From Streptomyces sp. DG1A-41 (lineage in GTDB: Bacteria; Actinomycetota; Actinomycetes; Streptomycetales; Streptomycetaceae), in assembly GCF_037055355.1 (NCBI RefSeq), contig NZ_CP146350.1:7277001-7341000 (forward strand): 64,000 nucleotides of DNA. The letters are read 5' to 3'. Both the position numbers and the translations under genes were made by a program. This document shows positions 1 through 64,000 of the stretch, one piece after another. Positions within the stretch are counted from its first letter, which is position 1. The number at the start of each line of letters is the position of its first letter. The notes under the pieces were generated by a model. That model had not been told where the DNA came from. It ran no database searches and saw only the letters and a list, made by a program, of their open reading frames with translations.

Positions 1-2
1 TC

Positions 3-104
3 CAGGCCGCGGCATCCGTGATGTACGTCGTCCCCATCCTGCTGATCTTCCTGATCGCCCAGCGCGGTTTCGTGGCCGGGATGTCCACGACCGGACTGAA
101 GTAG
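3..104 (+). CDS. Sugar ABC transporter permease, C-terminal end (partial)
   Basis: Only the last 33 codons lie in the window; the gene starts upstream. The tail is a hydrophobic helix (VMYVVPILLIFLIAQ) followed by RGFVAGMSTTGLK and a TAG stop. That ending is characteristic of MalG/LacG-type inner-membrane permeases of carbohydrate ABC importers (CUT1 family). It sits 34 bases before a secreted polysaccharide hydrolase, so it probably imports oligosaccharides released by the enzymes that follow. The substrate cannot be told from this fragment. Confidence 0.75.
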   Translation, partial: QAAASVMYVVPILLIFLIAQRGFVAGMSTTGLK

Positions 105-138
105 CCCCTCTTACCGAACCCTTTGCAAGGAGTTACGC

Positions 139-1671
139 ATGAACACGCCCCTGTCACGCCGGACCACCCTCCAGGCCGCCGGTGTCATCGCTGCCGCCGG
201 CTTGGCCGGCAGCATCGCGGGCACCGCGCAGGCCGCCGCGGCGGATGAGACCGGCACCACCGGCGACAGCGTGGTCATCCACCCGACGCTTCCGAAGGTG
301 CCTGTCAACAACTCCTTCACCGTCAAGGTCCGGCCGCTCGGCGGCACCTGGCAGAAGCTCGGTGTCTACCTTGCCAAGCTCGCACTGATCGACGCGAACA
401 CCGGCAGCAACAGAGCCCAGAGCTCCTCCTGGGCCGCCTTCGACTTCTCCGGCACGGTCGAGGTCGAGGTCACGTACAACCCGGGCGGCGGCGAGAAGGT
501 CCGCATCCGCCCGGACTCGTACGGCATCAAGCCCGAGGTGCTCGGCAGCACCGCGCGCTTCACCCTGGACCGGCCCCGCAACCTCGTCGTCCAGATCGAC
601 GACAAGATCTTCGACTGCCTGCACCTGTTCGCGAATCCGATCGAGCAGGACGTGCCCACCGAGGGCGACAAGAAGGTCATGTACTTCGGACCCGGTCTGC
701 ACACCCACCCCGACCGAACCCTGAAGGTGCCCACCGGCACCACCGTCTACCTGGCCCCGGGCGCCGTCCTCACCTCCAACGTGATCTTCGAGGGCGTGGA
801 GAACTCCCGGCTGATCGGCCGCGGCGTGGTCTACGACACGACCGGCGGCGCGGTCTTCGTCCGCAAGTGCGAGAACGTCACGATCGACGGCGTCACGATC
901 CTCAACCCCCGGTACGAGAACATCAGGGTCGCCGAGTCCAAGAACCTCACCATCAAGAATCTGCGTGCCTTCAGTCACCAGGGCTGGGGTGACGGCATCC
1001 AGCTCTACTGCTCCGAGAACGTCACGATCGACGGCTGCTTCCTGCGCACCTCCGACGACTGCGTGGCTCTCTACACCCACCGCTGGGACTTCTACGGCGA
1101 CACCCGCAACATCACCGTCAAGAACTGCTCCCTCTGGGCCGATGTCGCCCACCCGATCAACATCGGCGTGCACGGCAATTCCGACACCCCAGAGGTGCTG
1201 GAGAACCTGCGCTACGAGAACATCGACATCCTCGACCACCGCGAGCCGCAGGTGACCTACCAGGGCGCCATCGCCTTCATGGTCGGTGACAGCAACATCG
1301 TCCGGGACGTCAAGTTCGACAACATCCGCGTGGAGGACTTCCGCTGGGGCCAGCTCATCCACATGCGGGTCGAGTACAACCCGAAGTACAACACTTCGGC
1401 AGGCCGCGCCATCGAGTCCGTCTACATCAAGGACCTCAGCTACAACGGCAAGAACGCCGACCTCTCGATCATCGCCGGCCTCGACGCGGAGCACGCGATC
1501 AAGGACGTCACCTTCGAGAACCTCCGCGTCAACGGCAGGGTGATCGCCGACAGCACGGGCAAGCCGAGGTGGTATCTGGCGTCGGACGGCGTGCCCATGT
1601 TCGTCAACGAGCACGTGACGAACCTGAAGTTCCTCACCACCGCCGAGGCCGAGGCGGCCGCCGCGTCATGA
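139..1671 (+). CDS. Secreted right-handed beta-helix glycoside hydrolase (GH28/GH49-like pectinase)
   Basis: A 510-aa exported enzyme predicted to cleave polysaccharide outside the cell. The ATG follows a clear AAGGAG ribosome site. Residues 1-35 form a Tat signal (SRRTTLQ, then a hydrophobic stretch ending AQAAA). Residues about 45-170 form a beta-sandwich-like N-terminal domain of the kind seen before GH28/GH49 helices. From about 190 on there are repeated 'NVTIDG'-type beta-helix turns. The turn DGIQLYCSENVTIDGCFLRT followed by SDDC and later IGVHGN matches the catalytic Asp-Asp and Gly-His-Gly regions of GH28. Family membership is well supported; whether the substrate is polygalacturonan, rhamnogalacturonan or another polymer is inference from the neighbours. 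The stop overlaps the next start by four bases, so the genes are probably translationally coupled. Confidence 0.8.
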   Translation: MNTPLSRRTTLQAAGVIAAAGLAGSIAGTAQAAAADETGTTGDSVVIHPTLPKVPVNNSFTVKVRPLGGTWQKLGVYLAKLALIDANTGSNRAQSSSWAAFDFSGTVEVEVTYNPGGGEKVRIRPDSYGIKPEVLGSTARFTLDRPRNLVVQIDDKIFDCLHLFANPIEQDVPTEGDKKVMYFGPGLHTHPDRTLKVPTGTTVYLAPGAVLTSNVIFEGVENSRLIGRGVVYDTTGGAVFVRKCENVTIDGVTILNPRYENIRVAESKNLTIKNLRAFSHQGWGDGIQLYCSENVTIDGCFLRTSDDCVALYTHRWDFYGDTRNITVKNCSLWADVAHPINIGVHGNSDTPEVLENLRYENIDILDHREPQVTYQGAIAFMVGDSNIVRDVKFDNIRVEDFRWGQLIHMRVEYNPKYNTSAGRAIESVYIKDLSYNGKNADLSIIAGLDAEHAIKDVTFENLRVNGRVIADSTGKPRWYLASDGVPMFVNEHVTNLKFLTTAEAEAAAAS

Positions 1672-4600
1672 TCACATCTGCTCCGAGCCGCCGGAACTTC
1701 CTCGGCGGCGCGGCCGCCCTGCTGCTGGTGCAGGGCGCGAGCGGCCTGCTCGCGTCCGGCACCGCCCGGGCCGCCGCCCAGGACGGCACCACCGGGCCCC
1801 GCGCCTTCACGCACCCGGGGCTGCTGCACAGCGCCGACGACCTGGCCCGCATGAAGGCCGCGGTCGCCGCCAAGGAATCCCCGATCCACGACGGCTACCT
1901 CGCGCTCGCGGCCCACGCGCGCTCCAAGGCCACCTACGCCATCCAGAACACCGGCCAGATCACCTCCTGGGGCCGCGGCCCCACCAACTTCCAGAACCAG
2001 GCCGTCGCCGACTCGGCCGCCGCCTACCAGACCGCGCTGATGTGGTGCATCACGGGCGAGCGGGCGTACGCCGACAAGTCCCGCGACATCCTCAACGCCT
2101 GGTCGGCATCCCTGACGGCCGTCACCGGTGCCGACGGGCCGCTCGGCGCCGGGCTCCAGGTCTTCAAGTTCGTCAACGCCGCCGAACTGCTGAGGCACAG
2201 CGGCTACGACGGCTGGGCCGAGGAGGACATCGCGCGCTGCGAGGAGTCCTTCCTGCGCGTCTGGTATCCGGCGATCTCCGGCTACATGCTCTACGCCAAC
2301 GGCAACTGGGACCTGACGTCCGTCCAGTCGATCCTGGCCATCGGCGTGTTCTGCGAGGAGCCCACCCTCTTCGAGGACGCGCTGCGCTTCGCCGCCGCCG
2401 GCGCGGGCAACGGCAGCGTCCCGCACCGCATCGTCACCGATGCCGGCCAGGGCCAGGAGTCCGGCCGTGACCAGGGCCACGAGCAGCTCGCCGTCGGCCT
2501 GCTCGCGGACGCCGCGCAGGTCGCCTGGAACCAGGGCGTCGACCTGTACGCCTTCGACGACAACCGGCTGCTGAAGAACGCCGAGTACGCCGCCCGCTAC
2601 AACCTCGGCGGCGACGTGCCCTTCGTCCCCGACCTGGACCGCACCGGCAAGTACATCAAGACGACCGTCTCCGACAAGGTCCGCGGCAACCTCCCCCGAT
2701 CTACGAGATGGCCTACGCGCACTACGCCGGTGTCCGGGGCCTCGACACCCCCTACACCAAGGCGGCCGTCTTCCGCGGCACCGGCGGCGCCCGGGTCGTC
2801 GAGGGCAGCAACGACGACCTGCCCAGCTGGGGCACTCTCACCTTCGCGGGGACGAACGCCCCGTCCCCGGCCAGGCCCACGGCTCCGGCCGGTGTCACGG
2901 CGGTGGGCGGCGACAAGTCCGTCACCGTGACCTGGGTGCCGTCGGCGTGGGCCGAGTCGTACACGGTCCTGCGGGCGACCGGCGCCGACGGACCGTACGA
3001 GACGATCGCGACCGGCCTCGGCAAGCCGGCCCACACCGACCGTGACGCCCGTGCGGGCAGGCCCTCCTACTACCGGATCACCGCCACCAACTCCCAGGGC
3101 ACCAGCGCCCGTTCGGCCTGGGCCGCAGCGGTCCCCGGGCTGCCCGACCCCTGGGAGACGCGGGACGTCGGGAACGTGAGAATCCCCGGCTCGGCCGTCT
3201 TCGACGGCGAGCGGTTCGTGCTGGAGGCGTCCGGCACCGCCGACACCCACCGCCTGGTCTCCCTCCCGCTGCGCGGCGACGGCACGATCACCGCGCGGAT
3301 CGTGTATCCGCTCAGCTCCCAGTACTCCAAGATCGGCGTCACCGTACGGGCCGGCCTGGACGCGGACGCCGCGCACGCCGCCATGCTGATCCAGGGCCTG
3401 CCGCTGCACACCTGGAGCGGCGTGTGGTCCGTACGGCCCAAGGCGGGAGCCGGGATCAAGGGCACCGGCAGCACACCCGTGCCGCCGTCCCAGCAGCAGA
3501 CGATCACCACGAGCGCCGCCTTCCCGATTTCCTCCCTCGGTGAGCTGCCCGAGTCGGCGACCCCGCTCGAGGCCCCGTACGTCGAGGGCGCGGGCGACGG
3601 TTACCGGCTGCGCATGCCGTACTGGGTCCGCGTGACCCGCCGGGGCGACCGCTGCACCGGCGCCATCTCCCCGGACGGCATCCGCTGGACCGAAGTCGGC
3701 TCCAGTGAGGTGGACTTGGGCAGCACCGCGTACGTCGGTCTCACCCTCACCTCCTGCCTCGGCGTAGACGAGGACTACGCCGAGACCGGCACAGGAGCCT
3801 TCGACAACGTCAGCGTCACCTCCCGGACCGCCGGCGAGGTCTGGTCCGTACCCCGCCCGGCCACGGCCGCCGGCGATCTGCGGGCCACCGCGGGCGCCGA
3901 CGCGGTCGAGCTGGCCTGGACCGCCCCGGACCTCTCGGCCCGCTACAAGGTGCTGCGCGCCGCCACGGCCGACGGACCCTACGAGACCATCGCCACCGGC
4001 ATCGGCGCGGTCGGCTTCGGCACCCGCCCCCGGTACGCCGACGCCACCGGCACACCCGGCACGACGTACCACTATGCCGTCGCCAAGACCAACTGCGCCG
4101 GACGCGGCCCCCTGTCGGAGTCCGCCGCATCGACCATGCCGGCGCCCTCCAAGCCGGAACTCACCTCCGCCACCACGGCGTTCGCGAACAAGGGCGAGCT
4201 CTTCAAGCACGTCCTGCGCGCCTCGCACGAACCGATCCGGTTCGCCGCGGACGGGCTGCCCGACGGCCTGCGCGTCGACCGGCGCACCGGCCTGATCTCC
4301 GGAACACCCACCGAGACGGGCGAGTTCAAGGTCACCACCATGGCGGGCAACGCGGCCGGAGATGCCACCGGCACCCTCACCCTCACCGTCGGCACCCCGC
4401 CGCCCGCGCCCTGGACCTACGGCGACCTGGGCGATGTCATCCTCGACGATCGCGCCTACGGCACCCTCGGCGTGGTCGCCGTCCGCACCCCGGGCAGCAC
4501 CTCCCACCAGGACGGGACCTTCGTGGTACGGGGCGCCGGGACCGACCTCACCGTCAACAACCAGGGCATGACAGGCCAGTTCGTACGACGGCCCGTCACC

Positions 4601-5008
4601 GGCGACTGCGAGGTCACCGCCCGCCTGCTCTCCCGCGCCGGGGCCACCGGCGACCGGGTCGGCCTGCTCATGGCCAAGTCCCTGTCGCCGTTCGACCAGG
4701 CGGCCGGGACGATCGTCACCGGCGGCACGAGCGCGCAGCTGATGCTGCGCACGACCGTCGCCGGCCGGTCCACCTTCACGGGCAGCGGAGCGGTCACCGC
4801 CCCCTGCCTGCTGCGGCTGAAGCGCACCGGGACGCACTTCACCGCATCCGTCTCGTCCGACGACGGCGCCACCTGGACCCCCCTCGCCGAGGGAGACATC
4901 CCCGGCTTCGGTGACGCCCCCTACTACGTGGGCCTCGTGGTCTGCTCCCGCAGCCCCCTGACCCGCAGCACCACCGAGTTCGACGAGGTGAGCATCACCC
5001 CCATGTAA
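1668..5008 (+). pseudogene. Multidomain alginate-lyase-family protein, broken by a single-base frameshift
   Basis: The start ATG overlaps the previous stop (ATGA). The first frame encodes a Tat-type signal (SRRNFLGG) and an alginate-lyase-like alpha/alpha-toroid domain (residues about 45-370), with motifs NGNWDLTSVQS and GQESGRDQGHEQ. At 2693-2697 a run of five C breaks the frame. One more C would read NLPPIYEMAYAHYAG, matching the equivalent RPVWAMLHYHYG of the paralogue at 5035-6282. The second frame then continues to 5008. It carries an Fn3-like domain (restored residues about 405-490), a laminin-G/DUF1349-like module, a second Fn3 (about 725-820), a putative Ig module (about 825-908) and a second laminin-G-like module. 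The restored protein is about 1113 aa. Either a recent inactivation or a homopolymer sequencing error. Confidence 0.8.
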
Positions 5009-5034
5009 TCCTCCACGGATGGGAGAACCCCCAC

Positions 5035-6282
5035 ATGAGCCGCACTTCCCCCCACACGCACCACGAGGGCGGCCAGGTGAGCCGCCGCGGTCTGCTCAAG
5101 ACCGCCGGCGGCCTCACCGCCGGCCTCGCCCTCGGCGCCACCGCCACCGCCACCACGGCGGACGCGGCCCCGGCGACCTTCACCCACCCCGGCATGCTGC
5201 ACAACGCCGGCGACATCAACCGCGCCAAGGTCAGGGTCGCCGCGGGCACCGACCCCTGGGCCTCCGGCTGGCGCAGGCTGACCGCCAACTCCCACTCGGC
5301 ATCCACCTGGACGCCCCGCCCCACCGCCACGATCATCCGCGGCGGCGACGGCCAGAACTACCCCCAGCTCTACAACGACATCCACGCCGCCTACCAGAAC
5401 GCGCTGCGCTGGCACGTCGGCGGCACCGCCGCCAACGCCGACTGCGCCGTGCGCATCCTCAACGCCTGGTCGTCCACGCTCACCGAGATCACCGGCAACG
5501 CCGACCGGTACCTGGCCGCAGGCCTCTACGGCTGGCAGTTCGCGAACGCCGCCGAGCTCATGCGCGGCTACGCCGGGTTCGACCTCAACCGGTTCAAGAC
5601 GATGATGCTCAACGTCTTCTACCCGCTCAACGACCGCTTCCTCCGCGAGCACAACGACGCCTGCATCACCAACTACTGGGCCAACTGGGACCTGTGCAAC
5701 ATGGCCTCGATCATGGCCATCGGGATCCTGTGCGACGACGGCGCCAAGTACGACCAGGCCGTCAACTACTTCAAGAACGGCGGCGGCAACGGCCAGATCC
5801 GGCGCGCGGTGCCGTTCCTGTACCCGGGCGTCGAGGGCTACGACCTCGGCCAGTGGCAGGAGTCCGGCCGCGACCAGGGCCACACCATCATGGGCATGGG
5901 CCAGATGGGCGCCCTCTGCGAGATGGCCTGGAACCAGGGCGAAGACCTGTACTCCTACGACGGCCGCTGCTTCATGAAGGCCGCCCAGTACGTCGCCAAG
6001 TACAACCTGAACATGAACGTGCCCTACACCACCTACACCTGGGGCAGCGGCCAGAACTGCGCCCAGCAGTCACAGACCGTGATCGGCTCCGGTTCCCGCG
6101 GCCAGGTCCGTCCGGTGTGGGCGATGCTCCACTACCACTACGGCCGGCGCCTGCTCCTCGACGACAAGTACATCGCCCAGATGTGCTTCTCGGTCGCCCC
6201 CGAGGGCGGAGGAGGTGACTACGGCACCACCAGCGGCGGCTTCGACCAGCTCGGGTTCGGCACGCTGATGTACGCCAAATAG
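5035..6282 (+). CDS. Secreted alginate lyase family protein
   Basis: A 415-aa protein with a Tat signal (SRRGLLKTAGGLTAGLALG, cleavage near ADAAPA) and one alpha/alpha-toroid alginate-lyase-family domain (about 45-410). It is a single-domain paralogue of the preceding gene: both share THPG-LH at the N-terminus, LNAWSS, NYWANWDL and QESGRDQGH. In this fold His, Tyr and Asn residues in such motifs act in beta-elimination of uronate polymers. The ATG at 5035 has GGGAGAA upstream; an in-frame GTG at 5077 is an alternative just before the Tat motif. Its place with a beta-helix pectinase and a sugar permease suggests uronic-acid polysaccharides rather than alginate itself. The exact substrate is not visible. 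Confidence 0.8.
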   Translation: MSRTSPHTHHEGGQVSRRGLLKTAGGLTAGLALGATATATTADAAPATFTHPGMLHNAGDINRAKVRVAAGTDPWASGWRRLTANSHSASTWTPRPTATIIRGGDGQNYPQLYNDIHAAYQNALRWHVGGTAANADCAVRILNAWSSTLTEITGNADRYLAAGLYGWQFANAAELMRGYAGFDLNRFKTMMLNVFYPLNDRFLREHNDACITNYWANWDLCNMASIMAIGILCDDGAKYDQAVNYFKNGGGNGQIRRAVPFLYPGVEGYDLGQWQESGRDQGHTIMGMGQMGALCEMAWNQGEDLYSYDGRCFMKAAQYVAKYNLNMNVPYTTYTWGSGQNCAQQSQTVIGSGSRGQVRPVWAMLHYHYGRRLLLDDKYIAQMCFSVAPEGGGGDYGTTSGGFDQLGFGTLMYAK

Positions 6283-6315
6283 CGTGTCCGTCGCCCAAGA
6301 GTCCGCCAAATAGCG
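6273..6315 (+). repeat. 12-bp direct repeat spanning the lyase stop codon
   Basis: CGCCAAATAGCG occurs at 6273-6284, where it holds the TAG stop of the lyase gene, and again at 6304-6315. It looks like a short tandem duplication of the gene end. No function is evident. Confidence 0.7.
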
Positions 6316-6330
6316 GTCAAGCCGGCTCGT

Positions 6331-6377
6331 GCACCGGAATACCCATGAGCGATGTGATGCTCTGGTATTTCCGGTGC
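6331..6377 (+). terminator. Stem-loop, probable transcription terminator
   Basis: GCACCGGAATACC (6331-6343) pairs with GGTATTTCCGGTGC (6364-6377) with one bulged base, leaving a 20-base loop. It sits about 50 bases after the lyase operon and before the esterase start. There is no U tract, as is usual for Streptomyces terminators. Confidence 0.6.
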
Positions 6378-6405
6378 GCGAGCGCGGCGAAGGGCTGGTG
6401 GGCGA

Positions 6406-7950
6406 ATGACGGCAGGCCAGACGGACCCCGTGGTCAGGAGCCCGTACGGGGCCGTACGCGGCAGGTACGAGCGGGGAGTCGCGGTCTTCCGCGGCATCCC
6501 GTACGCGGCGCCCCCCTTCGGCCCCCGCCGCTTCCGTCCGCCCCTTCCTCTCCCACCCTGGGACGGCGTCCGCGACGCCGGCGCCTTCGGCCCCACCCCG
6601 CCGAAACCCCCGTACTCCGAGGCCTTCGCGCACTACCTGTCCGACCCGGTCGTGCCGGGCGACGACTGCCTCAACCTCAACATCTGGACCCCGGAACCCG
6701 ACTCCGGAGCCCGCCTCCCCGTCCTCGTCTGGCTGCACGGCGGCGCCCTGACCAGGGGCTCGTCCGCCGTCCCCGTCTACGACGGCCATGCCTTCGCCCG
6801 CGACGGCGTCGTGTGCGTCTCCATCAACTACCGACTGGGCGTGGAGGGCTACGGCCTGTTCCCGGACACACCCCCGAACCCCGGCCTGCGCGACCAGATC
6901 GCCGCCCTGACCTGGGTGCACGAGGCCATCGAGGCCTTCGGCGGCGACCCCGGCCGCATCACCCTCTTCGGCCAGTCCGCCGGGGCGATCAGCATCGGTG
7001 CCCTCATCGCCGCCCCGCAGACCCAGGGGCTGGTCCGGCGGGCGGTCCTCCAGAGCGGGCCGCCCGAGGCGTCCGAACGGGCCAAGGTACGGCGGGTGGT
7101 GCGCCGTATGGCCTCCCGGCTGAAGATCCCCGCCACCGCCGAGGCCTTCGCCGCCGTCGACCGCGACCTGCTGCTGCACACCCAGGCCGAGGTGGGCAAG
7201 CTCAGCAGCCCGGTGGTCGGCGGCCCCGCCTTCGGCATCGTCATCGACGGCGACACCGTCCCGCGCGACCCCCTGGAGGCCCTCACCGAGGGCGGCGCCG
7301 CCCCGGGCGTGGAGCTGATGATGGGCTGGACCCGCGACGAGTACCGGCTGTGGCTGGTCCCGGGCGGCCTCCTGGAGCGCGTCGACCGCCTCGGAGCCGT
7401 CGCCTTCGCGGGTGCCATGGCCCGCTGCCACTGCGGCAGCGAGGTCCCGCGCGGCTACCGCGCCCTGCACCCCGAGGCGGGCACGGCGGACATCATCGGC
7501 CAGCTCGTCACCGACCACCTCCTGCGCGTCCCCCTGCACCACCTGGCCGATGCCCGCACGGAACCGTCGTACGTCTACGAGTTCGCCTGGCCCTCGAACC
7601 TCCCCGGCCTCGGCTCCTGCCACGCGCTGGAACTCGGCTTCGTCTTCGACACGGGGGACGTCCCGGAGTCCCGCAAACTGGCCGGAGAAGGCGCCCCGCA
7701 GGAGCTGGCCGACGCGATGCACGCCGCCTGGGTGCGCTTCGCCACGGACGGCGACCCGGGCTGGGAACGCTGGGACGCCGCCCACCCGGTGCGCGTCTTC
7801 GGAGACCGCGCACCGGACGCCGAGAACGGCGTGGCCTACACGACGTACGGCCCCCGGGACCGCGAACTCGCCCTGTGGGCAACCGACGCCGCCGCCGTCA
7901 CTCCTGAGGAGCCAGTGCCGACAGGAAGGCGGTCCAGGTGGCGGGTGTGA
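6406..7950 (+). CDS. Type B carboxylesterase
   Basis: A 514-aa alpha/beta-hydrolase of the carboxylesterase/cholinesterase family that hydrolyses carboxylic esters. Visible family marks: FRGIPYAAPPFGPRRF near the N-terminus; EDCLNLN-like DDCLNLNIW (about 86-94); the oxyanion motif LHGGA (about 110-114); the nucleophile elbow GQSAG with Ser191; and a late His in CHALELGFVF. No signal peptide is seen, so it is probably cytoplasmic. The 3' end overlaps the convergent DUF397 gene by about 53 bases. The physiological ester is unknown. Confidence 0.88.
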   Translation: MTAGQTDPVVRSPYGAVRGRYERGVAVFRGIPYAAPPFGPRRFRPPLPLPPWDGVRDAGAFGPTPPKPPYSEAFAHYLSDPVVPGDDCLNLNIWTPEPDSGARLPVLVWLHGGALTRGSSAVPVYDGHAFARDGVVCVSINYRLGVEGYGLFPDTPPNPGLRDQIAALTWVHEAIEAFGGDPGRITLFGQSAGAISIGALIAAPQTQGLVRRAVLQSGPPEASERAKVRRVVRRMASRLKIPATAEAFAAVDRDLLLHTQAEVGKLSSPVVGGPAFGIVIDGDTVPRDPLEALTEGGAAPGVELMMGWTRDEYRLWLVPGGLLERVDRLGAVAFAGAMARCHCGSEVPRGYRALHPEAGTADIIGQLVTDHLLRVPLHHLADARTEPSYVYEFAWPSNLPGLGSCHALELGFVFDTGDVPESRKLAGEGAPQELADAMHAAWVRFATDGDPGWERWDAAHPVRVFGDRAPDAENGVAYTTYGPRDRELALWATDAAAVTPEEPVPTGRRSRWRV

Positions 7951-8086
7951 TGGTGAGGTGGGGGGTGGTGGGGGTTTTGCTGTCGCGTATGTGGACGGCG
8001 GTGGGGCGAGTAGCTACTTCGACGCAGTTGCCGCCCTCGTCGCCGCTGTAGCTGGACTTGAACCACTCAGGTGCGGTGCTGCTCAT
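7898..8086 (-). CDS. DUF397 domain small protein
   Basis: A 62-aa protein with the DUF397 signature: WFKSSYSGDEGGNCVEVA near the start, then VHIRDSK and a C-terminal WTAFLSAL. Such proteins are partners of DUF5753 helix-turn-helix regulators in Streptomyces developmental and antibiotic-control clusters (WhiJ/AbaA type). The start is the ATG at 8086, which overlaps the stop of the regulator by four bases (TCAT on the plus strand). A longer in-frame extension exists upstream but lacks family similarity. Molecular function is not established. Confidence 0.88.
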   Translation of the reverse strand: MSSTAPEWFKSSYSGDEGGNCVEVATRPTAVHIRDSKTPTTPHLTITPATWTAFLSALAPQE

Positions 8087-8916
8087 GCCTCTCCCAGAAG
8101 ACGGTCCAGCAGGTCCCTCGTGTCCTCGGGGGTGAGGGCCTGTGACCGCAGCATCGCACACTTCTGCGTAAGGATCGCCACCTCATCCGGGTCGGCGATG
8201 AGCTGGCTGCCGCGCTGGTTCTCCGCGTAGGCGAGCCGCTGGTGTTCGGGAGTTTCCAGCAGGACGAACGGACCGTTGAGGCCCGCGTGACTGGTTCGGT
8301 TCATCGGCAGGACCTGGAACATGAGCCCTGGCAGTTCCGAACACGCGCGCAGGTGCCGCAACTGCTCGACCCAGACCTCCCTGCCGCCGATGGGCGCTCG
8401 TAAGACCGGCTCCCAGACCACGAAGCAGGTGATGGGCGGGTTCTTGCCTTGCAGGATCCCCTGGCGTTCGATGCGCGCCGCCACCAACTGGGCGATCGTG
8501 TCCTCGTCGTAGAACGGCACGCGACTGCGGAACACCGCCCACGCATACGGCTCCGTCTGGAGGAGGCCCGGCAGTACCTGGTTCTCGTAGGACGAGATCG
8601 CGATCGCCTCCCGCTCCCGATCCAGGAACTCCTCCGCCCACAACGGGATGAGATCCACCTCCGGCATCTCCGACAGCGCAGCCACCAACGCCCCCTTGGT
8701 GTCCAGGAGTTGGTCCAACTGCTCGGCGAGATCCATCTTCAGCGGTCGTCTGCCCTGCTCGATGGACGCGATCTGCTGCTCGCCGACGACGAAGATCTCC
8801 CCGAGGGACTTCTGCGTATACCCGGCCGCCTCCCGGAAGAGGGCGAGCAGCGCACCCACCATCTTCATCGCCGAGGCGTTCCTGCGTGACCGTCGTGACC
8901 GTGTCGTGGTGCTCAT
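8083..8916 (-). CDS. XRE-family helix-turn-helix regulator with DUF5753 domain (WhiJ-like)
   Basis: A 277-aa DNA-binding protein. Residues about 15-60 form an XRE helix-turn-helix (FREAAGYTQKSLGEIFVVGE, then QQIASIEQGRRP). The remainder matches DUF5753 (YENQVLPGLLQTEPYAWAVF, then RQGIL, FQVLPMNR and LLETPE). ATG at 8916 is chosen because GGGGAG lies about 8 bases upstream; earlier in-frame ATGs would run into the divergent gene. It is translationally coupled to the DUF397 gene and divergent from an HATPase gene, the standard WhiJ-like arrangement. In the well-studied S. coelicolor cluster the regulator represses development until relieved by its small partner. The same logic here is inference. 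Confidence 0.88.
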   Translation of the reverse strand: MSTTTRSRRSRRNASAMKMVGALLALFREAAGYTQKSLGEIFVVGEQQIASIEQGRRPLKMDLAEQLDQLLDTKGALVAALSEMPEVDLIPLWAEEFLDREREAIAISSYENQVLPGLLQTEPYAWAVFRSRVPFYDEDTIAQLVAARIERQGILQGKNPPITCFVVWEPVLRAPIGGREVWVEQLRHLRACSELPGLMFQVLPMNRTSHAGLNGPFVLLETPEHQRLAYAENQRGSQLIADPDEVAILTQKCAMLRSQALTPEDTRDLLDRLLGEA

Positions 8917-8955
8917 GGCGGCGAACTCCCCACCCACGCGCGTACTTGCACTGTT

Positions 8956-8990
8956 CCGCGCACGTACAACATGGCTGTACGAGTGCGCGG
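8956..8990. promoter_or_regulatory. Imperfect inverted repeat in the WhiJ-like divergent promoter
   Basis: CCGCGCACGTACA (8956-8968) is matched by TGTACGAGTGCGCGG (8976-8990) with a two-base bulge and a 7-base spacer. It occupies the 82-base gap between the HTH gene and the divergent ATPase gene, a natural operator position. Binding is inferred. Confidence 0.45.
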
Positions 8991-8998
8991 TCTGTTCC

Positions 8999-9538
8999 AT
9001 GATGGCCACGGAGTGTGACTGTCGTCTCGTGAACGACGAAACTCCACTCCTCTTCCCCCACCCGTCTCCACGCGAGCGGTTCTACCGCCGGGAGCGCCAG
9101 TCCGTTCCGGCCGCACGCGCGTTCGCGCGCGACGCGCTCATGGACTGGGGCGGGTGCGGGCGCGCGGAGGACCTACTGCTGTGCGTGAGCGAACTGGCGA
9201 CGAACGCGCTGGTGCACGGCGTGCCGCCCGGCCGTGGATTCCTGCTGAGGTTGGTGCCGTTCGGCGAGGACGGTGGCGTACGGGTCGAGGTGCACGACAG
9301 TGGTGACGGCGAGCCGGTGCTGCCGCGGCAGGACGCCAGGGAGCCCCGCGAGGGCGGGCGGGGCCTGTTGCTGGTGTCGGAGCTGGCGGACAAGTGGGGC
9401 GTGGGGGCGAGGTGTCCCGGCAAGATCGTGTGGTGCGAGTTCGAAGGCCGCTTTCGGGAGGGGTCCCGGGGCCGCTCCGTAGCGTGCGTGGGTGAGCTGT
9501 CCGTGATGAATTGCCCATCCCCGAAGGAAGAACCATGA
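8999..9538 (+). CDS. ATP-binding protein, anti-sigma/RsbW-type HATPase
   Basis: About 179 aa with a single histidine-kinase-like ATPase domain. The N-box is LCVSELATNALVHG and the G1/G2 boxes are VEVHDSGDG and EGGRGLLLVSELADKWGV. Streptomyces encodes many such stand-alone HATPases, some acting as anti-sigma factor kinases and others belonging to WhiJ-like clusters (AbaA orfA type). Two adjacent ATGs (8999 and 9002) are the earliest plausible starts. No good ribosome site precedes them, so leaderless translation is possible. The stop overlaps the next start (ATGA). Its target is not identifiable from sequence. Confidence 0.8.
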   Translation: MMATECDCRLVNDETPLLFPHPSPRERFYRRERQSVPAARAFARDALMDWGGCGRAEDLLLCVSELATNALVHGVPPGRGFLLRLVPFGEDGGVRVEVHDSGDGEPVLPRQDAREPREGGRGLLLVSELADKWGVGARCPGKIVWCEFEGRFREGSRGRSVACVGELSVMNCPSPKEEP

Positions 9539-9981
9539 GCGCGCCCCGGGAAGAGCTCAAGACCGGATTCTGGGTCATCGGCGGTATTGCCGCCCTGGTC
9601 ACGGTCGGCCTGATCATCACTCTCGTAGTCGGTGGCGTCAGCTGGCTGACTGCCCCGTTCCGCGGCGAAGTCGACAAGCGCGACGGCACCGAAGGTTCAG
9701 GTGCGTTCCGGATCGCCACGTACGAGGAGTTCTTCGGACTCTGCTCCACGGTGCAGTCCAAAGAAGGGACCATCAAGACTCTGGAAGAGGAGAACAAGAC
9801 GGCCTCCGAGTCCAGGCGGGCGCAGATCAACACCTCCCTCACCGCCCTGAAGTCGTCCCGGATCGAAGCGGTCAACGAATACAACGCCAAGGCCGCGCAG
9901 GAGCACCGGAGCGCCTTCAAGGACGAGGACCTGCCCCCGCGGTTGGACGTGAACGACATGAACACCACGTGCGCGCCGTGA
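9535..9981 (+). CDS. Small single-pass membrane protein of unknown function
   Basis: A 148-aa protein not assigned to a known family. Residues about 11-38 are a strong transmembrane helix (FWVIGGIAALVTVGLIITLV). The rest is a polar domain with one Cys near residue 64, a helical, probably coiled-coil segment rich in Glu and Lys (about 70-115), and a second Cys at the C-terminus (NTTCAP). GAAGGAAG lies just ahead of the ATG, which overlaps the HATPase stop. The downstream lipoprotein gene follows at 17 bases, so these three probably form one transcript. The domain most likely faces outside, but orientation is inferred. Confidence 0.75.
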   Translation: MSAPREELKTGFWVIGGIAALVTVGLIITLVVGGVSWLTAPFRGEVDKRDGTEGSGAFRIATYEEFFGLCSTVQSKEGTIKTLEEENKTASESRRAQINTSLTALKSSRIEAVNEYNAKAAQEHRSAFKDEDLPPRLDVNDMNTTCAP

Positions 9982-9998
9982 CGAAGAGGAGAAGGGTC

Positions 9999-10571
9999 AT
10001 GAAACGCGTCACCCGGACCGTACTGGCCGTCGCCGCCGTTCTGTTGGCCGGCTTCGGCGCAGCCGCCTGCGAAGACGATTCCTCACAGGAGACGGAGACG
10101 AAGGCGAAGGAGAGGGGCTACGACAAACTGGTGGCGAACCAGCCGATTGAGGTCCCCGAGTACTCGACGACGCGAGAGACCATCAACAGGTGGATCAAGA
10201 CGTGGGGAAAGGCCGGTTCCAAAGGCAAACTCAGCTACGTCTACCTTCAGAACGCCAAGGGCGAGTACGGCTACTTCGTTCTGAAGGGCCTCCCCGTCTC
10301 GTACTGTGCGCTGGGAACACCACCGACGAAGACGAAATCGGGCACCAACGGCATAGTCAACGTCCCGCTCCCGGAAATGGACGGCACCTACAGCGACGGG
10401 GCCGGGACCTGCAACACCTACTACGGCTTCGACGCCACCACGGGTGCCTACCTGGAGTTCACCCTCGGCATGAACCAGAGCTTCTTCCTCTTCGACCAGC
10501 CCGCGACGATGCCGGAGTTCACCTCCGCGTCCCAGATGGGCCCCAGCTCGATCGAGGACGTCAAGCCCTGA
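9999..10571 (+). CDS. Putative lipoprotein of unknown function
   Basis: A 190-aa exported protein. The N-terminus (MKRVTRTVLAVAAVLLAGFG then AAACEDD) is a lipoprotein signal with a slightly weak lipobox (AAAC), followed by a charged linker. The body has two further Cys (SYCALG and GTCNTYYG) that could form a disulfide. I do not recognise the family. The ATG at 9999 has GAGGAGAAGGG upstream and directly precedes the signal; an earlier in-frame GTG at 9969 would add a non-signal extension. It follows the small membrane protein in the same unit. Confidence 0.75.
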   Translation: MKRVTRTVLAVAAVLLAGFGAAACEDDSSQETETKAKERGYDKLVANQPIEVPEYSTTRETINRWIKTWGKAGSKGKLSYVYLQNAKGEYGYFVLKGLPVSYCALGTPPTKTKSGTNGIVNVPLPEMDGTYSDGAGTCNTYYGFDATTGAYLEFTLGMNQSFFLFDQPATMPEFTSASQMGPSSIEDVKP

Positions 10572-10586
10572 GCCTCGATCCACCGC

Positions 10587-11645
10587 TCAGCGGGGCGGGG
10601 GCGGCCCCACCGAGTCGCGCACCACGACGTGCGTGCCCAGCAGCAGATGCTCGTCCGGGGAGCCCGGCGTGTGTTCCAGGGCCGTGCGGACGGCGAGGCG
10701 GCCGAGTTCCTCGTAGGGGACGTGGACCGTCGTCAGGGCGGGGTGCAGGTCGCGGGCGAAGGGGATGTCGTCGTAGCCGGCGAGGGAGATGTCGCCGGGG
10801 GCGGTCAGGCCCGCCTCGTGCAGGGCGGTGAGGGCGCCCGCGGCGACCATGTCCGTGGCGGCCACCACGGCCGTGAAGTCGAGGTCGTCCTTGAGTGCTT
10901 GCTGCATGAGGCGGTGGCCCGCGTCGCGGGTGAAGTCGCCGTGCAGGAGGAGGGACGGGTCGGGGGTCAGGCCCCGGGCCCGGTGGGCGGCGAGATAGCC
11001 GCGTTCGCGGCCCAGGGCCGTGGTGTGGTCCGTCCGGCCGCCGAGGAACAGCACCCGGCGGTGGCCCTGGGCGAGGACGTGGGCGACCAGGGTGTAGGCG
11101 CCGCCCTCGTTGTCGTACTCGATGACCGTCACCGGGGCGCCGGGGTCCAGTGGTGGTCTGCCGCACAGGACCAGGCGGGAACCGGCCGAGGCGAGGGAGT
11201 CGGCCATGCGGTGGGTGCGTTCGCGGTACTCGGGGGTGTCGGCGGTGCCGCCGACCAGGATCACGGCGGCGGCGCGCTGGGCTCGCATCATCTCGACGAA
11301 CTCCAGCTCGTGCCGGACGTCGCCCTCCGTGCTGCACACCAGGCAGAGGTGACCGAGGCGGGTCGCCTCGCGTTCGACGCCGTGGGCCATGTGCGCGAAC
11401 GACGGGCCGGTGATGTCCTCCAGCACGAACGCCAGCGTGGGCGTGCCGACGCCCGCGATCGCCTTCGCCCGCGCGTCCGCGACGTAGTCCAGCTCGCGGA
11501 CCGCCCGCATGACGCGCCCGCGCGTCGCCGCGCTCACCGGGTACACGCCGCCCAGCACCCGTGACACCGTCGACGCCGAGACCCCCGCGCGGGCCGCCAC
11601 ATCCCGGATCGTGCTGCGGCTCGCGTCCCCGCTCTTCCTCGTCAT
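10587..11645 (-). CDS. LacI-family transcriptional regulator
   Basis: A 352-aa repressor. The N-terminal LacI helix-turn-helix is plain: STIRDVAARAGVSASTVSRV followed by LGG and a hinge helix around residue 50-60. The C-terminal part is a periplasmic-binding-protein-like sensor domain (LAFVLEDITGPSFAHMAHGV, AGYDDIPFARDLHPALTTV). Ligands in this family are usually sugars or nucleosides; the effector here is unknown. ATG at 11645 starts just before the HTH, and the extra upstream codons are not conserved-looking. The adjacent methyltransferase and permease are not obvious sugar genes, so the target may lie elsewhere, for example the polysaccharide genes. A LacI-type palindrome lies 64 bases upstream of its start. 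Confidence 0.9.
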   Translation of the reverse strand: MTRKSGDASRSTIRDVAARAGVSASTVSRVLGGVYPVSAATRGRVMRAVRELDYVADARAKAIAGVGTPTLAFVLEDITGPSFAHMAHGVEREATRLGHLCLVCSTEGDVRHELEFVEMMRAQRAAAVILVGGTADTPEYRERTHRMADSLASAGSRLVLCGRPPLDPGAPVTVIEYDNEGGAYTLVAHVLAQGHRRVLFLGGRTDHTTALGRERGYLAAHRARGLTPDPSLLLHGDFTRDAGHRLMQQALKDDLDFTAVVAATDMVAAGALTALHEAGLTAPGDISLAGYDDIPFARDLHPALTTVHVPYEELGRLAVRTALEHTPGSPDEHLLLGTHVVVRDSVGPPPPR

Positions 11646-11708
11646 CACTGCCTCGTCTCTCCCGGGCGCCGGTCCGCACCCACCCCGCGGGAACTGCGGC
11701 AACGCGTC

Positions 11709-11722
11709 GGCAACCGGTTCCC
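11709..11722. promoter_or_regulatory. LacI-type palindromic operator upstream of the LacI gene
   Basis: GGCAACCGGTTCCC contains the perfect palindrome AACCGGTT centred on CG, the shape expected for LacI-family operators. Its position in the 5' region of the regulator gene suggests autoregulation. Confidence 0.5.
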
Positions 11723-11813
11723 TGGACGGAGGCTAGCAGTGGCGAGGGGAGGGGAGGAGGGTTGTGCGCGGACTGGCGACGCGGCGGTGAGCACGTACGC
11801 CGCTGTGCCGCTC

Positions 11814-12725
11814 CTACACCGCCCCCAGCGTCCCCGCGATGCCCGAGATCGCCTCCGGGCCCACCCGGCAGCAGCCGCCTATCAGGCGCGCGCCGGACTG
11901 CTGCCAGCCCTTCACCTGGTCGGCGGTGAAGGTGGAGCGGCCGGTCCAGGAGCGGGCGTCGGCGTCCCAGGCCTCGCCGCTGTTGGGGTAGACGACGACC
12001 GGCTTGCCGGTGACCCGGGCCGCGGTCGCGGCGGCGGTGTCCACGTCCTCGGGTGCGCAGCAGTTCACGCCGACCGCGATCACCTCGTCCGCCTCGGCGG
12101 CCAGGGCGAAGGCCTCCTCCAGCGGCTGACCCGCGCGCGTGCGGCCACCGGCGACGGAGTACGTCAGCCAGGCCGGCACCCCGAGCCCGCGCACCGCCCG
12201 CAGCAGGGCGGTGGCCTCGTCGGCGTCGGGGACCGTCTCCAGGGCGAGGACGTCGGGGCGGGCGGCGGCCAGCACCTCCAGGCGGGGGCGGTGGAAACGC
12301 TCCAGTTCGTCGACAGTGAGGCCGTAGCGGCCCCGGTACTCCGAGCCGTCCGCGAGCATCGCCCCGTACGGACCGGCCGAGGCCGCCACCCACAGCGGAC
12401 GGGAGACGCGTGCGAGCCGGGCCGCGTCCCGCGCCAACTCGACGCTGAGCGCCATGAGTCCGGCCGCGCGGTCGTGGTCGATCCCGCGCTTGGCGAAGCC
12501 CTCGAACGTGGCCTGGTAGCTGGCCGTGATCGCCACGTCGGCGCCCGCCCGGAAGTAGGCGAGGTGCGCCTCGGTGATCGCCTCCGGCTGTTCCGCGAGC
12601 AGCCGCGCCGACCACAACTCGTCGCTCAGGTCGTGCCCGGCCGACTCGAGCTGGTTGGACATACCGCCGTCGAGGACGACGGTCCCGGCGGCGAGGGCTT
12701 CGGCGAGGGTGAGGGTGCTGGTCAT
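11814..12725 (-). CDS. mmuM: Homocysteine S-methyltransferase
   Basis: A 303-aa zinc enzyme that transfers a methyl group from S-methylmethionine (or S-adenosylmethionine) to homocysteine, giving methionine. The family marks are LDGGMSNQLE at the N-terminus, ETVPDADEA in the middle, and the zinc-binding cysteines in VGVNCC and GGCC near the C-terminus. ATG at 12725 gives the standard family start. It is divergent from an amino-acid permease, the arrangement of mmuM with a methylmethionine transporter in other bacteria, which supports the symbol. Confidence 0.87.
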   Translation of the reverse strand: MTSTLTLAEALAAGTVVLDGGMSNQLESAGHDLSDELWSARLLAEQPEAITEAHLAYFRAGADVAITASYQATFEGFAKRGIDHDRAAGLMALSVELARDAARLARVSRPLWVAASAGPYGAMLADGSEYRGRYGLTVDELERFHRPRLEVLAAARPDVLALETVPDADEATALLRAVRGLGVPAWLTYSVAGGRTRAGQPLEEAFALAAEADEVIAVGVNCCAPEDVDTAAATAARVTGKPVVVYPNSGEAWDADARSWTGRSTFTADQVKGWQQSGARLIGGCCRVGPEAISGIAGTLGAV

Positions 12726-12867
12726 ACGGACGACGGTAGTCGAGACCCGGCGGGGGACCCCAGCCGATTGTGTCCAGTACATGAACAGGTCGCCCAGCAT
12801 ATGGGACGGCGGGTTACGATCACAGCCCTCCCCCCTCCCCCTCCCCCTCCGCTCGTCAGGAACGCCC

Positions 12868-14238
12868 ATGACCGTGCCCAGCCCCGCCGAGGCCGCCGAA
12901 CCCGTCGAGCCGGCCCCGGCGCCCACTCCCCGTCGCACCTTCGGCCTCGCCGCCGCCACGGCCCTCGTCATGGGCAACATCATCGGCGGCGGCATCTTCG
13001 CCCTGCCCGCCACCGTCGCCCCCTACGGCACGGTCAGCCTGCTCGCCTTCGTCGTGCTCTCGGTCGGCGCGGTCGCCCTCGCGCTGCTCTTCGGCAGGCT
13101 GGCGCGGCGCAGCCCGGTCACGGGCGGGCTGTACGTCTACCCGCGGGACGCGTTCGGCGAGTTCGCCGGGTTCCTGTCGGCCTGGTCGTACTGGACGATG
13201 TGCTGGGTCAGCATCGCCGCCCTGGCCGTCGCGGTCGTCGGCTATGTCGACGTCCTGACACCCCTGCACGGCAACCACGCCCTCCAGGCCGCCGTCGCCA
13301 TGGCCGCTCTCTGGCTGCCCGCCGCCGCCAACTTCGCGGGCACCCGCTGGGTCGGCACGGTACAGGTCGTCTCGACGATCCTGAAGTTCGTACCGCTGCT
13401 CCTCCTCGCGACCATCGGCCTCTTCTTCGTCGACGCGGACAACTTCGGCCCGTTCAACGCCTCCGGCCAGAGCGTCTCCGGCGCGCTGGCCGCCTCCGCC
13501 GCGCTGCTGCTGTACAGCTTCCTCGGGGTCGAGTCGGCCGCGGTCAGCGCGGGCGAGGTCCGCGACCCCGGGCGCACGGTCGCCCGGGCGAGCGTCCTCG
13601 GCACCCTGGCCTCGGCGTTGGTCTACATCCTCGGCACGGTCGCCGTCTTCGGCCTCGTCCCGCACAGCCGGCTCGTCGGCTCCGGCGCCCCGTTCGCCGA
13701 CGCGGTGAACGCCCTCACCGGCAGCTCCTGGGGTGGCACGGTCATCGCCCTGGTCGCCGTCGTCTCGATCACCGGCTGCCTCAACGGCTGGATCCTCATG
13801 GCCGCGCAGATGCCGTACGCCGCCGCCCGCGACGGTCTCTTCCCCGCGCCCTTCGCCCGGGTCGGCAAGGGCGGCGTCCCCGGCTTCGGCGTCTGGGCCT
13901 GCGCGATCCTCGGCACGCTCCTCATCGCCCTCAACTACACGGCGGGCCCGGACACCACGTTCCGCGTCCTCGTCCTGATCACCACGTTCACCGGCTGCGT
14001 GCCGTACCTGCTGTCGGCCGCCGCCCAGTTGTACTGGCTGGCCCGCGGCACCCGCGCCCGCGTCCGCCCCGCGGGCCTCGCCCGCGACCTGACCGTCGCC
14101 GTCCTCTCCTTCGGCTTCTCCTTCTGGCTGATCGCGGGCGCCGGCTACGCGGCCGTCTACCAGGGCGTACTGTTCCTGTTCGCCGGGATTCCGGTGTACG
14201 TGTGGCTGCGGGGGCGGCGGGAGACGGCTGACTGGTAG
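12868..14238 (+). CDS. APC-family amino acid permease
   Basis: A 456-aa integral membrane transporter. After a Pro/Ala-rich N-terminus it begins FGLAAATALVMGNIIGGGIF, the GxG helix-1 signature of APC transporters closest in flavour to the AdiC/PotE group. About twelve hydrophobic segments follow. The ATG at 12868 is chosen because the signature begins about 30 residues in. Divergent pairing with the homocysteine methyltransferase suggests S-methylmethionine or another amino acid as substrate, but the sequence alone does not decide between uniporter, symporter and antiporter. Confidence 0.82.
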   Translation: MTVPSPAEAAEPVEPAPAPTPRRTFGLAAATALVMGNIIGGGIFALPATVAPYGTVSLLAFVVLSVGAVALALLFGRLARRSPVTGGLYVYPRDAFGEFAGFLSAWSYWTMCWVSIAALAVAVVGYVDVLTPLHGNHALQAAVAMAALWLPAAANFAGTRWVGTVQVVSTILKFVPLLLLATIGLFFVDADNFGPFNASGQSVSGALAASAALLLYSFLGVESAAVSAGEVRDPGRTVARASVLGTLASALVYILGTVAVFGLVPHSRLVGSGAPFADAVNALTGSSWGGTVIALVAVVSITGCLNGWILMAAQMPYAAARDGLFPAPFARVGKGGVPGFGVWACAILGTLLIALNYTAGPDTTFRVLVLITTFTGCVPYLLSAAAQLYWLARGTRARVRPAGLARDLTVAVLSFGFSFWLIAGAGYAAVYQGVLFLFAGIPVYVWLRGRRETADW

Positions 14239-14387
14239 GGCTTGGCCAGGTCCGTTCGACGGTGGGGCGGGGTGTATCTGCGCGGTCTGCTGCTGGGTCG
14301 GTCAGCGCGAGTCGTCGAACTGGCGGACCCTCACCGAACTGCGCATCGCCCCCCGCCCGCGCGACCCGCCTCCTGCGCGCCCTGCTC

Positions 14388-14425
14388 GTCGTGGGGGGCG
14401 GCCGGTTCGAGTCGGCCGCCCCCCA
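14388..14425 (+). terminator. Strong 14-bp stem-loop after the permease gene
   Basis: CGTGGGGGGCGGCC (14388-14401) and GGCCGCCCCCCACG (14412-14425) are perfectly complementary around a 10-base loop GGTTCGAGTC. The hairpin lies 150 bases after the permease stop. The loop resembles a tRNA T-loop but no tRNA body is present. Apart from this hairpin I see nothing in the 300-base stretch 14239-14538. Confidence 0.65.
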
Positions 14426-14538
14426 CGTGAACCGATCAGAGGTGTGGCCCGCCCTCCCTGCGCGCCACACCCACGGGTCCGCCGCTCGAACGGCCGGGCC
14501 GATCCGAGGACTCCGAGGAACGAGGAAGCAAAAGGATC

Positions 14539-15153
14539 ATGAGAGAGCCGATGGCCGACATCGCCGCAACCGCCCTCCGGCTGGGGAACCCACCAACCGT
14601 CCACGCGGCAACAGGCCACTTGGCCGTCACCACTGGCACTGCCGTCGTCGCCGACGTGTGGATCAGCGGCGACCTCGGGTTCGTCCTCCTTCTGCACCGC
14701 AGGGACGACGGTCTCATCGCTGAAGAGCTGTACTACTCCGTGCGGCGCTTGAACGGTGCCTGGGAGCGCCCCGACCACCTCAGTGGGGGCATCGTCGGTA
14801 CGGAGCTGGGCGCCCCCGCCGCGGTCGAGGACGCGCTCGCCGGGGCATCCATGTCCGTCGTCACCAAATCCGAGTCGCTTGTCCACACCGGGCGGGACTC
14901 AAACGGCGACGATGGAGAACTCGTACATATCTGGGAGCTTCTGGTGAGCGGTGACGCGGACCTCATCGAGATCGAGCGCTTCTCACAGGCCTCTCCCGGA
15001 ACATCGGCACCCTTTAGACGAGAGGTGACAGGCCCGTTGATACTCCTCGTCCTGCTGCCCGGCGAACGGATGCGTGTTTCCGCCATGCGCAGAGAGACCT
15101 CATCCCTCACCCGGCTCGGCGACGCTTTGGACCTGCACAACCCGGAGCTGTGA
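14539..15153 (+). CDS. Hypothetical protein
   Basis: A 204-aa soluble protein I cannot assign. It has no signal peptide or transmembrane segment. It contains beta-rich stretches such as VVADVWISGDLGFVLLLHRR and a C-terminal PLILLVLLPGERMRVSAMRR. GAGGAAG lies about 10 bases ahead of ATG 14539; ATG 14551 is an in-frame alternative. Codon third positions are less GC-biased in places than in neighbouring genes, which may indicate recent acquisition. It stands alone between a terminator-like hairpin and a broken convergent gene. Confidence 0.65.
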   Translation: MREPMADIAATALRLGNPPTVHAATGHLAVTTGTAVVADVWISGDLGFVLLLHRRDDGLIAEELYYSVRRLNGAWERPDHLSGGIVGTELGAPAAVEDALAGASMSVVTKSESLVHTGRDSNGDDGELVHIWELLVSGDADLIEIERFSQASPGTSAPFRREVTGPLILLVLLPGERMRVSAMRRETSSLTRLGDALDLHNPEL

Positions 15154-15174
15154 ACGAGCTGACTCCGCCACCGT

Positions 15175-15556
15175 CTAGTCCTCCCACAGCAGGAACGAGC
15201 CGTCGTCACCGGGACGCCGGTAACCGTCCAGGTACCGACCGGTCTCCAGCGCGTCGGCGGTGTAGTCGGCGGGGGGAGACCCGTCACCCCAGACCTTCGT
15301 CCTGGACCGCCAGCCGGTCACGACCTCCTCGGCGCCGAGGATCCGGTGGCAGGGCGGCAGGCAGAAGTTGCCGCTGCCGTGGTGGCCCGGCAACAGGAGG
15401 GCGTGGTCGGGGTGGAGGCCTGTGCCGAGTTGCTCCTCGGCCCTGGCGATGTCCGCCGGCGTGGCCGCGGGAGGGAGCCAGCTCCCGGGCGCGTCCGCGT
15501 TCCTCGAGCCAGCGTTCCACGCGCTGCCACGACTCGCCGAGCGGAGCGGGCTCCAT
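15175..15556 (-). pseudogene. SMI1/KNR4 (SUKH)-like protein, frameshifted
   Basis: Read leftward from ATG 15556 (good AGGAGG just upstream). The first frame gives MEPAPLGESWQRVERWLEE, then the coherent sequence moves to another frame: NADAPGSW, then LPPAATPADIARAEEQLGTG, then LHPDHALLLPGHHGSGNF, then CHRILGAEEVVTGWRSRTKVW. This order (ESWxRIExWL, then a proline-rich turn, then ADIAxAEExLG) is that of SMI1/KNR4-like proteins, often immunity proteins to polymorphic toxins. The two frames are joined if two bases are missing near 15499-15506. A true SUKH role would predict a nearby toxin, and I see none. Confidence 0.6.
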
Positions 15557-15602
15557 GTGTCCTCCTGCCGGTCCCGTGAGGGCCTCCCCGTAAGCTGGCG
15601 GG

Positions 15603-16721
15603 ATGCCTGAAGTCGCCGCGGCGGAAGCCGAGTTTCGTGAGATCTTCGATTCCGCGGCCCCCGGAGGGACGACTCTCGTCCCTCTCACGCACAACCCGTG
15701 GAACGGCGTCACGGCCGGGGTGTGGCGGGTCACCGCCGGCGGGCGTTCGGCCGTACTGAAGGTGCTGACGCGGACCAAGGAGACCGGCGTCACCTGGGCC
15801 GCCTCCAACGACCCCCGGCACTGGAACTTCTGGCGTCGGGAGGCGTACCTCTACCAGTCGGGGCTCGCCCAGGTCTGGCAGCGGCACGGCATCCGCGCGC
15901 CCCGGCTGCTGGCCTGCGTCGAACGCCGCGACGGGGACCTGGCGTTGTGGCTGGAGGACGTGCCGGGCGGACCGGCGACGGACTGGCCGCTCGCCCGGCA
16001 CGTCGAGCACGCCCACCGGCTCGGGGCCGCGCAGGGCGCGGTGGGCGCGGGGGAGGACCGGCCATGGCTGTCGCAGGGCTTCCTGCGCGACTACACGGCC
16101 TCCAAGACGACGGGCCAGGACCTCCTCGATGACGACGAGGCCTGGCAACACCCCCTGGTCCGGGAGCACTTCCCGGCGGGCCTGCGCGAGGACATGGTCC
16201 GCCTCCACCACGACCGCGAGTGGTTCCTCACGGTCATGGAGTCCCTGCCGCGCGCCTTCTGCCATCTCGACCAGTGGCCGGCCAACGTCCGCTCCGACGG
16301 CCCCGGCAGTGTCGTCCTCGACTGGGCGTTCGCCGGGGACGGCGCGCTCGGCGAGGACCTCGGCAACTACCTTGCCGACTCCGTCTTCGACCTGTTCGTC
16401 CCCGCCGCCGACCTCCCCGGCCTGGCCAAGGCGGCGTACGACGCCTACCTGCACGGCCTGCGCGCGAGCGGCTGGCGTGGCGACGAACGGCTCGTACGGC
16501 TCGGCGTGTGCGCCTCCGCCGTGAAGTACGACTGGCTCACCGCACTGATGCTCGCCCGGGCGGACGACGAGCAGCCGGCCTACGGCGGCCAGGGCACCGT
16601 CCCCGCCGGGCTCCGCTACCGCGAACGCGGCCTGACCCTCGCCTTCCTCGCCGACTGGGCGGCCGAGGCCCGGCTGCTGGCACCCCGGCTCGGCTTCCCG
16701 GAGGCACCGAGCGGCCGCTGA
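15603..16721 (+). CDS. Aminoglycoside phosphotransferase family kinase
   Basis: A 372-aa protein with the APH/choline-kinase fold. The Brenner-type catalytic motif HLDQWPANV (about 220-228) and the metal-binding DWAFAGDG motif (about 240-247) are both intact, so it is probably an active small-molecule kinase. The N-lobe carries a Lys in SAVLKVLTR that could contact ATP. No resistance role can be claimed; many Streptomyces paralogues phosphorylate unknown hydroxylated substrates. ATG 15603 is preceded by GCTGGCGGG. The gene is transcribed divergently from the broken SUKH-like gene. Confidence 0.8.
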   Translation: MPEVAAAEAEFREIFDSAAPGGTTLVPLTHNPWNGVTAGVWRVTAGGRSAVLKVLTRTKETGVTWAASNDPRHWNFWRREAYLYQSGLAQVWQRHGIRAPRLLACVERRDGDLALWLEDVPGGPATDWPLARHVEHAHRLGAAQGAVGAGEDRPWLSQGFLRDYTASKTTGQDLLDDDEAWQHPLVREHFPAGLREDMVRLHHDREWFLTVMESLPRAFCHLDQWPANVRSDGPGSVVLDWAFAGDGALGEDLGNYLADSVFDLFVPAADLPGLAKAAYDAYLHGLRASGWRGDERLVRLGVCASAVKYDWLTALMLARADDEQPAYGGQGTVPAGLRYRERGLTLAFLADWAAEARLLAPRLGFPEAPSGR

Positions 16722-16749
16722 CCCCCCCCCGCGTTCCCAACCGTGACCC

Positions 16750-18858
16750 TCACTGCCGCGCGCGGCCCGCGTGCCGGCCGGCGCGACGCCGGCCCCGGCC
16801 GCGTCGCGTCGCCATCGGTACGGCGAGGCTGACGACGAGCGCCAGCCCGAGCGCGTACGGCCACCAGCCGAAGCCGACGTCCTCCGACGCTCCGGCGCTC
16901 CGGGGCGCCACGGCGCCGGACGCGGACGCCTCGGGGCCGGTGGGGGAGGGGCTCGGGGTGGTTTCGGCGGTCAGAGCGACGTCGTTGCCGTCTCCCGCCC
17001 GGTAGTCGATGCGGTAGGTGGTGTCGCCGAGCTTCAGACGGGCGCCTTGCCGCAGTCCCTTGAACGTTCCCGAGGTCCGGCCGTCGCCCTGGTGGTCGAG
17101 GACGGTGATCTCACGAGCGGACCTGCCCGGGCTTCCCGCCGCCGACACGTCGAGGTCTCCTGCCAGCCGCACGGTCCCGGTCACTCTCAGGGGCTTGCCG
17201 CGCAGGATTAGGGAGCCCTTCGAGCTCTGTGTGTAGGCGCCGTTCACGGTGAGGCCGGTCGTCACGGCACCTTCGTTCGTCACCGCACCTCTGACCGTGC
17301 CGCTGCCCGTCAGCGTGGTCGCGACGCGCAGGCCCGCCGGTCCCGCGTCCAGCCGTGCCCCGGCCGCCGTGAGCCGTATCGCCTTGCTGCGCGTGAGGGT
17401 GGCGCCTTTTCGCAGGGCCAGCGTGCCCTTGGAGACGGTGGTCGTCCCGGTGTAGGTGACGGCCCGGCCCGTCAGGGTCGTCGTAGCGGCTCCCGACTGG
17501 GTGAGCGAGCCGCTGCCGCCGATGCGGGAGAGGGCGAGGGGCCGGTTCGTGTTGCGCAGGACGAGCGAGCCGTTGTTGACGACCTTGTAGTGGGCGCCCG
17601 CCGTGTACAGCCCGCCGTCCCCGCCGCGCTTCCCGCTGCCCAGCCGTAGCACCGCCCCCTTCTCCACCGTCGTCGAGCCGTCGTAGTACTGGACGGCCGC
17701 GAAGGTCACGTCGTTGCCGGGGGTTCCGGCGATGACGATGTCGCCGGCGCCGGGGGCCGAGAGGGTGTCGTGGAATCTGCCGCCGCCGATGGGGGCGCCG
17801 AGCGTCACCGGGCCGTCGTAGTCGAAGGTGAGGCGGGAACGGGAGCGGGCGGCCAGGAGGTTGATGTAGACCGTCTCGGCGGTGCCCGGCATGAAGATCC
17901 GGTTCGTGGTGCCGTCGCCCCACTGGACGTTCGCGCCCTTGATGTTGGTGCCGCGCTTGTTGACGTTCTTGCGGGCGGGCGTCCAGTTGAGGGCCGGGTC
18001 GCTGAGCGACGGATCGCTGTCGCCGCCCTGGTTTGACCAGCTGTACTGGCCGGTCAGGACCACCTTGCCGCCGGGCCGCGACTGGACGTTGATGTCGCTG
18101 CCGTACTCGCGCTGGTAGAAGTCCATGCCCATCGTGACGGTCCGGCCCAAAGGCGTGTCGACGGTCCAGGTGCCCTGGTTGAGGACCTTGCGGACGTTCG
18201 GCAGCGAGGTCGCGTACTCCGGGCGGCCTGCGTTCAGCTGGGTACCGTTGTCGATCACCCCGGAGAAGGAGTGCGTGCCCGACAGGTCCCAGGTGCCCCA
18301 GAGGAACCTCGGCTGGGTGATCAGCCCGGAGCCGCTGATGGTGCCCAGGTTGTACGCGCTCCTCAGCGACAGCCGCAGGGTGCCGTCGACCCGGATGTTG
18401 TCCTGGTTGAGGCGGAACGCCGGGGTGTTGTAAGGGAAGTGGCCGACCAGTCCGGCCGTCCCGCCGTCGCCGTACTGGAGCGTCGCACCGCGCTCCACCG
18501 TGACCGCCGGCGGGTCGGGGTTGGTGACGGTGACGTACGGGTGGTTCCCGCCGAGCGTCCGTACCCGCTGCCGCCGCCGGGACTCCGGGAGCGTGAAGTC
18601 GCTGTCCTTGGTGAGGACCAGCGTCCCGCTGCCGCGCACCGTGAGCGTGCCCTCGCCGCGGAACACGCCGTCGTACGTCGTCGTCCCCGGCGGCACACTG
18701 ACGACCGTGTCGCCGCCGAGCGTCACGTCCCGGTCGGCGAGCACGTCGGCGGTGACGTCCCGTGGACCGGCGGCCACCGCCGGGGGAGCGGCGAGCAGGG
18801 AGGCGACCGCCGCGAGGACACCGGCGGCCGCTGCTGTGGTGTGGGTGAGACTGCGCAC
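16750..18858 (-). CDS. Surface protein with autotransporter-type beta-strand repeats
   Basis: About 702 aa, exported. The signal is RSLTHTTAAAAGVLAAVASL ending AVAAG. The body carries many short repeats such as GSGSLTQSGAATTTLTG, YTGTTTVSKGTLALRKGATL and LTGSGTVRGAVTNEG, the pattern of autotransporter-associated beta-strand repeats that build a right-handed beta-helix. The C-terminus has a Pro/Ser linker, one transmembrane helix (WWPYALGLALVVSLAVPMA) and an Arg-rich tail. This is a membrane or wall anchor without an LPXTG motif. GTG 18858 gives the most compact signal; GTG 18918 has a better GGGGCGGG ribosome site and is an alternative. It lies among pectin-degrading genes, so a glycan-binding or adhesin role is plausible. 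Confidence 0.7.
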   Translation of the reverse strand: MRSLTHTTAAAAGVLAAVASLLAAPPAVAAGPRDVTADVLADRDVTLGGDTVVSVPPGTTTYDGVFRGEGTLTVRGSGTLVLTKDSDFTLPESRRRQRVRTLGGNHPYVTVTNPDPPAVTVERGATLQYGDGGTAGLVGHFPYNTPAFRLNQDNIRVDGTLRLSLRSAYNLGTISGSGLITQPRFLWGTWDLSGTHSFSGVIDNGTQLNAGRPEYATSLPNVRKVLNQGTWTVDTPLGRTVTMGMDFYQREYGSDINVQSRPGGKVVLTGQYSWSNQGGDSDPSLSDPALNWTPARKNVNKRGTNIKGANVQWGDGTTNRIFMPGTAETVYINLLAARSRSRLTFDYDGPVTLGAPIGGGRFHDTLSAPGAGDIVIAGTPGNDVTFAAVQYYDGSTTVEKGAVLRLGSGKRGGDGGLYTAGAHYKVVNNGSLVLRNTNRPLALSRIGGSGSLTQSGAATTTLTGRAVTYTGTTTVSKGTLALRKGATLTRSKAIRLTAAGARLDAGPAGLRVATTLTGSGTVRGAVTNEGAVTTGLTVNGAYTQSSKGSLILRGKPLRVTGTVRLAGDLDVSAAGSPGRSAREITVLDHQGDGRTSGTFKGLRQGARLKLGDTTYRIDYRAGDGNDVALTAETTPSPSPTGPEASASGAVAPRSAGASEDVGFGWWPYALGLALVVSLAVPMATRRGRGRRRAGRHAGRARQ

Positions 18859-18949
18859 GGGAGGGGAGACGCGGGGGACGGGCGGCCGATAACAGAAAAA
18901 TCGGCGGTTGCCGTTCACCCCGCCCCGACCTCGCCCCGCTGTCGACCGC

Positions 18950-19918
18950 TCAGTGCCGGGCGAACTGCACACGCGTCGCCTGTACGGCGTCCGGACGGAC
19001 CGCGATGCCGTCGACGGTGAGTTGTTCGCCGTAGATGTCGGTGAGCCTCAGGGGGCCGCCGCAGCCCGTGCCGTCGGGGGAGAGGAAGTAGTTGTACTCG
19101 GTACGGGTCAGCCGGCTCCATCCGCTGCCGGTCCTGACCTCCAGCCGGGCCAGCGGGTTGCGGTGGCCGAGCGCCTGGATGCCGCACCAGTGCCGGCTGG
19201 AGCCGGTCTTGTAGCGGATCGAGACGGTGTCGGACGTGCTGGGGCTCAGCAGGCTCCAGGTGATCGGGATCCGGCCGGCGGAGAGGCCGGCGAGCTTGGC
19301 GAAGGCCTCTTTGCTGAGGTCGAGTTGGCCGGGGGCGCAGGGCAGCGGGCACTCGTTGGTGATCCGGACCGTGACGGAGGCGCCGTTCGCCGCGCGGACG
19401 AGGATGTGCGCACCGCACGCCTTGGACGTCTCGTAGTCGGTGTGGTTCATCGCCGCGACCATGAGGTCGGGGCTCGGGCCGTACAGGCAGGCCCCGTCGC
19501 CGTCCGCGGCGTCGTAGTGGGTGGCGACCCCCTTGTAGGTGACCTGGGGCTGGATGCGTCCCGCCAGCGGTGCCGTGCCGGACGCCGGCCGCGGTGAGGA
19601 CCGGGGGGCGCTGGTGGGCGAGGACCGCCGCGCCGACGGGGTGGTCGCGGTCGGCGTCGGGGAAGCCTTGGACGGTTTCGGTTTCGGTTTCGGTTTCGGC
19701 TTCGGGCTCGGTTTGGCCTTCTGTTCCGGTGCCGTGGCCGGGGCACTCGACCGGCTGTCGGCGGCGGGCTCGGCAGCGGCTCGCACGGCGTTCGGCTCGC
19801 CGTCGGGGCGGAGCGCCATCACCAGGGACAGCAGAACTCCCACCGCTGCCAGGGCGACGGCAAAGACGAGGGCCGTGCGCCGTTCGCGGAGGGGGCGGCG
19901 GCGGGAATGGGATGCCAC
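18950..19918 (-). CDS. Expansin-like wall-loosening protein
   Basis: A 322-aa exported protein. GTG 19918 is chosen because AAGGA lies 8 bases upstream. The order is a basic N-terminus with one membrane helix (LVFAVALAAVGVLLSLVMAL), a long Lys/Pro linker with a run of KP repeats, then a double-psi beta-barrel domain (THYDAADGDGACLYG, later VRITNECPLPCAPGQLDLS). It ends with a C-terminal beta-sandwich of the expansin/CBM63 kind (about 230-322, with NPLARLEVRTGSGW and YNYFLSPDGTGCGG). Bacterial expansins loosen cellulose-pectin networks without hydrolysis. Its neighbours are arabinan, galactan and pectin enzymes, which fits. The N-terminal helix may be uncleaved, tethering the protein. Confidence 0.82.
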   Translation of the reverse strand: MASHSRRRPLRERRTALVFAVALAAVGVLLSLVMALRPDGEPNAVRAAAEPAADSRSSAPATAPEQKAKPSPKPKPKPKPKPSKASPTPTATTPSARRSSPTSAPRSSPRPASGTAPLAGRIQPQVTYKGVATHYDAADGDGACLYGPSPDLMVAAMNHTDYETSKACGAHILVRAANGASVTVRITNECPLPCAPGQLDLSKEAFAKLAGLSAGRIPITWSLLSPSTSDTVSIRYKTGSSRHWCGIQALGHRNPLARLEVRTGSGWSRLTRTEYNYFLSPDGTGCGGPLRLTDIYGEQLTVDGIAVRPDAVQATRVQFARH

Positions 19919-20054
19919 GGATGAGTCCTTACGTGGTTCAGGAGAACGCTTCCGACTCACCAGTGGCCGCCGGAGCGGGAAAGGTTGCCGGGCGGGAGCT
20001 TCGAGTTTCGACGACCTTGACGACCCGGCCGCCCTCTTCGTCCCGTCAGAACCG

Positions 20055-20083
20055 TTGACCTCCAGGTGGCACACCCTTACCTT
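20055..20083 (+). promoter_or_regulatory. Putative sigma70-type promoter for the GH43 operon
   Basis: TTGACC at 20055-20060 and TACCTT at 20078-20083 are separated by 17 bases, close to the vegetative promoter consensus. It lies about 90 bases before the first GH43 start. Assignment is by pattern only. Confidence 0.5.
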
Positions 20084-20090
20084 TTCGGCG

Positions 20091-20123
20091 TTCGTAATGA
20101 CAGATGGTGTTCGAAATGTCAGA
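20091..20123 (+). promoter_or_regulatory. 14-bp direct repeat, candidate operator
   Basis: TTCGTAATGACAGA (20091-20104) and TTCGAAATGTCAGA (20110-20123) match at 12 of 14 positions with a 19-base period. They begin just downstream of the putative -10 box, a position from which a regulator could block transcription. Confidence 0.4.
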
Positions 20124-20175
20124 CGACGCATCAGACAACGCCGTGTGTCCCCCAGTGAGAGGCAGGCCCCACCGC

Positions 20176-21273
20176 ATGAGCCGCGACCGCGACCACGCTC
20201 TGCCCGAACCCCCCAGCCGCAGGCTGCTGCTGAAGGGCGCCGCAGCCGCCGGCGCCCTGGCCGCCGTCCCCGCCGTTTCGGGTGTGGCCCAGGCCGCCAC
20301 CCCGGCCGGGCCCCCGAAGCCGGCCCCCTTCGTGAACCCGCTCGTCCGCAACCGGGCCGACCCGCACATCAACCGGCACAAGGACGGCTTCTACTACTTC
20401 ACCGCCACCGCCCCCGAGTACGACCGCATCATCCTGCGCCGCTCCCGCACCCTGAACGGCCTGGGCACGGCCGACGAGTCCGTGATCTGGCGCGCCCACC
20501 CCACGGGCAACATGGGCGCGCACATCTGGGCGCCGGAACTGCACCGCATCGGCGGCAAGTGGTACATCTACTTCGCCGCGGCGCCCGCGGAGGACGTGTG
20601 GGCGATCCGCATATGGGTGCTGGAGAACGCCCATCCCAACCCGTTCAAGGGCACCTGGGTGGAGAAGGGCCAGGTGAAGACGGCCTGGGAGACGTTCTCC
20701 CTGGACGCCACGACCTTCACCCACCGCGGCAAGCGCTACCTCGCCTGGGCGCAGCACGAGCCCGGAATGGACAACAACACCGGCATCTTCCTGTCCGAGA
20801 TGGCGAACCCCTGGACCCTGAAGGGCCCGCAGGTGCGGCTCTCCACCCCCGAGTACGACTGGGAGCGCATCGGCTTCAAGGTCAACGAGGGCCCGTACGT
20901 CATCAAGCGCAACGGCCGCCTCTTCATGACGTACTCGGCCAGCGCCACCGACTTCAACTACTGCATGGGCCTGCTGACCGCGGACGCCGACAGCCACCTC
21001 CTGGACCCCATGAGCTGGTCCAAGTCGCCGACACCGGTCTTCACCAGCAACGACACCACCAAGCAGTACGGCCCCGGCCACAACTGCTTCACCGTCGCCG
21101 AGGACGGCCGTACCGACGTCCTCGTCTACCACGCCCGCCAGTACAAGGAGATCAACGGCGACCCGCTGAACGACCCCAACCGGCACACCCGTATCCAGAA
21201 GCTCGGCTGGAAGCCGGACGGCACCCCCGACTTCGGCATCCCCGTCGCCGACACGGTGAAGGCGGGTGACTGA
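20176..21273 (+). CDS. Secreted GH43 glycosidase (alpha-L-arabinofuranosidase-like)
   Basis: A 365-aa enzyme with a Tat signal (SRRLLLKGAAAAGALAA, cleavage after VAQA). It has a five-bladed beta-propeller GH43 domain (about 50-355). The three expected acidic residues are visible: Asp62 in NRADPHI (general base), Asp177 in SLDATTF (pKa modulator) and Glu238 in KVNEGPYV (general acid). WAPELH near 118-123 is also typical. The family removes arabinofuranosyl or xylosyl residues; arabinan side chains of pectin are likely given the neighbours. ATG 20176 is used; ATG 20116 is an alternative that would only lengthen the region before the Tat motif. The next gene starts one base after the stop. Confidence 0.85.
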   Translation: MSRDRDHALPEPPSRRLLLKGAAAAGALAAVPAVSGVAQAATPAGPPKPAPFVNPLVRNRADPHINRHKDGFYYFTATAPEYDRIILRRSRTLNGLGTADESVIWRAHPTGNMGAHIWAPELHRIGGKWYIYFAAAPAEDVWAIRIWVLENAHPNPFKGTWVEKGQVKTAWETFSLDATTFTHRGKRYLAWAQHEPGMDNNTGIFLSEMANPWTLKGPQVRLSTPEYDWERIGFKVNEGPYVIKRNGRLFMTYSASATDFNYCMGLLTADADSHLLDPMSWSKSPTPVFTSNDTTKQYGPGHNCFTVAEDGRTDVLVYHARQYKEINGDPLNDPNRHTRIQKLGWKPDGTPDFGIPVADTVKAGD

Positions 21274-21274
21274 G

Positions 21275-22687
21275 ATGAGACGCGCGTACGCGGTCCTCCT
21301 CGCCCTGTGCCTGGCGCTGACCGGCGCGCTCGCCACCGCCGGCACCGCACAGGCCGCGCCCCAGACCATCACCAACGGCACCCAGTTCACGGACACCTCG
21401 GGCAACCCCGTCCACGCCCACGGCGGCGGGGTCATCAAGGTCGGCTCCTACTACTACTGGTTCGGCGAGCACCGCAACGCCGACAACACCTTCCGGTACG
21501 TCGACGCCTACCGCTCGACCGACCTGAAGAACTGGGAGTTCCGCAACCACGTCCTGACCGAGGCCAGCGACCCGGAGCTGGCGACCGCCAACATCGAGCG
21601 GCCCAAGGTCATGTACAACGCGTCCACCGGCAAGTTCGTGATGTGGATGCACAAGGAGAACGGCACCGACTACAGCGAGGCCCGCGCGGCCGTCGCCGTC
21701 TCCGACACGGTCGACGGCGACTACACCTGGAAGGGCAGCTTCCGTCCGCTCGGCCAGCACATGTCCCGCGACATCACGGTCTTCACCGACACCGACGGCG
21801 CCGGGTACATGATCTCCGCCGCCCGCGAGAACTACGACCTCCAGATCTACCGCCTCACCGCCGACTACACCGGCATCGCGAGCCTGGTCGCCAACCCCTG
21901 GCCGGGCGGCCACCGCGAGGCCCCGGCGCTGTTCAAGCGGAACGGCGTGTACTTCATGCTGACCTCGGGCGCCACGGGCTGGAACCCCAACCAGCAGCAG
22001 TACGCCACGGCCACGAACATCGCCGGACCCTGGTCGGCCATGAAGAACATCGGCGACTCGACGACGTACGGCTCGCAGACCGCCTACGTCCTGCCGGTTC
22101 AGGGCAGTTCGGGCACCTCGTACCTGTACATGGGCGACCGCTGGGGCAACTCCTTCGGCGGGACCGTCAACGACTCGCGCTACGTCTGGCTGCCGCTGAC
22201 CTTCTCCAACTCGACCACGATGTCCATGTCCTGGTCGCCGGAGGTCACCATCGACACGGCCACCGGGACCGTCTCCGGCACCAGCGCCACGTACAACACC
22301 CTCATCGCCCGCCACTCGTCCAAGTGCGCGGACGTGACCAGTCAGTCGCTGTGGGCGGGCGCCCAGCTCAAGCAGTACGACTGCAACGGCGGCACCAACC
22401 AGAAGTACTGGTTCAAGTCCGTCGGCGGCGGCTACTACCAGCTGATGGTCAGGAACAGCTCCCTGTGCGTGCGGGAGAACGCGAGCACGGTCACGCAGGA
22501 GAACTGCAACGCCTCCGCGACGAACCAGCAGTGGTCGCTGACCACCACCGGCTCGTACGTCAACGTCAAGTCGCGTGCGACCGGCGAGTGCCTGGACGTG
22601 AACGGCGCGTCCACCGCCAACGGCGCCGCGCTCATCACCTACACGTGCAACGGAGGCACCAACCAGCAGTGGACGCGCGGGACATGA
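21275..22687 (+). CDS. Secreted exo-beta-1,3-galactanase, GH43 with ricin-type lectin (CBM13)
   Basis: A 470-aa secreted enzyme. A Sec signal (residues 1-28, ending AQAAP) is followed by a GH43 domain (about 30-320). Its start TNGTQFTDTSGNPVHAHGGG followed by VIKVGSYYYWFGEHR is typical of the GH43_24 galactan 1,3-beta-galactosidases. The C-terminal part (about 340-470) is a ricin-B lectin trefoil with QxW-type repeats (TNQKYWF, TNQQWSL, TNQQWTRG) that binds galactan or related glycans. TGAG-ATG spacing places it in one operon with the preceding GH43. It would trim type II arabinogalactan or galactan side chains after arabinose removal. Confidence 0.88.
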   Translation: MRRAYAVLLALCLALTGALATAGTAQAAPQTITNGTQFTDTSGNPVHAHGGGVIKVGSYYYWFGEHRNADNTFRYVDAYRSTDLKNWEFRNHVLTEASDPELATANIERPKVMYNASTGKFVMWMHKENGTDYSEARAAVAVSDTVDGDYTWKGSFRPLGQHMSRDITVFTDTDGAGYMISAARENYDLQIYRLTADYTGIASLVANPWPGGHREAPALFKRNGVYFMLTSGATGWNPNQQQYATATNIAGPWSAMKNIGDSTTYGSQTAYVLPVQGSSGTSYLYMGDRWGNSFGGTVNDSRYVWLPLTFSNSTTMSMSWSPEVTIDTATGTVSGTSATYNTLIARHSSKCADVTSQSLWAGAQLKQYDCNGGTNQKYWFKSVGGGYYQLMVRNSSLCVRENASTVTQENCNASATNQQWSLTTTGSYVNVKSRATGECLDVNGASTANGAALITYTCNGGTNQQWTRGT

Positions 22688-22705
22688 CGGCCCCGAGTGC
22701 GCCCG

Positions 22706-22894
22706 GGCCGGCAGGTCGATCCCGTCGATCGCCGTCCCCGCACTGAGGAAGCCGGTCGCCCCCGACCCGCTCACCACGTCGATCCTGAGCACGTTGTACC
22801 GACTCGGGTCCGTCTTCCAGGCGGACGCCGGGACGCTGTACGTGAACGTGTGGTTGTTGCCGCGGTACGAACCGTTGGTCAGCGACCGGGTGTT
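22706..22894 (-). pseudogene. Remnant of a rhamnogalacturonan lyase C-terminal domain
   Basis: Reading leftward, one frame gives NTRSLTNGSYRGNNHTFTYS, then VPASAWKTDPSRYNVLRIDV, then VSGSGATGFLSAGTAIDGID. This is the end of domain III of family 4-type rhamnogalacturonan lyases. Neither the catalytic part nor a proper stop is present, and flanking sequence in this frame is not lyase-like. It is a leftover of a deleted pectin lyase gene. The rest of the 587-base stretch 22688-23274 holds this remnant, then a promoter region with two palindromes. Confidence 0.65.
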
Positions 22895-23152
22895 CGGCTG
22901 GGTGGGCGGGGAGGGGATGGCGGACGTCCGGGCATCGTCCGCGTTCTTGAACCCGCCCGGTGTGCCGTCCGAGGCGCGCGCCGCCACCTTGCCCCCGGCC
23001 GCTCGTCGGCACGTACCCGGCGATGCCGGGCGAGTCTTCTGCACTTCGCCGGTCCAGCCGAAGCCGGCTGCGCGGGCCGTGCCGATGAGGGCCCCGTGCC
23101 GGCGGAGGTGGGGGCCGGGTGTGAGCGAGAGTGACAGTTGAATCGATTTCGC

Positions 23153-23164
23153 GAAAGGCCTTTC
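23153..23164. promoter_or_regulatory. Perfect 12-bp palindrome upstream of the acetylesterase
   Basis: GAAAGGCCTTTC is perfectly self-complementary. It lies 111 bases before the acetylesterase start and upstream of the second palindrome at 23209-23220. The half-site GAAAG matches LacI-family operator style. Confidence 0.5.
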
Positions 23165-23208
23165 ACGCGCTGGGAGGGTGCATCCTTGAGAAAACGACTC
23201 AGGGTCTA

Positions 23209-23220
23209 GAAAGCGCTTGC
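23209..23220. promoter_or_regulatory. LacI-type operator GAAAGCGCTTGC
   Basis: The core AAGCGCTT is a perfect CG-centred palindrome, the classic shape of LacI-family operators. It overlaps a possible -10 box (TAGAAA at 23207-23212), with TTGAGA 15 bases further up, so binding would block the promoter of the acetylesterase gene. The LacI gene at 10587-11645 is a possible partner, but an unlinked regulator is equally likely. Confidence 0.6.
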
Positions 23221-23274
23221 CGCAAGCGATACGTTCAGCCGCCAGGCCTTGTCGCCGTGACGGAGGAGCTGCGA

Positions 23275-24354
23275 GTGAGACGTTTCAAGACAGCCGTGCT
23301 GGCGGCCGTGGCGCTGAGCACCGCCCTGTCCGCCGTACCCGCCCACGCGGGCGATGGGGGTCCCCCCGCGCGAGGCGGTTCGAGCGTGGGGGAGGGCGGA
23401 GGGCCGGGCCTCGCGCACTGCACCGCCGGCGCCTGCCACTTCGACGTCCCGCCCGGCACGTACGACGTGCGGGTCGTCCTCGGCGGGGAGACCGCGTCCG
23501 CCACGAGCATCAGCGGCGAGACCCGCCGGTCCCTGCTGCCGGAGACGGCCGCACCGGCGGGCGAGCGCGTCACCCGCAGCTTCACCGTGAACGTCCGCAC
23601 CCCCGAGGGCGAGCCCACCGGCCCCGACGGAACTCCCGGCCTCGACCTGCGGATCGGCGGTTCCGCCCCCGCCCTGGCCGGCATCAAGGTCACGCCGGCC
23701 CGGCACGCTCGCCAGATCTTCCTGGTCGGCGACTCCACCGTCTGCGACCAGCCCGGCGCCCCGTACTCCGGCTGGGGCCAGCAGCTGCCCCAGTACCTCC
23801 GCAAGGGCGTGTCCGTCGCCAACTACGCCGATTCCGGCGAGAGTACGGTCACGTTTCTGGGGAACCCGCGCCTGTGGGCCACCGTACGGCCCCTGATCCG
23901 CCCCGGCGACCTGGTCCTCGTCCAGCTCGCCCACAACGACAAGACCACGGACGAGGCCACCTACCGGGCCAACCTGGAGGCCCTGGTGGCGGGAGTCCGG
24001 GAGCGGGGCGGACAGCCGGTCCTTGTCACTCCCATCGTGCGGCGCTGGTTCAGCCCCGACGGCACGCTGAACAACGGAACAGCGCTCCTGGTCAACGGCC
24101 TGGGCGTCGACCACCCGGCGGTCACACGCTCCGTCGCGGCCGCGCAGGACGTCCCGCTGATCGACCTCACGGCGAAGACGAAGGCACTCGTCGAGTCCCT
24201 GGGCGTCGAAGGCTCCAAGGCCCTGTACCTCTCCAACGAGGCGCGGGACAACACGCACACCTCCGTGCGCGGTGCCACGGCCTACGCGGGCCTGGTCCGC
24301 GACGAACTCGTCACCCGGCATCTGGTGCCGAAGGGCAAGGTGCGGGTGGGATGA
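23275..24354 (+). CDS. Rhamnogalacturonan acetylesterase (SGNH/CE12-like)
   Basis: A 359-aa secreted esterase that removes acetyl groups from the rhamnogalacturonan backbone. GTG 23275 has GGAGGAG upstream and starts directly with a Sec signal (VRRFKTAVLAAVALSTALSA, cleavage after AHA). Residues about 45-140 form an N-terminal beta domain. The SGNH hydrolase follows: block I GDST with Ser154, block III around Asn221 (LAHND), and the catalytic Asp325-His328 pair in RDNTHTSVRG. Between signal and beta domain lies an in-frame copy of a common Streptomyces palindromic repeat (23355-23394). It is preceded by LacI-type palindromes and probably co-transcribed with the DUF2264 gene. Confidence 0.87.
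   Translation: MRRFKTAVLAAVALSTALSAVPAHAGDGGPPARGGSSVGEGGGPGLAHCTAGACHFDVPPGTYDVRVVLGGETASATSISGETRRSLLPETAAPAGERVTRSFTVNVRTPEGEPTGPDGTPGLDLRIGGSAPALAGIKVTPARHARQIFLVGDSTVCDQPGAPYSGWGQQLPQYLRKGVSVANYADSGESTVTFLGNPRLWATVRPLIRPGDLVLVQLAHNDKTTDEATYRANLEALVAGVRERGGQPVLVTPIVRRWFSPDGTLNNGTALLVNGLGVDHPAVTRSVAAAQDVPLIDLTAKTKALVESLGVEGSKALYLSNEARDNTHTSVRGATAYAGLVRDELVTRHLVPKGKVRVG
23355..23394 (+). repeat. Streptomyces-type GC palindromic repeat inside a coding region
   Basis: The 40 bases from TGGGGGTCCCCCCGCGCGAG to GAGCGTGGGGGAG resemble a small dispersed palindromic repeat often seen between Streptomyces genes. This copy is in frame and adds a Gly/Pro/Ser-rich linker (DGGPPARGGSSVGEGGG) after the signal peptide. 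Recognition is from memory of the motif. Confidence 0.55.
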
Positions 24355-24433
24355 ACCCCTGGGGCGCCCCGACCGGAACCGGGGCGCCCCAGGTCCAAGC
24401 TGTTCCGAACTGCCCCAGCACGAAAGAGACGCG

Positions 24434-26128
24434 ATGCAGCTGCCTCCCGCCGACCGCACGACCTCCGCGTACACCGGCTACACCCGCGCCCACTGGGAGG
24501 CGGCGGCCGACGCCCTGCTCAGCGCCGTCGAGCCGTACGCGACCGAGGACCGCGCGCTGTACCACCTGCCCGGCGACCGGACCAGCTGGTCGGGCCGCCT
24601 CTCCGACGGCCTGGAGGGTTACGCCCGCACGCTGCTGCTGGCCGCCTTCCGCCGCGACGAGAAGGCCCTGGAGCGCTACGCCGACGGGCTGGCCGCCGGG
24701 GTCTCGGGCGTCTGGCCCGGCATCGAGGACCGCAGCCAGCCCCTGGTGGAGGCGGCGTCGATCGCGCTCGCCCTGCGGCTGACGCGGGAACTGCTGTGGG
24801 ACCGGCTGGACGACGGCGTACGCCAGCGGGTGGCGGCCTGGCTCGGCGACGCGCTCACCGCCGAGGCGTGGCCCTGCAACTGGGAGCTGTTCCCGGTCAC
24901 GGTGGGCGGCTTCCTGGCCGAGGTCGGCCACGAGCCGGACGCGTCCCGCGCGGCGATCGACCGCGGCCTGGAGCGCATCGAGCAGTGGTACGTGGGCGAC
25001 GGCTGGTACACCGACGGCGACGGCCGCAAGTTCGACTACTACAACGGCTGGGCCATGCACCTCTACCCGGTGCTGCACGCCTGGCTGGAGCGGGATCAGC
25101 GCCTGCTGGACCTGTACGGGGCGCGTCTGGAACGCCATCTCTCCGACTACGCACGCCTGTTCGGCGGCGACGGCGCTCCCCTGCGCCAGGGGCGCTCCCT
25201 GACGTACCGCTTCGCGACGACGGCACCGCTGTGGCTGGGCGCACTGACCGGCCGTACGCCGCTCTCCCCGGGCGAGACCCGGCGCCTGGCCTCGGGAGCA
25301 CTGCGGTACTTCCTCGACCGGGGTGCGGTGGACGACCGGGGCCTGCTGTCCCTGGGCTGGCACGGCCCCGACGAGTCCGTCCTCCAGGGCTACTCGGGCC
25401 CGGCATCCCCGTACTGGGCGAGCAAGGGCTTCCTCGGCCTGCTCCTGCCGCCCGGCCACGAGGTGTGGACGGCGCCGGAGGAACCCGCCCCGGCCGAGCG
25501 CGCGGACCGCGTCACCCCCGTCGGTCCTCCCAACTGGCTGTTCCAGTCCACCCGTTCCGACGGCGTGGTCCGCCTCCACAACCACGGCAGCGAGGACGTC
25601 CGCTACGACCCGTACTACACGCGCCTGGCCTACTCGACCGTGACGGCCCCGTCCCCCGCGTACGACAACAGCGTGCTCGTCGGCGACGACCCGAGCCGCA
25701 CCGGCATCGAACCGCTGGGCGTCGGCGAGGGCTGGGCGGCCTCGCGGCACACGGCGGGCGGGGGAGCCCGGGTGACGAGCGTGGTCCTGGCACACGGGGC
25801 GGCGGAGGTACGGGCGCATCTGGTGTCCGGGGCGGAACCGGGGACACCGGTGCGGATGACCGGCTGGCCGGCGGGGGAGGGCCTGCGGGCCGAACTCCTG
25901 CCCGCGGTGGGCCTCGACGACACCCTCACCGGCGTCACCGGCGAGAGCGCCACGCTGTTCGTCGCCCTGGCTCGGCTGACGGGGGAGCAGGATCCGGTCG
26001 CGCTGGCGGAGTTGGCCGGCGTGCGCACGGACGAGGACGGCCTCCTGGAGGTCCGCTGGAGCGACGGGGACGGGGCGCGGATCCGGCTGGACGTTTCGGG
26101 AGTGAAGGTAACGCCGCTCACGGCTTGA
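24434..26128 (+). CDS. DUF2264 family protein, probable glycan-related alpha/alpha-barrel enzyme
   Basis: A 564-aa cytoplasmic protein (no signal peptide). Its N-terminal half has the features of DUF2264: WSGRLSDGLEGYARTLLLAA, EAWPCNWELFPVTVGGFLAE, DGDGRKFDYYNGWAMHLYP and GPASPYWASKGFLGLLLP. The C-terminal half is beta-rich. The aromatic and acidic clusters in the first half resemble alpha/alpha-barrel hydrolases of unsaturated oligouronides, and the gene follows a rhamnogalacturonan acetylesterase by 79 bases. A role in oligosaccharide breakdown is therefore reasonable but unproven. ATG 24434 has only a weak AAAGAGA ribosome site; upstream in-frame codons overlap the esterase and are not coding-like. 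Confidence 0.75.
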   Translation: MQLPPADRTTSAYTGYTRAHWEAAADALLSAVEPYATEDRALYHLPGDRTSWSGRLSDGLEGYARTLLLAAFRRDEKALERYADGLAAGVSGVWPGIEDRSQPLVEAASIALALRLTRELLWDRLDDGVRQRVAAWLGDALTAEAWPCNWELFPVTVGGFLAEVGHEPDASRAAIDRGLERIEQWYVGDGWYTDGDGRKFDYYNGWAMHLYPVLHAWLERDQRLLDLYGARLERHLSDYARLFGGDGAPLRQGRSLTYRFATTAPLWLGALTGRTPLSPGETRRLASGALRYFLDRGAVDDRGLLSLGWHGPDESVLQGYSGPASPYWASKGFLGLLLPPGHEVWTAPEEPAPAERADRVTPVGPPNWLFQSTRSDGVVRLHNHGSEDVRYDPYYTRLAYSTVTAPSPAYDNSVLVGDDPSRTGIEPLGVGEGWAASRHTAGGGARVTSVVLAHGAAEVRAHLVSGAEPGTPVRMTGWPAGEGLRAELLPAVGLDDTLTGVTGESATLFVALARLTGEQDPVALAELAGVRTDEDGLLEVRWSDGDGARIRLDVSGVKVTPLTA

Positions 26129-26133
26129 GACGA

Positions 26134-26162
26134 CCGTCCGCCGACCGCACTTCGGCGGACGG
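26134..26162 (+). terminator. Stem-loop terminator after the DUF2264 gene
   Basis: CCGTCCGCCGA (26134-26144) pairs exactly with TCGGCGGACGG (26152-26162) across a 7-base loop. It begins 6 bases after the stop codon and is followed by GAAAAGG. Confidence 0.75.
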
Positions 26163-26173
26163 GAAAAGGCAAA

Positions 26174-26197
26174 GGCAAGGAGAACTCTCTCCTTGCC
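26174..26197. terminator. Second stem-loop before the rifampin gene region
   Basis: GGCAAGGAGA (26174-26183) and TCTCCTTGCC (26188-26197) form a perfect 10-bp stem with a 4-base loop. It lies 24 bases ahead of the rifamycin-associated element and may insulate that promoter from the polysaccharide operon. Confidence 0.6.
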
Positions 26198-26220
26198 ACT
26201 CTCAACGTATAGCGCACTGG

Positions 26221-26239
26221 GGGGCTTGCCGCAAGGCCC
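26221..26239. promoter_or_regulatory. Rifamycin-associated element (RAE)
   Basis: GGGGCTTGCCGCAAGGCCC is a 19-bp inverted repeat matching the published RAE found upstream of rifamycin-inactivating genes in actinomycetes (consensus GGGGCTTGCGGCAAGGCCC, one central difference). It lies 103 bases before a rifampin phosphotransferase start, the expected target. RAEs mediate rifamycin-inducible expression. Confidence 0.9.
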
Positions 26240-26341
26240 GGGTCACGGCGCAGAATCGTCGGCCGGTGCCACGAACTGCGGAAAAGGGGGGCACGACGTG
26301 CGTGGGTTGTTGTCGACGTCTGAGGGACGCGGTGACGTCGA

Positions 26342-28944
26342 ATGACTGAGCGATACGTGCGGGATCTTCAAGAGGTTGACGAGACGCGGGTCGCGGTCGT
26401 CGGCGGCAAGGGCGCGCACCTGGGCTGGCTCTCGCGGATCGAGGGCGTCCGCGTGCCGGCCGGCTTTGCGTGACGACGGACGCCTTCCGGCGGATCATGG
26501 CGGAAGCGCCGTCGATCGACGATCGGCTCGATGAGTTGTCGCGCGTGAACCCGGACGACCGGGAGGCGGTCCGCACGCTCAGCGCGCAGATTCGCCGGAC
26601 CATCGAAGGGATCGCCATCCCGGGCGACCTCGCGGCGGCGATCACCCACGCGCTCGTCCGGCACGGGGAGCATGCCGCCTACGCCGTCCGGTCCAGCGCG
26701 ACGGCGGAGGACCTGCCGACGGCCTCCTTCGCCGGCCAGCAGGACACGTACCTGAACGTCGTGGGGCCGACGGCGATCCTCCGGCACGTCAGCCGGTGCT
26801 GGGCCTCGCTGTTCACCGAGCGGGCCGTGACCTACCGCCGGCGCAGCGGCATCGACCACCGTACGGTCCACATGGCCGTCGTCGTGCAGCGGATGGTCTT
26901 CCCGCAGGCGGCCGGCATCCTGTTCACGGCCGACCCCGTCACGGGCAACAGGAAGATCGCCACCGTGGACGCCGGCTTCGGCCTCGGCGAGGCCCTGGTC
27001 TCCGGCCTGGTGAACCCGGACGTCTTCAAGGTGCGAGAAGGCGAAGTCGTGGCCAGGACGATCGCCGCCAAGCAGCGTGCCGTTCACGCCCTGCCGGCCG
27101 GCGGCACGCAGGAAGTGGCGATCGATGCGCCGCGCCAGGAGCAGCCGGCGCTGACGGATGCGCAGGTCGTGCGGCTCGTGGAGCTCGGGCGGCGGATCGA
27201 AGCGCACTTCGGCCGCCCGCAGGACATCGAATGGTGCCTGGCCGACGATGACTTCCGGATCGTTCAGAGCCGGCCGATCACGACGCTGTTCCCCGTCCCC
27301 GAGACCGGCGACCAGGAGAATCACGTCTACGTCTCCGTCGGTCATCAGCAGATGATGACCGACCCCATGAGGCCCCTGGGGCTCTCCATGTGGCAGCTGA
27401 CGGCCATGGCGCCGATGCACGAGGCCGGCGGGAGGCTGTTCGTCGACGTCACCCGGCGCCTGGCCTCGCCCGCGAGCCGCGCCGGCCTCCTCGACGTCAT
27501 CGGGAGAGGCGATCCGCTGGTCAGGGACGCGCTGGAGACCGTTCTCGAGCGCGGCGATTTCATCCCGTCGCTCCCGGACGCGAATCCCGGCGGGCCGCCG
27601 GCCGGCGGCGCGTCCGCCCCGATCGAGACCGATCCGGCCATCGTCACCGAGCTGATCGAGCGCAGCCGGGCGTCCATCGCCGCCCTGGAGCGCGACATCC
27701 GGACGAAGAGCGGACCGGCGCTGTTCGACTTCCTGCTGGAGGCCTTCGAGGAGCACAAGCGAGTCCTCGGTGATCCGCTGAGCATGCAGGTGATCACGGC
27801 GGGTATGGAGGCCACGTGGTGGCTCAACGACAAGCTGGAGGAGTGGCTGGGCGAGAAGAACGCGGCTGACACGCTCACACTGTCCGCCCCCGACAACGTC
27901 ACCTCGGAGATGGGACTGGCGCTGCTCGACGTCGCGGACGCGATCCGCCCCCATCCGGAGGTGGTGGCGTTCCTGGAGGGCGCGGGCGCCGAGGACGAGG
28001 GCTTCCTGGACGAGCTGGTGAAAATCGCGGGCGGGACTGAAGCGCGTGACGCCATCGAGGCCTACCTCGACCGGTACGGCATGCGCTGCGTCGGCGAGAT
28101 CGACATCACGAGGCCGCGTTGGCGCGAGCGCCCCACCACGCTCGTGCCCGTGATCCTCGACAACGTCAGGCACTTCGAGCCGGGCGCCGCCGAGCGCCGC
28201 TTCGAGGAGGGCCGGCAGAAGGCGCTGAAGCAGGCACAGGACGTGCTGTCCCGCTTGCGGGCCCTGCCGGACGGGGAGCGGAAGGCCGACGAGGCCAAGC
28301 GGATGATCGACCGGGTCAGAACCTTCATCGGGTACCGGGAGTACCCGAAGTACGGCATCGTCAGCCGTTACTTCGTCTACAAGCAGGCCCTGATGGCGGA
28401 GGCCGAGCGCCTCGTGCGGGCAGGCGTGCTGCCGGAGAAGGAGGACATCTTCTCCCTCACGTTCCAGGAACTCCACGACGTCGTGCGCTCGCACCAGGTG
28501 GATGACCGGCTCATCCAGCAGCGCAAGGACGCGTTCCGGTCGTACCACGCGCTCACACCGCCCCGGGTGCTCACCTCGGACGGTGAGGCCGTCGCCGGGG
28601 CGTACCGGCGCGACGACGTGCCGGCCGGTGCTCTGGTCGGCTTGCCGGTGTCCGCCGGGGCCATCGAGGGGAGGGCCCGCGTCGTCCTCGACATGGCGGA
28701 GGCCGATCTCGAGGCGGGCGACATCCTGGTCACGACCTTCACGGACCCCAGTTGGTCGCCGCTGTTCGTCTCGATCGCGGGCCTGGTGACGGAGGTGGGC
28801 GGCCTGATGACCCATGGCGCGGTGATCGCCCGGGAGTACGGCTTGCCGGCCGTCGTGGCCGTGGAGCGGGCCACCCGGCTGATCCGGGACGGGCAACGGA
28901 TCCGCGTGCACGGGACCGACGGGTACGTCGAGATCCTTTCTTGA
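26342..28944 (+). pseudogene. rph: Rifampin phosphotransferase, frameshifted near codon 42
   Basis: Rph inactivates rifamycins by transferring the beta-phosphate of ATP to the antibiotic. ATG 26342 opens MTERYVRDLQEVDETRVAVV-GGKGAHLGWLSRIEG-VRVPAGF, then a TGA at 26471. If the three T at 26465-26467 were four, the reading would continue as FCVTTDAFRRIM into the long frame that ends at 28944. The restored protein is 867 aa with an ATP-grasp domain (AVRSSATAEDLPTASFAGQQ, GILFTADPVTGN), a central rifampin-binding domain, and a C-terminal swivelling His domain. In the restored numbering the phosphate-carrying residue is His825 (GGLMTHGAVIAREYG), the same number as in Listeria Rph. The GTG at 26470 could start an N-truncated protein lacking the first glycine-rich part. 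Whether the lost base is real is uncertain. Confidence 0.88.
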
Positions 28945-28966
28945 CCGACCTGGTTAGCGTGTCCCC

Positions 28967-29761
28967 ATGACCGCTCATCCGAAGCAGGCACCGGCCGCGG
29001 GGGCCCTCTGCGCCTTCGCCGCCCTTCACCACGCCGAGGAGCCCCTCCTACTGCCCAACGCCTGGGACTGCGCGTCCGCGCGGGCCCTGGCCGGGCAGGG
29101 GTTCCGGGCGATCGGGACGACGAGCCTTGGCGTCGCCGCGGCCGCGGGCCTGCCCGACGGCGCGGCGGCGACCCGTGCGGAGACGCTCCGGCTGGCCCTC
29201 GCCCTCGGCTCGGAGCCGTGGCTGTTGTCCGTCGACGCCGAGGGCGGCTTCAGCGAGGACCCGGACGAGGTGGCGGGGTTCGCGCGTGAGCTGTACGCCC
29301 TCGGAGTCGTCGGCATCAATCTGGAGGACGGACTCGGGCCCGCCGACCGGCACGCGGCGAAGATCGCCGCCGTCAAGGAGGCCGCCCCCGGCCTCTTCGT
29401 CAACGCCCGCACCGACACCCACTGGCTCGGCGACGGCGACTCCGTGGACACCTTCGCCCGGCTCGACGCCTACCAACAGGCGGGCGCTGACGGCGTGTTC
29501 GTCCCCGGCCTCACCGACCTGCGGCAGATCACCGCCCTGGTACGCCACGCGCACGCGCCCCTCAACGTGCTCTACTCACCGGACGGCCCCTCCGTCACCC
29601 ACCTCGCCGACGCCGGCGTACGCCGGATCAGCCTCGGCTCGCTGCTGTACCGGCGGGCGCTGGGCGCGGTTCTGGAGGCGGTGGCGGAGATCAGGGCCGG
29701 CCGGGCGCCGGTGGGGCTGACACCGACGTACCAGGAAGTGGCCCGTCAGGTTGCTCCGTAG
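28967..29761 (+). CDS. Isocitrate lyase/PEP mutase superfamily protein
   Basis: A 264-aa cytoplasmic TIM-barrel protein. It opens with PNAWDCASARALAGQGFRAI and has the superfamily's metal-site elements (SVDAEGGF, GINLEDG, NARTD) in order. The group includes oxaloacetate hydrolases, methylisocitrate lyase relatives and phosphonate enzymes; the classical phosphonopyruvate loop is not evident, so a C-C bond lyase acting on a small 2-oxo acid is more likely. It starts 22 bases after the rph stop on the same strand but is probably an unrelated passenger. Confidence 0.82.
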   Translation: MTAHPKQAPAAGALCAFAALHHAEEPLLLPNAWDCASARALAGQGFRAIGTTSLGVAAAAGLPDGAAATRAETLRLALALGSEPWLLSVDAEGGFSEDPDEVAGFARELYALGVVGINLEDGLGPADRHAAKIAAVKEAAPGLFVNARTDTHWLGDGDSVDTFARLDAYQQAGADGVFVPGLTDLRQITALVRHAHAPLNVLYSPDGPSVTHLADAGVRRISLGSLLYRRALGAVLEAVAEIRAGRAPVGLTPTYQEVARQVAP

Positions 29762-29770
29762 GCCGTTCCG

Positions 29771-30742
29771 TCAGGTGCCGAGCGCGGCGGCCAGCAGCGA
29801 CACGGCGGCGAGGTCCGGCAGGCCGCGCAGGCAGGTGACGACCTGGTCGCCCGCGAACTCGCGCTGTGCCGCGGTCACCGCGGGATCGACGGCGCACTCG
29901 GCCTGCACATGGATGTAGTTCAGGTCCGTGGCGAAGAGCATCGAGAACGACTCCGGGCCCGTGACCACGGCCCGGCCCCCGGCATCCCGGTAGGCCCGGG
30001 TCAGGCGCCGGGCGGACGCGATGTCCACCTCGTTGCGGCCCGACCACACGTAGACGGCCCGCGCGAACTCCCGTTCCGCCGAGATCGGCCCGGCGTTGTC
30101 CCAGTCGAGGAGGACCGGCCCGTCCGGGCCGACCAGGACGTTCTGGGGCTGGAGGTCGAGGTGCGAGGTCACCAGGCCGTCGGGAACCGACGGGGTCACC
30201 CAGCGCGCCAGCCGGGGCGCGGACGTGGCGACGAACCGGCCCAGCTCGTCCGCCCACGGAAGGCCGGCGTCCCGGACCTTCTTGAGGACGTCCTCCCAGT
30301 CGGCCTCGTCAGGACACCGCTCGTACCAGTCGCCCGGCGTCTCCACGGCGCCCTCACCGGCCTGGTGCAGCAGCGCCATGGTGCGGCCGAACCAGTCCAG
30401 GATGCCGGGGTCGGCAGCGTCCGCCCGGGTGCCGTCGACCCAGTCGTACAGCTTCACGTACGACCCGCCCGAGGATCCGAGGCGGGAGACGTGCGCGCCC
30501 TGGCGGTTGGCGTGGAGACGGGGCGAGTCGATGCCCAGGCCGGCCGCGGAGTCCCGTAGCGCGGCCTCGCGGCGGACCTGCGCCTCGTCGCAGCCGAAGA
30601 GAAGTTCCTTCACGGCCCACGAGGACCCGTTTCCGGTGAGTTTCCAGATCTGGCCCAGTGCGCCCCGGGTGACCGGTGTCATGGCCCAGGGGCCGGTGCC
30701 CAGGGCGTAGCTCCGCGCTATGGAGTCGGCTGTGTCACGCAT
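29771..30742 (-). CDS. Aminoglycoside phosphotransferase-fold kinase
   Basis: A 323-aa protein of the APH family. The catalytic motif SHLDLQPQNVLV and the metal site VLLDWDNAGP are intact. The N-lobe has WAVKELLFG with the expected Lys. ATG 30742 overlaps the end of the TetR gene by 8 bases, so the two are translationally linked and the regulator may control it. The substrate is unknown; the family includes both antibiotic and metabolite kinases. Confidence 0.8.
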   Translation of the reverse strand: MRDTADSIARSYALGTGPWAMTPVTRGALGQIWKLTGNGSSWAVKELLFGCDEAQVRREAALRDSAAGLGIDSPRLHANRQGAHVSRLGSSGGSYVKLYDWVDGTRADAADPGILDWFGRTMALLHQAGEGAVETPGDWYERCPDEADWEDVLKKVRDAGLPWADELGRFVATSAPRLARWVTPSVPDGLVTSHLDLQPQNVLVGPDGPVLLDWDNAGPISAEREFARAVYVWSGRNEVDIASARRLTRAYRDAGGRAVVTGPESFSMLFATDLNYIHVQAECAVDPAVTAAQREFAGDQVVTCLRGLPDLAAVSLLAAALGT

Positions 30743-31325
30743 CGGTCGTCCTCTGTTCGCGGGGCCAGTTCTGAAGCAGTGCGTGCAGGGCGTCGATCGC
30801 CCTGTCCCAGGACGCCTGTACGTCCCGGGGCGCGCCGAAGGCGCCGGTGGACTCCAGGGCGCAGTAGCCGTGGAAGGTGCTGCGCAGCAGGCGTACGGCG
30901 TCGGTGAGGTCGGGTTCCTCCAGGCCGTAGGCGCGGAGCATGCCGTAGGTGACCTCGGCCGTGCGGCGCATCGCGGGGGAGTCCGTGACGAGGTCCCGGT
31001 CGATCGGGATCTGTGTCGCCGCGTACCGGCCGGGGTGTTCCAGGGCGTAGGCCCGGTAGGCGCCGGCGAAGGCACCGAGCGCGTCCCGGCCGGCCTCCCG
31101 CCCCTCGACCGCCGCCGCGATCCGGTCGATCATCTCGCCGCCCGCGTGGAGGGCCAGGCGGGTGCGCAGGTCCTTCAGGTTCCGGACGTGGGTGTACAGA
31201 CTCGCGTCCTTCACCCCGAAGCGGCGGGCCAGGGCGGAGAGGGTGACGTGGTCCAGGCCGGCCTCGTCGGCGAGGTCGGCCGCGGCGGCGACGAGGCGGT
31301 CGGGGGTGAGGCCGGCTCTGGGCAT
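30735..31325 (-). CDS. TetR/AcrR family transcriptional regulator
   Basis: A 196-aa dimeric repressor. Residues about 8-55 form the TetR helix-turn-helix (LVAAAADLADEAGLDHVTLS, then ALARRFGVKDASLYTHVRNL). The C-terminal ligand domain is of the TetR_C_33/WHG kind (AYRAYALEHPGRYAA). The gene is followed by and overlaps the APH-fold kinase, its most likely target. No operator was found by eye. Confidence 0.88.
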   Translation of the reverse strand: MPRAGLTPDRLVAAAADLADEAGLDHVTLSALARRFGVKDASLYTHVRNLKDLRTRLALHAGGEMIDRIAAAVEGREAGRDALGAFAGAYRAYALEHPGRYAATQIPIDRDLVTDSPAMRRTAEVTYGMLRAYGLEEPDLTDAVRLLRSTFHGYCALESTGAFGAPRDVQASWDRAIDALHALLQNWPREQRTTDA

Positions 31326-31347
31326 GAGGGAAGAGCGTAGTACGGGC

Positions 31348-32667
31348 TCAGCGGATCGGCGCGTACACCACCCCCAGCTTGTCGATCTCGCCGCCCGCGC
31401 GGCCCGTGAAGCCCACGATCTGCCAGCCGGAGGGGGCCGTGAAGGTCTTCGCGTCGGACGTGGCCGTGCCGGCGGACAGGGTGCGGTTCTTGTCCGTCGT
31501 GAAGGACGCCGAGAAGATCCGGGTACGGCCGTCCTTCTGACCCTGTGTCAGCTTCACGGAGGTCAGGTGCTCGCCCGGGGCCAGAGTCAGCGAGGTCGCC
31601 GTGCCGCCCGTGCCGCCGTGGGTCAGGGCCGTACCGCCGTCGTGGGTCAGGGACACCGCGTCCAGGCGGGTGCCGCCGCGCAGGGTGAGGGTGCGGGGAG
31701 CGGGGTTCGCCGGCAGGTCGTCCGCGTCGTTGAAGGCCGTGCCGTGCGGGCCGCCGAAGAAGTCGCTCGCCCGCAGGGACGGGTTGAGCGTGTAGGAGAA
31801 GTCGACCGTGTGCGGGAAGTGGTCGGAGAGGTGCTTGCCGTCGGAGCGGAGGAAGGATTTCCAGTCGTTGGCGTAGCGGGTCGCGGTGAGGGTCAGCAGT
31901 TTGCCGCCCCGGTAGAGGACCTTGTCCACGACCTCGCAGTCGTCCGCGGGCGCCGCCGCGTCGCAGACCAGCGCGTCGCTGCCCTGGGCCGGGGGCGTGC
32001 CGCCCTTCACCAGCTTCACCCACGCGTCCGTCAGGCCGTTCTCGGACAGCAGGGTGCGGATGTTGTCGCCGGCGCGGGTGTACCGCGTGTTCGTGTCCCC
32101 CATGACGATCACCGCGTTGCCCGCCGAGTTCGCCTGGATGAAGTCGGAGAGCTGCTCGACGTTGGCCCGGCGGGCGGCCAGCGCGTCGTCGGTCGCGTCC
32201 GCGTTGGTGTGGACGTTGTAGAGGTCGACGAAGACGCCCTCCGCGAGCCTCACTCGCGCCAGCGAGAAACCCTTGGGCGTCAGGCAGTTGGTACCGGTGC
32301 AGTCGTTCCACTTCACCCGCTGGAAGTCCTCGAAGGGGTGGTCCGAAAGGGTGTTGAGCCCATCGCCGAAGGCCGCGCCACCGCTGGTCGCCGTGCGGTA
32401 CGGGTGCTTGTCGTTGGCGTACAGCGAGGCGTGGTAGTTGAAGTCCTCCTGCACGTTCACGATGTCGTACGGCCCGAGCCGCTGCCCGATCAGCGGGGTG
32501 TTGGTCTCGGGATCGCTGTCGCCGAGCCCGAGGGGGAGGCCCGCGATGTTGTACGTCAGCACGTTGAAGGAGCCGGATTCCGCGGCGGCGGCGGGCGTCG
32601 CGGAGGTCACGGTCAGTCCGGTGAGGGTCAGAGCGGCAGCGGCGAGGGCGCCGAGGAGTCGTCTCAT
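31348..32667 (-). CDS. Secreted endonuclease/exonuclease/phosphatase-family phosphodiesterase with jacalin-like lectin domain
   Basis: A 439-aa secreted enzyme with a Sec signal (MRRLLGALAAAALTLTGLTV, ending AAAA). The catalytic domain (about 33-295) has the sphingomyelinase/DNase I set: Asn40 in LTYNIAG, Glu74 in NVQEDF, LYNVHTNAD, VMGDTNTRY and LSDHFPH. The C-terminal 120 residues resemble a jacalin beta-prism (LTLRGGTRLDAVSLTHDGG, HGGTGGTATSLTLAPGEHL, ending IVGFTGRAGGEIDKLGVVYA), probably for glycan binding. The likely reaction is hydrolysis of sphingomyelin or another phosphodiester at a membrane or glycan surface. ATG 32667 directly precedes the signal. It is divergent from the PHP phosphoesterase. 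Confidence 0.83.
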   Translation of the reverse strand: MRRLLGALAAAALTLTGLTVTSATPAAAAESGSFNVLTYNIAGLPLGLGDSDPETNTPLIGQRLGPYDIVNVQEDFNYHASLYANDKHPYRTATSGGAAFGDGLNTLSDHPFEDFQRVKWNDCTGTNCLTPKGFSLARVRLAEGVFVDLYNVHTNADATDDALAARRANVEQLSDFIQANSAGNAVIVMGDTNTRYTRAGDNIRTLLSENGLTDAWVKLVKGGTPPAQGSDALVCDAAAPADDCEVVDKVLYRGGKLLTLTATRYANDWKSFLRSDGKHLSDHFPHTVDFSYTLNPSLRASDFFGGPHGTAFNDADDLPANPAPRTLTLRGGTRLDAVSLTHDGGTALTHGGTGGTATSLTLAPGEHLTSVKLTQGQKDGRTRIFSASFTTDKNRTLSAGTATSDAKTFTAPSGWQIVGFTGRAGGEIDKLGVVYAPIR

Positions 32668-33033
32668 GGTGGGGTGTCTCCGGTCAGGGGAGGCGGAGCG
32701 GAACATGAACGGTGCTCAGATTTGATGTCAATCAGTCTGGCGGACAAGGGCAGTTGGGGAAACAGTGAGAGACGAGGTGATCCGCCGCTCCGGGGTCGCC
32801 CGCCGATCACCCCTCGGTCGTTCAACGTTCATGTTTCGCCCCGATCCTCCACACGCGGCGCGGTCACGCGCCGCGGACGGCAGCCGCGGACGGCAGCCGC
32901 GGACGGCAGCCGCGGACGGCAGCCGCGGACGGCAGCCGCGGACGGCAGCCGCGGACGGCAGCCGCGGACGGCAGCCGCGGACGGCAGCCGCGGACGGCAG
33001 CCGCGGACGGCAGCGGCACACAGGAGGCGCTTC
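32668..33033. promoter_or_regulatory. Divergent promoter region between two phosphoesterase genes
   Basis: A 366-base non-coding gap. Its right half is the 13-bp tandem repeat array described separately. At 32820-32840 the heptamers GTTCAAC, GTTCATG and TTTCGCC follow each other, a weak resemblance to PhoP-box direct repeats. Both flanking genes encode phosphoesterases, so phosphate control is worth considering but is not shown. Confidence 0.35.
32871..33013 (+). repeat. Eleven perfect tandem copies of a 13-bp unit
   Basis: CCGCGGACGGCAG repeats 11 times without a mismatch over 143 bases, ending 20 bases before the start codon of the PHP gene, just ahead of its CAGGAGG ribosome site. Each unit contains the palindrome CCGCGG. 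The period is not a multiple of three and all frames stay open, which produces spurious ORFs; it is best read as non-coding leader DNA. Perfect copies imply recent expansion by slippage. Confidence 0.95.
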
Positions 33034-34725
33034 ATGGGACACGGGCACGCGCACGGCCATCACCACCACGGGCACGAGCACGAGGCCGCGTCGGCCCTGC
33101 CCGCCGCCTTCGACACCTCCGTACCCGACGAGGCCCTCACCCCCGAGCAGCGCTCGCGCCGCTCGCTGCTGCGCCGCGCCGGTCTGCTCGGCGCGGGCCT
33201 GGCGGCCGGGAGCGTCCTCGCTCAGGCGACGCCCGCCGCCGCCTCGTCCGCCGGACGCCGCAGGGAGGGCTTCCTCTGGCTCGCCGGCGACCACCACATC
33301 CACACCCAGTACAGCAACGACGGCAAGTACCGGGTCGTCGACCAGGTCCGCCAGGGTGCGAAACACGGCATGGACTGGCTGGTCATCACCGACCACGGCA
33401 ACGCCACGCACGCGAAGATCGGCGTCGAGAAGGTCAACCCCGACATCCGCGAGGCCCGCGACGCCTACGAGGACACGCTCGTCTTCCAGGGCCTGGAGTG
33501 GAACATCCCGGCCGCAGAGCACGGCACGGTCTTCGTGCACCCGGGCAGGAACGAGGTCGCCGTCCTCAAGCAGTTCGAGACCGACTACGACGGCAGCGTC
33601 AAGGGCGCCTCCGACTCCACGCCCGCCAACGAGGCGCTCGCCGTCGCAGGCTTGAACTTCCTCGCCGACCAGGTCCGACGGCGCAAGGTCAAAGACGCGC
33701 TGATGCTCGCCAACCACCCGGCGCGGCGCGGCGTCGACTCCCCGCACGAGATCCGCGCCTGGCGCGACGCGACCGGGACCCGGCACCGGATCGCCGTCGG
33801 CTTCGAGGGCGCCCCCGGCCACCAGGCCGCCGGCCTGCCCGCCCCGCTCGGTATGGCCCGCGCCCGCGGTATCTACGACAACAACCCCAGCGCCAACTCC
33901 TTCCCCGGCTACCCGCCGGAGAGCTACCGCACCTGGGGCGGATTCGACTGGATGACCGCCACCGTCGGCGGCCTGTGGGACAGCCTCCTCGCCGAGGGCA
34001 AGCCCTGGTGGATCACCGCCAACTCCGACTCCCACCAGGTCTACGCCGACACCACCGTGCGCGGCGGCCCCGACAGCGACTACCCGGCCAACGGCAAGCA
34101 CACCGACCCGGTCTACGGCGGGAAGATCGACCTCACCCAGGGCGACTACTGGCCCGGCCAGTACAGCCGTACCCACGTGGGCGCCGACGGTTTCTCGTAC
34201 GCCGCCGTCATGGACGGCATCCGCGCCGGCCGCATCTGGGTCGACCACGGGCAGCTCGTCAGCGCCCTGGACGTGCGCGTGACGGGTGGCGGCCGCTGGG
34301 CCACGCTCGGCGGCGCGCTGCGCGTGAAGAAGGGCACGAAGGTCACCCTGAGCGTCGACGTGGTACCGGCCGGCGGTCCCAACTGGGCCGGGTTCGTCCC
34401 GGAGCCGGCCCGCGTGGACGTCATCCAGGGCGATGTGACGGGCCCGGTCGCCGACCGGGACACCTTCACGGCCCCGACCGCCAAGGTCGTCAAGGCGTAC
34501 GATGTCAGCAAGACCACCGGCGTCATCCGTCTCACCTTCGAACTCGGCCGCGTGGAACGGCCCGTGTACCTCCGGCTGCGCGGCACCGACGGCAACCGGT
34601 CCGCCGTCGGCGCGATGGGCGCGGCCGTCGACCCGGCCGGCCCGGCCCTCGACGTCGTCGGCGACGCCGACCCGTGGCGCGACCTGTGGTTCTACACCAA
34701 CCCCGTGTGGGTCCTGCCCTCGTGA
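33034..34725 (+). CDS. Tat-exported PHP-domain metal-dependent phosphoesterase
   Basis: A 563-aa protein. ATG 33034 has CAGGAGG 7 bases upstream. The first 17 residues are very His-rich (MGHGHAHGHHHHGHEHE), then comes a Tat signal (SRRSLLRRAGLLGAGLAAGS). The catalytic domain (from about 85) begins LAGDHHIHTQYSNDGKYRVV, the PHP metal motif HxH, followed by DWLVITDHGN, a later ALMLANHPARRG and ITANSDSHQVYAD. Together these supply the His/Asp ligands of a multi-metal site. A C-terminal beta domain follows (about 410-563). It likely hydrolyses phosphate esters outside the membrane. The N-terminal His stretch could bind zinc or copper. The stop overlaps the next start (GTGA). Confidence 0.82.
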   Translation: MGHGHAHGHHHHGHEHEAASALPAAFDTSVPDEALTPEQRSRRSLLRRAGLLGAGLAAGSVLAQATPAAASSAGRRREGFLWLAGDHHIHTQYSNDGKYRVVDQVRQGAKHGMDWLVITDHGNATHAKIGVEKVNPDIREARDAYEDTLVFQGLEWNIPAAEHGTVFVHPGRNEVAVLKQFETDYDGSVKGASDSTPANEALAVAGLNFLADQVRRRKVKDALMLANHPARRGVDSPHEIRAWRDATGTRHRIAVGFEGAPGHQAAGLPAPLGMARARGIYDNNPSANSFPGYPPESYRTWGGFDWMTATVGGLWDSLLAEGKPWWITANSDSHQVYADTTVRGGPDSDYPANGKHTDPVYGGKIDLTQGDYWPGQYSRTHVGADGFSYAAVMDGIRAGRIWVDHGQLVSALDVRVTGGGRWATLGGALRVKKGTKVTLSVDVVPAGGPNWAGFVPEPARVDVIQGDVTGPVADRDTFTAPTAKVVKAYDVSKTTGVIRLTFELGRVERPVYLRLRGTDGNRSAVGAMGAAVDPAGPALDVVGDADPWRDLWFYTNPVWVLPS

Positions 34726-35234
34726 CGCCGTACGCCCTCACCGTGGACGCGGGCGTCAGGGAACTGCGCGCGGCCGACCATCTGCTGCACGCCTTGGCAG
34801 CCGAACTCGCCCTGTCCGCAGGAGTGTTCGGCTGCACCCACCTGGTGCGCGGCGAACGGCCCCGGGTGGTCCTGTCCCTCGCCCTGCCCTCGGAGCCGAT
34901 CCGGCGCACCGCCCTGGAGCGGCTCACGGCCCTGGGCCACGAGGTGTCGCCCGGCGTACCGGACCCGGTGGGACGCGCGGTGCTCTACCCGGGCGTCACC
35001 TCGCTCACCGGCACGCTGACGGTCGCGGACGTGCTGTCCAGGTCGGCGATCGACCGTGTGACCGTCCTCGGCACGCCGGACCGGCCCGGCCCCGGCACGC
35101 CGCTGACGACACGGGACCACGTGCGCCCGCAGTGGCAGGACGGCGCACTCGTCCTGACCGCCATGCCCGCCGCGGGCGGCACCCTCGTCCCCTTCGAGGT
35201 TCCCGACCCGACACCGTGCTGCGCGGACCACTGA
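34722..35234 (+). CDS. Hypothetical protein coupled to the PHP phosphoesterase
   Basis: A 170-aa protein that starts at GTG 34722, overlapping the previous stop by four bases. I do not recognise the family. It has no signal peptide; it is Leu/Arg-rich with predicted alpha/beta content (VRELRAADHLLHALAAELAL) and ends with CCADH, a possible metal or disulfide site. Translational coupling to an exported phosphoesterase suggests a helper role, perhaps in maturation or metal supply, but this is inference. Confidence 0.65.
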   Translation: MTPYALTVDAGVRELRAADHLLHALAAELALSAGVFGCTHLVRGERPRVVLSLALPSEPIRRTALERLTALGHEVSPGVPDPVGRAVLYPGVTSLTGTLTVADVLSRSAIDRVTVLGTPDRPGPGTPLTTRDHVRPQWQDGALVLTAMPAAGGTLVPFEVPDPTPCCADH

Positions 35235-35240
35235 CGCCGG

Positions 35241-36008
35241 TCAGGGCTGCCGCAGCAGCTTCAGGTCCTCGCCCCAGGAGTCGAGGACCCGGTCGTGGCC
35301 GGCTCGCCGTGCCGTCTCCTCGATGTCGGTGAAGAGGGCGCGCTGCGTGTGCGGGTCGCCGTCGGCGAGCAGGCGGCGCAGGACGGGCAGGAGCCGGTCC
35401 GCGCCCCACCGCCGGTCGCCCAGTGGCTGCCGTTCCAGCTCCCACTGGAGGTACTTGTTGTAGGGCCGGACCCGGCGGTGCAGGGCGAAGAGCACCTCCA
35501 GGGCGTAGGGGACGGACTCGGCGGCGTCCAGGTGACCCATGGCGGGGCGGCCGTCGCGGTAGCTCTTCAGGGAGCGGTAGGTCTGGTTGACGTACGCGTC
35601 GAGCCGGCCGTCGACGGCGGCCCTGGCCTCGGTGGCGCCCAGCGTCCGTTTCCCGTCGAGGATCCGGGCGATGGTCCCGTCGAGCCGGTCCAGCAGTACC
35701 TCGGCGTGGACGTAGGAGTAGCGCGCGAAGCTGTCGGGGCGGCCCGGCATGCCGCGGGTGCGGAACTCCGCCAGCGGGATGACCACGAGGTCCAGGTGGG
35801 CGGAACGGAACCAGTCCAACTCGGCGATCGGCGAGGCGTGCTGGTCCCTCAGGATCACGTGCAGGTCGTAGTCGGAGCGATCCGTCAACATGCCCTCGTG
35901 CACCCGGGAGCCGCTGAGGACCAGTCCGACGACGCCGGGATCGGCGGCCGCCCGTGCGGTGAACGCGGCCAGGGTGTCGTCAGGAGTGTTGCCCAAGGTG
36001 ATGTGCAT
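35241..36008 (-). CDS. Nucleotidyltransferase-fold protein
   Basis: A 255-aa cytoplasmic protein. The motif LVLSGSRVHEGMLTDRSDYD, then LHVI, is the pol-beta nucleotidyltransferase signature: GS, then DxD after about 13 residues. A third carboxylate is expected in LDLVVIPL. The C-terminal half is helical (YNKYLQWELERQPLGDRRW) as in lincosamide or kanamycin nucleotidyltransferase-like proteins. It may adenylylate an antibiotic or metabolite. ATG 36008 has GGGAGAG upstream. Confidence 0.75.
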   Translation of the reverse strand: MHITLGNTPDDTLAAFTARAAADPGVVGLVLSGSRVHEGMLTDRSDYDLHVILRDQHASPIAELDWFRSAHLDLVVIPLAEFRTRGMPGRPDSFARYSYVHAEVLLDRLDGTIARILDGKRTLGATEARAAVDGRLDAYVNQTYRSLKSYRDGRPAMGHLDAAESVPYALEVLFALHRRVRPYNKYLQWELERQPLGDRRWGADRLLPVLRRLLADGDPHTQRALFTDIEETARRAGHDRVLDSWGEDLKLLRQP

Positions 36009-36197
36009 GGTGATCTCTCCCTGCGGAACGTCAGGGGTACGGGTCGGGTTCGCGTCTGCGGTGTGCGGGACACCGCGGGAGAGATCAGCTCACGGTGCGG
36101 AGGTTACTCCGTCCGCATCGCCCGCCGGTATCGATTTACGCCTGCGCCTACAGCGGCCCGTCCGCGATGGCCGCGCCGATCGGGAGACATAAGGTGG

Positions 36198-36237
36198 CCG
36201 GGGAGCCGGGGAGCCGGGGAGCCAGGGAGCCAGGGAG
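36198..36237 (+). repeat. Five tandem 8-bp units before the MFS gene
   Basis: Three CCGGGGAG units are followed by two CCAGGGAG units, ending 24 bases before the MFS start. It is a small purine-rich slippage array in the leader; the purine-rich context is followed by GGGGGAGG, the probable ribosome site. Confidence 0.8.
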
Positions 36238-36261
36238 CGGGGACACGGGGGAGGCGGCGGC

Positions 36262-37602
36262 ATGACGCACGGGGCGGCGCGGCGCGAGGACGCCGCCGAC
36301 GAGGGCTCACCCGGCGCCCGTCCCCTGTGGCGGCAGCGGGACTTCGGCATCTTCTGGACCGCGCAGACCCTCTCCGTCCTCGGCGACTCCTTCGCGCTGA
36401 TCGCCCTGCCCCTGCTGGTGCTGGAGGCCACGGGTTCGGTCGCGCGGATGGGTCTGCTGACGGCGGTGGGCGGGGCCGCTTCGGTCGTGGCGGCGGTGTT
36501 CGCCGGGGCCGTGGTGGACCGGGTGGACCGGCGCCGGCTGCTCATCGCCTGCGACCTCGTGCGCATGGGGCTGTACGGGGTGATCCCGCTGGTGTGGCTT
36601 TTCGGCCCGCGGATCTGGCTGCTGTACGTGGTGCTCCCGCTGTGCGAGGCCGTCGGCATGCTCTTCGCGGTCGGCTACGTCACGGTCGTGCGGGGCCTGG
36701 TCGGCACCGGGCAACTCACCGAAGCCAACGGCCGGTTGAACGCCACGGCCGCCGCCGCGGGCGTCCTCGGGCCGCTGTGCGCGGGACTGGTCGCCGCCTG
36801 GTTGGGCCCGGCCGCCGCGGTCGGCGTCGACGCGGCCAGCTTCGGGGTGTCGGCCACGTGCCTGTTCTTCGTACGGTTCCGCAAGCGCACCCCGGAGGAA
36901 CCCAGGGACCGGCGCCCGCGCCTGTGGCAGGACCTGCGCACCGGCATCGCCTTCCTCTACGGCCACCCCGTGCTGCGCTCGCTCACCGCCCTGCTGTTCG
37001 TCTTCAGCTTCCTCACCCTCGGCCTGAACGACCTCGTCATCTACCACCTCAAGCACGACCTCGGCCATGACGACGGCACGGTCGGCACCGTCATGGCGGT
37101 CGGCGCGCTCGGCACCATCACCGGCGCCCTGCTCGTGGCCCGGGCCCGTCGCCGCCTCGGCTTCGGCCCGACGTGGACCGGCTCGGTCGCGGTGTGCGGG
37201 CTGGCCTTCGCGGGTCTCGGCTGGGCCCGTGACGTGCCGGTCGTGGCGGCCCTGAGCGCCGCGTTCCTCGCCTGCGTCGGCATGGCGGGCACCTGCTCGC
37301 TGTCGCTGCGCCAGGAGGTCACCCCCGAGCACCTCCTGGGCCGCGTCACCTCCGCCTTCTGGACCCTTCAGTACGCGGCGGCACCGATCGGCGCGGCGGT
37401 CCTCACCTGGGCGGCGGAGGAACAGGGCACGACACCGGTCGCCCTGGCCGCCGGGACGACCTGCGTCCTGCTCGCCGTGGCCGCCCTGTTCACCCCGATC
37501 CGCGGGGCCGGCCGGTCACCCGTTGATCCCGCTGTAGTGCCGCAGACTCCACCGCCACAGCAGCCGCGCCCCCAGATACGCCAGCAGCCCGAGCAGCGGT
37601 GA
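36262..37602 (+). CDS. MFS transporter (EntS-like exporter family)
   Basis: A 446-aa integral membrane protein with twelve hydrophobic segments. It opens RDFGIFWTAQTLSVLGDSFA and carries the loop motif VVDRVDRRRLLIACDLVRM between helices 2 and 3, both characteristic of the MFS_3/EntS-like drug and siderophore exporters. ATG 36262 follows GGGGGAGG. The Pro/Gln-rich C-terminal tail overlaps the convergent ABC permease gene by 87 bases, unusually long for a convergent pair. The exported substrate is unknown. Confidence 0.83.
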   Translation: MTHGAARREDAADEGSPGARPLWRQRDFGIFWTAQTLSVLGDSFALIALPLLVLEATGSVARMGLLTAVGGAASVVAAVFAGAVVDRVDRRRLLIACDLVRMGLYGVIPLVWLFGPRIWLLYVVLPLCEAVGMLFAVGYVTVVRGLVGTGQLTEANGRLNATAAAAGVLGPLCAGLVAAWLGPAAAVGVDAASFGVSATCLFFVRFRKRTPEEPRDRRPRLWQDLRTGIAFLYGHPVLRSLTALLFVFSFLTLGLNDLVIYHLKHDLGHDDGTVGTVMAVGALGTITGALLVARARRRLGFGPTWTGSVAVCGLAFAGLGWARDVPVVAALSAAFLACVGMAGTCSLSLRQEVTPEHLLGRVTSAFWTLQYAAAPIGAAVLTWAAEEQGTTPVALAAGTTCVLLAVAALFTPIRGAGRSPVDPAVVPQTPPPQQPRPQIRQQPEQR

Positions 37603-38322
37603 GGCCGCCGCCAGCCAGTACGGCACGCCGGTGCTGTGGCCGTGGCCGGTCAGGACCGCGGCCGGGAAGTAGGCGACGAACGCGAGCGGGAGACCGTAGG
37701 TCAGGAGGCCGCCCACCGCCTTGGGGAGGACGTTCAGCGGGTAGCTGCCGAACGTGCCGAGGAGCTCCTCCAGCCAGCGGCCCCAGTAGTCGGCGGCCGG
37801 GAATCGCAGGGACGCGCTGGCCACGACCGTGAACAGCGCTGCCTCCAGGAGCATGCCGCCGAGCACCGCCGCGATGAGATACGTGATGCGGCCCGAGGTC
37901 CAGTCCAGGTCGCTGCGGGACAGCGCGCCCACCATCAGACCCGCCGCGACCGTGAGGTCCCCGATGGCGTTGGTGGGGAAGAAGGCCAGCTGCATCTGCC
38001 GGTGGACCGGCATCGGGCGCATCAGGTAGATGTCGACCCGGCCTTCCTGAATCTGCCGGCCGGCCCAGTGCATCCGCCCCAGGAACAGCACGAACAGACC
38101 GTGCGCCAGCATGCGGGTCGCCGGGATCAGCAGCACGTCCGAGCTGTCCCAGCCGCCCATCCCGGCGAACCGGGACAGCAGCACTGTCGCGAACACGATC
38201 ACCGACACCTGCCAGATCGCCCCGATCGCGATCATCAGCAGGAACTCGGTGCGGTACTCCATCTGCGCGCGGAAGTTGAGCGCCGTGACGCGCCAGACGA
38301 TCCGCAGAGCCTTCACCGACAT
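37516..38322 (-). CDS. ABC-2 type permease (DUF990 family)
   Basis: A 268-aa membrane protein with about six helices. MSVKALRIVWRVTALNFRAQ, then MEYRTEFLL and LFLGRMHWAGRQIQEGRVDIYLMRPMP match the DUF990 ABC-2 permeases that pair with a second permease and an ATPase. It is the last gene of the leftward unit 40133-37516 and starts one base after the preceding gene ends. Likely function: half of an export channel, substrate unknown. Confidence 0.82.
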   Translation of the reverse strand: MSVKALRIVWRVTALNFRAQMEYRTEFLLMIAIGAIWQVSVIVFATVLLSRFAGMGGWDSSDVLLIPATRMLAHGLFVLFLGRMHWAGRQIQEGRVDIYLMRPMPVHRQMQLAFFPTNAIGDLTVAAGLMVGALSRSDLDWTSGRITYLIAAVLGGMLLEAALFTVVASASLRFPAADYWGRWLEELLGTFGSYPLNVLPKAVGGLLTYGLPLAFVAYFPAAVLTGHGHSTGVPYWLAAASPLLGLLAYLGARLLWRWSLRHYSGING

Positions 38323-38323
38323 C

Positions 38324-39127
38324 TCAGCCTCCCTGCGAGATCACGCGCCGGGCGGCCCGCCGCCACAGCAGCCGGGTGAACAACGCCAGCACGACCACCC
38401 ACGCGGCCTGGACGGAGAGCTGGAAGGCCGCGTCGGACAGGGGGATCCGCCCCACGTACAGCGACAGCGGCACGCTCAGCGTGGCCTGGAACGGCAGGAA
38501 GGCGCTCATCGTCAGGAACCAGTCCGGGAAGAACCACAGCGGTGCGTACACCCCGGACAGCAGGTTCTGCGCGAACAGCAGGATGAGCATCGCGGCGGTG
38601 TTGCGGACCGTCCAGAAGCACAACTGGTCGAGCACCAGCATGACGTAGTACAGGACCCACTGGCCCAGCAGCATGCTGAGCACGAACACCCCGGCCACCG
38701 CGGCCGAACGGGGCGGCTCGACGACGCCCGCGGCCAGGCAGATCACGTATCCCGTCAGCGCCCAGGCGAGCCCGTACAGCTGCTCGCCGGCGGCCCGCAG
38801 GGCGTAGTAGCGCTGCGGCGGCAGCGGACGCAGGTACCAGTAGACGATGGTGCCGAAGTGCATGTGCTGGAGGACCGTGTCCCGGCCCGCGTACTGGTCC
38901 AGCTCCCGCAGCCGGGACGCCAGCACGGCCAGCACGGCGTACGTGACCGCCTGGTCGCGGCTCAGCCCTGCGGTCGTGCCGGTCTGCGCGTACAGGCCGC
39001 GCCACAGCGACCAGACCAGCACCACCTGCACGGCCAGCCGGAGGGCCACGGCCGTCATGCGGGGCGGGGCGTTCAGCTCGCCGAGCGGGGTGACGCGGGC
39101 GGCGCGCCAGGCGTGCGGCACGGCCAC
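38324..39127 (-). CDS. ABC-2 type permease, partner subunit
   Basis: A 267-aa membrane protein with six predicted helices and the loop YAGRDTVLQHMHFGTIVYWY-LRPLP. That loop corresponds to the E-G-x-x-D/x-RP loop in the partner permease, so the two are distant paralogues forming a heterodimer. It lies between the ATPase gene (one base away) and the other permease (one base away). The transported compound cannot be inferred. Confidence 0.8.
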   Translation of the reverse strand: MAVPHAWRAARVTPLGELNAPPRMTAVALRLAVQVVLVWSLWRGLYAQTGTTAGLSRDQAVTYAVLAVLASRLRELDQYAGRDTVLQHMHFGTIVYWYLRPLPPQRYYALRAAGEQLYGLAWALTGYVICLAAGVVEPPRSAAVAGVFVLSMLLGQWVLYYVMLVLDQLCFWTVRNTAAMLILLFAQNLLSGVYAPLWFFPDWFLTMSAFLPFQATLSVPLSLYVGRIPLSDAAFQLSVQAAWVVVLALFTRLLWRRAARRVISQGG

Positions 39128-39128
39128 G

Positions 39129-40133
39129 TCAGACCTCCCCGGCGTGCACGTACGCGGCCCGCATCACGTCTTCCAAATCCGCCTCGTCCAGGGCGATGTC
39201 GGTCACCTCGAACCGCTCGATCACGGCCTTCAGCGCCTGGTGGACGGTGGGCGCGTCCGCCCCGTCGGGGCCGAAGACGACCTGCGCGCCGGTGTGCCGC
39301 AGGAGCGTGATGCCGGGCGGCGGGACGACCTCGGCGTGCGGATCGGCGAGCGTGGCCCGCACCTGCCAGGTCGAGCCGAACTTCCGGCGGATCTCGTCGA
39401 GGGTGCCGTCCAGGACCAGCCGGCCGTGGTTGACCAGCACCACCCGCTCGGCGAGCCGCTCGACCTCCGTCATGTCGTGCGTGGTCAGCAGGACCGTACG
39501 GCCGCGCTGCTCCACCTGGTGCCGCAGGAACTCCCGCACCTGCTCCTTGACCACCACGTCCATGCCGATCGTCGGCTCGTCCAGGAACACCACCGGCGGG
39601 TCGTGCAGCAGCGCGGCGGCCAGATCGCTGCGCACCCGCTGGCCGAGGGAGAGATGGCGGACCCGGGTGTCCCAGAACGACGACAAGTCCAGGATGTCGT
39701 CGAACTCCTCGAGCCGGGCGGCGTGTTCGGCCTTCGGCACCTCGTAGATATCGCGCAGGATCGCGAACGACTCGCGCACCGGCAGGTCCCACCACAGCTG
39801 GGTGCGCTGCCCGAACACCGCCCCGACGTTACGGGCGTTGCGCTCCCGCTCCCGGTACGGCACCACGCCCGCGACCCGGGCCTCGCCGGACGTGGGCGTG
39901 AGGATGCCGGTCAGCATCTTGATGGTGGTGGACTTGCCGGCGCTGTTCGGGCCGAGCAGGGCGAGGAGTTCGCCCGGGGCCACGTCGAAGGTGATGTCGG
40001 TGACGGCGTGCTTGGCCACCCGCTCCGGATTGACCAGTGATCTGACGGCGCCCAGGAAACCGGGGCGGCGGACGGTGGTGTGGAAGGTGCGGGACAGCCC
40101 GCGGACCTCGATGGCGACACTCAACCGACTCAC
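39129..40133 (-). CDS. ABC transporter ATP-binding protein (ABC-2 exporter)
   Basis: A 334-aa ATPase. Walker A is LLGPNSAGKSTT (Ser where Gly is usual, still fitting GxxxxGKS). The Q-loop lies in VFGQRTQLWWDLPV, the signature is LSLGQRVRSDLA, Walker B is PPVVFLDEPTIGMD and the H-loop is LLTTHDM. GTG 40133 is preferred because AAGGAAG lies 5 bases upstream. It drives the two ABC-2 permeases encoded immediately downstream; ATPases of this subgroup go with DUF990 permeases in exporters of unknown substrates. Confidence 0.88.
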   Translation of the reverse strand: MSRLSVAIEVRGLSRTFHTTVRRPGFLGAVRSLVNPERVAKHAVTDITFDVAPGELLALLGPNSAGKSTTIKMLTGILTPTSGEARVAGVVPYRERERNARNVGAVFGQRTQLWWDLPVRESFAILRDIYEVPKAEHAARLEEFDDILDLSSFWDTRVRHLSLGQRVRSDLAAALLHDPPVVFLDEPTIGMDVVVKEQVREFLRHQVEQRGRTVLLTTHDMTEVERLAERVVLVNHGRLVLDGTLDEIRRKFGSTWQVRATLADPHAEVVPPPGITLLRHTGAQVVFGPDGADAPTVHQALKAVIERFEVTDIALDEADLEDVMRAAYVHAGEV

Positions 40134-40158
40134 CAACTTCCTTGTGGTGAACGCAGTT

Positions 40159-40191
40159 GCGGCCGGTCGGCTTCGAGGGCCGACCGGCCGC
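40159..40191. terminator. Perfect 12-bp stem-loop after the beta-galactosidase gene
   Basis: GCGGCCGGTCGG (40159-40170) and CCGACCGGCCGC (40180-40191) pair exactly around a 9-base loop. It lies about 70 bases beyond the lacZ-type stop and just upstream of the ABC exporter start. An AT-rich palindrome AATCGATT sits at 40233-40240 between the two units. Confidence 0.75.
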
Positions 40192-40263
40192 GGATGACCT
40201 CCCGACCCTGTCGGAATGTCGATCAATGGGTCAATCGATTAATCGAGTTCTTACCTCGATTTC

Positions 40264-43143
<2,880 letters not shown>

Positions 43144-44025
43144 TCAGCCCTTGATGCCGGTCTGGGCGATCCCCTGCACCAGCCAGCGCTGGAGGAAGAG
43201 GAAGACGAACACCAGGGGCAGGATGGAAATGGCCGTGGCCATGAAGATCAGGTGGTAGTTGACGGTCTGGTTGGTCATATAGGACGACAAAGCCACCTGG
43301 ACTGTCCAGGCACTCGGATCCTGTCCGATGACCAGGGGCCACAGGAAGGCGTTCCAGCCGTTGATGAAGGTGATCGTGGCGATGGCCGCGAAGAAGTTCA
43401 GCGAGTTCGGCACGACGACACGCCAGTACGCGCCCCAGTAGCCGAGCCCGTCCACGCGCGCCGCCTCCTCCAGCTCCTTGGGGAACCCCAGGAAGTACTG
43501 CCGGAACAGGAAGCACGTGAAACCACTGAAGAGACCCGGGATGATGAGACCCCGGTAGCTGTCCACCCAGCCGAGGGACGAGACCAGCACGAAGCTCGGC
43601 ACGAAGGTGACCGCCGTGGGGACCATCAGGGTGACCAGGACGGCGTAGAAGACCTTGTTGGCGTGCTTGTACGGGATCCGGGCGAGACCGTAGCCGGCCA
43701 GCGAGCAGACCAGCAGGATTCCCACGGTGTGCAGGACGGCGACGACCACGGAGTTCCACAGGGACCGGGCGAAGTCGACGGTGACGTCGTTGAACGGCTC
43801 GCTGAAGTTGCCCCACTGGATGGTGGTGGGGAACCACTTCCAGTTCTCCCCGGTGATCTCCGGGTCCGTCATCAGCGCGTTGCGGACGATGAGATAGAAG
43901 GGGATCAGGAAGAGGACGGCCGCGATGCCGGTCGCGATGTACAGACCGGTGCTGCTGATGACGCCGCCGCGCTTGGCCTTGGCCGGCTTCGTGACCTTCC
44001 CGAGGTCGGGTGCTGTGGTGGTCAC
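43144..44025 (-). CDS. Sugar ABC transporter permease (MalG-like)
   Basis: A 293-aa inner-membrane protein with six helices. The EAA loop that docks the ATPase is EEAARVDGLGYWGAYWRVVV. It begins four bases inside the preceding permease gene and ends 12 bases before the beta-galactosidase start. No ATPase gene is in the operon; Streptomyces CUT1 importers often share one multi-purpose ATPase (MsiK) encoded elsewhere. Probable substrate: galactose-containing oligosaccharides. Confidence 0.9.
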   Translation of the reverse strand: MTTTAPDLGKVTKPAKAKRGGVISSTGLYIATGIAAVLFLIPFYLIVRNALMTDPEITGENWKWFPTTIQWGNFSEPFNDVTVDFARSLWNSVVVAVLHTVGILLVCSLAGYGLARIPYKHANKVFYAVLVTLMVPTAVTFVPSFVLVSSLGWVDSYRGLIIPGLFSGFTCFLFRQYFLGFPKELEEAARVDGLGYWGAYWRVVVPNSLNFFAAIATITFINGWNAFLWPLVIGQDPSAWTVQVALSSYMTNQTVNYHLIFMATAISILPLVFVFLFLQRWLVQGIAQTGIKG

Positions 44026-44987
44026 TTGGACTCCTCACCCCTTCCGAAGCCCATGATCTTGCCCTGGAACAGCGTGACGATGCAGATGAGCAGGGTCAGG
44101 ACGACCGCGCCCGCGCTGCCCACGCCGTAGTTCTGGTTCTCGCCGAGGGCCATCTTGTACAGCTCGACCAGCGGCGGCTGGCCCCAGGTGGCCTTGGGCA
44201 GCAGGTTCCAGAACTCGTCGAAGGCCTGGTAGGCGGCGATCAGCAAGAGCAGGATCACCGCGGTGGACGTGGCCCGCAGCTGGGGCAGCGTGATGTGCCG
44301 GAAGGTCTGCCAGCCCGGCTTGGCGCCGTCGATGGCGGCGGCCTCGTACAGCTCCCGCGGGATGTTCTGGAGCGCCGCAAGGAAGAGGATCATGTAGAAG
44401 CCTGACTGCAGCCAGAGGCGTACGGTCACGATGACCAGCCAGTACCAGGGCGGATCGGGGTTGGCCAGCCAGGCGACATTGTCGATGCCGAACCAGCCGA
44501 GGAAGGTGTTGGCCATGCCGAAGCGGACGCCGTTGAAGATGGACATCTTCCAGATCAGCGCGGCGGCGACATAGCTGACCGCGGTCGGCAGGAAGAACAC
44601 CGACCGGAAGAACGCCCGCATGAACCGCAGCCGGTTCACCAGGAGGGCGAGTCCCAGAGACATCGCCCAGGTGGCGGGCACGATGAAAGCGGCGAACACG
44701 GTGAACGTGACGAGCGAGTTGAGGAAGTCGTCGTTCGTCAGGATCGATCTGTAGTTTTCGAAGCCGACGAACTCGCTCGGCGTGACCGTGAAGCGTGCCT
44801 CGAAGAAGCTGAGCCAGATGCTCCAGCCGATGGGCACGAAGACGAAGATCACCAGGCCGATCAGGAACGGACCGGTGAAGAGCCAAAAGTTGAAGGTGCT
44901 GTTCGCCCTCAGGCCCCGCCGCGGCCGGGTCTTGAAGACCTTGGCCGGGGCGGGCTGGGCGACCCCGCGTGTGGTGGTGGTCGACAT
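44022..44987 (-). CDS. Sugar ABC transporter permease (MalF-like)
   Basis: A 321-aa inner-membrane protein with a basic N-terminus, an initial helix (FWLFTGPFLIGLVIFVFVPI) and five more helices. The EAA loop is YEAAAIDGAKPGWQTFRHIT. It starts 20 bases after the solute-binding protein gene and overlaps the MalG-like gene by four bases. With its partner it forms the channel of a CUT1 sugar importer. Confidence 0.9.
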   Translation of the reverse strand: MSTTTTRGVAQPAPAKVFKTRPRRGLRANSTFNFWLFTGPFLIGLVIFVFVPIGWSIWLSFFEARFTVTPSEFVGFENYRSILTNDDFLNSLVTFTVFAAFIVPATWAMSLGLALLVNRLRFMRAFFRSVFFLPTAVSYVAAALIWKMSIFNGVRFGMANTFLGWFGIDNVAWLANPDPPWYWLVIVTVRLWLQSGFYMILFLAALQNIPRELYEAAAIDGAKPGWQTFRHITLPQLRATSTAVILLLLIAAYQAFDEFWNLLPKATWGQPPLVELYKMALGENQNYGVGSAGAVVLTLLICIVTLFQGKIMGFGRGEESK

Positions 44988-45007
44988 GTCGAGATCCGTC
45001 CGGCGGT

Positions 45008-46274
45008 CTATCCGAAGAGCTTCTTGAGTTCGGCGTCGACCTTCTTCTCACAGGCGTCGAGCGCGGCCTTCGGGTCGCCGTTCTTGCGGACGGTGTTGGC
45101 GATCACGTCCCAGAAGGCGGCGATCATGGACTGCGTCCAGCCGATGTTGTCGAAGTGGCCGAACTCGTTGAAGAGCTTCACGCCCTCAGCCGGCAGGCCG
45201 GACTTCAGCTTGTCCGCGGACTGCGCGAGGGAGGTGCGCGGCGGGATGTGGAAGCCGTAGGAGGTGGCGAAGTCCTCCTGGTACTCCTTCTGGTCGATCC
45301 AGAGCCACTTGACGTATTCCTTGGCCGCCTCGACGTTCTTGCTCTTGGCGTTGACGAACATCGACCAGCCGCCGTTATAGACGGACTGCTTGCCGGCCGA
45401 GCCGACCTTCGGGAACGGGAAGATGCCGATGTCGTCGCCGAGCGCCTTCTGCATGGCCTGGCATGGCCCACATGCCGCACCACTGCATCGCGGTGAGGCC
45501 CTGGATGAAGGCCGACGGGTCCCACGAGTCGGCGGGGGCGTCGAGGAGCAGGTTGCCGCTGGTGAAGAGACCGCGCAGCTGCTTGAGGCCCTCAGCGACG
45601 GCGTCGGTGTTGAACGCGGGCTTGTTGTCCGCGGTGAGCGTGTCGGCGCCGGCCGACCAGATCAGCGGGCGGTCGACGTTGGTCAGGTCGTTGCCGAGGA
45701 AGATGCCCTTGACCTTGCTCGTGGTCAGCTTGTCGGCAGCCTCGATCAGCTCCTCCAGCGTGGTCGGCACCTCGATGTTCGCCTTCTCGAACATCGAGGG
45801 CCGGTAGAAGAGGAACTGCGGGTCGTCGATCATCCGGACGCCGTATATCTTGCCGTCGACCGTGTGCGACTTGATGTCGGCCTGGTTGAAGTCGTTCTTG
45901 ACCGGCTCGATGATGTCGGTCAGGTCCGCCACCTGGCCGCTCTTGACCATCTGAATCTGCGGGTGGAACTCGAAGACGTCCGGCGCGTTCTTGGTGAGCA
46001 GTGCGGCGAAGAGCTTCTGCTCGAAGTTGTTGCCGGTGATCCACTGCGTGGTCACGTTGGCGCCCTTGTAGGCCTTCGCGTACCGCTTGACGGCCTGCTC
46101 CACGCCGGCCTCGCCGTACGCGTGGAAGTACTGGACGAGGCCCTTGCCCGACCCGGACCCGCCGCCCCGGCCGGTGTTGCTGCCGCACGCGGCCAGTCCG
46201 CCGGCGGCGGCCAGGCCCATCGCGGCCCGCAGTACGTTTCGGCGGTCCCAGTTCATGTTGCTCGATGCCGACAT
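45008..46274 (-). pseudogene. Sugar ABC transporter solute-binding lipoprotein, frameshifted
   Basis: Read leftward from ATG 46274. The N-terminus has a Tat-like lipoprotein signal (DRRNVLRAAMGLAAAGGLAA with the lipobox Cys). The extracellular-solute-binding family 1 fold then follows to MQWCGMWAMP. At 45456-45461 one extra base breaks the frame; without it the reading is MWAMPAMQKALGDDIGIFPF, continuing through NGGWSMFVNAKSKNVEAAKE to KKLFG at 45008. The total of 1267 bases is one more than a multiple of three, in agreement. The restored protein is 421 aa, normal for CUT1 binding proteins. Loss would disable the importer, so a sequencing error or a very recent mutation is likely. Confidence 0.85.
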
Positions 46275-46427
46275 GCTGACGTCCTTGTCTCGAGTGCGGC
46301 TGCGGCTCTTCGGCTCACTGCCTGATGGCTCACGAGCTGGCGGCTCGCGCCAGATGGCTCAAAGAGAGGTGCGGTGCGGGACGCTAGAGCTTCGGCTAAG
46401 GCTTCGGCAAGGGGTTGGACGAAGCCT

Positions 46428-46462
46428 GTTCGAAGCGTTGTTTCCGGTTCGCGATTTCGAAC
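46428..46462. promoter_or_regulatory. Paired TTCGAA palindromes before the sugar importer operon
   Basis: GTTCGAA (46428-46434) and TTCGAAC (46456-46462) are inverted copies, each holding the palindrome TTCGAA, with centres 27 bases apart. They lie in the 220-base gap between the ROK gene and the binding-protein gene, a candidate regulator site. The remainder of this gap shows only short GCTTCGGC-like repeats. Confidence 0.45.
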
Positions 46463-46494
46463 ATGCGGGAGTGGCGGAGGAGTTGCTTCCGCCG

Positions 46495-47754
46495 CTACGA
46501 GGGTGGAGCGGTGGTGCGGCTGCGCGCGAGGGTGGTGCGTTTGCCGTTCTTCTGCCCGACGGCCTGGAGCGCCCCTTCGAGCGCGAACGTCGCCGCGCCC
46601 AGGCACACCGGGTCGGTGGGGATCGGGGAGAGGACGATCTCGGTGGCGGCCAGCGGCCGCGGCAGCGCGTGCCGGGCGACGGCCCCGCGCACCTCGTGCA
46701 GCAGCGGTTCGCCCAGGGTGCGGGCGACCCAGCTGCTCAGCACGACGATCTCGGGGTTGAACAGGTTCACCAGGTCCGCGACGCCGGCGCCCAGGTAACG
46801 GGCCGTCTCCTGGACGACCTTGCGGGCCACCGGGTCGTCCGCCGCGATCCCGCGGGCCAGCGCGTCGATGGTCGCCGTCTGGTCGTCCGGGTGCAGCAGC
46901 GCGCTGTCGGGGCCGATCTCGCGCAGGTTCAGCATGATGCCGCGCGCGCCGACGTACGTCTCCACGCAGCCGTGGTTGCCGCAGCGGCACAGGCGTCCGT
47001 CCAGCACCATCGTGGTGTGGCCCCACTCCCCGGCGCTGTTGCTCACCCCGCGGTGCAGTCCGCCGCCCAGGACGAGCCCGGCGCCCACGCCGGTCCCGAG
47101 GTTGACCACGACGGCGTTGCTCCGCCCGCGCGCGGCCCCGAACCACAGCTCGGCCACCGCGCTGGCACGCAGCGGGTTGTCCAGGTGCAAGGGGTAGGCG
47201 ATGTGCTCGGTGAGCAGGTCGAGCAGCGGCACGTCGTGCCAGTCCCAGTTGGGCGCGTACTCCGAGGTGCCGGTGGCGCGGTCCACCTGCCCCGGCACGC
47301 TCACCCCGACCCCGAGCACCCGGGCGCCCTCGATGCCGGCCTGGGTGACCACCGAGCCGACCGCGGTGGCCACATGGCCCACCACCTGCTCCGGAAGGCT
47401 CTCGCCGGCGCGGACGTCCTCCTCGGCGCGGGCGAGGACGTTCAGCCCCAGGTCGAACAGCTCGACGTGGACGTACGTCTCGGCGATGTCGACGCCGATC
47501 AGCGCGCCTCCCGAGCTGTTGACCGCCACCAGGCCCCGGGGGCGGCCGCCTGCCGAGTCCTCGAAGCCCACCTCCGTGATCATGCGGAGGTCGAGCAGCT
47601 CGCCGACGAGTGTGGCGACCGTGGCGAGACTGAGGCCGGTGGCGGCCGCCAGCTCCTGCCGGGAGGTCGGTGACTCGGCGATGATCTGGCGCAGCACCTC
47701 GTAGCGGTTCGCGGTGCGGATGTCACGTGATGTGCGCTTCACCGGGGTGCCCAT
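46495..47754 (-). CDS. ROK-family transcriptional regulator
   Basis: A 419-aa repressor. The N-terminal MarR-like winged helix (about 10-75: SPTSRQELAAATGLSLATVA, then TLVGEL) is followed by the ROK sugar-kinase-like domain. The domain includes IGVDIAETYVHVELFDL, VVVNLGTGVGAGLVLGGGLH, GEWGHTT and the zinc motif CRCGNHGCVE (consensus CxCGxxGCxE). ATG 47754 has GGAAGGG upstream. It heads the same strand as the importer and beta-galactosidase genes and most likely controls them in response to a galactoside or derivative. Confidence 0.92.
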   Translation of the reverse strand: MGTPVKRTSRDIRTANRYEVLRQIIAESPTSRQELAAATGLSLATVATLVGELLDLRMITEVGFEDSAGGRPRGLVAVNSSGGALIGVDIAETYVHVELFDLGLNVLARAEEDVRAGESLPEQVVGHVATAVGSVVTQAGIEGARVLGVGVSVPGQVDRATGTSEYAPNWDWHDVPLLDLLTEHIAYPLHLDNPLRASAVAELWFGAARGRSNAVVVNLGTGVGAGLVLGGGLHRGVSNSAGEWGHTTMVLDGRLCRCGNHGCVETYVGARGIMLNLREIGPDSALLHPDDQTATIDALARGIAADDPVARKVVQETARYLGAGVADLVNLFNPEIVVLSSWVARTLGEPLLHEVRGAVARHALPRPLAATEIVLSPIPTDPVCLGAATFALEGALQAVGQKNGKRTTLARSRTTAPPS

Positions 47755-47850
47755 CCCTTCCCAGACCGGCTCGGGCCGGGTCGACATCGGCACCGGCGCG
47801 GCGCAAGGCTATGGGCTGCCGGGACTTTCGACAAGGGGTTAGGAAAGGGG

Positions 47851-47860
47851 CTTTATAAAG
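47851..47860. promoter_or_regulatory. AT-rich palindrome upstream of the ROK gene
   Basis: CTTTATAAAG is a perfect 10-bp palindrome and stands out in this GC-rich DNA. It lies 97 bases upstream of the ROK start, a suitable position for an autoregulatory operator or core promoter. Many ROK operators are AT-rich inverted repeats. Confidence 0.55.
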
Positions 47861-47932
47861 TGCGCTCCTGGTGAGGGCCGGTGATGGCCGATCGCGGTCC
47901 GCTCATGATGTCACCGGGCTCGTGCGGGTGCG

Positions 47933-48655
47933 TCAGTCCCCGTCCTCGACGGCTCCGCCCCCGGGGCACGCCGCCTCGCCGTGGGAGCTCGTGCTCGCGA
48001 CGGCCGCCGCGAGTTGCTGCTGCACCGGCTCGGGCAGCGTGCTGCCGTGCACGGTGCCCACCAGGTCCCGGGCCAGGTGGTGCAGCTTGGTGTTGGTGTT
48101 CTGGGAGGTCCTGACCAGCACGCTCCAGGCCGCCTCGGGGCTCAGGCCGAAGGAGGCCATCAGGATCCCGCGGGCCAGGTCGATGGTCGGCCGGGTCTGC
48201 ATGGCCCGTCGCAGCTGGGCGACTTCGGTGCGGAGGTCCTGGTCCTCCTCGTCGTCGCCCGTCCGCGGGCCGGGCTCGTCGGCGGCGGGGCGTACGGCGT
48301 CCCGGTGCGGGCCCGGAGCCGCGAACAGCGCTCGGGTGCCGGTCATGTCGAGCAGGCGCGCGACCGCGAGGCCGCTGGAGCGGACGGTGACCGTCTTGCC
48401 CTGGTCGAGGGCGCGCAGGCGCAGGTCGAGCAGCATGTTGAGCCCGGAGCAGTCGCAGAACCCGACCGCGTCCAGGCGCAGGTCGAGGCCGCTGCCCGAC
48501 AGCGTGAGGATGTCGTGCAGATCCGGCAGCAGTCGCCGGCTGCCCAGGTCGAGTTCACCCCACACGGTGACGGTCATCCGGTCGCCGTCCGGTACGACGT
48601 CCATGGTCGCCGCGCATGGCGGGATCGCCGTCGCAGAGTGCGCAGGGTCCGGCAT
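47933..48655 (-). CDS. STAS-ANTAR regulatory protein
   Basis: A 240-aa cytoplasmic protein. Residues about 18-115 form a STAS domain (MTVTVWGELDLGSRRLLPDL, then DAVGFCDCSGLNMLLDLRLR); the conserved phosphorylatable Ser of anti-anti-sigma factors may be the Ser in CDCSGLN. Residues about 145-200 form an ANTAR RNA-binding domain (QLRRAMQTRPTIDLARGILM, then FGLSPEAAWSVLVRTSQNTN). ANTAR proteins act by antitermination on paired hairpins in mRNA leaders. The combination suggests a stress input joined to RNA-level control. GGGAGAA precedes ATG 48655. Confidence 0.85.
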   Translation of the reverse strand: MPDPAHSATAIPPCAATMDVVPDGDRMTVTVWGELDLGSRRLLPDLHDILTLSGSGLDLRLDAVGFCDCSGLNMLLDLRLRALDQGKTVTVRSSGLAVARLLDMTGTRALFAAPGPHRDAVRPAADEPGPRTGDDEEDQDLRTEVAQLRRAMQTRPTIDLARGILMASFGLSPEAAWSVLVRTSQNTNTKLHHLARDLVGTVHGSTLPEPVQQQLAAAVASTSSHGEAACPGGGAVEDGD

Positions 48656-48745
48656 GGCCCCGTTCTCCCTTGTCTGTTCGCCCTGCCTCCGTTTTCCAGC
48701 GTTGCCTCTCTACCCCACACCCGTCAACCAATACATGAAACGCAG

Positions 48746-48766
48746 TACGTGTTTTTGAATACGTGT
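48746..48766 (+). promoter_or_regulatory. Direct repeat TACGTGT in a divergent promoter
   Basis: TACGTGT occurs at 48746-48752 and 48760-48766 with a 14-base period, 25 bases before the winged-helix gene and about 90 bases from the divergent STAS-ANTAR start. It may be the operator of the winged-helix protein. Confidence 0.4.
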
Positions 48767-48790
48767 ACGCCTGGTCGGTAGAGTTGGAGC

Positions 48791-49141
48791 ATGGATGGAG
48801 TGCCCGAGCCACACACTGGATGGACGTTTCTCACCAACCATGCCCGGGTGCTGGCAGCCATCGCCGACAATCACAGCGCCCGTATCCGGGACATCGCGGC
48901 CCACTGCCGGCTCACCGAACGCGCCGTCCAGAAGATCATCGCCGACCTGGAGCGGGACGGTTATCTCTCCCACACCCGGGAGGGCCGCAGCAACACGTAC
49001 CGGATCGACCCCGGCAAGGTGCTGCGTCACCCCGCCGAGGCCGGCCTGACCGTGGCGTCGCTGCTCTCCCTGCTCGTCGAGGACGAGGCCGACCGCGCCA
49101 CGACCCCCAGCGAATCCGGCCGGCCGCACGCCACGACCTGA
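48791..49141 (+). CDS. Small winged-helix transcriptional regulator
   Basis: A 116-aa DNA-binding protein with a MarR/ArsR-like winged helix: FLTNHARVLAAIADNHSARI, RDIAAHCRLTERAVQKIIAD, then the wing LERDGYLSHTREGRSNTYRI. It has no ligand domain beyond a short C-terminal helix and a disordered tail, so any signal must come through dimer contacts or a partner. GTTGGAG precedes ATG 48791. The divergent neighbour is a STAS-ANTAR protein, a possible target. Similar small regulators are frequent in Streptomyces. Confidence 0.82.
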   Translation: MDGVPEPHTGWTFLTNHARVLAAIADNHSARIRDIAAHCRLTERAVQKIIADLERDGYLSHTREGRSNTYRIDPGKVLRHPAEAGLTVASLLSLLVEDEADRATTPSESGRPHATT

Positions 49142-49245
49142 CCCTTCGGCCGTCCACCGCCGGACGGCCGGGCCCTCTCGCTAAGTGGTCCACGTTCGAA
49201 GTCCTTCGAGGGGTGAATTCGGATCCGGTGTTGTGTGACTGCCGG

Positions 49246-49497
49246 TCAGATGTCCGGGGCGGCGAGGTGGAGCGGGCAGGCGCAGTCGAGGGCTTCTTCG
49301 GGGGCGCCGGCGAAGCCCCATCTGCCGGCGGTTCCGCTGTCGTGTAAGCGCATGAGCTTGACGCCCTCGCTGTCGGCCAGCTCGCCGTCGACGTAGGCGA
49401 AGGCCCCGCGGTTACGGACGTGCAGCCGCTTCAACTGCGGCCAGGCGGTGCGGGCGTGCTGGTCCGAGGACGGCGGGCGACCGCGCGTCCGGCACTG
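49246..49497 (-). pseudogene. Remnant of a small Streptomyces hypothetical protein
   Basis: Leftward reading gives RPPSSDQHARTAWPQLKRLH, then VRNRGAFAYVDGELADSEGV, then KLMRLHDSGTAGRWGF, then directly AGAPEEALDCACPLHLAAPD. This resembles a common Streptomyces small protein family in which about 20 more residues normally lie between the RWGF and GxPEEALDCACGLYL blocks. No convincing start is present. It is probably a decayed copy with an internal deletion. Confidence 0.5.
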
Positions 49498-49560
49498 CCC
49501 GGTCTGTGGGATTCGGTTGAAGCCTGGGCCGAGTCCGAAGGCGGTGTGCGGACTACATAG

Positions 49561-49839
49561 TTAGTCGGCCTCGGCGGCCGTGTCGTGCACGCGCACCCGC
49601 GCCGACGGTGACCAATCCGACGCCGAACAGCACCCGCCACCGGAGGGACGTGCAGCGGTGCGATGGAGGACGTCGGGGTCGCCGTTGAGGTCGGGGAGGT
49701 CGTCGGGACCCCGTTCGTGGGTGGCCGCCTCCACCACGGACGTCTCTGTGAACGGCAGTGCGCAGCAGGTCGTCCACGTGCCGGTCGCGGTGAGCAAGTT
49801 GTGCGCAACGGTGACGGCCGGGGCGATCCGCAGACGCAC
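49561..49839 (-). CDS. Doubtful small ORF in a gene-poor stretch
   Basis: Ninety-two codons from GTG 49839 with strongly GC-biased third positions. It begins RIAPAVTVAHNLLTATGTW and contains Cys pairs (TTCC, GGCC). I do not recognise it with any confidence, and the start has no clear ribosome site. It may be a fragment of a longer lost gene. The remaining DNA from 49498 to 50200 shows no recognisable gene, only a perfect palindrome TCCGGCGCCGGA at 50129-50140, 60 bases before the sigma factor start. Confidence 0.25.
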   Translation of the reverse strand: MRLRIAPAVTVAHNLLTATGTWTTCCALPFTETSVVEAATHERGPDDLPDLNGDPDVLHRTAARPSGGGCCSASDWSPSARVRVHDTAAEAD

Positions 49840-50200
49840 TGCGTGCCGCGACCGTGCGGTTGTCGGGCCCGCGTCCCCTGCGCGGTGTGGGGGCGCGGGC
49901 CCGCCCGTGTGCCGAGGCGGCCCCTGACCGGGTGCGCGGCGCGTGAACGGAAATCGGCCGACGGGTGGCTGACCAAGGAGTGCTGCCGCCGCGGGCGGAC
50001 TCCTCGCATCCTAGTTCGGGCTGGAGAACACCGCACGCTTCCACGCCGGCGGCACGCCCTTCAAGAACGCATCGGCGGATCGAGGCCCTGACCTGCCGCT
50101 CCCGTGACCTCTGCCGAACCCCACGGCGTCCGGCGCCGGAGGTGCGGGTTACACTCCGGCGCGCATCGCGCGAGTCCGGCCGCGGAGAGGGGCAGGCATT

Positions 50201-51232
50201 TTGTCGACACATGAGTCTCCGGACTCCGAGTGGCAGCGGCTGTGGAGCCACCGGGAGGCGCTACTGAAAGTGGCACGGAGCCGGTCCGCGAGCCCGGAGG
50301 ACGCCGAGGACGCAGTGCAGGAGGCGATGGTCCGCGCGGCGGAGAACCCGAACGTGGACCGTGACCGCCTCGGCGCCTGGCTGACGTCCGTGACGGTACG
50401 GCTCTGTGTGGACCGCCACCGCCAGCTCCGCCGCGACGAGGCGGTGAGCGCCCGCGCCCACACCGTGCTGACCTCCGCCCCCTCCGGCTCTCCGGAAGAC
50501 ACGGTCTGCGACCGCGCCGAGGCCAGGTGGCTCGCCCTCCAGAGCCGCTCCCTGCCCCGGCGCCAGGCGGAGGCACTGAAGCTCAAAGCCCAGAACCTGG
50601 ACGTCGCGCAGGTCGCGCGGCACATGGGGCTCACATACAAGGCCACGGAGTCGCTGCTGGGCCGCGCCCGGCAGACCCTGCGGGCGGTGCTGGCCTCCAC
50701 GCTGGCTCTTGTCCTCGGCCTGTGGCGCGGACGCCCCCGCACCAACGGCGGCACGTCGGCCGCCGCACCCGCCACCACACTGGTGTCCGCCGGGGCCGCG
50801 GTGGTGCTCGCCGGTCTGGTGCTCGTCACGCCCGCCGAGGCGGAGCGGCCGGCCATGCCCGAGAGCCCGCTGTCGGGGCCCGCCGACTCCGTGTCCTCGT
50901 CCGGTCTCGGGTACGAGGACCAAGGCGCGGAACCGGGCGCGATTCCCGGTACGCCGGTCATCGAGACCCGTCTCGTCACACCGGCGGGCGCGGGGGTGAC
51001 CCCCAGCGCCGTACCAGCGACGCCGATGACCGGCACCACCCCGCCAACCGGCGCGACGGAACCCACCGGCCCGTCCCTCCCCGCGACCCCGGCGGCCGAC
51101 CTCCCGACGCTGCTGGAGCCCCCCGCCACGACACTCCCGCCGCTCCCCGGCGTCCCGGCGCTGCTTCCTCCCGTCGAGGCTTCCGTCCCGCCCCTGCCCG
51201 GTACAGCGGTTCCGGCCGCGATGACGCCCTGA
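50201..51232 (+). CDS. Membrane-anchored ECF sigma factor with extracytoplasmic tail
   Basis: A 343-aa protein. Residues about 15-80 match sigma region 2 (EALLKVARSRSASPEDAEDA, then VQEAMVRAAENP). Residues about 115-162 match region 4 (LPRRQAEALKLKAQNLDVAQ, then VARHMGLTYKATESLLGRAR). Unlike normal ECF factors it continues: a hydrophobic patch at about 164-175, one transmembrane helix at about 192-210 (TTLVSAGAAVVLAGLVLVTP), then 130 residues rich in Pro, Thr, Ala and Gly that should lie outside the membrane. TTG 50201 is chosen for the GAGAGGGGCAGG ribosome site and the fit to region 2. Tethering implies control by release or signal capture at the membrane. It heads a same-strand set with a secreted peptidase. 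Confidence 0.8.
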   Translation: MSTHESPDSEWQRLWSHREALLKVARSRSASPEDAEDAVQEAMVRAAENPNVDRDRLGAWLTSVTVRLCVDRHRQLRRDEAVSARAHTVLTSAPSGSPEDTVCDRAEARWLALQSRSLPRRQAEALKLKAQNLDVAQVARHMGLTYKATESLLGRARQTLRAVLASTLALVLGLWRGRPRTNGGTSAAAPATTLVSAGAAVVLAGLVLVTPAEAERPAMPESPLSGPADSVSSSGLGYEDQGAEPGAIPGTPVIETRLVTPAGAGVTPSAVPATPMTGTTPPTGATEPTGPSLPATPAADLPTLLEPPATTLPPLPGVPALLPPVEASVPPLPGTAVPAAMTP

Positions 51233-51381
51233 CTTCATGCAAACCCACGCTGCCACCCACCAGCAGAGCGCCAAAAAGTTTCGCGCTGTCCGCGAGGGAT
51301 CGCCCACCCCTCCCCGTAGAGCAGGTGACACCACCGCCGGGCCCCAGCCCGGCGGGGACGTAATCACCAGCGGAGAGTCAC

Positions 51382-52851
51382 TTGCACAGCACCAAGGACA
51401 GCGGACGGCGCCGCCGCCGCGGCGGGTCTCTGCTCGCGCTGTCGGCCGCCTTCGTCTGCGCTCTCACCGTGGGCGCGCAGCCCGCGCAGGCCGTGGGCGA
51501 GACGAGCCTCGGCCGGCGCTTCAACGACGGGCTGGACACCCGGCTCAGCGCGACCGCGTTCCGCGACGCGGCCCGCACGATCGGCTACACGGGCACGAGT
51601 TACACCTCCGGCCGCAGCGCCGACAACGCCTGGGCGGACGGCATGGACGCGGGCGTCTTCGCGCTGTTCGGGCACGCGAACGGCGGCATCTTCCAGACCG
51701 ACGAGGGCACCACGGACGACCTGGACGCGATACTGGCCGCGGGCCGTACGTACGACGTCGCGCCGATCTACGAGAATCTGCGGTTCTTCACCGAGTACCT
51801 GCCGTACACCGACATGGACGACATGCGGCTGCTCGTGCTCGCGGGCTGCGACACCGCGCAGACGGGCCAGCTCGGGAACTTCAACGACGTCGCCGTCTCG
51901 CGCGGCATCGACTCGGTCATCAGCTTCTCGGACCTGGTGATGTACCCGGCGACCACCTCCGGCACCCTGCCGAGCGCGACGAACTACTCGGGCAACTACT
52001 TCTGGAGCCGGTTCTCGTACCACGCCACCACTGGCGTGAGCGTGAGCACCGCACTGTCCCGGGCACGCTCGGACCTCGTGGCCAAGGAAGGCTCGGCGGG
52101 CGGCTGGGACAAGTACGTAGTGCGGGGCGCCGCCGCCAATCCCGGTGCCGTGAAACTCAAGCCGGCCGCGGAGGGGGAACCGTTCAACAGCCAGCCGGTA
52201 GCCACGCCGACGTTCTCGTCGCCCGCCTCCCTGACGCCCGTCTCCACCACCTCGGCCGAGGGCCCGTCAGGCGAACCGCTCACGACGGTGCACACCGCCG
52301 AGGGCGTCGAGTACCGGACCGACGCCGACGGTTCGCTGTACGACCTCGTCGGTGTCCCGTCGACGAGCGGTGAGCAGTCGCTGGACGCGGCCGAGGTCCG
52401 GGCCGCCGCCGAGGAGTTCGTCGGCCGCAACGTCCCCGGCTGGAGCGCGGACTGGGAGCTGGTCGCCGAGGAGTCCGTGAGCCATATCGCGGGCGACGCC
52501 GTGACGCTGCTGCGCTGGCGCCCGACCGAGGCCGGGCACCCGGGAGCGCGCGAGGTGACCGTCGAGGTCGACCGCCGCACCGGCGCCGTGACCTATCTGT
52601 CCGCCGCGCGGGGCACCGCGGGAACTGCGGGCTTCGTGGTCACCGCCGAGGAGGCCGTCGCCGCGGCCCGCGCCGCGATCGGCGACGACCACGGCACCGC
52701 GACCGCGACCCCCGACACCTGGGACACCTCGCGCTGGACGGTCACCGTCGACCGCGGCCTCACAGGCCGCCCGGGCGCCGAGACCCCGGACGTGGAGCGC
52801 GTCACGGTCGACGCCCGCAGCGGCGCCGTCCTTTCCCGTACGGCGACCTGA
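51382..52851 (+). CDS. Secreted clan-CD-like cysteine peptidase with PepSY repeats
   Basis: A 489-aa exported protein. TTG 51382 follows GGAGAG. A basic N-terminus and Sec signal (RRRRRGGSLLALSAAFVCAL, ending AQAVG) precede a domain with His98 in GVFALFGHANGG and Cys156 in MRLLVLAGCDTAQTG. The spacing and the strand-loop contexts (hydrophobic strand, then GH or GC) are those of the caspase-like His/Cys dyad of clan CD, closest in style to CHAT proteases. Residues about 320-405 and 412-489 resemble two PepSY-type domains (REVTVEVDRRTGAVTYLSAA, VERVTVDARSGAVLSRTAT), which often inhibit or regulate secreted peptidases. Predicted role: regulated extracellular proteolysis. Family assignment is by motif only. 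Confidence 0.62.
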   Translation: MHSTKDSGRRRRRGGSLLALSAAFVCALTVGAQPAQAVGETSLGRRFNDGLDTRLSATAFRDAARTIGYTGTSYTSGRSADNAWADGMDAGVFALFGHANGGIFQTDEGTTDDLDAILAAGRTYDVAPIYENLRFFTEYLPYTDMDDMRLLVLAGCDTAQTGQLGNFNDVAVSRGIDSVISFSDLVMYPATTSGTLPSATNYSGNYFWSRFSYHATTGVSVSTALSRARSDLVAKEGSAGGWDKYVVRGAAANPGAVKLKPAAEGEPFNSQPVATPTFSSPASLTPVSTTSAEGPSGEPLTTVHTAEGVEYRTDADGSLYDLVGVPSTSGEQSLDAAEVRAAAEEFVGRNVPGWSADWELVAEESVSHIAGDAVTLLRWRPTEAGHPGAREVTVEVDRRTGAVTYLSAARGTAGTAGFVVTAEEAVAAARAAIGDDHGTATATPDTWDTSRWTVTVDRGLTGRPGAETPDVERVTVDARSGAVLSRTAT

Positions 52852-52870
52852 TCCGTACGGCGACTTGATC
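52837..52870 (+). repeat. 17-bp tandem duplication across a stop codon
   Basis: CGTACGGCGACCTGATC (52837-52853) is followed at once by CGTACGGCGACTTGATC (52854-52870), one base different. The first copy holds the TGA stop of the peptidase gene. More CCGTAC words follow in the same 164-base gap. Confidence 0.8.
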
Positions 52871-53015
52871 CCGTACCTCAAGGGCGCTGTCCCTACACAC
52901 GGTTCACCGATCCCCGTACGACGAGCCCTCCCGTACCGGTGGCTCACCCCGTGCCCCCACGCAATTCCCACGACCCGATCCGTACCCCGTACGCAAAGAT
53001 CCGGAGCGATACCGA

Positions 53016-54311
53016 ATGACGTTTCGACGTATGAGCCTGTGGGCCACGGCAGCCGTCAGCTGTCTGTCCCTGGCCGTGCTGCCCGCCACGACGGCGGCGG
53101 CGCAGACCGAGGAGCCGGCGCCGACGGTCACGGCGACGAGCATTCCGCAGGTGCAGCGGAAGGTGACGCGGCTGCTGTTCACCGTCCCGCAGACCCTCGA
53201 CGAGCTAAAGGTCTCGCTGGCCGGGCTGAACCCGCTGCTGCTGCGGTACACCGGTGACTTCGGCGGCGGCAGCCAACCCGGCCCGGGCGCCCCGGCCGAC
53301 CAGGCCATCGAGAACATGCGCGAGGCCGTGACCGAGGAGTACGGCGTGGAGCCGCTGGTGTTCCTCGTCGTGGTCGACGGCGAGGTGCCTGCCGACCGGC
53401 TCACCGCCGTCGCCCCGGTGCTGTCCCAGTCCCAGGTCTTCGACTCGGACTCCCCCGCGGTCGAGGAACTGCCGCTCGGCACGCTGGAGCAGGCCGCCAC
53501 GGCCACCACGGAGCGCGAGCAGCTGCTGGGCCGCCGTGCCGCGGTCCTCGCCGCCGTCGAGGCGAGCCACCAGGAGCCCGCCCCCGCCGACTCCAGCACG
53601 ACGGAAGAACCCGCGCCCGACGGCCAGGGCGACGTCACCCCGGCCAACATCGGCAACACCTGGGCTCCTGTCTCGGCGGAGATGAGGGCCTACCGCTACT
53701 CGGCGAGCTCCAAGCCGCGCCACTTCCGGCACTACATGAGCTGGGGGTCGAGCAGCGACCTCGCCGCCTTCGGTGACGACTTCGGCTACGAGCACAACCT
53801 GTCGCTGTACAACTACGACCTGGTGGACATCTTCCCGCGCCCGTACTGCGCGGACAGCGCCTACACCGAGTTCTGGGCGGCCTGGTCGACGGGCTTCAAG
53901 TGGAACGCCGTCGACTACGGCTGGAACTACCCGAGTGCCGCTGCCGCGTACTGGGACTGGGACGACACCACCGACTCGTGCCAGAAGCTCGACTTCTCCG
54001 TCGGCGTCGGCTACCCGAAGAAGCTGGCCGCGGGCGTCACGTACAACTTCTGGATCCACGCCGAGAAGGGTGCCAAGTCCGCCTCCCCCTACGGCCTCGC
54101 GGGCCAGAAGCTCAGCAACGACTGCAACGACGCGGGTATGGACCCGGGCAGCTCCTGCATGGGCCTGAACTACACGCGGGCCGGCTCGCTCACCGAGCTG
54201 ATGGTGAACAGCAGCCGTGGCTGGACGGTGCCGAGCTGCGCGAAATGGGTCCGCGGCGGCTCCCCGACCGCGTCGTCCAACGGCACCGGAACCTGCCCCG
54301 CCAACAGCTGA
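53016..54311 (+). CDS. Secreted Cys-rich protein of unknown function
   Basis: A 431-aa exported protein with a Sec signal (LWATAAVSCLSLAVLPATTA, then AAQ). The N-terminal third (about 40-190) is helical and strand-rich (LDELKVSLAGLNPLLLRYTG, VEPLVFLVVVDGEVPADRLT) and ends in an acidic Pro/Ser/Thr linker. The C-terminal part (about 205-431) is aromatic-rich (HYMSWGSSSDLAAFGDDFGY, WNAVDYGWNYP) and has six Cys that could form three disulfides. I do not recognise a family. GGAG precedes ATG 53016; ATG 53031 is an alternative. It follows the peptidase on the same strand and could be its substrate, inhibitor or co-effector. Confidence 0.75.
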   Translation: MTFRRMSLWATAAVSCLSLAVLPATTAAAQTEEPAPTVTATSIPQVQRKVTRLLFTVPQTLDELKVSLAGLNPLLLRYTGDFGGGSQPGPGAPADQAIENMREAVTEEYGVEPLVFLVVVDGEVPADRLTAVAPVLSQSQVFDSDSPAVEELPLGTLEQAATATTEREQLLGRRAAVLAAVEASHQEPAPADSSTTEEPAPDGQGDVTPANIGNTWAPVSAEMRAYRYSASSKPRHFRHYMSWGSSSDLAAFGDDFGYEHNLSLYNYDLVDIFPRPYCADSAYTEFWAAWSTGFKWNAVDYGWNYPSAAAAYWDWDDTTDSCQKLDFSVGVGYPKKLAAGVTYNFWIHAEKGAKSASPYGLAGQKLSNDCNDAGMDPGSSCMGLNYTRAGSLTELMVNSSRGWTVPSCAKWVRGGSPTASSNGTGTCPANS

Positions 54312-54333
54312 CCGCCGCAAGGAGGATGCGCGT

Positions 54334-54684
54334 ATGACCGCACACCACCAGCAGGGCCGACCGGCCCATGACGGAAACCGCACCCTGCGCACGGTGGGTC
54401 TGACGGCGGCGCTCGGACTCGCCGTCCTGGCGGCCGTGATGTTCTTCGTCGCCGATGCCGTCGCCACCAAGAAGTGCCTCGACACCGGTTACGGACTGGC
54501 CGACAGGATCAGCATGACCGAGGAGGGCTGCGAGCTGACGGTACGGGCCGCCGACGGCACCACACGCAGCGCCGTCGTGCCCACCCTCAGCGAGCCGCTG
54601 GCGACGGCGGCGCTGGCCACGGCGGTCGGGAGTGCTGTGGCTCCCGTCGTCTGCCTGTGGCTGGCGACCCGCCGCCAGCGCTGA
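54334..54684 (+). CDS. Small two-helix membrane protein
   Basis: A 116-aa protein starting at ATG 54334 with a strong AAGGAGG site. Two transmembrane helices are visible, TVGLTAALGLAVLAAVMFFV (about 20-42) and a C-terminal ATAALATAVGSAVAPVVCLW (about 88-110). The loop between them contains two Cys (KKCLDTG and EGCELTV) that would face outside and could pair. It is the last gene of the sigma-peptidase unit, 22 bases after the previous stop. Function unknown; a sensor or membrane partner of the secreted proteins is possible. Confidence 0.75.
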   Translation: MTAHHQQGRPAHDGNRTLRTVGLTAALGLAVLAAVMFFVADAVATKKCLDTGYGLADRISMTEEGCELTVRAADGTTRSAVVPTLSEPLATAALATAVGSAVAPVVCLWLATRRQR

Positions 54685-54808
54685 CCGGCTGGCTTGGCGG
54701 CCGTGGCACAGCGCGTCGCGCCACCAAAGCGCTGCTGGAGCGAGAGCCGGGTGGACTGCGGAGGTGTGGGCATCGCAGCCATCCTGCCCGACGGGCCGGG
54801 AAGCGGAC

Positions 54809-54830
54809 GCGGCAGGCTACGGCCTGCCGC
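54809..54830 (+). terminator. Stem-loop terminator after the sigma-peptidase unit
   Basis: GCGGCAGGC (54809-54817) and GCCTGCCGC (54822-54830) pair perfectly around a TACG tetraloop, 125 bases after the small membrane protein gene and before the transposase remnant. It marks a probable end of the preceding transcript. Confidence 0.7.
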
Positions 54831-54860
54831 CATCCACTTCTCCCGATCGGCCCTCGCCCC

Positions 54861-56025
54861 ATGCCCGTTGCCCCGGCCCGCCCGATAGCCCCGACCGCCG
54901 CCGAGCGCGAGCGGCTGGAGAAGATGGCCTACGGCCACAGGATCGAGCATCGGATGCGCCTGCGCGCGCAGATCGTCCTGCACGCGGCGCGTGGGTTCCA
55001 ACGCGCGCATCGTCCGTGAGACAGGCCTGCACCTGGACACCGTCCGCACCTGGCGGGGCCGGTTCGCCGAGCATGGCCTGCCGGGCCTGGATGACCGCGA
55101 GCGCACCGGCCGCCCGCGCACGTTCACCGCACTGCAGACCGCCCAGGTCACCGCGCCGGCCTGCGGCTGCCCGCTGAGACCGGGGTACCGCTGCCCCGCT
55201 GGTCGTGCCCGGAGTTGGCCCGCGAGGCCATGGAACGGGGCATCGTCACGTTCGTGTCGGCCTCCACCGTGCGCCGCTGGCTGGCCGCGGACGCGATCAA
55301 GCCCTGGCAGCACCGTTCGTGGATCTTCATCACCGATCCCGACTTCTGCACCAAGGCCGCCCGCGTCCTGGACCGGTACGCCCGCACCTGGCAGGGCCGA
55401 CCGCTGGGCGAGGACGAGTACGTCATCAGCGCGGATGAGAAGACCTCCGTCCAGGCCCGCTGCCGCTGCCATCCCACCCTCGCCCCCGGCCAGGCCCGCG
55501 CGATGCGCGTCAACCACACCTACGGCCGCGGCGGCGCCCTGGCCTACCTGGCCGCCTACGACGTCCACCGCGCGAAGGTGTTCGGCCGCACCGAGCCGCG
55601 CACCGGCATCGCCCCGTTCATGAACCTGGTCGCCCAGGTCATGCGCACCGAGCCGTACGCCAAGCGCCAAGCGGGTGTTCTGGATCGTGGACAACGGCTC
55701 CTCCCGTCGCGGCGGGGCCGCATCGGAACGGTTGACCGCCGCCTTCCCCAACGCGGTGCTGGTCCACACCCCGGTACACGCCTCCTGGCTGAACCAGGTG
55801 GAGATCTACTTCTCCCCCTTCCAGCGCAAAGTCGTCTCGCCCAACGACTTCACCGACCTGGCCCAAGTCGCGGACTGGCTCCGAGCCTTCGAAGACCGCT
55901 ACAACGCCACGGCACAGCCGTTCCAGTGGAAGTTCACCACCTCCGACCTGGACGATCTGCTGGCCAGACTCGACCGGCACACCGCCCATCACCACGCAGA
56001 ATCCTCCGTCGCCCTGGCGGCATGA
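54861..56025 (+). pseudogene. IS630-family transposase remnant with three frameshifts
   Basis: Across three frames the sequence reads as a helix-turn-helix transposase of the IS630/Tc1 group: MAYGHRIEHRMRLRAQIVLH, then SNARIVRETGLHLDTVRTWR, then the DDE core. The core shows VISADEKTSVQAR (first Asp), VFWIVDNGSSRRG (second Asp) and HASWLNQVEIYFSPFQRK (Glu). Single-base changes near 55000, 55160 and 55665 break the frame. No terminal inverted repeats could be placed with confidence. It ends about 35 bases before the intact IS630 element. Confidence 0.8.
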
Positions 56026-56070
56026 TCAACCCCCGTAAGACTTCCGGAGCCGACCACTACTGAGGTTTCG

Positions 56071-56646
56071 TTAGTTCTGTGGGGTTGGCGGGTGGATGGT
56101 CAGGCCGGTGTGGGTGAGGAAGGACCATGGCAGATGCTGGCTCTGGTTGATGCGGCGGATGCCTTGTTCGGTGGCGTCGGCGACATCGGCGAGGTGGTTG
56201 CCGGCAAGGTTGGCGAGTTCGCGTTTCTTGAGCGATGACCACAGCAGTTCCACCGGGTTGAGCTCGGGAGCGTAAGCGGGTAATCGCTCGAGGGTGAGCC
56301 AGTTCTGTTCGGCGACCCAGGCGCGCATGGCCCGGCTCCAGTGGGCGGACAGGCCGTCCCAGACCAGGACCACCCGCTCTCCGCGATAGAACGCTTTGAG
56401 CTGTTCCAGGACCTCGATGAGAGCGGTGGTGTCGTAGCTGCCGGGCTTGAGGTGGAAACACAGACGGGGCCCGCGGTCGGGGTCGGTGGCGTGATAGCCG
56501 AGAGCCGCTGCCATCGAGGCGCGCTTCCAGTTGAGCCGATGCCGCAGGAGCGGAGTACGGCCGCGGGGTGCGTAAGTGCGGCGGATCTGAGGCAACAACG
56601 AGACGCCTGATTCGTCGAGGAACACGATCCAGGCACGTGTGTTCAC
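56071..56646 (-). CDS. IS630-family transposase OrfB (DDE catalytic part)
   Basis: About 191 aa carrying the catalytic core: IVFLDESGVSLLP (first Asp), VVLVWDGLSAHWS (second Asp) and LPAYAPELNPVELLWSSLKK (Glu). This is the full DDE set, so the element may be active. OrfB lies in the -1 frame relative to OrfA and overlaps it by four bases. The A6 run just upstream is the likely programmed slippage site giving an OrfAB fusion of about 360 aa. Confidence 0.88.
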   Translation of the reverse strand: MNTRAWIVFLDESGVSLLPQIRRTYAPRGRTPLLRHRLNWKRASMAAALGYHATDPDRGPRLCFHLKPGSYDTTALIEVLEQLKAFYRGERVVLVWDGLSAHWSRAMRAWVAEQNWLTLERLPAYAPELNPVELLWSSLKKRELANLAGNHLADVADATEQGIRRINQSQHLPWSFLTHTGLTIHPPTPQN

Positions 56647-57158
56647 CGCCCTTTTTTGCTACGCGGCCACTCGTGCGCGATCCAGCGGGCGATCTCAGAC
56701 TCGTCCCGCTCCACCGCCCGACGTTCCGGGCGCTGCAGACTCCACCCCAGCCGACCGGTCAGCAGACGCCAGATCGATGCACGCGACAGAACCACCCCCG
56801 TCACCCGCTCGACGACCATGCCGACCCGCTCCAGCGTCCACAGATCGGCCTCGAAGCCGTGCGCCTGGGCGCCTTGCTCCAGCGCTGTCCGCACCCGCTC
56901 GACCTGGGCGTCGTCCAGCTTGGGCGGGCGACCGGTGGCCAGGCGTCGTCGCAAGGCGTCAGTGCCGGCCTTCTCCCACACCCGTTTCCACCGCCGCACA
57001 CTCTCGTCGCTGACCCCCAGCATCAGTGCGATCTCGACATTCGAACGTTCTTGCTCGAACAACTCGGCCGCCCGTACACGCCGGGCCTCGGCCAACTGCG
57101 GTCGCGTCAAGGGAGGAACGGCAGGCCCGGAGACAACAGGCGAAGGCTTGAAAGACAC
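56643..57158 (-). CDS. IS630-family transposase OrfA (helix-turn-helix part)
   Basis: About 171 aa. It contains two helix-turn-helix units: VRAAELFEQERSNVEIALML followed by GVSDESVRRW, and a winged-helix segment (DLWTLERVGMVVERVTGVVL, then SRASIWRLL). It lacks the catalytic DDE residues. GTG 57158 inside the element has GGGAG upstream; longer readings begin outside the IS. The frame ends just past a run of six A (minus strand, 56657-56652), where a -1 slip would join it to OrfB. Confidence 0.85.
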   Translation of the reverse strand: MSFKPSPVVSGPAVPPLTRPQLAEARRVRAAELFEQERSNVEIALMLGVSDESVRRWKRVWEKAGTDALRRRLATGRPPKLDDAQVERVRTALEQGAQAHGFEADLWTLERVGMVVERVTGVVLSRASIWRLLTGRLGWSLQRPERRAVERDESEIARWIAHEWPRSKKGR

Positions 57159-57231
57159 GACAACAGACTCCCACCAACAAGCCCGCCACGCCCACAGAAC
57201 TAACGAAAACCTCAGTAGGCGTCCGTTCCCG

Positions 57232-59680
<2,449 letters not shown>

Positions 59681-59810
59681 ACCTCGGCAAGGAAGCCTCC
59701 TCGGTCCGGAACGGACGACGCTTGGATGGGAACGAATGGTCGTACACCGAATGTGTGACCTTCACGTCAAGCGCCCGTTGTGGGTGACGAGGGCATCTTC
59801 AAGGGGCTGA

Positions 59811-60640
59811 GTGGGCGGGAAGTTCAGGCGGCGGTCCGGCTGCGTTGTACAGGCCTACAGGTTCGCCCTCGATCCGAACGTCGGGCAGGAGCGGGCGGTG
59901 CGCTCGCACTGTGGTGCCGCCCGCGCCGCCTGCAACTGGGCCGTGCCCTGGGTGACCGCTTCCTGGTGGCAGGGCAGAGCCGAAGCCACCTACGGCATCA
60001 GCGAGGAGGAGCTGACACCGTGGCGGTCCTGGTTGCTGCCCGCGCTGTCCAGGGAATTCAACCGGATCAAAACGACCGATCCGAAGTACGCCGACTGGTG
60101 GAAAGAGAATTCCGAGGAAGCCTGCAAATCCGGACTGGCCAACGGCCGCCGCATTCGACAACTACGTCAAATCGAAGCAGGGCAAGCGCAAAGGCCCCAT
60201 GATGGGTATCCCGCGCCTGAAGGCGAAACGCAAGGCGCGCCTGGCCTGCCGGTTCACCACTGGCGCGATCCGCGTCGAGCCGGACGGTCGGCATGTCACC
60301 TTGCCTCGGCTGGGGACGGTCCGCAGCCATGAACCCACTACCAAACTTCTTACGCGCTTCCGGGCTGGGACTGCGCGCATCATCGCCGCGACCGTCCGGT
60401 ATGAACACGGGCGTTGGTTCGTCGCCTTCCAGGTCGAGACCATCCGGGAGATCGCCCGCGTCGCCCGGCCGGATGCGGTGGTAGGTGTCGATCTCGGGGT
60501 GAAGCACCTCGCGGTCCTTGCCGACAGCACCGGGATGGTCCGCTACGAACCCAACCCGAACCACCTGGACGGCGTGCTCAAGCTCCTTCGGTTCCATTCC
60601 CGTCGCGTCTCACGGCGACAGGTACCCGACCGGAGCATCG
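59811..60640 (+). pseudogene. Truncated, frameshifted TnpB-like protein (IS200/IS605 or IS607 type)
   Basis: The first frame gives the TnpB N-terminus (VVQAYRFALDPNVGQERAVR, then SHCGAARAACNWAV). Near 60145 one base shifts it to a second frame: GLANAAAAFDNYVKSKQGKR, then MMGIPRLKAKRKARLACRF and GVDLGVKHLAVLADSTGMVR, with the first RuvC Asp. After LLRFHSRRVSRRQ the similarity ends. The second and third RuvC acidic residues and the zinc ribbon are missing, so no RNA-guided nuclease activity is possible. No TnpA gene is nearby. Confidence 0.75.
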
Positions 60641-60772
60641 GCCGAGGCGGGCGGGCAGGTGGCGCAACCCTGCCGCACCAGCGACAGCAAGAAGCGGGAG
60701 ATCGTCGTCAGGACACCGAAGCCCTCCGCTTTGGTGACACCGTCACGAACCTTTTCGGTAGAAATGCCGAGA

Positions 60773-60807
60773 TTGCTGAGAGGCGCTGTAAAACAGTTCC
60801 TCAGCAA
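60773..60807 (+). promoter_or_regulatory. Leader stem-loop before the radical SAM gene
   Basis: TTGCTGAG (60773-60780) pairs with CTCAGCAA (60800-60807), and CTGT/ACAG pair inside. The hairpin lies about 47 bases ahead of the start codon and could belong to the mRNA leader or be the end of the degraded transposon. Function is not known. Confidence 0.4.
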
Positions 60808-60853
60808 CGGATACCGTGAGGAGTCGTACATACGATCCAGAAGGAGAGTCGGG

Positions 60854-62179
60854 ATGGGCAGCGGCAGCCGTACCGCGCTGGTCGAGGATCTGATGGAGCG
60901 ATTCCCGCACGTCCCGCGGGAGGCCGTCTTCAAGGAGGACCTGCTCCGCGGCGGTGTGGCCTTCGACCCGTCCGCGCTCAGCGACAACGAGGGCGGTGAG
61001 GTCAAGCCGAAGTCGTACTTCATCTTCTCCTTCGACCACGGCACCCTGCCCGAGCTGGGCGAGGCCGCGCTGCGCCGGCCGCCGGAGGAGATCATCCTCA
61101 CCGGCGGCCCGTACGACCTGCGCCGGACCGTCGTCTCGGTGCGCGTGAACCCGGCCTCGCCGTACCGCGTCGCCGCGGGCGAGGACGGTGTGCTCGGCCT
61201 CTACCTCGACGGCAAGCGGATCTCCGACGTCGGCGTGCCGCCGATGCCCGAGTACTACCGGCACACCCTCGCGAGCGGGAAGTCGGTCATGGAGGTGGCC
61301 CCGACCATCCAGTGGGGCTACCTGATCTACCTGACCGTCTTCCGGGTCTGCCAGTACTTCGGCGCCAAGGAGGAGTGCCAGTACTGCGACATCAACCACA
61401 ACTGGCGCCAGCACAAGGCCGCCGGGCGCCCGTACACCGGCGTGAAGGACGTCGAGGAGGTCCTTGAGGCCCTGGAGATCATCGACCGCTACGACACGGC
61501 GAAGGCCTCCACCGCCTACACCCTCACCGGCGGCGCCATCACCAAGACGGTCGCGGGCCGCGACGAGGCCGACTTCTACGGCCACTACGCCAAGGCCATC
61601 GAGGAGCGCTTCCCCGGCCGCTGGATCGGCAAGGTCGTGGCCCAGGCGCTGCCGCGCGACGACGTCCAGCGCTTCAAGGACTACGGCGTGCAGATTTACC
61701 ACCCCAACTACGAGGTGTGGGACGAGTACCTGTTCAAGATGTACTGCCCAGGCAAGGAGCGGTACGTCGGCCGAGACGAGTGGCACAAGCGCATCCTCGA
61801 CTCGGCGGACGTCTTCGGCGCGCGCAACGTCATCCCCAACTTCGTGGCGGGCGTGGAGATGGCCGAGCCGTTCGGCTTCACCACGGTCGACGAGGCCATC
61901 GCCTCCACCACCGAGGGCCTGCGCTTCTTCATGTCGCACGGCATCACGCCCCGCTTCACCACCTGGTGCCCGGAGCCCACGACACCCCTCGGCAAGGCCA
62001 ACCCCCAGGGCGCGCCCCTGGAGTACCACATCCGCCTGCTCCAGGCGTACCGGCAGACCATGGAGGACTTCGGCCTCTCCTCGCCCCCCGGCTACGGTCC
62101 CCCCGGCGCCGGCCGCGCGGTCTTCTCGGTCAGCTCCTTCATGGACAGCCTCCCGGCGGACGAACCCACCGCTGTTTGA
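60854..62179 (+). CDS. Radical SAM family enzyme with atypical CX8CX2C cluster motif
   Basis: A 441-aa cytoplasmic protein. The only plausible iron-sulfur triad is Cys166, Cys175 and Cys178 in RVCQYFGAKEECQYCDINHN. That gives CX8CX2C rather than the canonical CX3CX2C, with the aromatic residue before the last Cys as usual. Downstream TLTGGAITKT resembles the GGE-like SAM amino-group motif, and IGKVVAQALPRDDVQRFKDY with VQIYHPNYEVWDEYLFKMYC continues the barrel. ATG 60854 has AAGGAGAG upstream. No maturase, precursor peptide or cobalamin domain is seen next to it, so its substrate is unknown. Confidence 0.8.
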   Translation: MGSGSRTALVEDLMERFPHVPREAVFKEDLLRGGVAFDPSALSDNEGGEVKPKSYFIFSFDHGTLPELGEAALRRPPEEIILTGGPYDLRRTVVSVRVNPASPYRVAAGEDGVLGLYLDGKRISDVGVPPMPEYYRHTLASGKSVMEVAPTIQWGYLIYLTVFRVCQYFGAKEECQYCDINHNWRQHKAAGRPYTGVKDVEEVLEALEIIDRYDTAKASTAYTLTGGAITKTVAGRDEADFYGHYAKAIEERFPGRWIGKVVAQALPRDDVQRFKDYGVQIYHPNYEVWDEYLFKMYCPGKERYVGRDEWHKRILDSADVFGARNVIPNFVAGVEMAEPFGFTTVDEAIASTTEGLRFFMSHGITPRFTTWCPEPTTPLGKANPQGAPLEYHIRLLQAYRQTMEDFGLSSPPGYGPPGAGRAVFSVSSFMDSLPADEPTAV

Positions 62180-62278
62180 TAACGCTTCGATGACGTCGTC
62201 CATCATTGCGGTACGGCGTTGAGTCACAGGGCGGTTGTGCCCGTACGGCATACCGACACCGGAGCCGTGGGGGCACGC

Positions 62279-62306
62279 CGCCCTGTCCTGATATCTGAAC
62301 AGGGCG
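62279..62306. terminator. Stem-loop between the radical SAM and sigma factor genes
   Basis: CGCCCTGT (62279-62286) and ACAGGGCG (62299-62306) form an 8-bp stem with a 12-base loop, about 100 bases after the radical SAM stop. The rest of the 234-base gap shows no clear gene. Confidence 0.5.
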
Positions 62307-62413
62307 CTTGTCAGTTGTGTGGGCGGCGTGAAAAGCTCTTGCCCTGCCTCGAGGTTCCCCCAACTCCGTTGCCAATACGGTGAGTTGACCTCGCTTGTGG
62401 ATGCAGGAGACCC

Positions 62414-63904
62414 ATGCCCGACCTGCCGACCCCTCAGGACGCCGCCGAGGCCGCGCTGTTCTCCGAGTGCTGGGACGCGGTCCTCGCGTACGCCGACCTG
62501 TGCACGTCCGGCTCGACCGCCGCCGCGCAACTGGGCCGTGAGGCGTTCGCGCACGGCACGCGTGAGGCCCGCGCGGCCGAAACCGGCCCGGTGCGCAGCG
62601 CCGGCCGCCGCGCGGCCCGGTTGCCCCGGATACCCCTGCTGCTGACCGCCGTACGCACCACGGCCGCGGCGTGGGAAGAGGAGGGGCAGGGCCACAAACT
62701 CGACCCCGACCTGCGCCTGTGGCTCAACTCGGACAAGGCCGCCCGCTACACCGGCCCGCCCCTGACGCGCCCGCTCGCGCTGCGCGGCCTGCGCGACCTC
62801 CAGCAGGCCGACGCGGAACTGCTGTGGCTGGCCGAGGTGGAGGCGCTGCCGCTGCCCGTGGCCGCCCGCCGCCTGGGCCTCGACCCGGCCACCGCCGCCG
62901 ACGAACTCCAGCAGGTGCGCACCCTGTTCCGGGACCGCTGCCACCGCAACCACCTCGACACACCCATGGACGCCCAGTGCCGCAGCTACGCCCGGCTGCT
63001 GGACGCCGTCACCCGCTCCTCCGCCGCCGACGCCCCGGGCGACCTCTCCCGGCACCTCGCCACCTGCGTCCAGTGCGCCGAGGCCGCCGCCTGTCTGCGC
63101 CTGCACGGCGGCGGACTGCCCGGGGCCCTGGCCGGCGGGGTGATCGGCTGGGGCGGCCTCGCCTACCTGGAGCGCCGCCGCCGCGCCGCCGAGGTACGGC
63201 TCGGCGCGGGCCGGCCCGGCCGGGCGGACAAGGCGACCGGCGAACCGGAGGACGGGGAGCAGAAGGCGCGCGTCGCCCGCAGCGGCCTCCTCGTCGCCGC
63301 CGTCCTGGTCTCCGTCCTCGCGCTCGGCGTCTCGATGATGCCGTTCGGCGGCTCCGGCGACGACCTCGGGGCACGCGGCGACGCAGGCCGTCAGCCGGTG
63401 GCCGACCCCAACCCCGAGCCGCCCCTGCCGTCCGGCCCCACCCTGCCTCCCGCGACCTCGAAGCCGGCCGACAACGCCACCGAGGACACGAGTAAGCCGG
63501 AGAAGCCCGGCAAGCCGGAGGGCAGAAACCGCCACACCGAACCGCAGGGCACCTCCTCTCCCACGGAAGACGACGAGAGCGAGGATCCCACCTGCCGGGT
63601 CGAGTACGACCTGGTCAACCAGTGGCCCGACGGCTTCCAGGCCACCGTCACCGTCACCAGCAGCAAGGCCCTCGACTCCTGGCGCGTGTCCTGGTCCTTC
63701 CGCGACGGCCAGTACGTCGGCCAGATGTGGGACGCCTCCGTCTCCCAGGAGGGCTCCCGTGTCACCGCCACCGCCGCCGACTACAACAAGTCGGTCCCCG
63801 CGGGCGGCGACCTGGCCTTCGGCTTCCTCGCCTCCTGGCACGGCAAGAACTCCCCGCCGTACGACTTCACGCTGAACGGCCAGGGTTGCGCGAAAAGCAG
63901 TTGA
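62414..63904 (+). CDS. Membrane-anchored ECF sigma factor with extracellular cellulose-binding domain (ECF52-like)
   Basis: A 496-aa protein. The N-terminal 190 residues are a divergent sigma region 2 (ECWDAVLAYADLCTSGSTAA) and region 4 (RDLQQADAELLWLAEVEALP, then VAARRLGLDPATAADELQQV). A zinc-finger-like anti-sigma motif follows, His214-x3-Cys218-x2-Cys221 (RHLATCVQCAE). One transmembrane helix lies at about 291-310 (LLVAAVLVSVLALGVSMM). Then comes a long Pro/Lys/Thr linker and a CBM2-type cellulose-binding domain at about 396-496 (CRVEYDLVNQWPDGFQATVT, SWRVSWSFRDG, PYDFTLNGQGC). The layout fits ECF52-type factors: sigma, zinc-binding, membrane, outside glycan binder. It may sense polysaccharide outside and release or activate the sigma domain inside. 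AGGAGA precedes ATG 62414. Confidence 0.82.
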   Translation: MPDLPTPQDAAEAALFSECWDAVLAYADLCTSGSTAAAQLGREAFAHGTREARAAETGPVRSAGRRAARLPRIPLLLTAVRTTAAAWEEEGQGHKLDPDLRLWLNSDKAARYTGPPLTRPLALRGLRDLQQADAELLWLAEVEALPLPVAARRLGLDPATAADELQQVRTLFRDRCHRNHLDTPMDAQCRSYARLLDAVTRSSAADAPGDLSRHLATCVQCAEAAACLRLHGGGLPGALAGGVIGWGGLAYLERRRRAAEVRLGAGRPGRADKATGEPEDGEQKARVARSGLLVAAVLVSVLALGVSMMPFGGSGDDLGARGDAGRQPVADPNPEPPLPSGPTLPPATSKPADNATEDTSKPEKPGKPEGRNRHTEPQGTSSPTEDDESEDPTCRVEYDLVNQWPDGFQATVTVTSSKALDSWRVSWSFRDGQYVGQMWDASVSQEGSRVTATAADYNKSVPAGGDLAFGFLASWHGKNSPPYDFTLNGQGCAKSS

Positions 63905-63993
63905 CGCGACGGAGCCGTGACGGGATACCGTGACGGCGGTTCCACGAAGTGCCGAGGGATCACGAGAGTCGAGGATCGAGGAGGTGTTGACCG

Positions 63994-64000
63994 ATGGCTG
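63994..64000 (+). CDS. Start of a further gene (partial)
   Basis: ATGGCTG at the window end follows AGGAGG by 9 bases, so a new gene on the same strand as the sigma factor probably starts here, 90 bases after its stop. Nothing can be said about its product. Confidence 0.45.

What the first reader, a model, noticed from the sequence alone, without database searches (positions are those of the whole stretch)
50201..54684. Membrane-tethered ECF sigma factor, secreted caspase-like peptidase, Cys-rich secreted protein and small membrane protein in one directional set
Seen: four consecutive same-strand genes ending at a hairpin. They encode an ECF sigma factor with a transmembrane helix and a 130-residue outside tail, an exported protein with a His98/Cys156 dyad plus PepSY-like domains, an exported six-Cys protein, and a two-helix membrane protein with two outside Cys. 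Known: tethered sigma factors and PepSY-regulated secreted peptidases exist separately. Inference: the secreted peptidase could cut the sigma factor's outside tail or the small membrane protein to trigger release, or the sigma factor could drive expression of the set. I know of no described system with this composition.
Basis: partly seen in the sequence, partly recalled or inferred. Interest (0 to 1): 0.75.

Follow-up and report, generated by a model that had tools for sequence, protein, structure and literature searches.

The report
Tethered sigma factor driving secreted caspase-like peptidase
A rare Streptomyces gene set pairs a membrane-anchored gene switch with a secreted caspase-like enzyme, and a conserved promoter suggests that the switch turns the enzyme on; the same kind of switch usually sits beside a lipid-transport operon.

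Summary

New result: a promoter-like element, GCGA-N19-CGTAGAGC, lies between A and B. It also precedes the mce lipid-transport operon beside the mce-type sigma paralogue, and a transglycosylase gene there. In the window's whole genome the exact element occurs three times, at these three places. So B(-C-D) is most likely an output of sigma A. Sigma relatives have the same build in genomes without B, so cutting of the tail by B is not needed by the family and is unsupported here. The terminal hairpin is no better than chance. What the secreted set does, and how A is released, remain inference. New variant of a known kind.

The parts
50201..51232 (+). Gene A: ECF-type sigma factor, region 2 (residues 16-78), region 4 (116-160), one transmembrane segment, Pro-rich C-terminal tail
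   Evidence: 482 protein relatives at E<=1e-3, the best 120 listed
50771..50827 (+). Transmembrane segment of A, residues 191-209; a weaker hydrophobic stretch (159-177) and RGRPR lie before it
   Evidence: KD mean 2.22 versus 1.25; second segment above 1.6 in 28 of 31 family members, first in 0 of 31
50837..51229 (+). Pro/Thr-rich tail of A, probably outside; poorly conserved in sequence
   Evidence: mean majority fraction 0.37 for residues 216-343 versus 0.76 for 1-180
51273..51277 (+). A-tract (AAAAA) upstream of the promoter-like element; similar tracts in most A-B and A-mce gaps
51292..51330 (+). Promoter-like element GCGA-N19-CGTAGAGCAGGTGACA between A and B (putative -35 at 51292, -10 at 51315)
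51382..52851 (+). Gene B: secreted caspase-fold (clan CD-like) protein with C-terminal PepSY domains, 489 aa
51673..51675 (+). His98 codon of the putative catalytic dyad
   Evidence: 71 of 73 relatives
51847..51849 (+). Cys156 codon of the putative catalytic dyad; the only Cys of B besides Cys26 in the signal segment
   Evidence: 73 of 73 relatives
52639..52839 (+). PepSY domain of B (residues 420-486); a second, DUF4901-like unit lies at 307-405
   Evidence: Foldseek match to YpeB C-terminal domain 5boi, E 1.7e-6
53016..54311 (+). Gene C: secreted two-domain protein, N-terminal alpha/beta domain, low-confidence linker 189-211, C-terminal beta-rich domain with six Cys
   Evidence: no Pfam family
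54334..54684 (+). Gene D: 116-aa membrane protein, two hydrophobic segments

Best explanation
A belongs to a Streptomyces family of membrane-anchored ECF sigma factors, each encoded next to its own target operon and reading a promoter of the form GCGA-N19-CGTAGAGC. In most of the loci read the target is an mce lipid-transport operon, often with a transglycosylase gene. In this rare branch the target is an operon that begins with B, a secreted caspase-fold cysteine peptidase held in check or folded by its own PepSY domains, followed by one of two unrelated cargo pairs (here C and D). Steps shown by sequence: the anchor, the family, the adjacency, the shared element, the fold and the conserved dyad. 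Steps inferred: that A reads this element; that A senses the envelope through its tail and acts after release from, or while held at, the membrane; that B is an active peptidase whose first substrate is the secreted protein encoded next to it; and that D is the membrane partner of C. The core claim, to which the confidence refers, is that A is the sigma factor for B(-C-D) and B is an output, not the obligatory trigger.
For: Element directly downstream of A: CGTAGAGC exact in 11 of 11 A-B gaps, with GCGA at 19 nt in 10 of 11 (GCGC in L025), and ahead of the mce ATPase gene in 17 of 17 mce-type loci read, with GCGA in 16 of 17 (CCGA in L076). Also ahead of the transglycosylase gene in 10 of 12 loci that have one, exact core. 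The spacing is fixed: 37 cases at 19 nt; the next commonest value, 29 nt, has 6. In the window's genome exactly 3 exact matches, all beside A or its paralogue; the reversed control has 0 there, about 0.3 expected. Over 101 genomes there are 46 exact places against 24 for the control; by coordinates 30 of the 46 lie within about 2 kb of a sigma gene and 2 more beside a sigma fragment or its usual neighbours in G123, which leaves 14. 17 of 22 genomes with A carry an exact match against 11 of 79 without (Fisher p 3.6e-8; relatedness not corrected; the two calls are taken to have drawn the same 101). Fold of B. Dyad.
Against: No transcription data. The pattern has a background of about 0.24 exact places per genome (24 in 101, control), and with two mismatches it is no commoner than its control (311 against 303). 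CGTAGAGCRGNTG is conserved over more bases than a -10 box needs, so it could be the site of another regulator. A itself has no such element directly upstream in B loci, so the autoregulation usual for ECF factors is not seen. 5 of 22 A-positive genomes lack the exact element. B and C are 164 nt apart in the window, so C could have a promoter of its own. In L013 the A reading frame runs through the element. Catalytic activity of B and the C-B relation are untested.
Confidence: 0.68

Rival explanations
1. B cuts the outside tail of A and so triggers release of the sigma factor, or forms a feedback loop with it.
Against: Sigma relatives of the same build occur without B beside them in 17 mce-type loci. 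The tail is hardly conserved in sequence, so no cleavage site is visible. B relatives are far rarer than A.
Confidence: 0.12
2. The element is the operator of another regulator that controls both the mce and the B operons; A is only a neighbour or is controlled by it too.
For: The conserved stretch is longer than a typical -10 box. No promoter assay exists.
Against: Two blocks at a fixed 19-nt spacing look like a sigma promoter with a CGT-type -10 box, as in sigma-E promoters listed in PMC6767563 (passages seen). The element tracks sigma A across genomes and is beside sigma genes at all three exact sites in this genome. In the neighbourhood tables (the output was cut in the middle) I saw no other regulator gene shared by the mce and B loci.
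Confidence: 0.17
3. The caspase-fold domain of B is not a working peptidase but a binding or sensor domain; the operon is an adhesion or surface-display set.
Against: His98 and Cys156 are kept in 71 and 73 of 73 relatives, which a dead enzyme would not need.
Confidence: 0.15
4. B-C-D is an antagonism set: C (or the alternative secreted protein) is a toxin matured by B, and the small membrane protein is its immunity protein.
For: Two pairs of secreted protein and small membrane protein, between which profile comparison finds no relation, occupy the same place after B. Patchy distribution and decay: in 5 of 14 loci B is truncated, decayed or only partly matched.
Against: No toxin family found and no significant fold match for C. 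No PADLOC match beyond one at E 0.07 for B.
Confidence: 0.15

Closest known systems
ECF52 sigma factors (SCO4117 of Streptomyces coelicolor)
   Same: ECF sigma domain, transmembrane segment and Pro-rich outside extension in one protein, in Actinobacteria (PMC5826349 and PMC8999054, passages seen); no anti-sigma gene was seen beside A here either
   Different: A has no zinc finger and no carbohydrate-binding domain match, and sits beside its predicted target operon
mce6 operon of Streptomyces (SCO2422 ATPase locus)
   Same: The same sigma family is encoded directly upstream of the ATPase-YrbE-Mce genes and shares the promoter-like element; that this is the mce6 locus is my inference from the gene order
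   Different: The passages seen of the mce phylogenomics paper PMC1810536 mention the ATPase but no sigma factor gene beside it; the window locus has no mce genes
DdvA, transmembrane anti-sigma factor of Myxococcus xanthus (8rot, 8rw5)
   Different: In DdvA the domain is part of the anti-sigma factor; here it is a separate secreted protein with PepSY domains
Clan CD peptidases: CHAT, gingipains, separase, caspases
   Same: Fold, and order His then Cys at the ends of neighbouring strands
   Different: No Pfam peptidase family and no sequence match to a solved member; C-terminal PepSY domains; secreted by an actinobacterium
YpeB C-terminal (PepSY) domain, 5boi
   Same: Matches the C-terminal half of B, E 1.7e-6
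   Different: YpeB is not fused to a peptidase domain (recalled)

Membership tests
ECF sigma factors (sigma-70 family) | Sigma regions 2 and 4, no large region 1 or 3 | tested here: met
   PF04542 and PF08281 above cut-off; TIGR02937 above cut-off
ECF52 group | Zinc-finger domain between sigma domain and transmembrane segment | tested here: not met
   No zinc-finger family at E<=1; the only Cys are 69 and 103, both before the end of region 4
ECF52 group | Transmembrane segment followed by Pro-rich extension | tested here: met
ECF52 group | C-terminal carbohydrate-binding domain | tested here: not met
   no such family at E<=1
mce-linked tethered sigma family (defined here) | Tree position with mce-type and B-type sigma genes | tested here: met
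   The 17 mce-type rows form one side of a branch (97/93); window A lies on the other side with the other B-type rows; L078 and L079 branch apart at 100/100. Window A has a long end branch (0.4), so its exact place is unsure
mce-linked tethered sigma family (defined here) | GCGA-N19-CGTAGAGC element in front of the neighbouring operon | tested here: met
   51292-51330
Clan CD cysteine peptidases (caspase/CHAT/gingipain) | Caspase-type alpha/beta fold | tested here: met
Clan CD cysteine peptidases (caspase/CHAT/gingipain) | Conserved His and Cys in that order at strand ends | tested here: met
   His98 71 of 73, Cys156 73 of 73; strands 90-96 and 150-154. The distance between the side chains was not measured, as coordinates are not given
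Clan CD cysteine peptidases (caspase/CHAT/gingipain) | Proteolytic activity | not testable with these tools
   needs purified protein
PepSY domain proteins | Match to PF03413 above cut-off | tested here: met
   35.8 bits against 24
Toxin-immunity pair (C-D) | Growth inhibition by C, protection by D | not testable with these tools
   no toxin family matched

The most novel reading that the evidence does not exclude
A previously undescribed exported-protease module: a wall-spanning, membrane-held sigma factor, from a family that also controls mce lipid transport and cell-wall turnover, switches on a secreted caspase-fold peptidase with a built-in PepSY inhibitor, which activates one of several interchangeable secreted cargo proteins whose action is limited by a matching small membrane protein. 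Shared promoters would tie this extracellular protease programme to lipid import.
Probability: 0.22. Interest if true: 0.8.

Novelty: new variant of a known kind. Interest (0 to 1): 0.6.

Why it matters
It assigns a sharply defined candidate promoter, with three exact sites in the genome, to a tethered sigma factor family, so its regulation can be tested with three reporter fusions and one deletion. If right, the sigma factor of the Streptomyces mce locus and its targets are identified at the same time, and secreted caspase-fold proteins gain an actinobacterial branch under sigma control.

Full report
What is there. The window lies in a single-contig genome of the genus Streptomyces by its relatives (G000, 8,991,014 bases; window at 7,277,001-7,341,000). 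Four same-strand genes stand at 50201-54684. A is an ECF sigma factor with a strong hydrophobic segment at 191-209; a weaker hydrophobic stretch right after region 4 never reaches the threshold of 1.6 in 31 family members, while the second does in 28 of 31. B has a signal-like N terminus and a PepSY domain. C has no Pfam family. D is a small protein with two hydrophobic segments.

Distribution and neighbours. B is rare: 8 of 392 Streptomyces genomes at E<=1e-10, two of them matching only the C-terminal third, and 1 of 396 genomes across the phylum, the window's own. A scan of the genome-contig collection gave 10 loci, four of them the same contigs as, judged by equal contig lengths. That makes 14 distinct B loci with the window. 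A lies directly upstream on the same strand in 11 of 14; it was not found in L015, L028 and L031, where B is also cut short. In L016 B is a remnant, and in L032 only residues 148-489 of B are matched. C-D follows B in the window, L010 (S. spinoverrucosus contig) and L024 (S. jeddahensis); L015 keeps D and a broken C. A different pair, an exported protein of 407-427 residues and a membrane protein of about 100 residues, follows B in L011, L012, L013, L014, L025 and L026, and its first member (432 residues) follows the truncated B of L031. Profile comparison finds no relation between the two pairs. L028 and L032 have neither. So the conserved unit is A-B with exchangeable cargo, not the four genes. 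The cargo mostly stays with B: of 5 genomes of 392 with a C match, two (G000, G177) have it near full length and one (G165) in two pieces, all three beside B or its remnant; the other two have a 36% partial match (G381) and a 41-residue piece away from the B locus (G009). Of 4 genomes of 150 with a match to the alternative cargo, three are in B loci and one is a 24% match in G031.

A is a branch of a larger family. The search with A gave 482 proteins and matches in 22 of 101 Streptomyces genomes at E<=1e-40, 27 places. Four places are B loci; 20 others were read, and 3 were not. Of the 20, 17 lie directly upstream of an mce operon (ABC ATPase, two MlaE permeases, MlaD/Mce proteins; Pfam run on the window genome's own copy L060), and 12 of the 17 have a gene of the transglycosylase-domain cluster just before the sigma gene. 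The window's genome has such a paralogue at 2,503,530-2,504,516. In a tree of the sigma domain the 17 mce-type rows form one side of a branch (97/93); the B-type rows lie on the other side, with L072, which precedes another secreted protein, and with L078 and L079, which have no mce genes and branch apart (100/100).

The promoter-like element. Aligning the A-B gaps showed a block CGTAGAGC(A/G)GNTG with GCGA 19 nt before it and an A-tract further up. The exact core CGTAGAGC is in 11 of 11 A-B gaps (10 with GCGA at 19 nt; L025 has GCGC) and ahead of the mce ATPase gene in 17 of 17 mce-type loci (16 with GCGA; L076 has CCGA); it also precedes the transglycosylase gene in 10 of 12 such loci (a one-mismatch form in L063, none found in L068), and the secreted-protein gene after A in L072. 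L079 has no core, and L078 has the 8-base core at the end of its sigma gene without GCGA. Among exact cores in these loci, GCGA stood at 19 nt in 37 cases; the next commonest spacing, 29 nt, occurred 6 times, always in addition to a GCGA at 19. The script, limited to 400 nt after A, counts fewer (11 of 11, 15 of 17 and 2 of 3 with the core; 9, 14 and 1 with GCGA), because L067 and L075 have longer gaps and the stretch of L013 was cut at its edge.

Genome-wide. In the whole genome of the window the exact pattern GCGA-N19-CGTAGAGCRG occurs three times, at the mce ATPase, the transglycosylase gene and B, against 0 for the reversed control in that genome and about 0.3 expected. With two mismatches the pattern is no commoner than its control (311 against 303), so only exact matches carry weight. 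In 101 genomes there are 46 exact places in 28 genomes, against 24 control places. By coordinates 30 of the 46 lie within about 2 kb of a sigma gene; two more, in G123, a genome counted as A-negative, stand after the tail of such a sigma gene cut by a contig end and beside genes that flank the transglycosylase gene elsewhere; 14 remain, which is within the background. 17 of 22 genomes with A and 11 of 79 without have an exact match (Fisher p 3.6e-8, not corrected for kinship). The five A-positive genomes without it (G029, G076, G077, G089, G096) have the five weakest A matches.

Reading. The simplest account is that these tethered sigma factors read this element and that each sits beside its target operon. 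B, and with it C and D if they are read through, is then an output of sigma A. Because both sigma genes of this genome have the same element beside them, cross-talk between the mce and B operons is expected. How A is set free is unknown. Tethered ECF factors such as ECF52 are expected to be released by proteolysis (PMC8999054, passages), and DdvA shows that a CHAT-type domain can sit in such a pathway; but since 17 mce-type sigma genes of the same build lack B beside them, 13 of them in genomes where one search found no B, B cannot be the general trigger. The role of C and D is open. The exchange of one secreted-protein/membrane-protein pair for another after a constant protease suggests substrate and partner, or effector and immunity protein; neither is shown.

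Limits. No expression or protein data exist here. Gene calls in relatives came from a simple codon-usage script, backed by tblastn; it missed or trimmed some genes. The output was cut, and part of the missing rows was printed. The distance between His98 and Cys156 was not measured. The ECF group number could not be assigned, as the group models are not on hand.

Noticed in passing
G000:C1:2498000-2508000 (L060): The mce operon of this genome has a tethered ECF sigma gene and a transglycosylase-domain gene upstream, with the GCGA-N19-CGTAGAGC element in front of both the mce ATPase gene and the transglycosylase gene.
   Followed up: yes
window 54861-57251: Transposase genes directly after D: DDE_3 endonuclease at 56071-56643 (-) and helix-turn-helix protein at 56643-57251 (-), IS630-like by my reading; a further transposase-like fragment at about 54861-56025 (+), judged by eye (its frame 55215-56060 has no Pfam match); a similar short ORF follows D in L015.
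   Followed up: partly
L015 (G165), L016 (G242), L028, L031: Decayed copies of the locus: truncated B, broken C, or A with only the PepSY part of B; the set seems to be lost often.
   Followed up: partly
L072 (G109): A sigma relative outside the mce clade followed by the same element and, about 380 nt on, an unrelated secreted Cys-containing protein of about 245 aa: a further possible target type.
   Followed up: no
L182/L183 (G031) and L178 (G381): Distant relatives of the two cargo proteins; in G381 no A, B or D lies nearby; the G031 stretch was fetched but not read.
   Followed up: partly
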